39,330 nucleotides of DNA from Flavobacteriaceae bacterium (lineage in GTDB: Bacteria; Bacteroidota; Bacteroidia; Flavobacteriales; Flavobacteriaceae): NCBI GenBank assembly GCA_013043825.1, contig JABDNM010000014.1, positions 1 to 39,330 of the forward strand, in the 5' to 3' direction. The notes below the pieces were generated by a model, which saw only the letters and a program-made list of their open reading frames with translations, searched no databases and was not told the DNA's origin. The translations under genes and the position numbers were made by a program. Shown piece by piece: positions 1 through 39,330 of this stretch; position 1 is the stretch's first letter, and each line of letters opens with the position of its first letter.

Positions 1-3000
1 TCTCCCCTTAACTATATGACCCCGGTGGAAGGATCGCAGGTGTGTGATAATGGAAACGATCTTCCCAATGGTGAGGAAAAGGATGAGATCCTACTAGACG
101 ATGTACTACTGCGTGTCTTCAACCTGGACCGATTGAATTTTAATAACGACCCCCAGCAGGGAGGAGATGGATTCTTCGATTTTTATCCTGGAATCACCGT
201 CGACCAGCAAAATGGGCGAATTATATTCACCAGCGTTGAACCATTTGGGGAATTCCTCTTCAATCGATTGAATGGGTCGGTTTGTGCAGAGGATGTCGTG
301 GGTGTTCCAAACTATAATGTGCCTAACTCCTACAACGCCAACCAGGCCAAATACGTCTACCGAAGTATGTATCGTTCAACCAAGACGATCGCCGAGCAGG
401 AGGATAGCGATAAGAATAAATTTCAACTAAGAGGTTCGTACAAGTCCACGGGATCTGATGGAATCCCGATTGGTGCTTTTAATATCCCTCAGGGATCGGT
501 GACCGTAACTGCAGGAGGAAGAGTTCTGGTCGAGGGAGTAGATTATACCGTTAACTACCAGTTGGGCCGGGTACAGATCCTAGATCCAGCTCTGCAAAAT
601 TCAAATACACCCATCAATATCACTACGGAAAACAACACGCTCTTCGGTCAGCAGACAAGACGATTCACCGGTTTTGATGTCCAACATCGATTCAACGATG
701 AATTACAAATAGGAGGTACTTTCCTAAATCTGAACGAACGACCACTTACCCAGAAGTCGGCATTTCAGAATGAACCCATCAACAACACCATGTTTGGTTT
801 CAACGCCAATTATTCAACCGAAGTTCCCTTCCTTACACGTCTGGTGAACAAATTGCCGAACATCGATACAGATGTTGCCTCGAATGTTTCTCTGCGGGGA
901 GAATTTGCCTACTTACTGCCGGGAGCACCAAAAGTCTCCAATTTCGACGGTAAGGTTACGGCATATGTTGATGACTTTGAAGCGGCTCAAACCGCTGTCG
1001 ATATAAGTTCACCGCTCACCTGGGCACTTTCAAGTACGCCCATTGGTTTTGGTGGTGAATTGGGCAACGATAATCTGGCCTACAATTACAATCGGGCCAA
1101 ATTGAATTGGTATTCCATCGATCCTGTGTTTTATAGCAGTCAGAGACCCAGTGGCATCGATGACAGCGATCTTTCATCTCCATTTACTCGTCGCGTGTTC
1201 CGGGATGAGATCTTTCCAGATCAGGACATCATACAGGGGCAGACCCAGGCATTGTTTACACTGGATCTTGCTTATTATCCGGATATGCGGGGAGAGTATA
1301 ACTACAACCCGGCTGCGGCAGGTTCTAATAACCTACCCAATCCGGAAGCTCGATTTGCAGGAATATCTCGACAGTTGACCACCACGGATTTCGAACGTTC
1401 CAATGTGGAATACATTCAATTCTGGTTGATGGATCCCTTTATCTATCCTGAAAACGCCAACAATGCCGGGGGAAAGATCACCTTCAATTTGGGGAATATT
1501 TCAGAAGATGTTCTGAAGGACGGAAGAAAACAATACGAGAACGGTCTGCCGGAAGACGGTGGAACCGATAATACCATTGGTACGGTTTGGGGGAAGGTCC
1601 CTACCAACCAGTCGCTGGTGTATACTTTTAACACCGTAGGCGAAGAAAGAACCAACCAGGACATCGGGTTTGATGGATTGAGCGATGCGCAGGAATCAGA
1701 CTATATATTAAGTTCAGGTGATATTCCCGATTCCTTTGCAGGCTTACCGGATCCTGCCGGGGATAACTACCAATACTTCCTGCAGGCGGAGGGAAATATC
1801 CTGCAACGTTATTTGCAATACAACGGTACACAGGGGAATAACCCGGAGCAGGTTTCGAATAACAATCGGGGAAATAACGCCCAACCAGATGTAGAAGATA
1901 TTAACCGTGACAACACCATGAACACCGTGGATAGTTATTTCGAATATGAGATCGAACTTTTTCCCGGCATGGATCAGGAGAGTGGAAAGTACGTCACCGA
2001 CGTGAAGGAGATCTCGGTCACAACCCAGGACAATCAAGATATCCCGGTTCGATGGGTTCAATTTAGAATACCTTTGAGCGAATATGATGATGCGATCAAT
2101 GGGATATCCGACTTCAGATCGATACGTTTCATGCGAATGTTCCTTTCTGAATTTGATCAACCGGTGGTACTTCGTATGGGAACACTTGAATTATTCCGAG
2201 GAGATTACCGGCGTTATACCGAATCATTGGATGTCACCGGAGAGGACAACGAGATGGATGAGACCACCTTTGAGAACGAAGCAGTTGGGATCATTCAGAA
2301 TTCCAACTACGTGATTCCGCCTGGCGTTTTCCGAGAAGAACTCAACAATAACAACAACCTAATTAGACAAGACGAACAGTCTCTTGCCTTACGGGTTTGT
2401 GGATTGGAACCGGACGATGCCCGAGCTGTTTACAAGAATTTCAATGTGGACATGCGGCAGTACAAGAACCTGGAGATGTTTATCCATGCTGAATCGCTCG
2501 AGAACCAAACCTCTTTGTCCGACGGGCAAATGGCTGCGTTCATTCGACTGGGAACCGATTTAAATACAGCGTTTTACGAAATTGAGATCCCCTTGGTGGT
2601 CTCGCCCAACCTACCAAATCCATCCGATGCTGATGCCGAAACGGTATGGCCGGCGGAAAACCGTTTGGATCTCCCATTGGAAGCCCTTCAGCAATTGAAA
2701 ACACTCGCATTGGGTAGCAGGGAAGGACTTAGTGATCCAGATCCCATAACCGGAATTACGTACGCCGAATCCGGAACGATCAATGCCAATGAAAACTACC
2801 GTTTTGGAATCAAAGGAAATCCCAGCTTTGGGAACGTTCGGGTGATCATGATCGGTCTGAGAAATAAGGCTAATACTTCCATTTGTGGTGAGGGCTGGTT
2901 CAACGAACTACGCCTTTCCGAATTGGACAACAAAGGAGGCTGGGCTGCCGTGGCCAATCTGGATGCCAACCTGGCCGATTTTGCTAACGTAAGCGCAACC

Positions 3001-5682
3001 GGAAGGAAAAGTACTATTGGTTTTGGGTCTATCGAACAAGGGCCGAACCAGAGAAGCCTTGAAGACGCCGAATTGTACGATGTGGTGACCAATTTTAATC
3101 TGGGACAGATGCTTCCATCAAAATGGGGGATCCAATTACCGTTCAATTACGGAATTGGCGAAGAGACCATCACTCCCAAATACGATCCCGAATTTCAAGA
3201 TATAGAGTTGCAGCAGCGACTGGATAATGCCCCTGATGATGCAGAACGTAACCGAATTAAGAGCCAGTCGGTAAATTACACAAAAAGGCAGAGTGTGAAT
3301 TTCATTGGTGTTCGAAAAGATCGCACCGGAGATGCGAAACCTATGCCTTACGATATTGAGAATTTCACCTTTTCCTATTCATACAATCAAATTGACCACA
3401 ACGATTTTGAGATCGAAGAATCGCTGGATCAAAATGTACGTCTGGGCGGAACTTATAATTATAATTTTCCGCAGAAACCCATCGAACCATTTGCAAAAAG
3501 CGATTCTCTATTCAATGGAAAATATTGGCAATTCTTAAAGGATTTGAACTTCAACCTCTTGCCCACAAACATCTCGGTGAGTTCGAATATAATAAGACAA
3601 TACAACGAGCAAAAATTTCGGGAGTTGGATCTGTTGGAAGGGAATATTGGAATCCCAAGGCTGTTTCAACGCAATTTCCTATTCGATTGGCAGTATACGC
3701 TTAACTATAATTTGACTAAATCGCTACGATTTAATTTCAACGCGGCCAATAATCGCATCATAAACAATTATGTGGATGAGGATGGGATCGTAGACAATGG
3801 CGTAGGAATTTGGGATGGATTCTGGGATGTAGGTGACCCCAACCAACATTTCCAATCCTTGCAGGTGAATTACGACATTCCCACACAGAAATTTCCTTTC
3901 CTGAAGTGGATTCGAGCTACCTACTCCTACCAGGGAGATTACCAATGGCAGGATGGAAGTGATTTATTCAATAGTATAGAGATAGAAAGACCCAACGGGG
4001 AGGTGCAAACTTTCAATCTTGGGAATTCCATTCAGAATGCAAGCACGCATCGAATCAATTCTACCCTAGACATGACGAATTTCTATCGCTATGTGGGTCT
4101 TACCAAGATCACACAGAGCAAGCGAAGAAGTAATCAAGGAGAAGGAGGTGCCGGTGGAAATCAAAAAGGAGGCGATGGAAGTAAAGGAGGTGACGGTAAA
4201 AAAGGTGCGGATGGCAATGAGAGCAAGAACAATAAAACCGAAACCGCGGAACGTGGTGGCGCCCTTGGGGCAGGTAACCGTCGAGGGCAAGGTGGAGCAG
4301 CCGGACAATCTTCCAGTTCGCTTAGCGGGGGAGACAAAGCGTTAAACTCCCTCATTGGACTGGCCACGATGGTGAAAAAGATTCAATTCAATTACCAGGA
4401 GAACAACGGTATCTTCTTACCGGGATATACACCTTCCATTGGTTTTGCAGGATCACTTAAACCAACTACCGGGTTTGTATTTGGAAGTCAGGCCGAGATA
4501 CGCGAATTAGCAGCTCGCAAAGGATGGCTTACATTATATCCTGAGTTCAACGAGCAATATACCGAGGTGGAAAGCAAACAGCTGGATGCCCAGGTAAACA
4601 TTGAATTGATCCCGGACTTGAAGATCGATTTGAATGGAAGTAGGATCTATTCTGAAAACTATGCCGAAAACTATATCGTAGAAGATGACCTGTATCGTTC
4701 TTTAACCCCGAATACTTTTGGGAATTTCAATATCTCCACCGTATTGATAAAAACGGCCTTCCAGACCAGTGACGAGAATAGCAGTGCCGCCTTCAATGAT
4801 TTTAGAGGAAATCGACTTATTGTAGCCAACCGTTTGGCCGAGGATTTCTACGGGACTACAGGCTTTCCCAGAGATGAGGAAGGTTTCCCTATTGGCTTCG
4901 GAAAAGCTAGTCAGAATGTATTGTTACCAGCCTTTCTTTCAGCATACAAAGGAAGCAGCGCTTCCACCGAAAAAACAGGGATCCTTCGGGATTTCCCGCT
5001 GCCCAATTGGGACATCAAGTACACTGGGCTAATGAATATTCCATGGTTTAAGAAAAACTTCAAACGATTCTCCTTGCAGCATGGTTATCGCTCGTCGTAT
5101 ACGGTGAACCAGTTTCAGACCAACTTGGACTTTGATCGAAATGACCCAACTGCCATGGATCAGGCGGGGAACTTTAAAAGTGAGATCTTCTTGAGCAATG
5201 TGAACCTTACGGAACAATTCTCGCCCCTGATGCGAGTAGATTTCGAGATGCTCAATTCGGTGAAGATATTGGCCGAATACCGAAAGGACCGTGCTCTCTC
5301 GTTGAGTTTCGCCAACAATCTCATGACAGAGATTCAGGGGAACGAGATCATTCTGGGGCTTGGATATCGAGTGAAAGACCTAAAAATTAGTACCAATTTT
5401 GGCGGAAAAAAGAAAGTCATCACCAGTGATTTGAACCTGAAGCTCGATGTATCCAGAAGAGACAATAAAACCATAATTCGGTACCTAGATCTGAACAATA
5501 ACCAGACAACTGCGGGGCAGACCATTTATGGGTTACAGTTCACAGCAGACTACGCCTTGAGCAAGAACCTAACCGCTTTATTCTATTACGATCATACTTT
5601 CTCGGAATATGCAATTTCAACCGCGTTCCCGCAAACTACCATTAGAAGTGGCTTTACCTTGAGGTATAACTTCGGAAATTAA
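1..5682 (+). CDS. sprA: T9SS outer-membrane translocon SprA, 5'-partial
   Basis: SprA is the very large outer-membrane beta-barrel that forms the protein-conducting translocon of the type IX secretion system. The frame is open from base 1 (five codons precede the first ATG at 16), so the gene starts upstream. About 1893 codons are visible. The Flavobacterium johnsoniae protein is about 2400 residues, so roughly 500 N-terminal residues are missing (family knowledge). The visible part is rich in Asn/Tyr/Phe with alternating hydrophobic strands and ends in a barrel-like strand with a final aromatic (RSGFTLRYNFGN). A Gly/Lys/Ser-rich, low-complexity stretch interrupts the barrel at 4132-4338. gcvH follows 28 bases after the stop, the order commonly seen in Flavobacteriia. 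I see no frameshift or internal stop. The family call is very likely; I made no alignment. Confidence 0.95.
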   Translation, partial: SPLNYMTPVEGSQVCDNGNDLPNGEEKDEILLDDVLLRVFNLDRLNFNNDPQQGGDGFFDFYPGITVDQQNGRIIFTSVEPFGEFLFNRLNGSVCAEDVVGVPNYNVPNSYNANQAKYVYRSMYRSTKTIAEQEDSDKNKFQLRGSYKSTGSDGIPIGAFNIPQGSVTVTAGGRVLVEGVDYTVNYQLGRVQILDPALQNSNTPINITTENNTLFGQQTRRFTGFDVQHRFNDELQIGGTFLNLNERPLTQKSAFQNEPINNTMFGFNANYSTEVPFLTRLVNKLPNIDTDVASNVSLRGEFAYLLPGAPKVSNFDGKVTAYVDDFEAAQTAVDISSPLTWALSSTPIGFGGELGNDNLAYNYNRAKLNWYSIDPVFYSSQRPSGIDDSDLSSPFTRRVFRDEIFPDQDIIQGQTQALFTLDLAYYPDMRGEYNYNPAAAGSNNLPNPEARFAGISRQLTTTDFERSNVEYIQFWLMDPFIYPENANNAGGKITFNLGNISEDVLKDGRKQYENGLPEDGGTDNTIGTVWGKVPTNQSLVYTFNTVGEERTNQDIGFDGLSDAQESDYILSSGDIPDSFAGLPDPAGDNYQYFLQAEGNILQRYLQYNGTQGNNPEQVSNNNRGNNAQPDVEDINRDNTMNTVDSYFEYEIELFPGMDQESGKYVTDVKEISVTTQDNQDIPVRWVQFRIPLSEYDDAINGISDFRSIRFMRMFLSEFDQPVVLRMGTLELFRGDYRRYTESLDVTGEDNEMDETTFENEAVGIIQNSNYVIPPGVFREELNNNNNLIRQDEQSLALRVCGLEPDDARAVYKNFNVDMRQYKNLEMFIHAESLENQTSLSDGQMAAFIRLGTDLNTAFYEIEIPLVVSPNLPNPSDADAETVWPAENRLDLPLEALQQLKTLALGSREGLSDPDPITGITYAESGTINANENYRFGIKGNPSFGNVRVIMIGLRNKANTSICGEGWFNELRLSELDNKGGWAAVANLDANLADFANVSATGRKSTIGFGSIEQGPNQRSLEDAELYDVVTNFNLGQMLPSKWGIQLPFNYGIGEETITPKYDPEFQDIELQQRLDNAPDDAERNRIKSQSVNYTKRQSVNFIGVRKDRTGDAKPMPYDIENFTFSYSYNQIDHNDFEIEESLDQNVRLGGTYNYNFPQKPIEPFAKSDSLFNGKYWQFLKDLNFNLLPTNISVSSNIIRQYNEQKFRELDLLEGNIGIPRLFQRNFLFDWQYTLNYNLTKSLRFNFNAANNRIINNYVDEDGIVDNGVGIWDGFWDVGDPNQHFQSLQVNYDIPTQKFPFLKWIRATYSYQGDYQWQDGSDLFNSIEIERPNGEVQTFNLGNSIQNASTHRINSTLDMTNFYRYVGLTKITQSKRRSNQGEGGAGGNQKGGDGSKGGDGKKGADGNESKNNKTETAERGGALGAGNRRGQGGAAGQSSSSLSGGDKALNSLIGLATMVKKIQFNYQENNGIFLPGYTPSIGFAGSLKPTTGFVFGSQAEIRELAARKGWLTLYPEFNEQYTEVESKQLDAQVNIELIPDLKIDLNGSRIYSENYAENYIVEDDLYRSLTPNTFGNFNISTVLIKTAFQTSDENSSAAFNDFRGNRLIVANRLAEDFYGTTGFPRDEEGFPIGFGKASQNVLLPAFLSAYKGSSASTEKTGILRDFPLPNWDIKYTGLMNIPWFKKNFKRFSLQHGYRSSYTVNQFQTNLDFDRNDPTAMDQAGNFKSEIFLSNVNLTEQFSPLMRVDFEMLNSVKILAEYRKDRALSLSFANNLMTEIQGNEIILGLGYRVKDLKISTNFGGKKKVITSDLNLKLDVSRRDNKTIIRYLDLNNNQTTAGQTIYGLQFTADYALSKNLTALFYYDHTFSEYAISTAFPQTTIRSGFTLRYNFGN
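4132..4338 (+). other. Gly/Lys/Ser-rich low-complexity segment inside sprA
   Basis: About 69 codons of sprA encode a hydrophilic stretch with GG, GDG and KKG repeats, then RGGALGAGNRRGQGG and a Ser run. It lies between two barrel-like regions, so it is probably a disordered loop. Reading frame is kept on both sides. Whether it faces the periplasm or the outside cannot be told from sequence alone. Confidence 0.7.
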
Positions 5683-5710
5683 TTAGATAAATCAACCAAA
5701 GCATAATAAA

Positions 5711-6091
5711 ATGAATATACCTTCGAATTTAAAATACACCAAGGACCACGAATGGATCTCGGTTGAAGGAGATATTGCCACCGTAGGAATCACCGACTTT
5801 GCACAAGGTGAGCTTGGCGATATAGTGTATGTTGAAGTAGAGACTGTCGACGAGACCCTGGATCAAGAAGAGGTCTTCGGAACCGTGGAAGCTGTAAAAA
5901 CTGTATCCGACCTGTTCATGCCCATTTCCGGTGAGATCGTTGAATTTAATGAATCACTTGAACAAGAACCTGAAAAGGTAAATGCAGATCCTTATGGTGA
6001 TGGTTGGATGATCAAAATAAAGATATCCAAGGCCGAAGAATTGGACGGATTATTAGATGATGCAGGCTATAAAGAGGTTATTGGAGGGTAG
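5711..6091 (+). CDS. gcvH: Glycine cleavage system H protein
   Basis: GcvH is the lipoylated carrier of the glycine cleavage complex. It shuttles the aminomethyl group between the P, T and L proteins in the cytoplasm. The 126-residue length is typical. The N-terminus has the family pattern [12 protein letters not shown], and the lipoyl-attachment Lys is K63 in [13 protein letters not shown], followed by the usual [11 protein letters not shown] segment. It starts 28 bases after sprA with no terminator between, so co-transcription is likely. Its 3' end overlaps the next ORF by 35 bases. No P, T or L protein gene is in the window; the pairing with sprA is a conserved neighbourhood rather than a pathway operon. 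Confidence 0.97.
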
Positions 6092-6455
6092 ATTTGTCGT
6101 GTACGCGACCATCGCCTACACAATACTCCTTACTTTTCTGTTTTTAGTTCCAACCACCGACGTACCTACGGTGGAAATCCCGTTTATAGACAAGCTAATT
6201 CACGTGGTCCTATTCTGTTTCCTGGCTTTGGGATGGATACTCACCTCGCGTTTGAGACAAGCGCAACCTACTGGTTCTGTGAGATCCATGTTACTTTTGG
6301 TCTTCATTTATGGCATAATTATTGAAGCTTTACAAGAGTTGTTTTTTGAAACAAGAACTGCTGATGGATGGGATATTGCAGCCAATTCTGTAGGAATTTT
6401 GATAGGATGGTGGCTGTTTCTCAAACTAAAGCAATGGATGCGATTGAAAAGTTAA
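6057..6455 (+). CDS. VanZ-like family membrane protein
   Basis: A 132-residue integral membrane protein with about four hydrophobic helices. It has the VanZ-like features [16 protein letters not shown] (Asp-Lys-x-x-His in the second helix) and a later E-x-x-Q segment ([21 protein letters not shown] followed by a G/N-rich helix). Members are widespread and mostly uncharacterised; the founding VanZ gives low-level teicoplanin resistance, but that role should not be assumed here. The start is ambiguous: ATG at 6057 and ATG at 6060 are adjacent, and both overlap gcvH. Translational coupling to gcvH is plausible. The gene ends 60 bases before the tonB gene. Confidence 0.85.
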
Positions 6456-6485
6456 ATTTCGTTTTTTAAAACAATTCATTTTACA

Positions 6486-6493
6486 TAACTTTA
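6486..6493 (+). promoter_or_regulatory. Possible -7 element before the first tonB gene
   Basis: TAACTTTA differs by one base from the Bacteroidota -7 consensus TAnnTTTG and lies 22 bases before the ATG at 6516. No good TTG is present about 20 bases upstream. Weak call. Confidence 0.3.
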
Positions 6494-6515
6494 GCAACTA
6501 TATAAATTCTCAATT

Positions 6516-7238
6516 ATGACACACAAAAAGAATCCGCAAGCCGATCTAGGTAACTGGAGAAACGTATTTCTCCTGGCAGGACTTGCCTTGATGCTATTGA
6601 TCTCCTGGAGAGCAGTTGAGCACAAGACGTATGATCAAACCGATCTCGCTGGTGATGTACTGGACGTAGGTGACGATCTGGAAGAAGAAATTCCAATCAC
6701 ACAACAGTTAACTCCACCACCACCGCCACCACCGCCACCGCCTGCACCCGAAGTGATAGAAGTAGTGGAAGATGAGGAAGAAGTGGAAGAAACCATCATT
6801 GAGTCTACAGAAACCAACCAGAACGAAGAAATCGTTGAGATCGAAGAGATCGAAGAGGTTGAGGAAGAAGAGATCGCAGACGTACCTTTCGCAGTAATTG
6901 AGAATGTTCCTATTTATCCTGGATGCGAAAACGAAAGCGGCAACAATGCCAAGAAAAAATGTATGTCGGATAAGGTCCAGAAGTTTGTTCAGAAAAAATT
7001 CAATACTGAATTAGCTAATGACTTAGGTTTGGAAGGAAGACAGCGTATTTCGGTACAATTCAAGATCGATAAAAATGGAAATGTGACCAATGTACGGGCG
7101 CGTGCTCCACACCCTCGTCTTGAGCAGGAAGCCGTGAATGTGGTGAAATCCTTACCTAAAATGATTCCTGGAAAACAACGTGGAAAACCGGTAGGTGTAC
7201 TTTATGCACTACCTATTTTATTCCAGGTAGAGAACTAA
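6516..7238 (+). CDS. Energy transducer TonB
   Basis: TonB proteins couple the inner-membrane proton-motive force (via ExbB/ExbD) to outer-membrane transporters. This 240-residue protein has a short cytoplasmic N-terminus, one membrane helix (about residues 16-31), a run of ten prolines at 67-76, an acidic Glu/Val/Ile linker at about 79-121, and a TonB C-terminal domain at about 130-240. The C-terminal domain contains GNVTNVRARAPHPRLEQEA and the end strand VGVLYALPILFQVEN. Two cysteines, C137 and C149, could form a periplasmic disulphide. The linker is unusual because the family more often has Pro-Lys and Pro-Glu repeats. The ATG at 6516 gives a normal TonB N-terminus. A terminator follows at 7260. 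No exbB/exbD is nearby. The partner receptor is unknown. Confidence 0.92.
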   Translation: MTHKKNPQADLGNWRNVFLLAGLALMLLISWRAVEHKTYDQTDLAGDVLDVGDDLEEEIPITQQLTPPPPPPPPPPAPEVIEVVEDEEEVEETIIESTETNQNEEIVEIEEIEEVEEEEIADVPFAVIENVPIYPGCENESGNNAKKKCMSDKVQKFVQKKFNTELANDLGLEGRQRISVQFKIDKNGNVTNVRARAPHPRLEQEAVNVVKSLPKMIPGKQRGKPVGVLYALPILFQVEN

Positions 7239-7259
7239 GATTGAAATTTATATAATTAG

Positions 7260-7291
7260 GATCGCCTCCCATTGGGAGGCGATCTTTTTTT
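7260..7291 (+). terminator. Rho-independent terminator after first tonB
   Basis: A perfect 10-bp stem (GATCGCCTCC / GGAGGCGATC, 7260-7269 and 7275-7284) with a 5-base loop is followed by seven T residues. It separates the two tonB genes into distinct transcripts. Confidence 0.93.
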
Positions 7292-7340
7292 GGCATAACC
7301 CTTGTGATAACTAGTGTTATAACTCTTAAATATAAACACT

Positions 7341-8135
7341 ATGTTACCATCTGTAAAGAATGAGGGTGGTGCCAATTCAAAGGTACTGTCAAAAAGAGAA
7401 CAAAAAAAACAAATTAACATTCGGTGGAATTCCGGGTTATTCTTCCAAATTGGATTGATCGCCAGCCTGCTGGTTTTTATACTTATCCTGGAAAGTGATT
7501 GGAAAATAGTCCCGAGTGAGGTCTATCGCGCACCGCGAATGTCCAATCTGGAGGAGAATACTTTTCTGGCCTTCCGTTTGGAGGAACCAAAGACCGAAGT
7601 GCAGCATGCCCCCGTTAAAAAGGTTCAGGAAAGAGTGACCCAAACCACTTTGTCCAGTACGTTCACAACGGTGTCCAATAATACAAGTTTCGAGGAGCCC
7701 GATCTGGGCACTTCTGAATTGGTGCCTGCCGGTCCGGGAACTACCGGCGAAGCTGGAGCTGCTAAAAAAGATAGCGGACCTTTAAATATGAATGGGGTCC
7801 AATTTGTTCCCATCTTTCCGGGATGTGAATCGTTGAACGATAATGAAGCTCGAAAACAATGTATGTCGGTCAAGATCAACCAATTTATTCAACGCAGGTT
7901 CAATACAGGGCGATTGACTGAATTGGAAACAGGCAAGCAGCATACGGTTAACGTTATGTTCACGGTTGGCAAGGACGGCATTGTAAAAGATTTAAAGGCG
8001 CAATCCCTGGCACCTTCGCTCAAGAAAGAAGCGCTCAGGGTACTTGCAAAAATACCCGAGATGAAACCTGGCAGACATGGAGATCGGGAAGTGGATGTGC
8101 TCTTCATGCTTCCTATTAGATTCAACCTGGAATAG
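7341..8135 (+). CDS. TonB-family protein with C-terminal TonB domain
   Basis: A 264-residue TonB-like protein. A Lys-rich N-terminus (KREQKKQINIRWN) precedes one membrane helix at about residues 33-50, so the protein should be anchored in the inner membrane with the rest in the periplasm. A Ser/Thr/Pro linker follows, then a C-terminal TonB domain from about residue 150. This domain closely parallels the upstream protein: VPIFPGCE, a second Cys eleven residues later, then VGKDGIVKDLKAQSLAPSL and MLPIRFNLE. It lacks the proline run and acidic tract of its neighbour. It probably arose by tandem duplication of the TonB domain. The gene lies between two strong terminators, so it is probably transcribed alone. 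Its receptor is unknown. Confidence 0.88.
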   Translation: MLPSVKNEGGANSKVLSKREQKKQINIRWNSGLFFQIGLIASLLVFILILESDWKIVPSEVYRAPRMSNLEENTFLAFRLEEPKTEVQHAPVKKVQERVTQTTLSSTFTTVSNNTSFEEPDLGTSELVPAGPGTTGEAGAAKKDSGPLNMNGVQFVPIFPGCESLNDNEARKQCMSVKINQFIQRRFNTGRLTELETGKQHTVNVMFTVGKDGIVKDLKAQSLAPSLKKEALRVLAKIPEMKPGRHGDREVDVLFMLPIRFNLE

Positions 8136-8143
8136 TAATATAG

Positions 8144-8173
8144 AACCCGCTTCGAAAGGAAGCGGGTTTTTTT
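8144..8173 (+). terminator. Rho-independent terminator after second tonB
   Basis: A perfect 10-bp stem (AACCCGCTTC / GAAGCGGGTT) around the loop GAAAG is followed by a T run to 8173. Confidence 0.93.
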
Positions 8174-8200
8174 GAAGTGTTCATTGATTTCAAAAAAGTG

Positions 8201-8208
8201 TATCTTTC
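8201..8208 (+). promoter_or_regulatory. Possible -7 element before the remB-like gene
   Basis: TATCTTTC matches TAnnTTTG at all but the last base and lies 24 bases before the ATG at 8233. The nearest TTG (8184-8186) is only 14 bases upstream, so this is a partial match. An own promoter is expected because a terminator lies just upstream. Confidence 0.4.
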
Positions 8209-8232
8209 GGAAAACTTAACCCCGTTGTTCCG

Positions 8233-10341
8233 ATGAAGAAATTCATAGCGCTTCTTGCCCTTGCCGCTTTAATTGCTCCCTTCAGCTTTGCTCAAACCAC
8301 TACTACTTCCTTCGAAAGATATCCTGTCTTCCCAAATTGCGAACCGGTAGACATGAATATGTTGGAAAGTTGTTTTAACAATACGGTTCGGGAATTTATC
8401 TATGAAAACTTTCAGGAACCCGACGTGGTTTCCAAAGAAAATTACAGCGGGGCCATGAGTGTGTTTTTCGAAGTGGATAAAGAGGGGAATTTCAAAGTGT
8501 TATATACAGATGCTGTTTATCCGGAACTGAAAGAAGAGCTGAAACGGGTTTTCGCTTTGTTGCCAAAAATCGAACCGGCCATCAACAATGGTTTGCCGGC
8601 TTATACCCAATTTACAATGGAGCTTAATGTGCCTTTGGGAACGCTTACGAGGGAGAACCCGGTTGCTAAAGAAGCCGCAGTAATAAAACCGGATCAAAAG
8701 ATTGGCAATGTCGAGAATGCCGAATACGATGCTATTGAAAAGCTACCTTACAGCAACGATGAGTACCAATCTGGAATAAACATTCCCTTATCTCATCACA
8801 ATTACAGCCTTTTCGATCCGGCCCTGAACCAGGTTGGAACCAATAATCACACTGCGCAGAAACCCTATATCTATAGTGAAGTAAATAAGTACTATAATTT
8901 TGAAGCCGAGAATGCTTCAATTAGCAGGGATCGTAGCAGCTGGTTTGGGCGCAAGTGGTGGAACGAGCATATGGTGACCTTAAAAGGAAAGGACTATTGG
9001 ATCACCTTGGATCCGGGAGTCGACCTTCAGGTTGGGAAAGATACAGACACCGATATCAACACCTACAATAATACTCGGCTGGTTTACACCCAGGGTGGGA
9101 TAGGAAAGAAAATTAATTTCTTCGCTGTAATCTATGAGAGTCAGGGGCGATTTGCCGATTATTTCAATCGCTTTGCTGAGGCACGGGCTCCGGATGGAGG
9201 AAATCCGGCGATCATTCCAGGAAGAGGGATCGCAAAACGCTTCCGAAGTGATTCGTACGACTATCCTATCGCGACGGGCCATGTATCATTTACCCCTTCG
9301 GAACACTTCAATATTCAGCTGGGTCACGGGAAAAATTTTATAGGTGACGGGTACCGATCCTTGCTTTTAAGCGACAACGCTAGCCCGTATCCTTTTTTTA
9401 AGTTGAATACGACTTTTTGGAAATTGAAATATACCAATACCTGGATGTCGTTGCGCGATGTCCGGTCTGCTGTAACCTTGGATGGTTCTTTCCGAACCAA
9501 ATACATGGCAAACCACTACCTGAGCTATAATGTAACCAAACGATTGAATATTGGTCTGTTCGAATCGGTGATCTGGGAGAACGATAATGACCGAGGATTT
9601 GATTTTAATTATCTAAATCCGGTGATCTTTTTCAGAGCTATTGAGTTTTCCACGGGCTCACGAGGTGGGAACGCCCTCATCGGGTTAAGTGCGAAATACA
9701 AGTTTACCAACCGGATAAATGCCTACGCACAACTGATCATTGACGAATTCTCCTCTAGCGACATTTTTGGAGGAGAAGGCAGTTACAAGAACAAGACCGG
9801 TTACCAAGTGGGAGCGAAGTATTACGATGCCTTTGGAATAAAAAATTTATACCTTCAAACCGAATACAACCGGGTTCGGCCATTTACATACTCCCACAAT
9901 ACCATTGTTTTAAACTATGGGCATAATAACCAATCGATGGCCCACACCTTAGGCGCGAACTTCTCAGAGTTTATAGGAATTGCACGCTATCAAAAAGGGC
10001 GTGTTTTCGGTGATCTTAAGGTGATCGTTGCCAAACGTGGCTTCGAATTCAATACATCGGAAGATATGATTTTTTATGGCGGAAGTATCTTCGGAACGGA
10101 AGACGACAGGAAAGACGACCTGGGCAATGAACTTGGTCAAGGAAATACAACCGATTTCTTTCACACCGAACTGGTCGCAGGATATCTAATCAATCCCTCC
10201 ACCAACTTAAAAGTGTACGGCAGCGTTATTTTTCGTGATTTTAAACCTGAACTGGATACCGAAACCACTTTCGAGAATCAAACCACCTGGATCAACTTTG
10301 GCATTCGAACGGATCTGTTCAACTGGTACAACGATTTTTAG
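8233..10341 (+). CDS. remB: RemB-like gliding-motility-associated outer-membrane protein
   Basis: A 702-residue secreted protein with a clear signal peptide (MKKFIALLALAALIAPFSFAQ). Residues about 29-140 are a TonB C-terminal-like domain, alignable by eye with the two upstream TonB proteins: YPVFPNCE, a second Cys, VFFEVDKEGNFKVL and PELKEELKRVFALLPK. After a linker, residues about 225-702 form an outer-membrane beta-barrel resembling Wzi-type capsule-assembly proteins (LGHGKNFIGDGYRSLLLSD) and ending in a barrel-like strand. From memory, RemB is encoded a few genes downstream of sprA in F. johnsoniae, and its loss reduces spreading; the assignment here rests on this architecture and position. 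It could instead be named a Wzi-family protein. The gene ends 4 bases from a convergent gene, with no terminator seen. Confidence 0.7.
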   Translation: MKKFIALLALAALIAPFSFAQTTTTSFERYPVFPNCEPVDMNMLESCFNNTVREFIYENFQEPDVVSKENYSGAMSVFFEVDKEGNFKVLYTDAVYPELKEELKRVFALLPKIEPAINNGLPAYTQFTMELNVPLGTLTRENPVAKEAAVIKPDQKIGNVENAEYDAIEKLPYSNDEYQSGINIPLSHHNYSLFDPALNQVGTNNHTAQKPYIYSEVNKYYNFEAENASISRDRSSWFGRKWWNEHMVTLKGKDYWITLDPGVDLQVGKDTDTDINTYNNTRLVYTQGGIGKKINFFAVIYESQGRFADYFNRFAEARAPDGGNPAIIPGRGIAKRFRSDSYDYPIATGHVSFTPSEHFNIQLGHGKNFIGDGYRSLLLSDNASPYPFFKLNTTFWKLKYTNTWMSLRDVRSAVTLDGSFRTKYMANHYLSYNVTKRLNIGLFESVIWENDNDRGFDFNYLNPVIFFRAIEFSTGSRGGNALIGLSAKYKFTNRINAYAQLIIDEFSSSDIFGGEGSYKNKTGYQVGAKYYDAFGIKNLYLQTEYNRVRPFTYSHNTIVLNYGHNNQSMAHTLGANFSEFIGIARYQKGRVFGDLKVIVAKRGFEFNTSEDMIFYGGSIFGTEDDRKDDLGNELGQGNTTDFFHTELVAGYLINPSTNLKVYGSVIFRDFKPELDTETTFENQTTWINFGIRTDLFNWYNDF

Positions 10342-10345
10342 GTCA

Positions 10346-11392
10346 CTATTTTTTCCGGTCCAGCTTACCGTATTTCTTTTTTGCGTGGTCGTAGATAAGC
10401 CCTATGAAGCGTTCAGTAGCAATAAAACCAGCTCCGAAGCCTTTTGCATCGTATTCCTCACTTAAGTTCTTCATGGCCATGACTTCTTCTCTAGACTTTC
10501 CACTTACATATTGAAATGACACTCGATCCAGCAGTGCTTTCATCATGCGATGCGTGAAATCTACGTCTGCTTTGGTGGCGATCAATCCGTGTCCAGGTAT
10601 TATTTTCGTTTCATCGTCGATCATACCTAACACTTGACCTAGTGCTTTGATATAGCCCTCGTAATTGCCTCCACTCTTCGTATCTATAAAAGGGTATTTC
10701 CCGTTGAAAAAGACATCACCCGTATGTAGAATGTTACTTTCAGTAAAGTATACCAGTGCATCTCCATCTGTATGGGCATTGTGTACATGAAAAACCATGA
10801 TCGTCTCTCCGTTGTAATGGAAGGTAATGTTGTCTGAAAAGGTGATCAAAGGGAATGCAGTTTCTTTCGGCCTGAGCTTTGCTTGTTCCTCAACCCTCGC
10901 TTTAGCCTTACTTTCCGCAATTTCCCTATTTCCATCTTCACGAAGCTTTTCCATTTGCTTTTCAAAATTCGCGTTATCTTCCTTCGATTCCTCCAGCAAT
11001 GCCTGGTTGACCAATCGTCTTCGTACATTGTCGTGCGAGTAAACGATTGTACCCTTAAAGATCATGTTTTTATTACCACCGGTATGGTCGCCATGATGAT
11101 GTGTATTCACCAAAAATTGAATGGGTTTGTCGCTTAAAGTTTGCACCAATTGGACGATTTCGGGGATGGCTTCAGCAAATTGACTATCGATCATGAGTAC
11201 ACCATCTTCACCAATTTGTATCCCAATATTACCACCTTTTCCTTTGAACATATAAATTTGATCGGTCATTTTGTACATGGTTATCGTCCGGGCCGGAGCA
11301 TTTGGAGTTGTTCCGGTAGTATCCCCATCCTGAGCCATGGAAACCATGCTGAATGATGCAGCGAATAATAAACACACAAATTTGTTACGCAT
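10346..11392 (-). CDS. Secreted metallo-beta-lactamase-fold hydrolase
   Basis: A 348-residue protein with a signal peptide ending near SMVSMAQ (residues 14-21), so it is probably periplasmic. The zinc-binding motif HxHxDH is present as H98, H100, D102 and H103. Other likely ligands are H207 in AHTDGD, D226 in HTGDVFF and H268 in PGHG. This is the binuclear MBL-fold set, related to subclass B and SoxH/quinoprotein-relay type hydrolases rather than a proven beta-lactamase. A charged, probably helical stretch (about residues 123-180, Glu/Lys/Arg-rich) interrupts the core between the first and second ligand groups. The substrate is unknown. It is convergent with the remB-like gene and divergent from the heme O synthase gene. 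Confidence 0.88.
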   Translation of the reverse strand: MRNKFVCLLFAASFSMVSMAQDGDTTGTTPNAPARTITMYKMTDQIYMFKGKGGNIGIQIGEDGVLMIDSQFAEAIPEIVQLVQTLSDKPIQFLVNTHHHGDHTGGNKNMIFKGTIVYSHDNVRRRLVNQALLEESKEDNANFEKQMEKLREDGNREIAESKAKARVEEQAKLRPKETAFPLITFSDNITFHYNGETIMVFHVHNAHTDGDALVYFTESNILHTGDVFFNGKYPFIDTKSGGNYEGYIKALGQVLGMIDDETKIIPGHGLIATKADVDFTHRMMKALLDRVSFQYVSGKSREEVMAMKNLSEEYDAKGFGAGFIATERFIGLIYDHAKKKYGKLDRKK

Positions 11393-11427
11393 AATAATAA
11401 TTTTTAAGAAGGCTCCAAGTTACTAAA

Positions 11428-11452
11428 ATTGTTCAAATAGCCTTCGAACAAT
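11428..11452. repeat. Inverted repeat upstream of the heme O synthase promoter
   Basis: ATTGTTC and GAACAAT (7 bp each, 11-base spacer) form a perfect inverted repeat in the divergent spacer, ending 12 bases before the -33 TTG. Its position suits an operator, but this is inference only. Confidence 0.35.
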
Positions 11453-11464
11453 ATGAGATATATA

Positions 11465-11495
11465 TTGTGAAAAATAGGCCCGTACCGTATCTTTG
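11465..11495 (+). promoter_or_regulatory. Promoter of the heme O synthase/oxidase operon
   Basis: TTG (11465-11467), a 20-base spacer and TATCTTTG (11488-11495) match the Bacteroidota sigma-ABfr-type consensus exactly. Transcription would begin about 18-20 bases before the TTG start codon at 11521. Confidence 0.82.
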
Positions 11496-11520
11496 CACCG
11501 CATTTAAATAACAAAGGAAC

Positions 11521-12417
11521 TTGCCTGCTACGCTATCACAGACTTATTGGAATTCGGTGGTCAGAAACTTCACAGAGATCACAAAAATGCGTCTCTCGGT
11601 TAGTGTTGTTTTTTCTTCAGTTGCGGGTTATCTGCTGGGTGTAGTTGGCCCGGTAGATTTTTCTGTTTTATTACTATTATGTTTGGGCGGATATTGTATG
11701 GTTGGAGCTTCTAATGTGTTCAACCAGATCATTGAACGTGACCTGGACGCACTCATGGATCGAACTAAGGACCGACCTATTCCAGGGGGGCGCATGGGAG
11801 TGGCACCGGCTTTTATTCTGGCATCTTTGCTCACGATTAGTGGTATCGCCATACTTTATATTATCAATCCGCAAACGGCCATGTTCGGGGCGATTTCTAT
11901 TTTCATGTACGTTAGCCTTTACACCCCGCTGAAGACCAAAACACCTTTGTCTGTGTTCGTTGGTGCCTTCCCGGGAGCAATTCCCTTCATGTTGGGCTGG
12001 GTTGCCGCTACCAATGATTTCGGTATTGAACCGGGCACCCTTTTTATGATCCAATTTTTTTGGCAATTCCCTCATTTCTGGGCGATCGGCTGGTTTCTTT
12101 TCGATGACTATAAACGAGCCGGTTTCTTCATGTTGCCCAATGGTAAACGCGACAAAGGAACTGCTATTCAAATCGTGCTATACTGCATCTGGACCGTATT
12201 GGCTTCACTTGTTCCGGCTGCGGGGGTAACCGGGCGATTGTACATCACACCCGTTTCGGCAATTCTTGTACTGGTATTGGGTGCATGGCTCATCTTTTAT
12301 GCAATTCGTCTTTATAAAATGCAAACCGATAAGGCAGCTCGACAATTGATGCTGGTGAGTGTTAGTTATATTACACTTTTACAATTAATCTATGTTGCCG
12401 ATAAATTTTTAAGATAA
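11521..12417 (+). CDS. cyoE: Protoheme IX farnesyltransferase (heme O synthase)
   Basis: This UbiA-type membrane enzyme attaches a farnesyl group to protoheme IX to make heme O, the precursor of heme A for the terminal oxidase. The protein is 298 residues with about nine membrane helices. The Asp-rich prenyl-diphosphate site is NQIIERDLDALMDRT (68-82), with DDYKRAGFFMLPNGK as the second conserved segment. The start is TTG at 11521: the frame has a stop at 11509-11511 and no ATG upstream, and the first internal ATG (11587) would remove the conserved N-terminal segment. The promoter lies just upstream. Its stop overlaps the next start by one base (TAATG), so it is translationally coupled to the oxidase subunit gene. 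Also called ctaB. Confidence 0.95.
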   Translation: MPATLSQTYWNSVVRNFTEITKMRLSVSVVFSSVAGYLLGVVGPVDFSVLLLLCLGGYCMVGASNVFNQIIERDLDALMDRTKDRPIPGGRMGVAPAFILASLLTISGIAILYIINPQTAMFGAISIFMYVSLYTPLKTKTPLSVFVGAFPGAIPFMLGWVAATNDFGIEPGTLFMIQFFWQFPHFWAIGWFLFDDYKRAGFFMLPNGKRDKGTAIQIVLYCIWTVLASLVPAAGVTGRLYITPVSAILVLVLGAWLIFYAIRLYKMQTDKAARQLMLVSVSYITLLQLIYVADKFLR

Positions 12418-13004
12418 TGAAGGACTACACCGAAGGAACTCAGGAGCAGAAACACAGGCGCGCGAAGAAAATGATGTTATGGTTCGGTATTGCGAGTATG
12501 GGAATGAGTTTTGCTGGCCTAACCAGTGCTTATGTAGTGAGTAGAACGCGCCGGGACTGGCTAACGGAATTTGAACTACCCCAGGCTTTTTATCTTAGCT
12601 TGGTCGTGATCATTGTGAGTAGTATCGCTATGCATTTCGCTAAAAAATTCGTGAAGCAGGGAGTTCGAAATAAGGGAATGCTGCTGTTGTGGGCTACTTT
12701 TTTGCTGGGCGTGAGCTTTGTTGTCTTGCAATTTCAAGGTTTCACACAGATCATTGACACCATGGGAATCAATTTCACCGGCCCTACCAGCAATGCGAAA
12801 GGGTCGTTCATTTACGTGATCGCAGGAGCACATATTTTACATGTGGTTGCCGCCCTCATTGTAGTGTTGGTGGTAATTTATAATCATTATAAACAAAAGT
12901 ATGACAACGGGAAAACCCTCGGTATAGAACTAGCTGCTACCTTCTGGCATTTTGTAGATATTCTATGGATCTATCTCTTTTTGTTTTTCTATTTCGTTAG
13001 ATAA
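12417..13004 (+). CDS. Cytochrome c oxidase subunit III (short form)
   Basis: A 195-residue heme-copper oxidase subunit III with about five membrane helices. It has the family C-terminal pattern ATFWHFVDILWIYLFLFF and a first helix with GLTSAYVVSR. Subunit III stabilises the catalytic core in the inner membrane. It overlaps cyoE by one base. A second, longer subunit III gene follows 43 bases later, which is typical of Bacteroidota caa3-type oxidase loci. Subunits I and II are not in the window. Confidence 0.93.
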   Translation: MKDYTEGTQEQKHRRAKKMMLWFGIASMGMSFAGLTSAYVVSRTRRDWLTEFELPQAFYLSLVVIIVSSIAMHFAKKFVKQGVRNKGMLLLWATFLLGVSFVVLQFQGFTQIIDTMGINFTGPTSNAKGSFIYVIAGAHILHVVAALIVVLVVIYNHYKQKYDNGKTLGIELAATFWHFVDILWIYLFLFFYFVR

Positions 13005-13014
13005 AAATTATACT

Positions 13015-13022
13015 TATTTTTG
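13015..13022 (+). promoter_or_regulatory. Possible internal -7 element
   Basis: TATTTTTG matches TAnnTTTG exactly, 25 bases before the second subunit III gene, but no TTG lies 17-23 bases upstream. It may be chance in an A/T-rich gap. Confidence 0.3.
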
Positions 13023-13047
13023 CTCACTAATAAACCAAATTCTTTTT

Positions 13048-14031
13048 ATGGAAGCTACCGTTGTTAAAACTGGTACCGAAGGAAAAACCTGGGGTGGAGG
13101 TAACCGCCCACTGAACGCCAGCTATGGCAAAATGATGATGTGGTTTTTCATTGTTTCAGATGCCTTGACTTTCTCTGGTTTTATTGCCTCTTACGGTTTC
13201 TCAAGATTCAAATTTATCGATGCCTGGCCTATTGCGGACGAAGTTTTTACGCACGTTCCTTTCCTCCATGGAGTTCCAGCTCCAATGTACTATGTGGCTT
13301 TTATGACGCTTGTGTTGATTTTTTCATCGGTGACTATGGTACTGGCGGTAGACGCCGGACATAAAATGCAGAAGAATAAAGTGATCTGGTATATGTTCTT
13401 CACCATCATTGGTGGGGCTGTATTCGTGGGATCGCAGGCATGGGAATGGGCTACGTTTATTAAAGGAGACTATGGTGCTGTGGAAACCAAAGGTGGTAAG
13501 ATCCTGCAGTTTTTAGATACAGATGGAAAGCGAGTCGCTATTGCCGATTTTGCGGTGGACCTCCCAACTGAACGCGCCGTAAACGAGCGCAACACCGGGG
13601 TTTGGTTCGACACCGAACCAGAGACCTTAACCACCTTCAGTTTTGAAGAAGTGAAAGCGGGTTTCCTCGCAAATGATAACTTGCTTGTACGAACCCAATA
13701 TTTGAATGAAAAAGGGGAACCCACCGTGCTTTCCAGGGAAGAATCGATCGCTAAAATAGAGAATGATGGAAAGTTAGTGGTCGAAGGAGCTAATTTAATA
13801 CGCAATGAATACGGGCATCCGCTATTCGCCGATTTCTTTTTCTTTATTACAGGATTTCACGGTTTCCACGTTTTCTCCGGTGTGATCATAAATATTATAA
13901 TCTTCTTTAACGTGATCCTGGGTACTTACGAGCGACGTAAGAATTATGAAATGGTCGAGAAGGTAGGATTGTACTGGCACTTTGTGGATTTGGTCTGGGT
14001 ATTTGTGTTTACCTTCTTCTATCTTGTTTAA
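13048..14031 (+). CDS. Cytochrome c oxidase subunit III (long form with soluble insertion)
   Basis: A 327-residue subunit III. The membrane core is recognisable at both ends: helices at about 30-50, 78-100 and 113-133, then FADFFFFITGFHGFHVFSG and YWHFVDLVWVFVFTFFYLV. Between them, at about residues 140-256, lies a soluble insertion of some 115 residues rich in Glu, Asp and Thr. Long subunit III proteins are, as far as I recall, usual in this group, so the insertion is probably not a recent event. It is followed by subunit IV after 18 bases and belongs to the same operon. No frameshift is seen at either edge of the insertion. Confidence 0.93.
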   Translation: MEATVVKTGTEGKTWGGGNRPLNASYGKMMMWFFIVSDALTFSGFIASYGFSRFKFIDAWPIADEVFTHVPFLHGVPAPMYYVAFMTLVLIFSSVTMVLAVDAGHKMQKNKVIWYMFFTIIGGAVFVGSQAWEWATFIKGDYGAVETKGGKILQFLDTDGKRVAIADFAVDLPTERAVNERNTGVWFDTEPETLTTFSFEEVKAGFLANDNLLVRTQYLNEKGEPTVLSREESIAKIENDGKLVVEGANLIRNEYGHPLFADFFFFITGFHGFHVFSGVIINIIIFFNVILGTYERRKNYEMVEKVGLYWHFVDLVWVFVFTFFYLV

Positions 14032-14049
14032 AACTGAATAATTTCTGAA

Positions 14050-14433
14050 ATGGCACACGAACATAAATTAGAAATCTTTAGAGGACTTTGGAAATTCAAG
14101 TCCAATGTGAGTAAAATATGGGGTGTGTTTGCATTCCTTTGTGTGGTTACGGCCGTAGAAGTGTATTTAGGTATTACCAAACCCGAAGCACTCACACAAC
14201 ATCGCTTTCTGGCGATGAAATGGCTCAACTGGATCTTCATCATACTTACGTTGGTAAAGGCCTATTATATTACCTGGGACTTCATGCACCAGCGGGATGA
14301 AACCAAAGCCATGCGTAGAGCCGTGGTTTGGACAGCAGTATTCCTCATTTGCTACTTGATTCTAATTCTTTTGATCGAAGGCGATTACATTTTCGATATC
14401 TATAAGGAGAATTATGTAAAGTTCGATTTCTAA
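14050..14433 (+). CDS. Cytochrome c oxidase subunit IV
   Basis: A 127-residue protein with three membrane helices (about residues 23-40, 57-75 and 91-110), matching the small subunit IV of prokaryotic caa3-type oxidases. It starts 18 bases after subunit III and is the last structural gene of the oxidase operon: a terminator follows at 14456. It has no catalytic residues; the role is structural. Confidence 0.88.
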   Translation: MAHEHKLEIFRGLWKFKSNVSKIWGVFAFLCVVTAVEVYLGITKPEALTQHRFLAMKWLNWIFIILTLVKAYYITWDFMHQRDETKAMRRAVVWTAVFLICYLILILLIEGDYIFDIYKENYVKFDF

Positions 14434-14455
14434 CTTCAGAAACAATAAATTTTAT

Positions 14456-14479
14456 ACCCTGCTTTAGCAGGGTTTTTTT
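14456..14479 (+). terminator. Rho-independent terminator of the oxidase operon
   Basis: A 7-bp stem (ACCCTGC / GCAGGGT) with the loop TTTA is followed by a seven-T run to 14479. It separates the structural block from the assembly block. Confidence 0.9.
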
Positions 14480-14513
14480 ATACGTTAAAGAATTTTAAAA
14501 TAAGTTCAAAAGG

Positions 14514-14544
14514 TTGTTCAAACCTTGTCGCAATCGTATTTTTG
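14514..14544 (+). promoter_or_regulatory. Promoter of the SCO/assembly operon
   Basis: TTG (14514-14516), a 20-base spacer and TATTTTTG (14537-14544) match the Bacteroidota promoter exactly. A short inverted repeat (AAGGTT / AACCTT, 14510-14526) overlaps the TTG element. Confidence 0.8.
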
Positions 14545-14586
14545 TATTTCTTCTTCCGTGTATGTGTGGATTTAAAATGAATCAAC

Positions 14587-15261
14587 TTGCAAATTAAAAA
14601 GTATATAGTCCTTTCTGTCCTGTTTCTATTGCCTATCACGGCATATATGTTCTTTGCTACCGGAAAGGATAATTTTGTAAAATTACCATCCCTTACCTAC
14701 GGAGTTAGTGAGTTGAATACATTCACTACCCTCGAAGGCGATTCGATCCAGTTGGAAGGTAAGATCACCGTCCTTATGTTCTTCGGAAGTGATATTGAAT
14801 CTAAAAAGGCAAGTGCATTTAACCTGGCGCATAAGATCTATAAAAAGAACCACCAGTTCAACGATTTTCAGTTTGTGGCTCTCATTACGGAGGGCGAAAA
14901 AGCGGCCGCTATTCAACTGAAGGAAAAATTGCGGGAGATCGAGGATCCGAAACACTGGAAATTTGCCATAGGCGCACCAGAGGCTATCGAGCAAGTATTC
15001 AGCTCCTTGAAATCGAACTCCCTGCTCGATGAAAGCCTAGGGACCCATATGGTTTTTATCATAGATAAAGATCGTACCCTGAGAGGACGGGATGATGATG
15101 AAGACGTAGGATTATTGTATGGATTCGATGCCAGTGACTACGCCGAAGTGAATAACAAAATGAGCGATGATGTGAAAGTCATCCTGGCAGAATACAGATT
15201 GGAACTCAAAAAATACAAGGCAGATCGTAAAGATGAATTCAGAGACAAGAATTTGAAATGA
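14587..15261 (+). CDS. SCO-like membrane-anchored protein without cysteines
   Basis: A 224-residue protein with an N-terminal membrane anchor (about residues 5-24) and a thioredoxin-like body. It resembles the downstream SCO protein in layout: a strand ITVLMFFGSD sits where SCO has its CxxxC strand, and THMVFIIDKDRTLRGR (from T153) matches the SCO segment that bears the copper-binding His, with H154 in place. The protein has no cysteine, so it cannot act as a normal SCO copper donor or thiol reductase. The start is TTG at 14587: the frame has a stop at 14578-14580, and the nearest ATG (14577) is in another frame and closes after six codons. The stop overlaps the SCO start by four bases (ATGA). 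Function unknown; an oxidase-assembly partner is inferred from context. Confidence 0.8.
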   Translation: MQIKKYIVLSVLFLLPITAYMFFATGKDNFVKLPSLTYGVSELNTFTTLEGDSIQLEGKITVLMFFGSDIESKKASAFNLAHKIYKKNHQFNDFQFVALITEGEKAAAIQLKEKLREIEDPKHWKFAIGAPEAIEQVFSSLKSNSLLDESLGTHMVFIIDKDRTLRGRDDDEDVGLLYGFDASDYAEVNNKMSDDVKVILAEYRLELKKYKADRKDEFRDKNLK

Positions 15262-15881
15262 AAAATTACTCCTACATAGGGATCTCCTTTATTATCCTGA
15301 TCTTCGGAATTTGGGCCGTACCTAAGATCGTTGGCAATTTTAGCGAACCAAATATGGCAACCATTGGGCAGGTGCCTGCTTTCAGCTTTACCAATCAGGA
15401 TGGTGAAACCATCACAAACTCAGACTACCATGGCAAGATTTACATAGCCGAGTTCTTTTTTACAACTTGTCCGTCCATATGTCCCATAATGAATCGAAAT
15501 ATGGTAAAGATCCAGAACGAATTCTATGGAAATCCCAATCTTGGGATCGCTTCGTTTACTATCAATCCGGAGTATGATACCCCTGAAGTCCTCAAGGAGT
15601 ATGCAATTAGTTATAAGGTGACCAATCCAAACTGGCATATGCTCACCGGGGAGAAAGAAAATATCTATCAATTGGCCAATGAAGGATTCAATTTATACGT
15701 TGGGGAAGCCCCCGATGTGGAGGGTGGTTTTGAGCACAGTGGCTTCTTTGCCTTGATAGACCAGCAAGGAAATATACGATCGCGATTGGATGAACATGGT
15801 AACCCACTTATTTATTATGACGGGCTGGAGCAGGAAGGAATTCAAATGCTCATTGAAGATATCAGGAAATTACTAAAATAA
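15258..15881 (+). CDS. SCO family copper chaperone/thiol protein
   Basis: SCO proteins help build the CuA centre of cytochrome oxidase subunit II by delivering copper and/or reducing its cysteines on the outer face of the inner membrane. This 207-residue protein has an N-terminal anchor (about residues 5-25), the CxxxC site C71/C75 in TTCPSICP, and the conserved His H160 in FEHSGFFALID. All three copper ligands are present. It overlaps the preceding cysteine-free relative by four bases and is followed by DUF420 after two bases. The adjacent oxidase operon supports the role. Confidence 0.93.
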   Translation: MKNYSYIGISFIILIFGIWAVPKIVGNFSEPNMATIGQVPAFSFTNQDGETITNSDYHGKIYIAEFFFTTCPSICPIMNRNMVKIQNEFYGNPNLGIASFTINPEYDTPEVLKEYAISYKVTNPNWHMLTGEKENIYQLANEGFNLYVGEAPDVEGGFEHSGFFALIDQQGNIRSRLDEHGNPLIYYDGLEQEGIQMLIEDIRKLLK

Positions 15882-15883
15882 AC

Positions 15884-16408
15884 ATGTCGACCCACCATTC
15901 AGAAAAGAAATATAACATATGGATCTGGATCTTGTCCATAGCCGTGCCGTTGTTAGTAGCTGTGCTTTTTAACTATCGCATCGAAGGCGTGGATCGTCTT
16001 GGTTTTCTACCGCCTATCTATGCATCCATCAATGCCCTTACTGCTGTGTTGTTGGTAATAGCCGTGGTCATGATCAAACGAGGAAAGCGAAAAACGCATG
16101 AGCGTATCATGAAAACATGTATACTCCTCTCGGTGTTGTTTTTAGCCATGTACGTTGCCTATCATATGACCGCCGATGAAACCAAGTTCGGGGGCGAAGG
16201 CGCATCACGTATGATCTATTTTTTTGTTTTAATAAGTCATATTTTCCTTTCCATTGGAGTAATTCCATTTGTACTCATTACCTATGTACGTGCGATAACG
16301 GGAAATTTCGAACGACATAAAAGGATAGCGCGTATCACCTTTCCCATCTGGTTGTATGTCGCAATTACCGGAGTTATAGTATATTTAATGATATCGCCTT
16401 ACTATTAA
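15884..16408 (+). CDS. DUF420 family membrane protein
   Basis: A 174-residue protein with about five membrane helices, recognisable as DUF420. It carries histidines at helix edges (HERIMKT, AYHMTAD, LISHIFLS, FERHKRIAR). DUF420 genes often lie beside SCO and cytochrome oxidase genes, so a role in oxidase biogenesis or heme/copper handling is likely but unproven. It starts two bases after the SCO stop and is followed by the CxxC mini-protein after one base, which points to a single transcript. Confidence 0.87.
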   Translation: MSTHHSEKKYNIWIWILSIAVPLLVAVLFNYRIEGVDRLGFLPPIYASINALTAVLLVIAVVMIKRGKRKTHERIMKTCILLSVLFLAMYVAYHMTADETKFGGEGASRMIYFFVLISHIFLSIGVIPFVLITYVRAITGNFERHKRIARITFPIWLYVAITGVIVYLMISPYY

Positions 16409-16409
16409 T

Positions 16410-16637
16410 ATGAAACGACGTTTTATGATATTCCTGCTGCTCTTGCTACTGGTTTCCGTGCCGGCAGAAGCTCAATGCGCCATGTGCCGTGCTGTACTCG
16501 AAAGCGAACAGGAAGGGGCGGCTGCCGAAGGGATCAATAATGGTATCATTTACCTTATGATCTTTCCCTATTTATTCATTGGAGGAGTGGGATATTTTGC
16601 ATACCGAGTGTATCGTAAATCGAAATTAGCAGAATAG
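16410..16637 (+). CDS. Small CxxC membrane protein
   Basis: A 75-residue protein. A signal peptide (about residues 1-21) would leave a mature N-terminus QCAMCRAVLE with C23 and C26, followed by a membrane helix at about 46-66 and a basic C-terminal tail. The CxxC would sit in the periplasm right beside the membrane. It starts one base after DUF420 and is the last gene of the assembly operon. The setting suggests a metal-binding or thiol role in oxidase maturation, but I know of no experiment on this family. Confidence 0.82.
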   Translation: MKRRFMIFLLLLLLVSVPAEAQCAMCRAVLESEQEGAAAEGINNGIIYLMIFPYLFIGGVGYFAYRVYRKSKLAE

Positions 16638-16735
16638 CAGTTTATCTATGATCAATACTGTAACAATTTTCCACCAACGCAGTCTTATACCAAAGGCTTT
16701 CACCAACCAAGATCCCGTAAGTCTTAACATGAATT

Positions 16736-16768
16736 TTGCAAAATAGAGTTTGAAACCTCCTTTCTTTG
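16736..16768 (+). promoter_or_regulatory. Possible promoter of the MacB-type export operon
   Basis: TTG (16736-16738), a 22-base spacer and TTTCTTTG (16761-16768) match the consensus except for T in place of A at the second -7 position. It lies 18 bases before the ATPase gene. The rest of the 149-base gap holds nothing else I can support. Confidence 0.4.
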
Positions 16769-16786
16769 TAAGGTATTTTATTAGCT

Positions 16787-17494
16787 ATGATCGAGATCAA
16801 AGACTTACACAAATCCTATTATATGGGGAATAATACCCTTCATGTCTTGAAGGGGATCGATTTTACCGTAAATGAAGGGGAAATGGTTGCTATCATGGGG
16901 TCCTCAGGATCGGGAAAATCCACTCTGCTGAATATCCTGGGAATGCTTGACGAAGCAGATGAGGGATCTTATTATCTGGATGGCACCGTGATCAAAAACT
17001 TGAATGAAAAGATCGCAGCGAAATACCGGAATAAATTCCTGGGTTTCGTGTTTCAATCCTTCAATCTTATATCGTATAAATCAGCCTTAGACAATGTAGC
17101 CATGCCCTTGTATTATCAAGGAATGAAGCGTAGCGAACGTGCAGAGAGGGCCATGAGCTATCTTGAAAAAGTAGGTCTTGCCGACTGGGCTTCGCATCTT
17201 CCCAACGAGTTGTCAGGTGGCCAGAAACAGCGGGTTGCCATAGCACGGGCCCTGGCAAGTGATCCCAAAGTACTACTGGCCGATGAGCCTACAGGAGCTT
17301 TGGATTCGACCACTAGTTGTGAAGTTATGGAGATCGTACAAGCGATCAACGACGAGGGGAAGACTATTCTTATAGTTACTCACGAAGACGATATCGCCCA
17401 CATGTGTAAGCGAATAGTTCACTTAAAGGATGGAGTGATCATCGACGATCATAAGATAGAACAGGTGAGAGTAAACCAGGCAGCCCATGTTTGA
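16787..17494 (+). CDS. MacB/LolD-type ABC transporter ATP-binding protein
   Basis: A 235-residue ATPase of the MacB/LolD family, which powers envelope export by moving a periplasmic partner rather than carrying substrate through the membrane. Seen directly: Walker A GSSGSGKST (38-46), Q-loop Q90, signature LSGGQ (142-146), Walker B VLLADEP (162-168) and the switch His H199 in VTHED. Its 3' end overlaps the first permease by eight bases. Permeases, an adaptor and TolC follow, so this is a tripartite export system. The substrate cannot be inferred. Confidence 0.95.
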   Translation: MIEIKDLHKSYYMGNNTLHVLKGIDFTVNEGEMVAIMGSSGSGKSTLLNILGMLDEADEGSYYLDGTVIKNLNEKIAAKYRNKFLGFVFQSFNLISYKSALDNVAMPLYYQGMKRSERAERAMSYLEKVGLADWASHLPNELSGGQKQRVAIARALASDPKVLLADEPTGALDSTTSCEVMEIVQAINDEGKTILIVTHEDDIAHMCKRIVHLKDGVIIDDHKIEQVRVNQAAHV

Positions 17495-18734
17495 TATTGA
17501 ACGTTGGCAAGAGATCTTTGAGACCATTCGAAAGAACTGGTTGCGCACGCTGCTTACCATGATCTCTGTTTTCTTCGGAATTTTTATTCTAGTGATCCTA
17601 CTTGGATTTGGCCAGGGAATGCAGAATGGCATTGCCCAGGAATTCGAGCAGGATGCAGCCAACCGTATTCATGTCTGGACGGGGGTAACCACGGTGGGGC
17701 ACAAAGGACTGAACCCCGGCAGGTTCATAGAACTTACTAACGAAGATTACGAATATCTTATCAAGAAATATGAAGACGATCTGGAATTCAAGTCTTCGGT
17801 ATATCGCATTTGGAGCGGGGTAGTTACCTATGGAAGTGAATCCGGAAGTTACCGTGTAGAAGGCGTTTATCCGGACTATCAATTTCTGGAAAATGCAACC
17901 TTGTCTCATGGGAGGTTCATAAATTACACAGATCACGATAATTACGAAAAGGTCATTACCATTGGTCACAAAGTCTACTCCGATCTATTCGATAAAGGAG
18001 AAGAACCAGTCGGGAAACAAATACAGATCTCAGGAATTAATTTTAAAGTGGTTGGCGTGTACACCGACCCCGGTGGAGAACGCGAAGAATCACGAGTATT
18101 TCTTCCCTTATCTACGTCTCAGCGAGTTTTCAATGGGGGCAATAAGGTGCGAAACTTGGGCTTCACCTTAAAAAAACAGGAAACCTTTGCACAGGCCTTA
18201 CAGCAATCCATTCAGTTCTCACAAGAGCTGGAGAGTTTTTTAAAAGAACGGCACATCGTGGCTCCCGAAGATACCAGCGCCATTGGTCTGTTCAATACTC
18301 TGGAAGAGGCGAAACGATTCTACGATCTCATGGCTATGATAAAACTGTTTTTCTGGGTTGTGGGAATTTGCACCATTATTGCGGGGGTTGTTGGTGTAAG
18401 CAACATTATGCTCATCATTGTAAAGGAGCGTACCAAAGAAATAGGAATACGTAAGGCCATAGGAGCGCAACCATGGTCTATTATTGGAATGATTTTGCAT
18501 GAGTCAATTTTTATAACCGCGATCGCAGGCTTTTTCGGTCTCATCATTAGCATGGGACTTCTTGAGATCGTTGGGCCCAACGTGCAGATAGACTACATTG
18601 TGAATCCTTCTGTCAATTTTAATGTAGCCTTAACCACAGTGTTCGTACTTATCATTGCTGGGGCCGTGGCGGGATTCTTTCCAGCCTGGCGAGCTGCCAG
18701 AATAAAACCAATAGAAGCCTTAAGAGAAGAATAA
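17487..18734 (+). CDS. MacB-like ABC transporter permease 1
   Basis: A 415-residue permease. One N-terminal membrane helix (about residues 20-42) is followed by a MacB-type periplasmic domain (about 50-260) and three C-terminal helices of the FtsX domain, with the conserved cytoplasmic loop KERTKEIGIRKAIGA. It ends with the usual AARIKPIEALREE. It lies one base before a second, clearly paralogous permease; the two probably form a heterodimer with the upstream ATPase. Confidence 0.93.
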   Translation: MFDIERWQEIFETIRKNWLRTLLTMISVFFGIFILVILLGFGQGMQNGIAQEFEQDAANRIHVWTGVTTVGHKGLNPGRFIELTNEDYEYLIKKYEDDLEFKSSVYRIWSGVVTYGSESGSYRVEGVYPDYQFLENATLSHGRFINYTDHDNYEKVITIGHKVYSDLFDKGEEPVGKQIQISGINFKVVGVYTDPGGEREESRVFLPLSTSQRVFNGGNKVRNLGFTLKKQETFAQALQQSIQFSQELESFLKERHIVAPEDTSAIGLFNTLEEAKRFYDLMAMIKLFFWVVGICTIIAGVVGVSNIMLIIVKERTKEIGIRKAIGAQPWSIIGMILHESIFITAIAGFFGLIISMGLLEIVGPNVQIDYIVNPSVNFNVALTTVFVLIIAGAVAGFFPAWRAARIKPIEALREE

Positions 18735-18735
18735 T

Positions 18736-19995
18736 ATGTTTAACAGGGATCGTTGGAGCGAAATATTGGAAGCCTTGAGCAGTAACTGGTTCAGGACTGT
18801 GCTAACGGCATTTGGGGTGATCTGGGGCATCTTTATCCTCGTGATCTTACTGGCTGCAGGAAAAGGGCTTGAAAATGGGGTCAAAGCCGATTTTGGCGAC
18901 ATTGCAACCAACACCATGTTCATGTGGACTCAAACCATTTCCAAACCTTACAAAGGTCTTCCCAAGGGACGCCGATTTAGATATAGAATTGGGGATGTGC
19001 AGGCATTAAGGGATAATGTCCCTCACTTACGCTTTATCTCTCCTCGAAATCAGTTAGGAGGATTTGGGGGAAGTAACAACGTTGTCCGCGGATTAAAGAC
19101 TGGAGCATTTAATGTTTATGGTGATTATCCGGAAATCATTCAACAGCAACCCATGGATATTACGAGTGGTCGTTTTATAAATTACAGCGATATCGATGAA
19201 AAACGAAAAGTGGCAATTATTGGTGAAGGTGTAAAATCTGGCATGTACGACAAGGGAGAAGATCCTATTGGGACGTATATCAAGATCAATGGAGTTAATT
19301 TTGTGGTGGTTGGGACCTACAAGAAGAAGTCTCAGGGGGGTGATGATGAAGAGGACCAAAAGGAGATCTATGTTCCTTTTACCGCTTTTTCCCAGGCGTT
19401 TAATCAAGGCGACCGAGTGGGATGGATGGCGATTACTGCCGAAGATGGCCATTCGATCACCCAATTGAAAGAACAAGTCTTTGAAGTAATAAAGCAACGT
19501 CACTCCATTCACCCGGATGATAATCGTGCCATTGGGAACTTCGACCTCTATGAGCAGTACAGCAGGATTGAAGGATTATTTGCTGCCATTAAGCTGATCG
19601 CTTATTTTGTGGGCTCCTTAGTATTGATATCGGGTATCATTGGAATTAGCAATATTATGCTCATCGTAGTTAAAGAGCGCACCAAGGAGATTGGCATACG
19701 CCGAGCCCTGGGTGCAACACCCTGGTCGATTCGCGGCCAGGTCTTGCTCGAATCCATATTCCTTACCATTATCTCTGGAATGGTGGGGATCACATTTGGG
19801 GCATTTATTATTTATTTGATCAACCTGGCCCTCGACGCCAGCGGACCGGTAGATATGTTCTCAAACCCAAGTGTGGATATTACTGTAGTGATCATCGCAT
19901 TAACCATATTGATCATTTCGGGATTGGCTGCAGGGCTTATTCCGGCACAAAATGCAATTAAAGTAAAACCGGTGGACGCTTTGCGAACCGAATAA
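18736..19995 (+). CDS. MacB-like ABC transporter permease 2
   Basis: A 419-residue paralogue of the preceding permease, with the same plan: an N-terminal helix (VIWGIFILVILLAAG), a periplasmic MacB domain, and three helices with KERTKEIGIRRALGATPW. It ends in NAIKVKPVDALRTE. Starting motifs also match (NRDRWSEI against DIERWQEI), so the pair came from a tandem duplication. Co-transcribed; the adaptor gene begins 20 bases downstream. Confidence 0.93.
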   Translation: MFNRDRWSEILEALSSNWFRTVLTAFGVIWGIFILVILLAAGKGLENGVKADFGDIATNTMFMWTQTISKPYKGLPKGRRFRYRIGDVQALRDNVPHLRFISPRNQLGGFGGSNNVVRGLKTGAFNVYGDYPEIIQQQPMDITSGRFINYSDIDEKRKVAIIGEGVKSGMYDKGEDPIGTYIKINGVNFVVVGTYKKKSQGGDDEEDQKEIYVPFTAFSQAFNQGDRVGWMAITAEDGHSITQLKEQVFEVIKQRHSIHPDDNRAIGNFDLYEQYSRIEGLFAAIKLIAYFVGSLVLISGIIGISNIMLIVVKERTKEIGIRRALGATPWSIRGQVLLESIFLTIISGMVGITFGAFIIYLINLALDASGPVDMFSNPSVDITVVIIALTILIISGLAAGLIPAQNAIKVKPVDALRTE

Positions 19996-20015
19996 GAAAA
20001 TAATTATCAATCAAA

Positions 20016-21182
20016 ATGAAGAAAACTGTTACCATCATTATTCTGGCTGTTATCGCCGTCACTTTTATAGGGGCACTTTACTATCTGTTTCAAAAGAACC
20101 AGGAGGATCCTGTGGTCTATGAGACTGAATCTCCTACCACCGAAAGCATCGTGAAGAAAACCGTTGCGACCGGAAGTATAGTTCCGAAGGAAGAAGTACT
20201 CATCAAGCCCAATATATCGGGGATTATAGACGAAATTTTCGTTGAAGCCGGGGATGTTATAAAGAGCGGAGATCTTATTGCACGGGTGAAAGTTGTACCC
20301 AATATCAATTCGTTGAGCAGCGCCAAAAATAGTATCAACAGTGCACGCACCGAACTGGAAACGGCACGTCTTGCTTTGGAAAGTGAGCGTAGCATTTATC
20401 GCAGGCAAAAGGAATTGTTTGAAAAAGGTGTGATCTCTGCCAACGAATTTGACAATGCCCAGTTAGCCTTTGACCAGGCACAGCAGCGATTCAACCGCGA
20501 GAAAGTAAACCTATCGGGAGCACAACAAACCTATGATATAGTCAAAACAGGCTCTTCCAGAGGCCTTGGAGCAACTGCAAACACCGAAATTCGAGCAACT
20601 GTTTCAGGTATGGTACTAGACGTCCCGGTAAAAGTTGGAAACCAAGTGATCGAGGCGAATAACTTCAACGATGGTACCACGATCGCTACCTTAGCCGACG
20701 TGGACAAGATGATCTTTGAAGGAAAAGTAGATGAAAGTGAGGTAGGAAAGATTGTCGAAAATCTCCCCCTGGAGATCACAGTTGGCGCGATTGAAAACAA
20801 GAAATTCGATGCTATTTTGGATTATATAGCGCCAAAGGGAGTAGAGGAAAACGGAGCTATTCAGTTTGAAATAAAAGGGACGTTGAGTAAAAAAGATACT
20901 ACTTTCATTCGAGCTGGTTTAAGTGCTAATGCGTCCATTATTCTGGCAAGGGCCGACAGTGTTCTTGCTTTGAAGGAGGGGTTGGTTCAATACGATCCCA
21001 AAACGAAAAAACCTTTTGTCGAGATCGAAGTAGGCGACCAGCAATTCGAACGCAAAGATGTTGTATTGGGTATTAGCGACGGGATCATCGTGGAAATAAA
21101 GAATGGGTTAAACAAAGGCGATAAAGTTAAGATTTGGAACCAGATAAAACCAGCTCAGGAATTTGGATCTGGCGGTCGATAG
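20016..21182 (+). CDS. HlyD/RND-type periplasmic adaptor (first copy)
   Basis: A 388-residue membrane-fusion protein linking the inner-membrane permeases to TolC. It has an N-terminal membrane anchor (about residues 4-25), a lipoyl-like half (KPNISGIIDEIFVEAGDVIK), an alpha-helical hairpin at about 100-175, the second lipoyl half (ATVSGMVLDVPVKVGNQV) and beta-barrel and proximal domains to the C-terminus. Its position directly after two MacB-like permeases makes it their likely partner. The TolC gene begins 74 bases later. Confidence 0.92.
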   Translation: MKKTVTIIILAVIAVTFIGALYYLFQKNQEDPVVYETESPTTESIVKKTVATGSIVPKEEVLIKPNISGIIDEIFVEAGDVIKSGDLIARVKVVPNINSLSSAKNSINSARTELETARLALESERSIYRRQKELFEKGVISANEFDNAQLAFDQAQQRFNREKVNLSGAQQTYDIVKTGSSRGLGATANTEIRATVSGMVLDVPVKVGNQVIEANNFNDGTTIATLADVDKMIFEGKVDESEVGKIVENLPLEITVGAIENKKFDAILDYIAPKGVEENGAIQFEIKGTLSKKDTTFIRAGLSANASIILARADSVLALKEGLVQYDPKTKKPFVEIEVGDQQFERKDVVLGISDGIIVEIKNGLNKGDKVKIWNQIKPAQEFGSGGR

Positions 21183-21256
21183 GCCGAATGCCTAATTTTA
21201 CGATCTTTGTAACACTTTCATCAATCAAAAGACAAATTCATCAACTACATTCAATT

Positions 21257-22714
21257 ATGAGGAAAATTGGAATCTTGATCATTGCCCTTATCATAGGGTT
21301 TTCTGTACAGGCTCAAAATAAAAAATGGACACTTAAGGAATGCGTCGCATATGCTTTGGAGAACAATATTTCCGTAAAGCAATCTGAATTGGATGTGGAA
21401 CTGGCCGAGATAGGCAAATTAGATGCCGTTGGCAATTTCCTTCCTTCTCTGAACGGCTCTGCCGCCAATTCATGGAACACTGGACTTACCCAGAATATTA
21501 CCACTGGTGTACTCGAGAATCAAACTTCCCGTAACTCCTCCTATAGTCTTACAGCTGGAGCAACGGTCTTCCAGGGACTTCGGAATTTGAGGACGATGCA
21601 GCGTGCCAAGATGGCTATACTTTCTGCTGAATATGGCTTGTCTAAAATGAAGGATGATATTTCATTATTTGTCGCGAACGCCTATTTATCAGTACTTACA
21701 AACAAAGCGAATCTTGAAGTTCTAAGGGCCCAAAATTCTGTAACCGCACAGCAAATCGCCCGCACCCAGAATTTGGTGGATGCCGGCGTGCTGCCAAGAG
21801 GAGATCTACTTGAAATTCGTGCCGCCGATGCCACCGAGAGGCAAAATATAGCCATCAATGAGAATTTTGTCAAGATCTCGTTGATTAGCCTGGCACAGCT
21901 ACTAAGAATCACCGACTACGAGACATTCGATATTGAAGATGAAGGATATGATATTATCGATGAAGATATTGGTGAAAAATCGATAGAAGAACTGGTTAAA
22001 GCTGCCAAGGAAAACAGAAGCGAGATAAAGATCGCTCAAACCAATTTTGATCTGGCCCAAAAAGATCTGCAGATCGCTCGGTCGTTCTATCTGCCATCCA
22101 TAAATGCATTCGTCAACTACAACACCCGTGAATCCGACCGGCCCAGTGGTGTCGAATTGCTTATAGATCCAGACAACCCCATCCTGTTAACAGAGACCCC
22201 TATTGGGGTGGTGGAAGGCACTGGAGAGTCTGTATTTGGTTTGAATCCTAATGTGATAGGTGCCCGTGAATTAGATCCTTTACCCTTCGAGGAACAATTG
22301 TATCTGAACGATGGAATCTCATACGGAGTACAGCTGAACGTACCTATTTTCAATGGTTTTTCTACACGGAATAGTGTAAAGCGTAGCAAAGTGAATGTGA
22401 AGCGACAGGAGTATCTTTTGGATCAGGCCAAACTGGACCTGGAATCCAATGTATACCAGGCCTTTGTCGATGCAAAAGGAGCCTTGAAGTCGTATGAAGC
22501 TGCCCAACTAGCGTTGGAATCACAGGAATTGGCCTACCAATATGCTAAAGATCGATATGATGTTGGATTGACCAATGCTTTCGATTTCAGTCAGTCCAAA
22601 ATTCGATTTGACAATGCCACTATAGAGGCAAATCGTGCGAAATACGACTATATTTTTAAATTAAAGGTACTAGAGTTGTATTTTGGCATCTCACCAACCG
22701 ACCTAAAGTTTTAA
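21257..22714 (+). CDS. TolC-family outer-membrane efflux protein
   Basis: A 485-residue TolC-type protein that forms the outer-membrane exit duct. The ATG at 21257 gives a clear signal peptide (MRKIGILIIALIIGFSVQAQ). The same frame is open back to 21134, but that longer version overlaps the adaptor gene and would bury the signal peptide, so it is rejected. The mature protein begins with KKWTLKECVAYALENNISVK, typical of the family, and has two long helical repeats with QAQ-rich segments. It sits between two adaptor genes, and the next start is two bases after its stop. Confidence 0.93.
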   Translation: MRKIGILIIALIIGFSVQAQNKKWTLKECVAYALENNISVKQSELDVELAEIGKLDAVGNFLPSLNGSAANSWNTGLTQNITTGVLENQTSRNSSYSLTAGATVFQGLRNLRTMQRAKMAILSAEYGLSKMKDDISLFVANAYLSVLTNKANLEVLRAQNSVTAQQIARTQNLVDAGVLPRGDLLEIRAADATERQNIAINENFVKISLISLAQLLRITDYETFDIEDEGYDIIDEDIGEKSIEELVKAAKENRSEIKIAQTNFDLAQKDLQIARSFYLPSINAFVNYNTRESDRPSGVELLIDPDNPILLTETPIGVVEGTGESVFGLNPNVIGARELDPLPFEEQLYLNDGISYGVQLNVPIFNGFSTRNSVKRSKVNVKRQEYLLDQAKLDLESNVYQAFVDAKGALKSYEAAQLALESQELAYQYAKDRYDVGLTNAFDFSQSKIRFDNATIEANRAKYDYIFKLKVLELYFGISPTDLKF

Positions 22715-22716
22715 TT

Positions 22717-23997
22717 ATGAGTAAAAAGACCCTGTTTTGGATTCTTGGAATCGTTGCAGTTATTGCTATTCTGCTATTTGCAGGCAGCAGAAATAAGGAT
22801 CGTGATGTGAACAAGGTCGAAATTTCCAAGATCGAACCCATCACAATTGTGGAAACAGTTGCAGCAACGGGAAAGATACAACCCGAGGTGGAAGTGATGT
22901 TATCGTCGGAAGTATCGGGGGAGGTCATCGAACTACCTGTGGTAGAAGGACAACAGGTGCAGAAAGGAGACTTGTTGGTGCGTATCAATCCAGATCTTAT
23001 TCAATCTGCCTTAACCCAGGCACAGGCTGGTCTTCAGAACTTCCGGGCACAACTTGCTCAGGCAGAAGCCAATTTAAAGAATTCAAAACTCAATTACGAT
23101 CGAAATAAACTTCTCTTTGAAAAAGGGGTGATCTCCAAAAGTGAGTGGGATGCATCGAATGCTGATTATGAGATGGCACAGGCCAATAGGGAAGCAGCTT
23201 ATTTCAGTGTGCAGAGTGCGGCGGCCAATGTAAAACAGACGCGCGATAATTTATCACGGACAAGCATTTTCGCCCCTATGACAGGAACCATTTCAAAACT
23301 TTCTGTAGAATTGGGTGAACGAGTTGTGGGTACTGCGCAAATGGCAGGGACCGAGATCATACGAGTTGCAGACCTCAGCAACATGGAGGTTGAAGTAGAC
23401 GTTAATGAGAACGACATTGTCAAGGTGTCTATTGGTGATTCAACCGTAGTTGAGGTGGATGCTTATTTGAAGCGAGAATTTAGAGGAATCGTGACCGAGA
23501 TCGCGAATTCGGCTGAAACAGCCTTGTCTGTGGACCAGGTGACCAACTTCAAAGTAAAGGTTCGAATCGTGCCGGAGTCGTATAAAGATCTCACCGAAGG
23601 TAAGCCCGACTACTATTCTCCGTTTAGGCCAGGTATGACGGCTACTGTAGATATCATGACCGATAAAAAAGCGGATGTAGTGGGAGTACCCATTAGTGCG
23701 ATTGTGGTAAAATTACCGTCAGATACCATAAGCAAGTCGAAAACGAAGGTGAAGGAAACCACTTCAACCAATGAAGAAAAGTTTGAAGGGGTGTTTATAA
23801 ACCAGGAGGGTATAGCAAAATTACGCGTAGTGAAGACCGGTATACAGGACGATAGTAATATAGAGATCACTTCGGGCCTCAATGAAGGTGATTTGGTGAT
23901 CACCGGGCCGTATAATTTGGTCACCAAACGTCTGGAGTCTGGTGATAAGGTTGAAGAACAGTCTTCGGATGATAAGGAAGAAGAGAGCGAGGAATAA
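22717..23997 (+). CDS. HlyD/RND-type periplasmic adaptor (second copy)
   Basis: A 426-residue adaptor with an N-terminal membrane helix (about residues 4-23), a lipoyl half (LSSEVSGEVIELPVVEGQQV), an alpha-hairpin at about 98-175, a second lipoyl half (FAPMTGTISKLSVELGERV) and a Glu/Asp-rich C-terminal tail (KVEEQSSDDKEEESEE). It shares the general plan and short motifs (FEKGVIS) with the first adaptor but differs enough to be a separate lineage. No second permease set is present. It overlaps tsaB by one base (TAATG). Confidence 0.92.
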   Translation: MSKKTLFWILGIVAVIAILLFAGSRNKDRDVNKVEISKIEPITIVETVAATGKIQPEVEVMLSSEVSGEVIELPVVEGQQVQKGDLLVRINPDLIQSALTQAQAGLQNFRAQLAQAEANLKNSKLNYDRNKLLFEKGVISKSEWDASNADYEMAQANREAAYFSVQSAAANVKQTRDNLSRTSIFAPMTGTISKLSVELGERVVGTAQMAGTEIIRVADLSNMEVEVDVNENDIVKVSIGDSTVVEVDAYLKREFRGIVTEIANSAETALSVDQVTNFKVKVRIVPESYKDLTEGKPDYYSPFRPGMTATVDIMTDKKADVVGVPISAIVVKLPSDTISKSKTKVKETTSTNEEKFEGVFINQEGIAKLRVVKTGIQDDSNIEITSGLNEGDLVITGPYNLVTKRLESGDKVEEQSSDDKEEESEE

Positions 23998-24656
23998 TGG
24001 CCCATATACTTTGTATTGAAACTGCAACAACAAATTGCTCGGTAGCGCTTTCGGTGAACGGAAGCGTTATTGCTTTGAAGGAGGATAACAGTACTTCCTA
24101 TTCCCATGCAGAGCGCCTACATGTTTATATAGAACAAGTAATGTCTCAAGCCAAACTGGATATGCACCATCTGGATGCAATTGCAGTGAGCATGGGTCCG
24201 GGATCGTATACAGGGCTGCGCATTGGGGTATCTGCGGCTAAGGGATTATGTTTCGCATTGAATATCCCTCTTTATGCGATTTCAACGCTGAAATCACTAG
24301 CTCGTAAGGCAGATACAGATGCAGACTTCGTAATTCCTCTCATAGATGCACGACGGATGGAAGTATATAGTGCAATTTATGATGGCGAAATGAATGAAAT
24401 ACGGGAAATTCGGGCCGAGATACTCGTCAAAGATTCATTCCAGGAGCAATTACAATCTGGAAAGGTTGAGTTTATTGGGAACGGAGTTGAGAAGTTTCAA
24501 AAGATTTGCGATCATGCGAATGCCATTTTTAAAAGTGAGCAATTGCCGTCTGCAGCCCAGATGGCTATTCTTGTAGAAGAAAAGCACAAAAAAAGCGACA
24601 CCGTGGATGTCGCTTACTTCGAACCTTTCTATTTGAAGGATTTTATTTCAGGATAA
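23997..24656 (+). CDS. tsaB: tRNA threonylcarbamoyladenosine biosynthesis protein TsaB
   Basis: TsaB (YeaZ) is the ASKHA-fold partner of TsaD in making the universal t6A37 modification of ANN-decoding tRNAs. The 219-residue protein has ILCIETATTNCSVAL at the N-terminus and the diagnostic GPGSYTGLRIG at 67-77. The length fits the family. It is the last gene of the export operon, coupled by a one-base overlap to the second adaptor, a link that looks positional rather than functional. It ends four bases from the stop of the convergent secreted-protein gene. Confidence 0.96.
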   Translation: MAHILCIETATTNCSVALSVNGSVIALKEDNSTSYSHAERLHVYIEQVMSQAKLDMHHLDAIAVSMGPGSYTGLRIGVSAAKGLCFALNIPLYAISTLKSLARKADTDADFVIPLIDARRMEVYSAIYDGEMNEIREIRAEILVKDSFQEQLQSGKVEFIGNGVEKFQKICDHANAIFKSEQLPSAAQMAILVEEKHKKSDTVDVAYFEPFYLKDFISG

Positions 24657-24660
24657 CCTT

Positions 24661-25383
24661 TTAAAAGGTATCATAGTGCTTAATCACCCGAAGGAGGTCA
24701 TTTTCTTTATTCAGGTCCAAACCGTACTGTCGTACATAAGCCTTGATGGCTTTTTCATTGGCACCGAACACTTTGAGTTTCTTGGTCCTTGAAGATGGAA
24801 GTTCATAATATTTACCATTCTTATCTACAATATAATAAACCGGTTTATCCTTAAAGCTTGCCGGAAGATCCCTGGTGATTGAAGTACTGGCCTTTTTCTC
24901 AGCTGTAAAGCTCTTTTTAGGCTTTTTGAACAGTCCAATCTTATCACCTTCGAACAATACCTGAAAGTAACCTCCACCTTCTATGCCACCTTTGTAGGGA
25001 GCGAAAATATAGATGTCCTTCATGATCTTAACAAAAACATCGGGTGACTTTGTCAAAACCCTGGCGTCAACATTCGGGCTGTTCAACGATTCCTTGATCT
25101 CCATTTCATCGGCAATAGCATTGTAACGCAAAGCCACATTTGATGCCCATAACGAATCGTTCTTATACACATTACCCATTAAATAATCCGGATGATTATA
25201 AGGAGTTCCTACGTAACTTGCAGTATCCTCAAAATCGATTCCTTTATTTTGTCTTTTGATGTACTCATCCAATTGGAACAGATCGTTGGTAAATTGACGG
25301 ATACCGTAATTATTACCAAAATCCTGCGCCCCGGCGGCAAAGCCGGTGACAAGTACGATCATCATTATTATCAGTTTTCTCAT
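24661..25383 (-). CDS. Small secreted protein, paralogue 1 of a three-member family
   Basis: I do not recognise this 240-residue protein. It has a signal peptide (MRKLIIMMIVLVTGFAAGAQ) and a soluble mature part with no cysteine. Three blocks are shared with the proteins at 27381 and 28098: a G-x-x-Y...MGN-x-Y/F block, NVALRYNAIADEMEIKE with VLTKSPDVFVKI, and a C-terminal SITRDLPASFKDK...KLKVFG with LLRVIKHYD. The pattern of short strands suggests a beta-rich domain followed by a small helical end. It is divergent from the membrane-anchored AraC regulator gene, so it is a candidate target. A -7 element lies 28 bases upstream of the start. Likely periplasmic or surface; function unknown. Confidence 0.85.
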   Translation of the reverse strand: MRKLIIMMIVLVTGFAAGAQDFGNNYGIRQFTNDLFQLDEYIKRQNKGIDFEDTASYVGTPYNHPDYLMGNVYKNDSLWASNVALRYNAIADEMEIKESLNSPNVDARVLTKSPDVFVKIMKDIYIFAPYKGGIEGGGYFQVLFEGDKIGLFKKPKKSFTAEKKASTSITRDLPASFKDKPVYYIVDKNGKYYELPSSRTKKLKVFGANEKAIKAYVRQYGLDLNKENDLLRVIKHYDTF

Positions 25384-25411
25384 TATTTCTAGTTTACATT
25401 TCTACCTTCCC

Positions 25412-25419
25412 CAAAATTA
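25412..25419 (-). promoter_or_regulatory. -7 element of paralogue 1
   Basis: On the minus strand this reads TAATTTTG, an exact TAnnTTTG match, about 28 bases upstream of the start codon. The nearest TTG on that strand (25445-25447) is 25 bases away, slightly long. The same ten bases, CTAATTTTGG, recur before paralogue 3. Confidence 0.55.
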
Positions 25420-25542
25420 GAAAAGGTTGGGGTCATAAACTAATCAAAAGTCATTCCTTTTATTAATTAAGAGTCGTATTTTATAAAAATAGACCGGAGC
25501 GGTAAAGATGGAAAGGAGATTTATGACTAGTTTAGTTTTTGT

Positions 25543-25561
25543 AATGCGAATTTATCGCATT
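25543..25561. repeat. AATGCGA/TCGCATT inverted repeat
   Basis: A perfect 7-bp inverted repeat with a 5-base A/T centre. It is centred about 170 bases upstream of paralogue 1 and 135 bases upstream of the regulator. It could be an operator; no T run follows, so it is not a terminator. Confidence 0.4.
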
Positions 25562-25686
25562 CACTGGAGGATCAAACATAATGAAAAAATAAATTAAGAT
25601 CTCGAAATAAGATCCTTACCATAGTCTCAAGGGCCTGTTATGAGTTGAAAACTTACCCTTCAGAATAAAATCTATCCTGAGTTCCT

Positions 25687-27378
25687 ATGAAAAGTCGCTT
25701 TTTCGTTTTATTTCTACTCATCCAGACGCTCTTTCATGGACAGGAATACACCACTTCTTACTTGAGTTCACTCTCGTACGAATCGCTTATAGAACTTTAC
25801 GATGACAATGTAACCGATACACTTCTCGCTAGAAAGATTGCAGCAACCTATATAAAAAAGGCGCGAGAAGCGACCGACAGCGTGAAAATGGCCAGGGGAT
25901 ACAGTAGGTTGGCCTTTGTGGCACCTTACAAAGAGGCATTGAAGTACCTGGATACCACCATTGCCTATTCAAAAGGAGGGGATCATCCCAACTTTCCTAC
26001 CATTGGTTATTTATTCAAATCCTTGTATCTCTACAATAATGAAGCCTACGAAGAAAGTCTCGCAAACGCTATTCTTGGTTATCAACAAGCCAAGGACAAG
26101 CAAAACGTTGCACATCAAATAACCGCACTGCACCAGATCAATGGTATCAATGAACTGTGGGGGGATTATCAGAAGACCCTTGATGCGGCCCGGCTTACCT
26201 ACGAATTGCTTCAAAGCAATAGAAATATAGACCGCTATTATGATAATTACATCGCTTCGGTAGAAGGAATAGGCAAATGTTTCGTTCGATTGAAAAAACC
26301 CGATTCGGCCCTTGCCTATTTCAAAAAAGGGATCGATAAAGCCCTTCAGGTACAGGATTCAACCACCTACCACGCTTTTGTTTCACACACCGGCACTGCC
26401 CTATATATGAAGGGAGCTTACCAGGCAGCACTTGATAGTTTGAACAAGGCAGACCAATACAGAGACTACTTCATTCATAGTTATCCCATTATTTACAATT
26501 ACTATTTAGGGAGCATTTATCATGACCAAGGGAAGGAGCAAACAGCGTTGTTTTACTTTAAAAAAGCAGATTCCATTTACGAGGCGGACCAGATCCTTTC
26601 TCCAGAATTACCCTTGGTCTATAACAGACTTACCGAATACTATAAGTTGAATAAAAATGAGGAGATGCAGCTGAAATACCTTTATAAACTTGTTTTGGTG
26701 GACAGCCTGATCGATGCGAAGCAAGTTTTCGTAAAAGCGAAAACCGAAAAAGAATATACCATACCCGAATTGCTGGAAGACAAAAACAACTTGATCACGG
26801 GTTTACAACTTCAGAATAAAAAATCGATTCTTAAAATATGGGTAGCGCTCATCGTGCTGATGGTGGCCGTAATTGCATTGATTTATTATTTCCGAAGACA
26901 AAAGGTGTATAAGAAACGGTTTGAGAACCTGATGGAAAAAAATGGAGACCTTGTCGAAACAGAAGAAGTTGAGAACGTGCCCACAGTGCAGAAAAGCGAG
27001 ATCGCCGAAGAAACGGTGGCGGAGATCATGGGGTATCTTAAGGAATTTGAAACGAATAAGGGTTTCTTATCTCAAAAAGTATCGCTGAATGACACAGCCA
27101 AGCATTTCGGAACCAATTCAACCTACCTGTCCAAGGTGGTGAATATGAAAAAGAAGAAGAATTTTTCAAAGTATATCAACGACTTACGCATTGGCTTTGC
27201 GTTTGATGAATTGAAAGTAAATAAGACCTTCCGAAAGTATACGATCAAGGCCATTGCCCACGAGTGTGGCTTCAAAAGTGCGGAATCCTTTTCCAAGGCA
27301 TTCTATAAAAAGTTTGGAATCTATCCTTCCTTCTATATAAAGAGACTTTTAGAGGAGGAGTCTAAGAAAGGATCCTAA
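25687..27378 (+). CDS. Membrane-anchored TPR regulator with AraC-type DNA-binding domain
   Basis: A 563-residue one-component sensor-regulator of a type common in Bacteroidota. It has a signal-like N-terminus (MKSRFFVLFLLIQTLFHGQ), periplasmic TPR-like helical repeats (about residues 30-360; for example SALAYFKKGIDKA and TALFYFKKADSIY), one membrane helix at about 381-402 (ILKIWVALIVLMVAVIALIYYF) and a cytoplasmic AraC-type helix-turn-helix at about 455-556 (VSLNDTAKHFGTNSTYLSKVV, then IKAIAHECGFKSAESFSKAFYKKFGIYPS). A periplasmic signal would be passed directly to DNA. It lies among three paralogous secreted-protein genes: divergent from one, and ending two bases from the stop of another. 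Regulation of those genes is a reasonable inference, not shown. Confidence 0.92.
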   Translation: MKSRFFVLFLLIQTLFHGQEYTTSYLSSLSYESLIELYDDNVTDTLLARKIAATYIKKAREATDSVKMARGYSRLAFVAPYKEALKYLDTTIAYSKGGDHPNFPTIGYLFKSLYLYNNEAYEESLANAILGYQQAKDKQNVAHQITALHQINGINELWGDYQKTLDAARLTYELLQSNRNIDRYYDNYIASVEGIGKCFVRLKKPDSALAYFKKGIDKALQVQDSTTYHAFVSHTGTALYMKGAYQAALDSLNKADQYRDYFIHSYPIIYNYYLGSIYHDQGKEQTALFYFKKADSIYEADQILSPELPLVYNRLTEYYKLNKNEEMQLKYLYKLVLVDSLIDAKQVFVKAKTEKEYTIPELLEDKNNLITGLQLQNKKSILKIWVALIVLMVAVIALIYYFRRQKVYKKRFENLMEKNGDLVETEEVENVPTVQKSEIAEETVAEIMGYLKEFETNKGFLSQKVSLNDTAKHFGTNSTYLSKVVNMKKKKNFSKYINDLRIGFAFDELKVNKTFRKYTIKAIAHECGFKSAESFSKAFYKKFGIYPSFYIKRLLEEESKKGS

Positions 27379-27380
27379 AG

Positions 27381-28085
27381 TTACATCGAGTCGTATTGAC
27401 GAATCACGCGTAACAAGTCTTCCTGTGCATTGATATTCAAGTTGTTTTCATCTATGAAAGCCTGCAATGCCGGTTCTTTGGGCCCGAAGATGGATAATTT
27501 TTTATGCTTGGCTTTGGGAAGCTGGTACATGCGCCCATTCTTAGTTTGAAGGAAATAGGTAACATCATCGGTAAAAGCAGCCTTAAGATCCCGGGTGATG
27601 GAAGATGAAGCTTTTACCGGGGGACTGTATTCCTTCTCAACCTTCTTCATGAGGTCCACCTTCTTACCTTCAAATAGCACTTCAAAGTAACTGCCCTCCT
27701 CGTCACTTCCATTGAAAGGAATCAAGACGATAATAGTATTGCCCATTTTCACAAAAATATCAGAAGATTTTGTAAGTGGTTTTGCTTCGGAATTGGGGGT
27801 CGCCAAGTTCTCTTTCACCTCGATCTCGTTCGAGAAGATGTTGAACCTCATAGGGATATTTGTACCTAACAACTTGTTGCCCTCGTAGATATTACCCATA
27901 ACAAATGCTTCGTTGTAATAGGGCGAACCTTCATAATCATTGGGAACTTCATATTTAAGATCCTTGTCATTTCTGTTGACATAGGTATCGACCCGTTGCA
28001 GGTCGGAAGTAAGGCCTCTTGTTTCGTACTGTCCATTGGAAGCAAACGAAACCGCCATGGTGATGAGTACTAGAAGCATTCTCAT
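27381..28085 (-). CDS. Small secreted protein, paralogue 2
   Basis: A 234-residue relative of the proteins at 24661 and 28098, with a signal peptide (MRMLLVLITMAVSFASNGQ). The shared blocks are present: GSPYYNEAFVMGNIYEGN, NIPMRFNIFSNEIEVKE, LTKSSDIFVKM, SITRDLKAAFTDD and a C-terminus LLRVIRQYDSM. By eye it is closer to paralogue 1 than to paralogue 3. It has no cysteine. It starts 12 bases after the stop of paralogue 3 and has no promoter of its own that I can see, so the two are very likely co-transcribed. Function unknown. Confidence 0.85.
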   Translation of the reverse strand: MRMLLVLITMAVSFASNGQYETRGLTSDLQRVDTYVNRNDKDLKYEVPNDYEGSPYYNEAFVMGNIYEGNKLLGTNIPMRFNIFSNEIEVKENLATPNSEAKPLTKSSDIFVKMGNTIIVLIPFNGSDEEGSYFEVLFEGKKVDLMKKVEKEYSPPVKASSSITRDLKAAFTDDVTYFLQTKNGRMYQLPKAKHKKLSIFGPKEPALQAFIDENNLNINAQEDLLRVIRQYDSM

Positions 28086-28097
28086 GATGTAACTAAT

Positions 28098-28796
28098 TTA
28101 GAGTTCGTCGTAGAACTTCACTGCCTTTTTTAATGCGTAGTCTTTGTTGATATTCAACTTATTCTGAGCGATAAAGTCCTTCACAGCTTTTTTATTTCTG
28201 ATGAACATATTCAGTTTTCCTTTTCTCGACTTCGGAAAAGCAGTAAAACTTCCATCCACCTTATTCACAAGATAATAAAATTCTTTGTCGCTGTAGGAAG
28301 GAGGGACGTCTCTTGTGATAGAATTAACAGATTCGCGCCCTTCGATGAATTTCTTAGTAAGCTTCTTGTAAAGTGCATAAGTATCTCCTTCGTAGAGTAC
28401 GATAAAATACCCGGCTTTGTCCAAACCTTCCCTTTTGTTTGAATAAACGAATACTTTATTCATGAGTTTGGAGTAGATATCGCTGCTTTTTACCAAAACA
28501 CGTGCGGTTCTTAAGGGAGCATCTTTGGTAGCCATAACTTCAATTTCGTCCTTTTGGGCGTTATAGCGAAGGGCAACATTCGAGGCGAGTGCTTTACCAT
28601 TCTTGAAAATAAATCCCTGTACAAAATCTTGATTTTCATATACCGAACCAGTTACATTATTGGCGTTCGGATAGATAGCGATCGCTTTGTTGGTGAGATA
28701 ATCTGTTGTCTCTGGTTCCATGCTCATTTGAGAGAAGCTTGTGGAAGAGGTCAACAATAAGACAAACGTAAAAGCAATTGCAAAAAAGTTTTTCAT
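28098..28796 (-). CDS. Small secreted protein, paralogue 3
   Basis: A 232-residue member of the same family, more divergent than the other two. The start is placed at the ATG at 28796, which gives a clean signal peptide (MKNFFAIAFTFVLLLTSSTSFSQ). The frame stays open to an ATG at 28844, but the -7 element at 28821-28828 falls inside that extension, so the longer start would lie upstream of transcription. Family blocks are VYENQDFVQGFIFKNG, NVALRYNAQKDEIEVM, LVKSSDIYSKL, SITRDVPPSYSDK and KKAVKFYDEL. It is the first gene of a two-gene unit with paralogue 2. Function unknown. Confidence 0.83.
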   Translation of the reverse strand: MKNFFAIAFTFVLLLTSSTSFSQMSMEPETTDYLTNKAIAIYPNANNVTGSVYENQDFVQGFIFKNGKALASNVALRYNAQKDEIEVMATKDAPLRTARVLVKSSDIYSKLMNKVFVYSNKREGLDKAGYFIVLYEGDTYALYKKLTKKFIEGRESVNSITRDVPPSYSDKEFYYLVNKVDGSFTAFPKSRKGKLNMFIRNKKAVKDFIAQNKLNINKDYALKKAVKFYDEL

Positions 28797-28820
28797 ACTA
28801 GAGGTTTTAGAAGATCCAAC

Positions 28821-28851
28821 CAAAATTAGTCGTTTCATATTCATTCCCGAA
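28821..28851 (-). promoter_or_regulatory. Promoter of paralogues 3 and 2
   Basis: On the minus strand: TTC (28849-28851), a 20-base spacer and TAATTTTG (28821-28828). The -7 element is exact and the -33 element is one base off TTG. Transcription would start near 28814, leaving an 18-base leader before 28796. Confidence 0.6.
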
Positions 28852-29018
28852 ACGCTTGAGGGGGTCGTTTATAAATTCAGATAATATGGTATTTCCAATA
28901 TGAATCCCCAGCCGTTTAAGAAGGTGCGAATATAAGTATTAAATCAACAAGAAATTGTTAAAAAATAGGTAAATCTAGCTACTCGTTTTAGACTACTAAA
29001 CCGATAGACTAAACGCTC

Positions 29019-31130
29019 TTACTTCATGAGTTCCAGGGCTTTCTCAGTTTCTGTCACCGGTAATTTACAAGTGTTATTTACACACACATAGATGTATGTT
29101 TTTCCTGGAAGGAACCGGCCTTTGAGTAACGGACTTTCACCAGGTGATGTGCTTCCCGCGATAAGTTTGCCCGGTAAATAGATCTTGTTGAATTTGGTGA
29201 TCATCTCATCGGCCTCAGGTCCAACGACCACCAGCTCGTAGTAGGGCGATCTGTAATTGGAAAGCAAATCCAGCCAATTCGAAAAACCGCCGGGATATTG
29301 CTCCAGTTCACCTTGTACGTTTTTCAGCATTTGATGAGCGATGTCGGCAAAGTTTCGTTCATCGAAATGATGGGAGAGCACAAATAAGTTCTTGGCCATC
29401 ATCGAATTGGATGAAGGAATAACATTGTCCCGATAGTCGATGGTTCTCGTTACAATTTCTGCATCTTCGTCTGAAGTAAAGTAGAACATTCCTTTTTCCG
29501 TATCGTGAAAATGTTCCAGTGTGTAATCTGCCATGGATTTTGCCTTGTCGAGCCATTCTTCGTTCAGTGTAACTTCGTAGAGACCGATATAAGCGTCGAT
29601 CACTGAGGCATAATCTTCAAGGTAACCGTTGATGTTGCTCTTTCCATTCTTATAATTGTGCCATAACCTGCCATCTCCTAGCAATTGATTTTCAGCAATA
29701 AAACGGGCATTTTTCAATGCAATCTTTAGGTAAGCTTCTGTCCCAAAGACCTTGTAAGCATCTACATATCCTTTCAGCATGAGTCCGTTCCAGGAGGTTA
29801 ATGTCTTGTCGTCCAGTCGGGGTTTGGGTCGCTTATTTCTGAATTCCATCAACGCTCTTTTCCAGGCTTGTTTCTTTTTTTGAAGGACTTCCTGGCTCAA
29901 CGCATGTGCCTTGATTATTTCAGCATCACTTTTGATTCGAATGAGAACATACTTTCCTTCTTCCTCCCACTTTCCGAAGTCATTTACGTTGTAATAGTCC
30001 TGAAACAGGGCAAAATCATCCTTGATAACACTTCGTAGTTCCTCTTCGGTATAGATATAATAGGTTCCTTCTTCTAACGCTCCGGTCTCGGTTTTACTGT
30101 CCGCATCCAGGGAAGAATAAAAAGCTCCCGCGTCATGGGTAAGTTCACGAGACACAAATTCCAGCGTTTCCTCTACGACTTCCTTATAGAGAGTCTTACC
30201 TGTGATGGCAAAAGCTTCACTGTATAAGCTCGCAAGTTGTCCGTTGTCGTACAGCATTTTCTCAAAGTGGGGAACATGCCATTTGGAATCGGTGCTGTAA
30301 CGGGCAAATCCACCACCAATCTGGTCGTAAACACCTCCAAACGCCATTTTGTCCAGGGTAAGGAGTACATGTTCCATCAACTGTTCATCATTTTCTTCCT
30401 GTGCCGTTCGCATCCAATAAGCTACGTTTCTAGGCATCATAAATTTGGGTGCGCCTCTCGTACCTCCATTGATCACATCGAGATTTCGTTTCAAGGAATC
30501 GATTACGGGTTGAATTTCGAACTTGGTATAATCTATTTCATCGGTGTTCAATTCAATGAGGTCGAGACTTTTAATCCCCTGTTCCAGGCGAGTGGCATAA
30601 TCGACCAATTTTTGTGGTTCTTCTTCATACAAAGTGCTTATTTGGTCAATGGCCTGGATCCAGTCTTCTTTCTGGAAATAGGTGCCCCCCCAGACCGGCC
30701 TTCCATCGGGTAAGGTGATTACGTTCAGAGGCCATCCCGCTCTTCCCGTCATTAGTTGTACCGCACTGATATATACCTGGTCCACATCGGGTCGCTCCTC
30801 ACGATCCACTTTCACCGAAATAAATTTATCATTCATCACAGCTGCAACAGTCGAATCTTCAAAGCTCTCTCGCTCCATCACATGACACCAGTGGCATGCC
30901 GCATAACCAATGCTCACGATCATTAGTTTCTTTTGATCCTTGGCTTCTTGTAAGGTCTTTGCATTCCATGGTTTCCAGTTCACAGGATTGTGTGCGTGTT
31001 GCAAGAGATACGGACTGGTCTCATGGATCAAATCATTCGTAAACTTGTGGTCTTTCACGGTTTCGTTTTTGGATGAGGTACAGGAGGCGATGGCAAATGC
31101 CAGGGTTATTCCGATAAAAAGTGACTTCAT
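29019..31130 (-). CDS. DUF255/YyaL-type thioredoxin-domain lipoprotein
   Basis: A 703-residue protein of the YyaL/spermatogenesis-associated-20 type. The ATG at 31130 gives a lipoprotein signal (LAFAIASC, C17), so it is probably anchored to a membrane facing the periplasm. An ATG seven codons upstream is open, but the -7 element lies across it. The N-terminal domain has a thioredoxin-type motif CHWC (79-82) in [17 protein letters not shown], then [22 protein letters not shown]. The rest is an (alpha/alpha) barrel like N-acylglucosamine epimerase-type folds ([20 protein letters not shown]). The C-terminus carries two cysteines, CVNNTC. The family is conserved from bacteria to mammals, but its reaction is not established. 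Confidence 0.9.
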
Positions 31131-31148
31131 AGTAGGGATCATGCAGAA

Positions 31149-31173
31149 CAAAAATACGCCTTTGATTACTCAA
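31149..31173 (-). promoter_or_regulatory. Possible promoter of the YyaL-type gene
   Basis: On the minus strand TATTTTTG (31149-31156) is an exact -7 match, 19 bases from the start at 31130. A TTG at 31171-31173 is only 14 bases upstream, which is short. Confidence 0.45.
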
Positions 31174-31203
31174 AAGCGTATAAATTAAATGATTTGGAAT
31201 GAG

Positions 31204-31404
31204 TTATTTTACTTCGAAAGTAATTTTAACGTTTACACGGAATTCGACCACGTCATCTCCATTCACAACGGCACTTTGCTCATTTACATAGACCGATTTG
31301 ATTTGTTTGACACTCTTTGCGGCATGTTTTACCGCATTTCTAGTAGCATCTTCCCAACTATTGTTCGAATTCGCTAATACTTCAATAACTTTTAATACTG
31401 CCAT
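31204..31404 (-). CDS. Dodecin family flavin-binding protein
   Basis: Dodecins are small cytoplasmic proteins that assemble into 12-mers storing or buffering flavins. This 66-residue protein has the family start MAVLKVIEVLANSNNSWEDAT, the central AAKSVKQIKSVYVNE, and the closing strand EFRVNVKITFEVK. The ATG at 31404 is chosen; a TTG three codons upstream (31413) is in frame but less likely. It lies 71 bases after the Nfu gene on the same strand, so read-through is possible. Confidence 0.93.
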   Translation of the reverse strand: MAVLKVIEVLANSNNSWEDATRNAVKHAAKSVKQIKSVYVNEQSAVVNGDDVVEFRVNVKITFEVK

Positions 31405-31475
31405 TTTTTTCAATTTAAATTAATGACGAGTAAGGTACAGAATTCTGAACGAAAATTCAGGATATAAGCCAACAA

Positions 31476-32408
31476 CTAAGCATTGATCGCCTCCACGGAG
31501 TTTACCTTTCCGTGCATCATCTCGCGTAACATGGTCTCTATTCCATTTTTCAAAGTAACTGTAGACGAAGGGCAACCGCTACAGGCACCTTGAAGAATTA
31601 CACGAACTGTCTTGGTTTCTTCATTGAAGGAATCGAAGGCAATATTGCCACCATCGCTTGCCACAGCAGGTTTTACATACTCTTCCAGGATGGAGACGAT
31701 CTCCTTCTCGGTTGCGCTGAGTTCGGTTTTTGCTTTCTGTTGGTTTTCTTCGGAAGAATTTACTTTGGAAGTACCATCATTATTGCTGCCAGTATCGCTA
31801 TTCAGGATCGAGTCGTCTAAAATAGGTTTGCCTTTTTCAATATAAGATCGTATGAACTCTCTTAATTCCATCGAAATTTCCTGCCATTCGGCCATATTAT
31901 ACTTTGAAATAGAGACATAATTAGAGCTAATGAATACTTCTTTCACAAATGGGAACCCAAATAACTCCCTGGCCAAGGGCGCATGTTCGGTATCGTCTAT
32001 GGATTTGAACTCAAAAATGCCGTCGGCAAGGGGCTTATTGGCTACAAACTTCATAGCAGCAGGGTTTGGTGTGCTCTCGGCGTAGACTGTCACAGGGATC
32101 TTAGAGTTTTCCGTTATTTCTAACACGGGAGCCCCACTATCTAGATATTCGCTTATCGACTGGGCCACTTCCTCCTGTACATCCTGCCATGAAACGATAT
32201 TGAATTTTTCAACGGCGATGAAGTTCTGTGAGATATACACTGTTTTCACAAAGGGTAAATGGAACAATTGACGGGCAATTGGACTGGGAGCCGCTTCCTC
32301 TATGTTCTTGAATTCGAAGCTATTAGCCTGTGTAAGGAAGGTATTAGCAACAAATTTTATAATATTCTCGTTACTAGTAGGTTGGATGGAGATGTTAAAT
32401 TCGGACAT
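31476..32408 (-). CDS. Nfu/NifU-type Fe-S scaffold with duplicated N-terminal domain
   Basis: A 310-residue cytoplasmic Fe-S carrier that would pass clusters to target proteins. Two Nfu N-terminal domains lie in tandem: one begins SIQPTSNENIIKFVANTFL, the second VYAESTPNPAAMKFVANK, and each ends in an LPFVK/FPFVK-V-x-IS segment. After a Ser/Asn-rich linker comes the C-terminal NifU domain (VKPAVASDGGNIAFDSF) with the cluster-binding CxxC in LQGACSGCPSSTV. ATG 32408 is preferred over ATG 32417 because the promoter predicts transcription starting near 32419, which would leave almost no leader for the upstream start. Confidence 0.92.
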   Translation of the reverse strand: MSEFNISIQPTSNENIIKFVANTFLTQANSFEFKNIEEAAPSPIARQLFHLPFVKTVYISQNFIAVEKFNIVSWQDVQEEVAQSISEYLDSGAPVLEITENSKIPVTVYAESTPNPAAMKFVANKPLADGIFEFKSIDDTEHAPLARELFGFPFVKEVFISSNYVSISKYNMAEWQEISMELREFIRSYIEKGKPILDDSILNSDTGSNNDGTSKVNSSEENQQKAKTELSATEKEIVSILEEYVKPAVASDGGNIAFDSFNEETKTVRVILQGACSGCPSSTVTLKNGIETMLREMMHGKVNSVEAINA

Positions 32409-32424
32409 TCCGCTCATTTTTTTG

Positions 32425-32455
32425 CAAAATTATGAAAGAAAACCAATGTATTCAA
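32425..32455 (-). promoter_or_regulatory. Promoter of the Nfu gene
   Basis: On the minus strand: TTG (32453-32455), a 20-base spacer and TAATTTTG (32425-32432), an exact Bacteroidota promoter match. It abuts the -7 element of the divergent giant gene. Confidence 0.78.
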
Positions 32456-32463
32456 TATATTTG
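32456..32463 (+). promoter_or_regulatory. -7 element of the T9SS type B giant gene
   Basis: TATATTTG matches TAnnTTTG exactly, 20 bases before the ATG at 32484. No proper TTG is found 17-23 bases upstream. The element directly adjoins the -33 TTG of the Nfu promoter on the other strand. Confidence 0.6.
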
Positions 32464-32483
32464 GGAACTTAATAACCTACTTT

Positions 32484-35400
32484 ATGAGAAAATTATTGCT
32501 GCCTGTTCTGCTGTGCTTCGCCTATGCCAGTTTCTCGCAGTCCATTAATGTCAATGATCCTCTCGACCCAGAAAATGCCCTATCTGCCGAGGATCTGATC
32601 AATCAGGTATTGATTGGCGGTGACTGCGTGGAGGTAAACATGACTTTTTTGCAAGAGAATTGTGACGGGGTTGGAAATCTCTTAGAACGAAGTTGGGGAT
32701 ATTTTGACGCAACCGGAACCAATTTTCCGTTTCAGGAAGGAATTATATTATCTACTGGTTATGGAGTAAGTGCTGAAGGTCCCAACGATGTGAGCGGATC
32801 TTCCGATTCAGGTCTCTGCGGTGGAGTAACATGGCCGGGTGATGATGATCTCAAGACCATACTCGATATTCAGAGTGGAGATAACGTGCAAACTAATAAC
32901 GCCACGGTCTTTCAGTTTACTTTCGTTCCCATAATTTCCGATATTTCCTTCGATTTTATATTTGCTTCTGAAGAATATGAAAACGACTTCGAATGTGATG
33001 CACAATTTAGAGATGGATTTGCTTTTCTACTGAGAGGTCCCGGAATTCCGAATGACTCGGGAACTGCCTTTGGAGGAACCAATATCGCGGCTGTTCCAGG
33101 TTCTCTAAATGTACCTGTAAGCACACTTTCTATCCATGCAGATACCTTCATGTGTGGCAGCGAAATCCCAGGCGTCAACTTCTTTCCTGAGTTTTATGTT
33201 AGTAATTGGGCCGGGAACAACCAGAACGAGATACAATTTGATGGGTATACTACCTCGCTGGCTGCAACAGCTAGTTTAACTCCTGGGGAGACCTATGAAT
33301 TAAAAATGGTGATCGCAGATCGCGGAGATTCTTCCTTCGATTCTGCGGTATTCTTTAGAGCTGGGTCCTTTAATATAGGAAGTGTGGACCTGGGTGTAGA
33401 CCTAACCATTGCTAACGGAAATGCACGTTGCCAAGGGGAAGATTATGAAATAATGCCCGACATTAGTGTTCCTCCGGGAACCACCTACGAATGGCAGTTT
33501 GAAAGTCCACTGGGCTCAGGGACATTTATTCCTTTCGTACCTGCCGAAACCGGACCAACACTTGTGGTTAACACAACCGGAAACTACAAACTAATTGTTG
33601 ATTTTAATGGACTCTGTACTTCGGAAGGAGAGATCTTCATCGAATTTGATATGCCCTTTGCCATCAACAACGCTCCAGATCCCTTGATCGTTTGTGACAG
33701 TGACAATGATGGTTTTGCTGAATTCGACTTAACTCAAGCCGATAATGACATTACCATGGGTGACCCGAACTTAACAGTGAGCTACCACGGGACACTCCTC
33801 GATGCTCAGAACGCGGCACTTCCACTTACTAGCCCCTATACCAATGATGATATACATAGTGATAGCGTTTGGGCACGCGTTGAAAGTAATAATAGCAGTT
33901 GCGTGGAATTTGCTGAATTGTTCCTAATAGTTCGAAATTCTCCCATTGCTGTCGAACCTGAAGCGCCACTGAGAGCTTGCGACGATTCCACCCCCGATGG
34001 TTTCACTTTTTTCGATCTCACGGTTGTTGAGCCTGAGGTTTTGGGCGGTATGGATCCTACCGAGTTTGACATTTACTATTATGTATTGCAGAGTGATGCG
34101 GTAACTGCGGGTAACAATGCTTTGACGGCCCCGGATTATTCACAGAGCATTGCCAATCCTACGAATTTTTTAAATTCTTCGAATCCCCAGGAGATCTATA
34201 TTTTGGTGGTGGGTAACAACACTTCTACTTCTCCTCCCAATCCCAATGGTGCCGAGGGCTGTTATGATATAGTTCCACTTACCTTGATCGTTGATCCGTT
34301 GCCTGAGGATTTGGGTCCATTTGAGATGGCCTTGTGTGATGATGAGCTCAATGGTTCCACTCGTGTGGATGAGATCTCGACTTTTGATCTCACCACTCAG
34401 AACGTGGCTGTTACCGGTGGTGATGCTACCTTGACAGTTTTGTGGTTTGAGACGGTGGCCGATGAGATGGCCAATAACCCGATTGCGGACCCTACGATGT
34501 ATCAGAATACCTCGACCCCTCAGACGATCATTGGTCGTGTTACCTCGGAGTTTGATTGCAGTATTACCGTTACGATGACCCTTACAGTGCTTCCCAACCC
34601 GACTCCTAATGAGAATCCTACCCCCCTGGAGCTTTGTGACGATGATGATGATGGTATTGTGGGTGGTTTTGATCTCACCAGTAAGGATGGGGAGATCATT
34701 GGTGGCGAGGCAGATGTTTCGGTGTTGTACTATGAGACTTTGGCTGCTGCCGAGGCTGGCACACCGGGCACCGAGATTGTGAGTCCCTATACCAATATCA
34801 CTCCCAACAGTCAGATCGTCTATGCGCGAGTTACCCGGGATGTACCCCCTGGGGTTTTACCCTGTTATACCATTGTGGAGTTGGAGTTGGTTGTAGTGGC
34901 CTTACCGGATATGCCTACTTCCGATTTCATTGATCCTATGATCGTTTGTGATGAGGATGGGGATGGGCTTTCTGTTTTTGATCTTACCCAGAACGATCCT
35001 TATGTATTGGGGACGCAGGATCCGGCAGATTTTGTATTGCCGATCACTTATTATGAGACTGAGGCCGATGCTATTGCCGGGACCAATGCCATTGATCCTG
35101 CCAATGCTTTTATCAGTGCTGGTCAGAGTATTTGGGTACGTTTGGAGAGTAGTGTTACGGGCTGTTTGCGGATCACACCATTTGAGATCGAGGTAGGGAC
35201 CTTCCCTGCTATTGGCACGGGTGATGATCTGTTCTTGTGTGATGATGAGGTAGGGGGCAGTACTCCCTTTGATGGTTTGTCGACCTTTGATCTTACGGTC
35301 AACACTCCACTTATCAATTTAGGCAACAGCACCCTTGAGGTTCGTTATTATAAGGATGCTGCCGATCAGGCTGCGGGTATTGCGATTGCGGATCCTACGG

Positions 35401-38141
35401 CTTATCAGAACATTTTCACTCCCCAGCAGGAGATCTTTGTTTCGGTTTTCAATGGAGAGGGATGTTCGGCTCCGACGAGTTTTTTCATCAATGTGGATCC
35501 CAACCCGGTGGTAGTATCGCCTACTCCGCTGGTTGTTTGTGATGATGACAACGATGGTTTTTATTCCTTCTTTGATCTTACGAGCAAGGATGGGGAGATC
35601 ATCGGAGGGGAGACCAATGTAGATGTTCTTTATTTTGAGACGGCCCTGTTGGCCGATCTGGGCAATCCCGGGGATGCTTTGGTGAGTCCTTATTCGAACA
35701 TCATTGCTTTTAACCAGACGATCTATGCTCGGGTTACGCGTAATATTTCGGGGCAGTTACCGTGTTATACGGTGGTTTCTATGGATTTGGTTGTGGAGTT
35801 ATTACCGGATGCTCCTACGGCAGATTTTATTGATCCTATGGAGCTTTGTGATGATGACGGGGATGGATTTGCCATTTTCGATCTCACGCTCAACGATCCT
35901 TTTGTATTGGGGACCCAGGATCCGGCAGATTTTCTACCCATTACCTATTATGAGAGCGAGGCCGATGCCTTGGCTGCGACCAATGCTATTGCCACCCCGG
36001 ATGCTTATATGAACACCGCTACGCCCAGTCAGATGATCTGGGTACGTTTGGAGCATGCTACCACGGGTTGTTTTAGGGTTACTCCCTTTGAGATCGTGGT
36101 GAGTCCTTTGCCGGTTATTGGTGTAGGTCCTTTTGACCAGGTTTTATGTGATGATGAGTTAGGTGGCAGTAGTTCCAACGATGGGATTTCGACCTTTGAT
36201 CTGAGCCAGAACAACGATGCGATCACCCTGGGTGATCCTACCCTGTCTGTGTTCTATTACCAGACCCTGGATGATCAGAACAACAATAATCCTATCGCCA
36301 ATCCTACCTCCTATCAGAACATTGCCAATCCACAGGATGTTTTTGTGAGTGTTTTCACGATGTCTGATTGTGAGGTTCGCACCAATGTAACGCTTCGGGT
36401 ACTTCCCAATCCTACTCCCACCGCTCCTACGGCCCTGGAGGTTTGTGACCAGGTGGATTCAAGAGATGGGATCTCCCAGTTTGATCTTACCAGCAAGGAT
36501 GTGGAGATCATCGGAGGAGAGGCCGATGTAAGTGTGAGCTACTATGAGAGTTTACAGGCTGCCATCGATGGTATTGCCGGCACCGAGCTTACGAGTCCTT
36601 ATACCAACACGGTACCCAACAACCAGGTGGTCTATGCGCGCTTAACGCGTGATGTACCCCCCGGGGAGCTTCCGTGTTTTGGTATTGTTGAGTTGGAGCT
36701 TATAGTCCATCCACTGGCCGATGACACGGCCGATATCAGTGATGAGATCGCTTGTCAGGTTCCCTTTTTAGGTACCGAGACCATTATTTTGGACGATAAG
36801 GATCCGGAGGTATTAAACGGTCAGGATCCTACCTTGTTCGATGTACAGTATTACGAGAGTGCTGCCGATGCTCAGGCGATGGTAGGTGCTTTGGCCTCGG
36901 GCATTCCTTATATCTACGATACGACAGAGCGCACCATTTATGTTGGGATCCTCAACACCCAGACGGGTTGTTATGTTCCCTACACCCAGAATATCAATGA
37001 ATTGAGTTTCATTTTAGTGGTTAAGCAAGGGGCTACGGCCACCGAGCCGGCCTTGCCTTATACTATTTGTGATAATTACGAGCAGAACGATGGTCTGGGC
37101 CAGTTCACCCTAAAGCGTGATGCGGGCAATCCCACCGAGTTGGATGATCAGGCCGATGCGCTACAGGCGGAGATACTAGGGGGTCAGGACCCCAATCAAT
37201 TTATCATCACCTTCCATGAGACCCTGGAGGCTGCCGAGGCGGGCACCAATGCCTTGCCTAACATCTACCTCAATGTGATCAATCCCCAGGTGATCTATGC
37301 TCGGGTGACCAACCAGGTTGATCCCAACGATGATCGGGCTTGTTATGATATTGTAGAGGTGATCTTGGAGGTAGAATCTTTACCTTTTGTGACCCTGGAA
37401 GAGCAGTACCGTCTTTGTGTGGATAGCTCCGGCAATCCTATCGAGGAGGAGGAAGGGGAGGTATCCCCACCGCTTATCGACACGGGCCTTGATGAGAGCC
37501 TCTATGTTTTTGTATGGCGTTATGAGGGACAGATACTACCCAATGAGACGGGTGGATCGATCGTCGCGTTGCAGGGCGGGGTCTATGAGGTTACTGTCAC
37601 ACGTATCGAGACGGGCTGTCAGACCACTGCCAGCACCACGGTGGTTTTATCGGGACCTCCGGAGGTCTTCGACGCGGTGGTAACCAGCGGTGCTTTTGAC
37701 TCCAGTCATACCATCGAGGCTACGGCCATGGGAATAGGAGATTACCTCTTCCAGCTGGACGACGGTCCCTTCCAGAGTGAGGGCAGCTTCACGGGTGTGG
37801 AGCCTGGCAATCACCTGGTGACCATCAAGGATGCCAACGGATGTGGTAGTGTTACCATCGAACTAGGGGTGATCGATTACCCCCGTGTGGTAACGCCCAA
37901 CCAGGACGGATTCCACGATACCTGGAACATCACAGGAATTGCCAATGGAGACCCAACAGCGAAGATCTACATCTTCGATCGACACGGCAAACTACTCAAG
38001 CAATTGAGTCCGCTAGGACCTGGCTGGGATGGAACCTATAATGGTAATCCACTTCCGTCCAGCGATTACTGGTTTAGAGTGGAATACAAAGAAGATGAAA
38101 CAACCAAAGAATTCAGAGGACACTTTACCTTGAAGCGATAA
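32484..38141 (+). CDS. Giant secreted T9SS type B protein with choice-of-anchor L domain and ~100-residue repeats
   Basis: An 1885-residue surface or secreted protein. Order: a signal peptide (residues 1-19, LLPVLLCFAYASFSQ); a choice-of-anchor L-like domain (about 25-305; FIFASEEYENDFECDAQFRDGFAFLL); a variable Ig-like stretch to about 395; at least twelve repeats of about 100 residues (about 400-1632), each opening with a Cys/Asp-rich turn and FDLT, with a Tyr-rich middle and V-x-x-LP end; Ig-like or SprB-like parts; and a type B sorting domain from residue 1802 (VVTPNQDGFHDTWNITG ... FRGHFTLKR). Type B signals direct export through SprA-type T9SS and are often linked to PorP/SprF-like partners; none adjoins. 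Many repeats hold DxDxDG turns likely to bind calcium. Codon use shifts strongly within the repeats. Probable adhesin; ligand unknown. Confidence 0.92.
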   Translation: MRKLLLPVLLCFAYASFSQSINVNDPLDPENALSAEDLINQVLIGGDCVEVNMTFLQENCDGVGNLLERSWGYFDATGTNFPFQEGIILSTGYGVSAEGPNDVSGSSDSGLCGGVTWPGDDDLKTILDIQSGDNVQTNNATVFQFTFVPIISDISFDFIFASEEYENDFECDAQFRDGFAFLLRGPGIPNDSGTAFGGTNIAAVPGSLNVPVSTLSIHADTFMCGSEIPGVNFFPEFYVSNWAGNNQNEIQFDGYTTSLAATASLTPGETYELKMVIADRGDSSFDSAVFFRAGSFNIGSVDLGVDLTIANGNARCQGEDYEIMPDISVPPGTTYEWQFESPLGSGTFIPFVPAETGPTLVVNTTGNYKLIVDFNGLCTSEGEIFIEFDMPFAINNAPDPLIVCDSDNDGFAEFDLTQADNDITMGDPNLTVSYHGTLLDAQNAALPLTSPYTNDDIHSDSVWARVESNNSSCVEFAELFLIVRNSPIAVEPEAPLRACDDSTPDGFTFFDLTVVEPEVLGGMDPTEFDIYYYVLQSDAVTAGNNALTAPDYSQSIANPTNFLNSSNPQEIYILVVGNNTSTSPPNPNGAEGCYDIVPLTLIVDPLPEDLGPFEMALCDDELNGSTRVDEISTFDLTTQNVAVTGGDATLTVLWFETVADEMANNPIADPTMYQNTSTPQTIIGRVTSEFDCSITVTMTLTVLPNPTPNENPTPLELCDDDDDGIVGGFDLTSKDGEIIGGEADVSVLYYETLAAAEAGTPGTEIVSPYTNITPNSQIVYARVTRDVPPGVLPCYTIVELELVVVALPDMPTSDFIDPMIVCDEDGDGLSVFDLTQNDPYVLGTQDPADFVLPITYYETEADAIAGTNAIDPANAFISAGQSIWVRLESSVTGCLRITPFEIEVGTFPAIGTGDDLFLCDDEVGGSTPFDGLSTFDLTVNTPLINLGNSTLEVRYYKDAADQAAGIAIADPTAYQNIFTPQQEIFVSVFNGEGCSAPTSFFINVDPNPVVVSPTPLVVCDDDNDGFYSFFDLTSKDGEIIGGETNVDVLYFETALLADLGNPGDALVSPYSNIIAFNQTIYARVTRNISGQLPCYTVVSMDLVVELLPDAPTADFIDPMELCDDDGDGFAIFDLTLNDPFVLGTQDPADFLPITYYESEADALAATNAIATPDAYMNTATPSQMIWVRLEHATTGCFRVTPFEIVVSPLPVIGVGPFDQVLCDDELGGSSSNDGISTFDLSQNNDAITLGDPTLSVFYYQTLDDQNNNNPIANPTSYQNIANPQDVFVSVFTMSDCEVRTNVTLRVLPNPTPTAPTALEVCDQVDSRDGISQFDLTSKDVEIIGGEADVSVSYYESLQAAIDGIAGTELTSPYTNTVPNNQVVYARLTRDVPPGELPCFGIVELELIVHPLADDTADISDEIACQVPFLGTETIILDDKDPEVLNGQDPTLFDVQYYESAADAQAMVGALASGIPYIYDTTERTIYVGILNTQTGCYVPYTQNINELSFILVVKQGATATEPALPYTICDNYEQNDGLGQFTLKRDAGNPTELDDQADALQAEILGGQDPNQFIITFHETLEAAEAGTNALPNIYLNVINPQVIYARVTNQVDPNDDRACYDIVEVILEVESLPFVTLEEQYRLCVDSSGNPIEEEEGEVSPPLIDTGLDESLYVFVWRYEGQILPNETGGSIVALQGGVYEVTVTRIETGCQTTASTTVVLSGPPEVFDAVVTSGAFDSSHTIEATAMGIGDYLFQLDDGPFQSEGSFTGVEPGNHLVTIKDANGCGSVTIELGVIDYPRVVTPNQDGFHDTWNITGIANGDPTAKIYIFDRHGKLLKQLSPLGPGWDGTYNGNPLPSSDYWFRVEYKEDETTKEFRGHFTLKR
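34305..35207 (+). repeat. A-B-C super-repeat, copy 1
   Basis: Residues 608-908 (301 aa, 903 bp). Three ~100-residue domains in order: type A (CDDELNGSTR, FDLT), type B (CDDDDDGI, FDLTSKDGEIIGGE) and type C (FIDPMIVCDEDGDG, GTQDPADF). Confidence 0.85.
35208..36113 (+). repeat. A-B-C super-repeat, copy 2
   Basis: Residues 909-1210 (302 aa, 906 bp). Same order: A (CDDEVGGSTP), B (CDDDNDGF, FDLTSKDGEIIGGE), C (FIDPMELCDDDGDG, GTQDPADF). Similarity to copy 1 is visible at base level, strongest in the C domains. Confidence 0.85.
36114..37031 (+). repeat. A-B-C super-repeat, copy 3 (C domain diverged)
   Basis: Residues 1211-1516 (306 aa, 918 bp). A (CDDELGGSSS) and B (FDLTSKDVEIIGGEADVSV) are close to the earlier copies. 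The C-like domain is degenerate: its Cys-Asp turn is replaced by ACQVPFLGTE, although a GQDPTLFDVQYYES segment remains. Confidence 0.75.
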
Positions 38142-38165
38142 TAAGAGTCAAGTCAACTCTATTAA

Positions 38166-38193
38166 AAACCCATCATGATTGATGGGTTTTTTT
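38166..38193 (+). terminator. Terminator of the giant gene
   Basis: A 10-bp stem (AAACCCATCA / TGATGGGTTT) with the loop TGAT is followed by a T run to 38193. Confidence 0.9.
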
Positions 38194-38299
38194 ATAGAAT
38201 ATTGGTAGTTAAAACGCAATCTTTTTTTGTGCTCTCATCCCCAGATGCTGGTCCTTGATAGCATTGTTTACCAACAACAACACATGAGTTAGGTTGATT

Positions 38300-38332
38300 T
38301 TGCTTTCATGAAATTCAAATTTCTTATCTTTA
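38300..38332 (+). promoter_or_regulatory. Possible promoter of the small barrel gene
   Basis: TTG (38300-38302), a 22-base spacer and TATCTTTA (38325-38332), one base off the consensus, about 94 bases before the ATG at 38426. The rest of the 38142-38425 gap is A/T-rich and shows nothing else I can support. Confidence 0.4.
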
Positions 38333-38425
38333 TGTAGTTAAGATGATGAAAATCATACACTTAGAACCAATAGATACATAATATTGCAATAATTTTATAA
38401 GCACGAATTCTTTAACTAATCAATT

Positions 38426-39184
38426 ATGAAAAAATTCTTATTTATTTCAGCGCTCGCATTATTTGTATTCAATTCAATTAATGCGCAGGATTATGCTCTA
38501 ACCGATTCTGATCAATACGATCTTTCGGAGATGAGCTTGACCGATATTGAAAAACTGACACTAGATCGTGAAAACGAAACAGCAGTACTTCAGGAAACAA
38601 ACGACATTGCATTTGGTATAATTGGAGGTCTTGTGTGCTCAACTATCTACGGTGATGAAGCAGACAGTTTTGACAACAGAATAAGTTTTCACCTCGGGAT
38701 TATGCTAACCATGTTGATGTCGGAGAACTTTGCGCTACATGGTGAATTGCTATACGCCGGCATGGGCTCAGACTATGAGGACACGACTGGTGATGTAGAA
38801 TTATTCGACACCCGTCGTGGAGGCGGTGGAGGAGAAACTTTTTCCGGCACTTATAAACTGGATTATCTGCTATTGCTCATTGTTGCACAATATTATATAG
38901 CTGAAGGTCTTAGCCTAGAAGCAGGTCCACAGTTTGGATTATTACTGTCGGCAAAAGATGAATTTACATTTCTTGGAGAAACTTCGGAAGAAGATGTAAA
39001 AGACCAGACCAAGGGATTTGATTTTGGCGTATCGGGAGGGGTAGGTTACGAGTTTGCTATGGGACTTTATCTAAAGATCCGGTATTACCTTGGATTGCTT
39101 GAAATAAACGATTTTCAATTTCCTGGAAATGAAAGTTGGAAAAATTCCGGATTATTTGCTTCAGCAGGATGGTTTTTTAACTAA
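38426..39184 (+). CDS. Small outer-membrane beta-barrel (porin-family) protein
   Basis: A 252-residue protein with a signal peptide (MKKFLFISALALFVFNSINAQ). A short acidic segment (about residues 22-60) is followed by a beta-barrel of the outer-membrane protein type common in Bacteroidota (OmpA-like N-terminal barrel or OMP_b-brl group): IAFGIIGGLVCSTIYGD, HLGIMLTMLMSENFALHGELLYAG, LSLEAGPQFGLLLSA and the final strand GLFASAGWFFN, which ends in a typical aromatic/Asn terminus. A poly-Gly loop (RRGGGGGE) lies in the middle. Transport specificity cannot be inferred. A terminator follows directly. Confidence 0.85.
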   Translation: MKKFLFISALALFVFNSINAQDYALTDSDQYDLSEMSLTDIEKLTLDRENETAVLQETNDIAFGIIGGLVCSTIYGDEADSFDNRISFHLGIMLTMLMSENFALHGELLYAGMGSDYEDTTGDVELFDTRRGGGGGETFSGTYKLDYLLLLIVAQYYIAEGLSLEAGPQFGLLLSAKDEFTFLGETSEEDVKDQTKGFDFGVSGGVGYEFAMGLYLKIRYYLGLLEINDFQFPGNESWKNSGLFASAGWFFN

Positions 39185-39206
39185 CTTAAAATATAACATC
39201 AATAAA

Positions 39207-39235
39207 AAACTCCTTCAAATTGAAGGAGTTTTTTT
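39207..39235. terminator. Bidirectional terminator
   Basis: A 10-bp stem (AACTCCTTCA / TGAAGGAGTT) with the loop AAT has an A run on its left and a T run on its right, so it can stop transcription from both the barrel gene and the convergent gene at the window edge. Confidence 0.9.
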
Positions 39236-39272
39236 ATGCTAATCTTTGGTTTAAATTTTCCGTCATAGCTAA

Positions 39273-39330
39273 CTAAAGATTCAATCCCAAAGTCAAGATG
39301 AAACTATCATAGGTAGTATCGATCGCTGCT
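39273..39330 (-). CDS. C-terminus of a probable outer-membrane beta-barrel protein, partial
   Basis: On the minus strand the last 18 codons and a TAG stop (39273-39275) of a gene entering from the right read AAIDTTYDSFILTLGLNL. The alternating pattern and ending resemble the closing strand of an outer-membrane barrel. It is too short for a firm call. It is convergent with the barrel gene, with a bidirectional terminator between. Confidence 0.5.
   Translation of the reverse strand, partial: AAIDTTYDSFILTLGLNL

Follow-up and report, generated by a model that had tools for sequence, protein, structure and literature searches.

These data suggest, with a probability that we place at roughly 0.7, that the giant gene described here codes for a surface protein that depends on the type IX secretion system (T9SS) for export and has an old A-B-C stalk, and that its stalk and tail undergo concerted evolution beneath unrelated heads. 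The gene lies in a 39,330-nucleotide stretch of a Flavobacteriaceae MAG (GenBank assembly GCA_013043825.1, contig JABDNM010000014.1), which was analyzed as a whole and is referred to below as the window. An initial annotation of this DNA had reported a three-domain super-repeat in the gene; the observation holds overall and is partly confirmed, and its interpretation is partly supported. Beyond that annotation, the array appears to be part of a stalk common to several loci. Sequence comparison is able to demonstrate the periodicity of the array, its age, the shared stalk ends, and the conservation of the loci.

Architecture and period of the giant gene

The predicted protein begins with a hydrophobic, signal-peptide-like N terminus (judged by eye only) and qualifies as a choice-of-anchor L protein, its head scoring above the NF038133 cut-off (Table 1). 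The TIGR04131 tail at its extreme C terminus identifies it as a T9SS type B substrate. An adjacent downstream PorP/SprF gene is common, though not universal, for such substrates; the beta-barrel gene found downstream here had no match to the PorP/SprF family model TIGR03519 at E ≤ 1. The giant gene therefore looks like an “orphan” type B substrate, and because orphan substrates exist, its type B membership stands despite the missing neighbor. Pfam and NCBIfam returned nothing on the repeats at E ≤ 1, and the SprB repeat (PF13573) had no match in the protein at the same threshold; four relatives searched against these databases gave hits above cut-off on heads and tails and sub-cut-off rows only elsewhere. 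Residues 1568–1720 (window 37185–37643) drew a weak phmmer match to a phage neck-whiskers protein (PDB 9occ, E 0.0013). The T9SS translocon gene sprA/sov (TIGR04189, 2148 bits) is found at window 1–5682, on the same contig as this T9SS substrate and at its opposite end.

Table 1. Features of the giant gene and its neighborhood (window coordinates)
Feature	Position	Strand	Remarks
Giant gene, 1885 aa	32484..38141	+	choice-of-anchor L head, 12 repeat domains, T9SS type B tail
Head, choice_anch_L domain, residues 39–296	32598..33371	+	NF038133, 153.8 bits against a cut-off of 27
Domain N, own type	33657..33941	+	
Domain M, own type	33942..34298	+	identity to sister gene jumps within M
Shared stalk and tail	33978..38141	+	probably common to giant gene and folE-linked sister; only both ends seen in MAG
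Cassette 1, A1-B1-C1, 903 bp	34299..35201	+	
Cassette 2, A2-B2-C2, 909 bp	35202..36110	+	
Unit 3, A3-B3-D, 921 bp	36111..37031	+	D (residues 1412–1516) is not a C copy
Domain Z	37032..37376	+	final domain of A-B-D-Z end block
T9SS type B sorting tail, residues 1797–1885	37872..38138	+	TIGR04131, 115 bits against a cut-off of 35; CHU_C PF13585, 48.8 bits
Downstream gene, outer-membrane beta-barrel protein	38426..39184	+	PF13568, 64.4 bits
Nfu/NifU gene, upstream neighbor	31476..32417	-	synteny anchor with A. galaxeae contig C10
DUF255 gene, beyond Nfu/NifU gene	29019–31151		

The repeat domains follow the order N-M-[A-B-C]-[A-B-C]-[A-B-D]-Z ahead of the type B tail, with domain Cys residues at 404, 499, 618, 718, 822, 919, 1019, 1122, 1222, 1321, 1424, and 1529. 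The A-domain Cys codons (residues 618, 919, and 1222) were recovered where the initial annotation had placed them, at 34335, 35238, and 36147, spaced 903 and 909 bp; its periods of 903, 906, and 918 bp, however, become 903, 909, and 921 bp in the Cys register. When residues 604–1516 are compared with themselves, the four top protein lags are 301, 303, 300, and 302 residues (19–16% identity), followed by 12% at 95 residues, and the top DNA lags are 909, 903, 906, and 900 bp (37–34%), followed by 33% at 1218 bp. The contention that this is a super-repeat and not a simple tandem array, for which a diagonal at about 905 bp was expected, is upheld because the lag peaks fall at 900–909 bp; the diagonal is present in both DNA and protein self-comparison.

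Identity between domains follows the same pattern. Domains at the same position share 40–51% (A), 52–71% (B), and 68% (C1-C2), as against 29–45% for different-letter pairs among A, B, C1, and C2 and 31–43% for adjacent domains from A1 to B3 (26–36% when divided by the longer domain). Mean identity over the nine domains is 47.4% within and 29.9% between positions, or 52.6 versus 31.3% for the eight domains without D. The ABC register is the single best split of the nine domains into triplets (6 of 1680 labeled arrangements, all of them its own relabelings). Equal-position domains are more alike than others, as in a higher-order, titin-like super-repeat. A cruder test, in which all 12 domains were permuted and the best lag was taken, counts against the period in this gene (P = 0.084).

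Three A-B-C units had been proposed from residue 608 onward, and the first two stand. The domain in the third C position is 33–36% identical to C1 and C2, no closer than to M or A2, and it clusters away from C, with the same position of four relatives (tree support 100/98); the third unit is thus A-B-D. A true third A-B-C copy is ruled out by identity and tree together, D being a separate conserved type.

Recurrence and age of the period

The three-domain period recurs in Flavobacteriaceae. A profile search returned 1353 domains in 144 reading frames from 113 loci. Among the 100 arrays of at least six domains, the best lag was 3 in 53, 1 in 16, 2 in 12, 6 in 8, and 4 in 5, with lags 9 and 5 best in two arrays each and 7 and 8 in one each; removal of near-duplicates left 69 arrays, 35 of them with a best lag of 3. 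In the de-duplicated arrays of at least eight domains, lags were then compared with the average of the two lags on either side. Lag 3 was higher than its neighbors, lags 2 and 4, in 53 of 63 (binomial 3e-8, the arrays not being fully independent), and lag 6 was higher than lags 5 and 7 in 46 of 57; the control lags 2 and 4 were higher than their own neighbors in 19/63 and 22/63. The family-wide period is based on this sign test and the label test, and not on per-array permutation over all lags, which is weak (P < 0.05 in 10 of 100 arrays; 0.084 for the window). The cassettes of the window gene itself served as query for the arrays, a choice that may favor three-domain arrays. The type models, too, started from the window before being iterated, so type strings in distant genera are less certain than the lag counts.

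Unit size varies across the family, at one, two, three, or six domains. Six-domain units are found in loci L042, L043, L048, and L011 and a two-domain unit in a Kordia gene (L084). In the Ulvibacter locus L057, a three-domain cassette is repeated at 846 bp with 269 nt identical, which reads as a probable recent in-register event. A Flavobacteriaceae-like array also occurs in a record named as Cyclobacteriaceae (L054), through transfer or because the contig was binned wrongly.

A tree was built from 59 domains of five arrays. The A domains fall into one group and the C domains into another, and B needs two changes. A1, A2, and A3 cluster by position across the genus, as do most B and C positions, and this clustering places the duplications before the genus. 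Recent expansion in the window lineage is not supported, on the same grounds. Of the expansion by recombination initially envisaged, the three-domain unit of duplication survives, supported by the identities, the tree, the label test, and the family lag counts; the recent expansion in this gene does not.

Two ABC cassettes followed by A-B-D-Z are present in all four genus genes that could be typed, namely the window gene, L009 (= L038), L010 (= L041), and L039 (cut before N), and likewise in L045. Several genes are nearer to the window gene than L045 (L040, L011, and L042–L044); among these, L040 has two ABC and A-B-D-Z with four extra domains in front, and L011 and L042 have a further block. 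Three ABC cassettes are found in L047 and in one L048 gene and a single one in the second L048 gene, and genes of Aequorivita and Ulvibacter have one, two, or three. All of these cassette counts are between species, with one genome per species.

Copy number is central to a different reading, in which near-identical neighboring domains of a Periscope-type stalk vary in number between strains and so set the projection of the head. Arrays of that kind do exist within the same family: L059 (15176–23233) and L104 (19987–24171) carry 13 and 8 copies, respectively, of a ~540-bp unit composed of one FDLT-type domain and a further stretch, at 97–100% DNA identity (92–94% for the first L059 copy), and ABC number ranges from 1 to 3 among genera. 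In the window gene, however, adjacent domains share 31–43% and cassettes are 55–63% identical in DNA, so that highly identical neighbors are not found, and the four typed genus genes do not differ in cassette number. We consider a Periscope-type stalk improbable here.

The orthology of cassette positions also implies that exchange between cassettes inside the gene has been limited. Some later in-register exchange in the window gene is hinted at by B3, which the tree places among the B1 domains (96/90, at an open fork), and by an excess of identical codons (z 3.0–3.3 for B1–B3, B2–B3, and C1–C2; 2.6 for A1–A2). In L009 and L010, z is at most 1.5 in all seven pairs each; A1–A3 of L039 reaches 3.0, and the excess is therefore not unique to the window.

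Stalks shared between loci

Within the window's MAG (82.5% complete, 4.3% contamination), contig C225 ends inside a second family gene, located beside folE. The head of this gene has no family match and no significant similarity to the window head (best E 0.014 over 75 aa). The gene is 71% identical in DNA to window 33666–34001. Of the 60 nt before window 33978, 33 match, whereas 123 of the 124 nt between that point and the end of the contig do so. Contig C139 starts 473 nt before a stop codon, and 429 of those 473 nt (90.7%) are identical to window 37669–38141; directly after this copy lies a PorP/SprF gene (TIGR03519, 2.5e-58), encoding one of three PorP/SprF proteins in the genome (on C126, C112, and C139). 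We infer that C225 and C139 hold the two ends of one sister gene. Because the middle of the sister stalk is not assembled in the MAG, the identity of the stalk between these ends is presumed, and C225 and C139 could instead represent different genes or derive from another strain, which would count against a shared stalk.

In Aureisphaera galaxeae, a 4271-bp contig (L039, with K_83 in its title) carries nothing but stalk and tail. Two other contigs terminate in exactly its first 83 nt. One of them, C10, encodes a choice-of-anchor L head with Nfu and a DUF255 gene as neighbors, an arrangement also seen in the window; the other, C2, encodes another head, with folE and cysS as neighbors. C19 and C9 overlap the last 83 nt of L039 in the same exact way, and C9 runs on into PorP/SprF. 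Contig overlap, as distinct from read coverage, shows two A. galaxeae head loci to join one 4.27-kb stalk contig. High coverage tags on short contigs were set aside as evidence of copy number. Between the window species and A. galaxeae, the first head is 44.6% identical over 413 aa and the second 34% over 284 aa, and with this likeness and the flanking genes both loci look orthologous in the two species. A second A. galaxeae comparison (L039 with L041) found no shared stalk block for that pair (52–83% per domain).

The stalks of these loci are related differently. Stalk DNA of the window species is 66% identical to that of A. galaxeae over 100 nt at the 5′ end and 68% over 473 nt at the 3′ end (68–72% between species), with 55–76% protein identity for domains A1 to B3, whereas the stalk ends within the window genome are 99% (100 nt) and 90.7% (473 nt) identical. 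Greater likeness between loci within a genome than at the same locus between species is the mark of concerted evolution. At the two conserved loci, paralogs exceed interspecies orthologs, as probable members of a concerted multigene family, the comparison for the window MAG covering the stalk ends only.

Two or more loci were available from twelve genomes, and 14 pairs were compared. A block of 88–100% DNA identity, 2.9–5.4 kb long, lies over the stalk domains in 10 of the 12. The heads differ (14–33% identical) in 7 of these 10 block-bearing genomes, where both are comparable; M. aquimarina, with a cut array and an 88% block, has heads that share 50%, and for L. jangbogonensis and Aequorivita HC6-5 the frame lacks one of the heads. 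The other two genomes, A. galaxeae (L039 with L041) and Ulvibacter SRR3580189, show no shared stalk block for the pair compared. In the Ulvibacter AB_MB380 pair (L057 5383–10011 and L107), heads are 64% alike with no matching stalk when counted from the C terminus, a count that is out of register because the L057 frame lacks the tail. For five pairs that are well away from contig edges and in which both frames run open as far as the tail, the block ends 2–7 nt past both stops in four cases and 73 nt past in one. Long contigs of other genera hold two or more genes with stalk blocks 92–100% identical and heads unlike.

Kordia algicida has four such genes, with 96–100% identity over 3.4 kb; the heads on these like stalks are an L-type lectin, a CUB, PKD, and P-domain combination, a choice-of-anchor L domain, and one without a match. 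In strain OT-1 (L077, L082) the four giant genes form two tandem pairs, the last nine domains being 86–100% identical and the heads different; the open frame at L082 7979–13954 stops before the tail. PKD/CUB heads with or without choice-of-anchor L are found in SP247, M30B34, M. profundi, and M. mobilis. Four copies of a 5.3–5.4-kb stalk, ~100% identical, are present in Mesonia mobilis (L122–L125), all at contig edges; as the blocks of M. mobilis and SP247 end at such edges, the limit of the shared part is not visible there. In genome G003, two contigs end in the same 55 nt, one with a choice-of-anchor L head and the other a family contig that has no NCBIfam head match, and the gene of contig C3 in G001 contains the final 77 nt of contig C15; the comparisons made for G002, G005, and G008 found no shared contig ends.

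These observations bear on the simplest account, namely an ordinary old higher-order repeat that has since diverged, with no present exchange between loci and with contig-end identities that are accidents of assembly. The orthology of A1, A2, and A3 across the genus and the constant cassette number in typed genus genes are in keeping with it, and multi-domain duplication units are described for titin and nebulin in the sections of the two studies drawn on here (PMC10665226, PMC1553488). In two species, however, the same two head loci meet a shared stalk, and in other genera long contigs bear 92–100% identical stalk blocks under unlike heads. We regard this account as unlikely.

In the reading that we prefer, concerted evolution acts on a protein with three parts: a choice-of-anchor L head, a type B tail for export and anchoring, and between them a stalk that presumably projects the head and comprises 12 domains, each about 100 residues long. 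The stalk is an A-B-C higher-order repeat in which neighbors are dissimilar and copies three domains apart are alike. Recombination between loci, presumably by gene conversion, would homogenize stalk and tail, and smaller in-register exchanges may occur between cassettes within the gene. By analogy, the similar stalk and tail may let the orphan protein use the PorP/SprF shuttle of its sister locus, and the heads may diversify to bind different targets.

A broader and more tentative proposal, which we would hold as possible at somewhat less than even odds, is that Flavobacteriaceae keep banks of heads (choice-of-anchor L, L-type lectin, CUB/PKD/P-domain, and unnamed) on one homogenized stalk–tail module. 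The stalk would recombine, one shuttle would serve several loci, heads would be exchangeable between loci or strains, and the A-B-C register would enable this. Identity would be kept between proteins at the same register and not between neighbors, avoiding the misfolding risk of identical neighbors. Such a design, in which the heads vary while a recombining stalk and the secretion tail stay constant, is testable; if it is true, one shuttle could serve several adhesins, and head exchange between strains would be measurable with long reads. Shared stalks could also explain why genome assemblies from these bacteria are interrupted within giant surface genes.

Fold and comparison with known systems

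An AlphaFold2 model of A1-B1-C1-A2, built with 130 sequences, reached a pLDDT of 96.1 and a pTM of 0.77 and is confident per residue; a single-domain model reached a pLDDT of 84.8. Each modeled domain consists of strands and two short helices. Across the 130 four-domain stretches, every domain has two invariant Cys, which may form one disulfide per domain; the DxDxDG motif in the B and C domains suggests putative calcium binding.

The top solved structures for the four-domain model are fragments of GhpA (PDB 9fly and others; Foldseek 1.5e-10), a large T9SS-linked Bacteroidota protein. The VIA search gave six GhpA rows at Z 8.6–9.9 (rmsd 7–8, ~300 residues) and two more at 7.4–7.6. On this basis the stalk might be a hook or filament protein like GhpA, the Aureispira grappling-hook protein, forming a multimeric extracellular filament, and grappling hooks are exported by T9SS according to the portion of a review cited here (PMC11205867). 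The single-domain match is ordinary, however: GhpA scores Z 4.9 and 4.6, tied with many Ig domains, among listed rows of Z 4.5–5.8 that are mostly Ig domains. As the single domain matches Ig domains generally at Z < 6, we claim no kinship with GhpA. The four-domain Z values are near the range of common arrangements, and no sequence similarity was found: against solved structures, the single-domain profile had no match at E ≤ 10, and the four-domain profile gave one chance-like row (2i7r, E 0.89) and no GhpA chain. A GhpA-like filament is in our view highly improbable.

Among described systems, Periscope proteins are likewise bacterial tandem-domain stalks that project a functional head, in the passages of PMC8201768 used here. 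Neighboring Periscope domains are highly identical in that account, whereas those of the window gene share 31–43%, and near-identity is found instead between proteins. The same passages give as a rule that neighboring domains in large proteins are usually < 50% identical (PMC8201768), and the window gene obeys it.

SprB and other type B substrates with PorP/SprF shuttles resemble the family in their type B tail, in the PorP/SprF gene beside the C139 copy, and in that orphans can share a shuttle (PMC9143113, PMC12618676, as excerpted). Type B proteins are described there as anchoring via PorP-like proteins (PMC9143113), and in F. johnsoniae three orphan type B substrates use one shuttle, with crosstalk between very similar tails (PMC12618676). 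Unlike SprB, the window protein lacks PF13573, and the excerpts describe no concerted stalk for SprB-type substrates.

Shared parts are also described for the Porphyromonas gingivalis proteins RgpA, Kgp, and HagA. These T9SS surface proteins differ in their N-terminal portions but have adhesin domains that are the same both within one gene and from gene to gene; it is in these domains that contigs break, and gene conversion has been proposed (PMC5266723, in the part consulted). Those proteins have other domain families (CAD, DUF2436), and that part of the source describes no three-domain cassette of diverged types; what the window gene would share is stalk and type B tail.

For the repeat itself, a survey of multi-domain duplications used a similar distance analysis and gave examples at three, six, and seven domains, though the extract cited calls long repeats mainly eukaryotic (PMC1553488). 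The A-band super-repeats of titin have A, B, and C types in fixed order, block-duplicated, with same-position domains most alike (PMC10665226); they differ in being composed of FnIII/Ig domains in a muscle protein, and the sections cited describe no sharing between loci. Among the matches listed from the open-access literature, no paper was so named as to describe a concerted stalk with variable heads in Flavobacteriaceae. Precedents for the super-repeat by itself are good; it is a concerted stalk beneath unrelated heads at conserved loci that is less expected.
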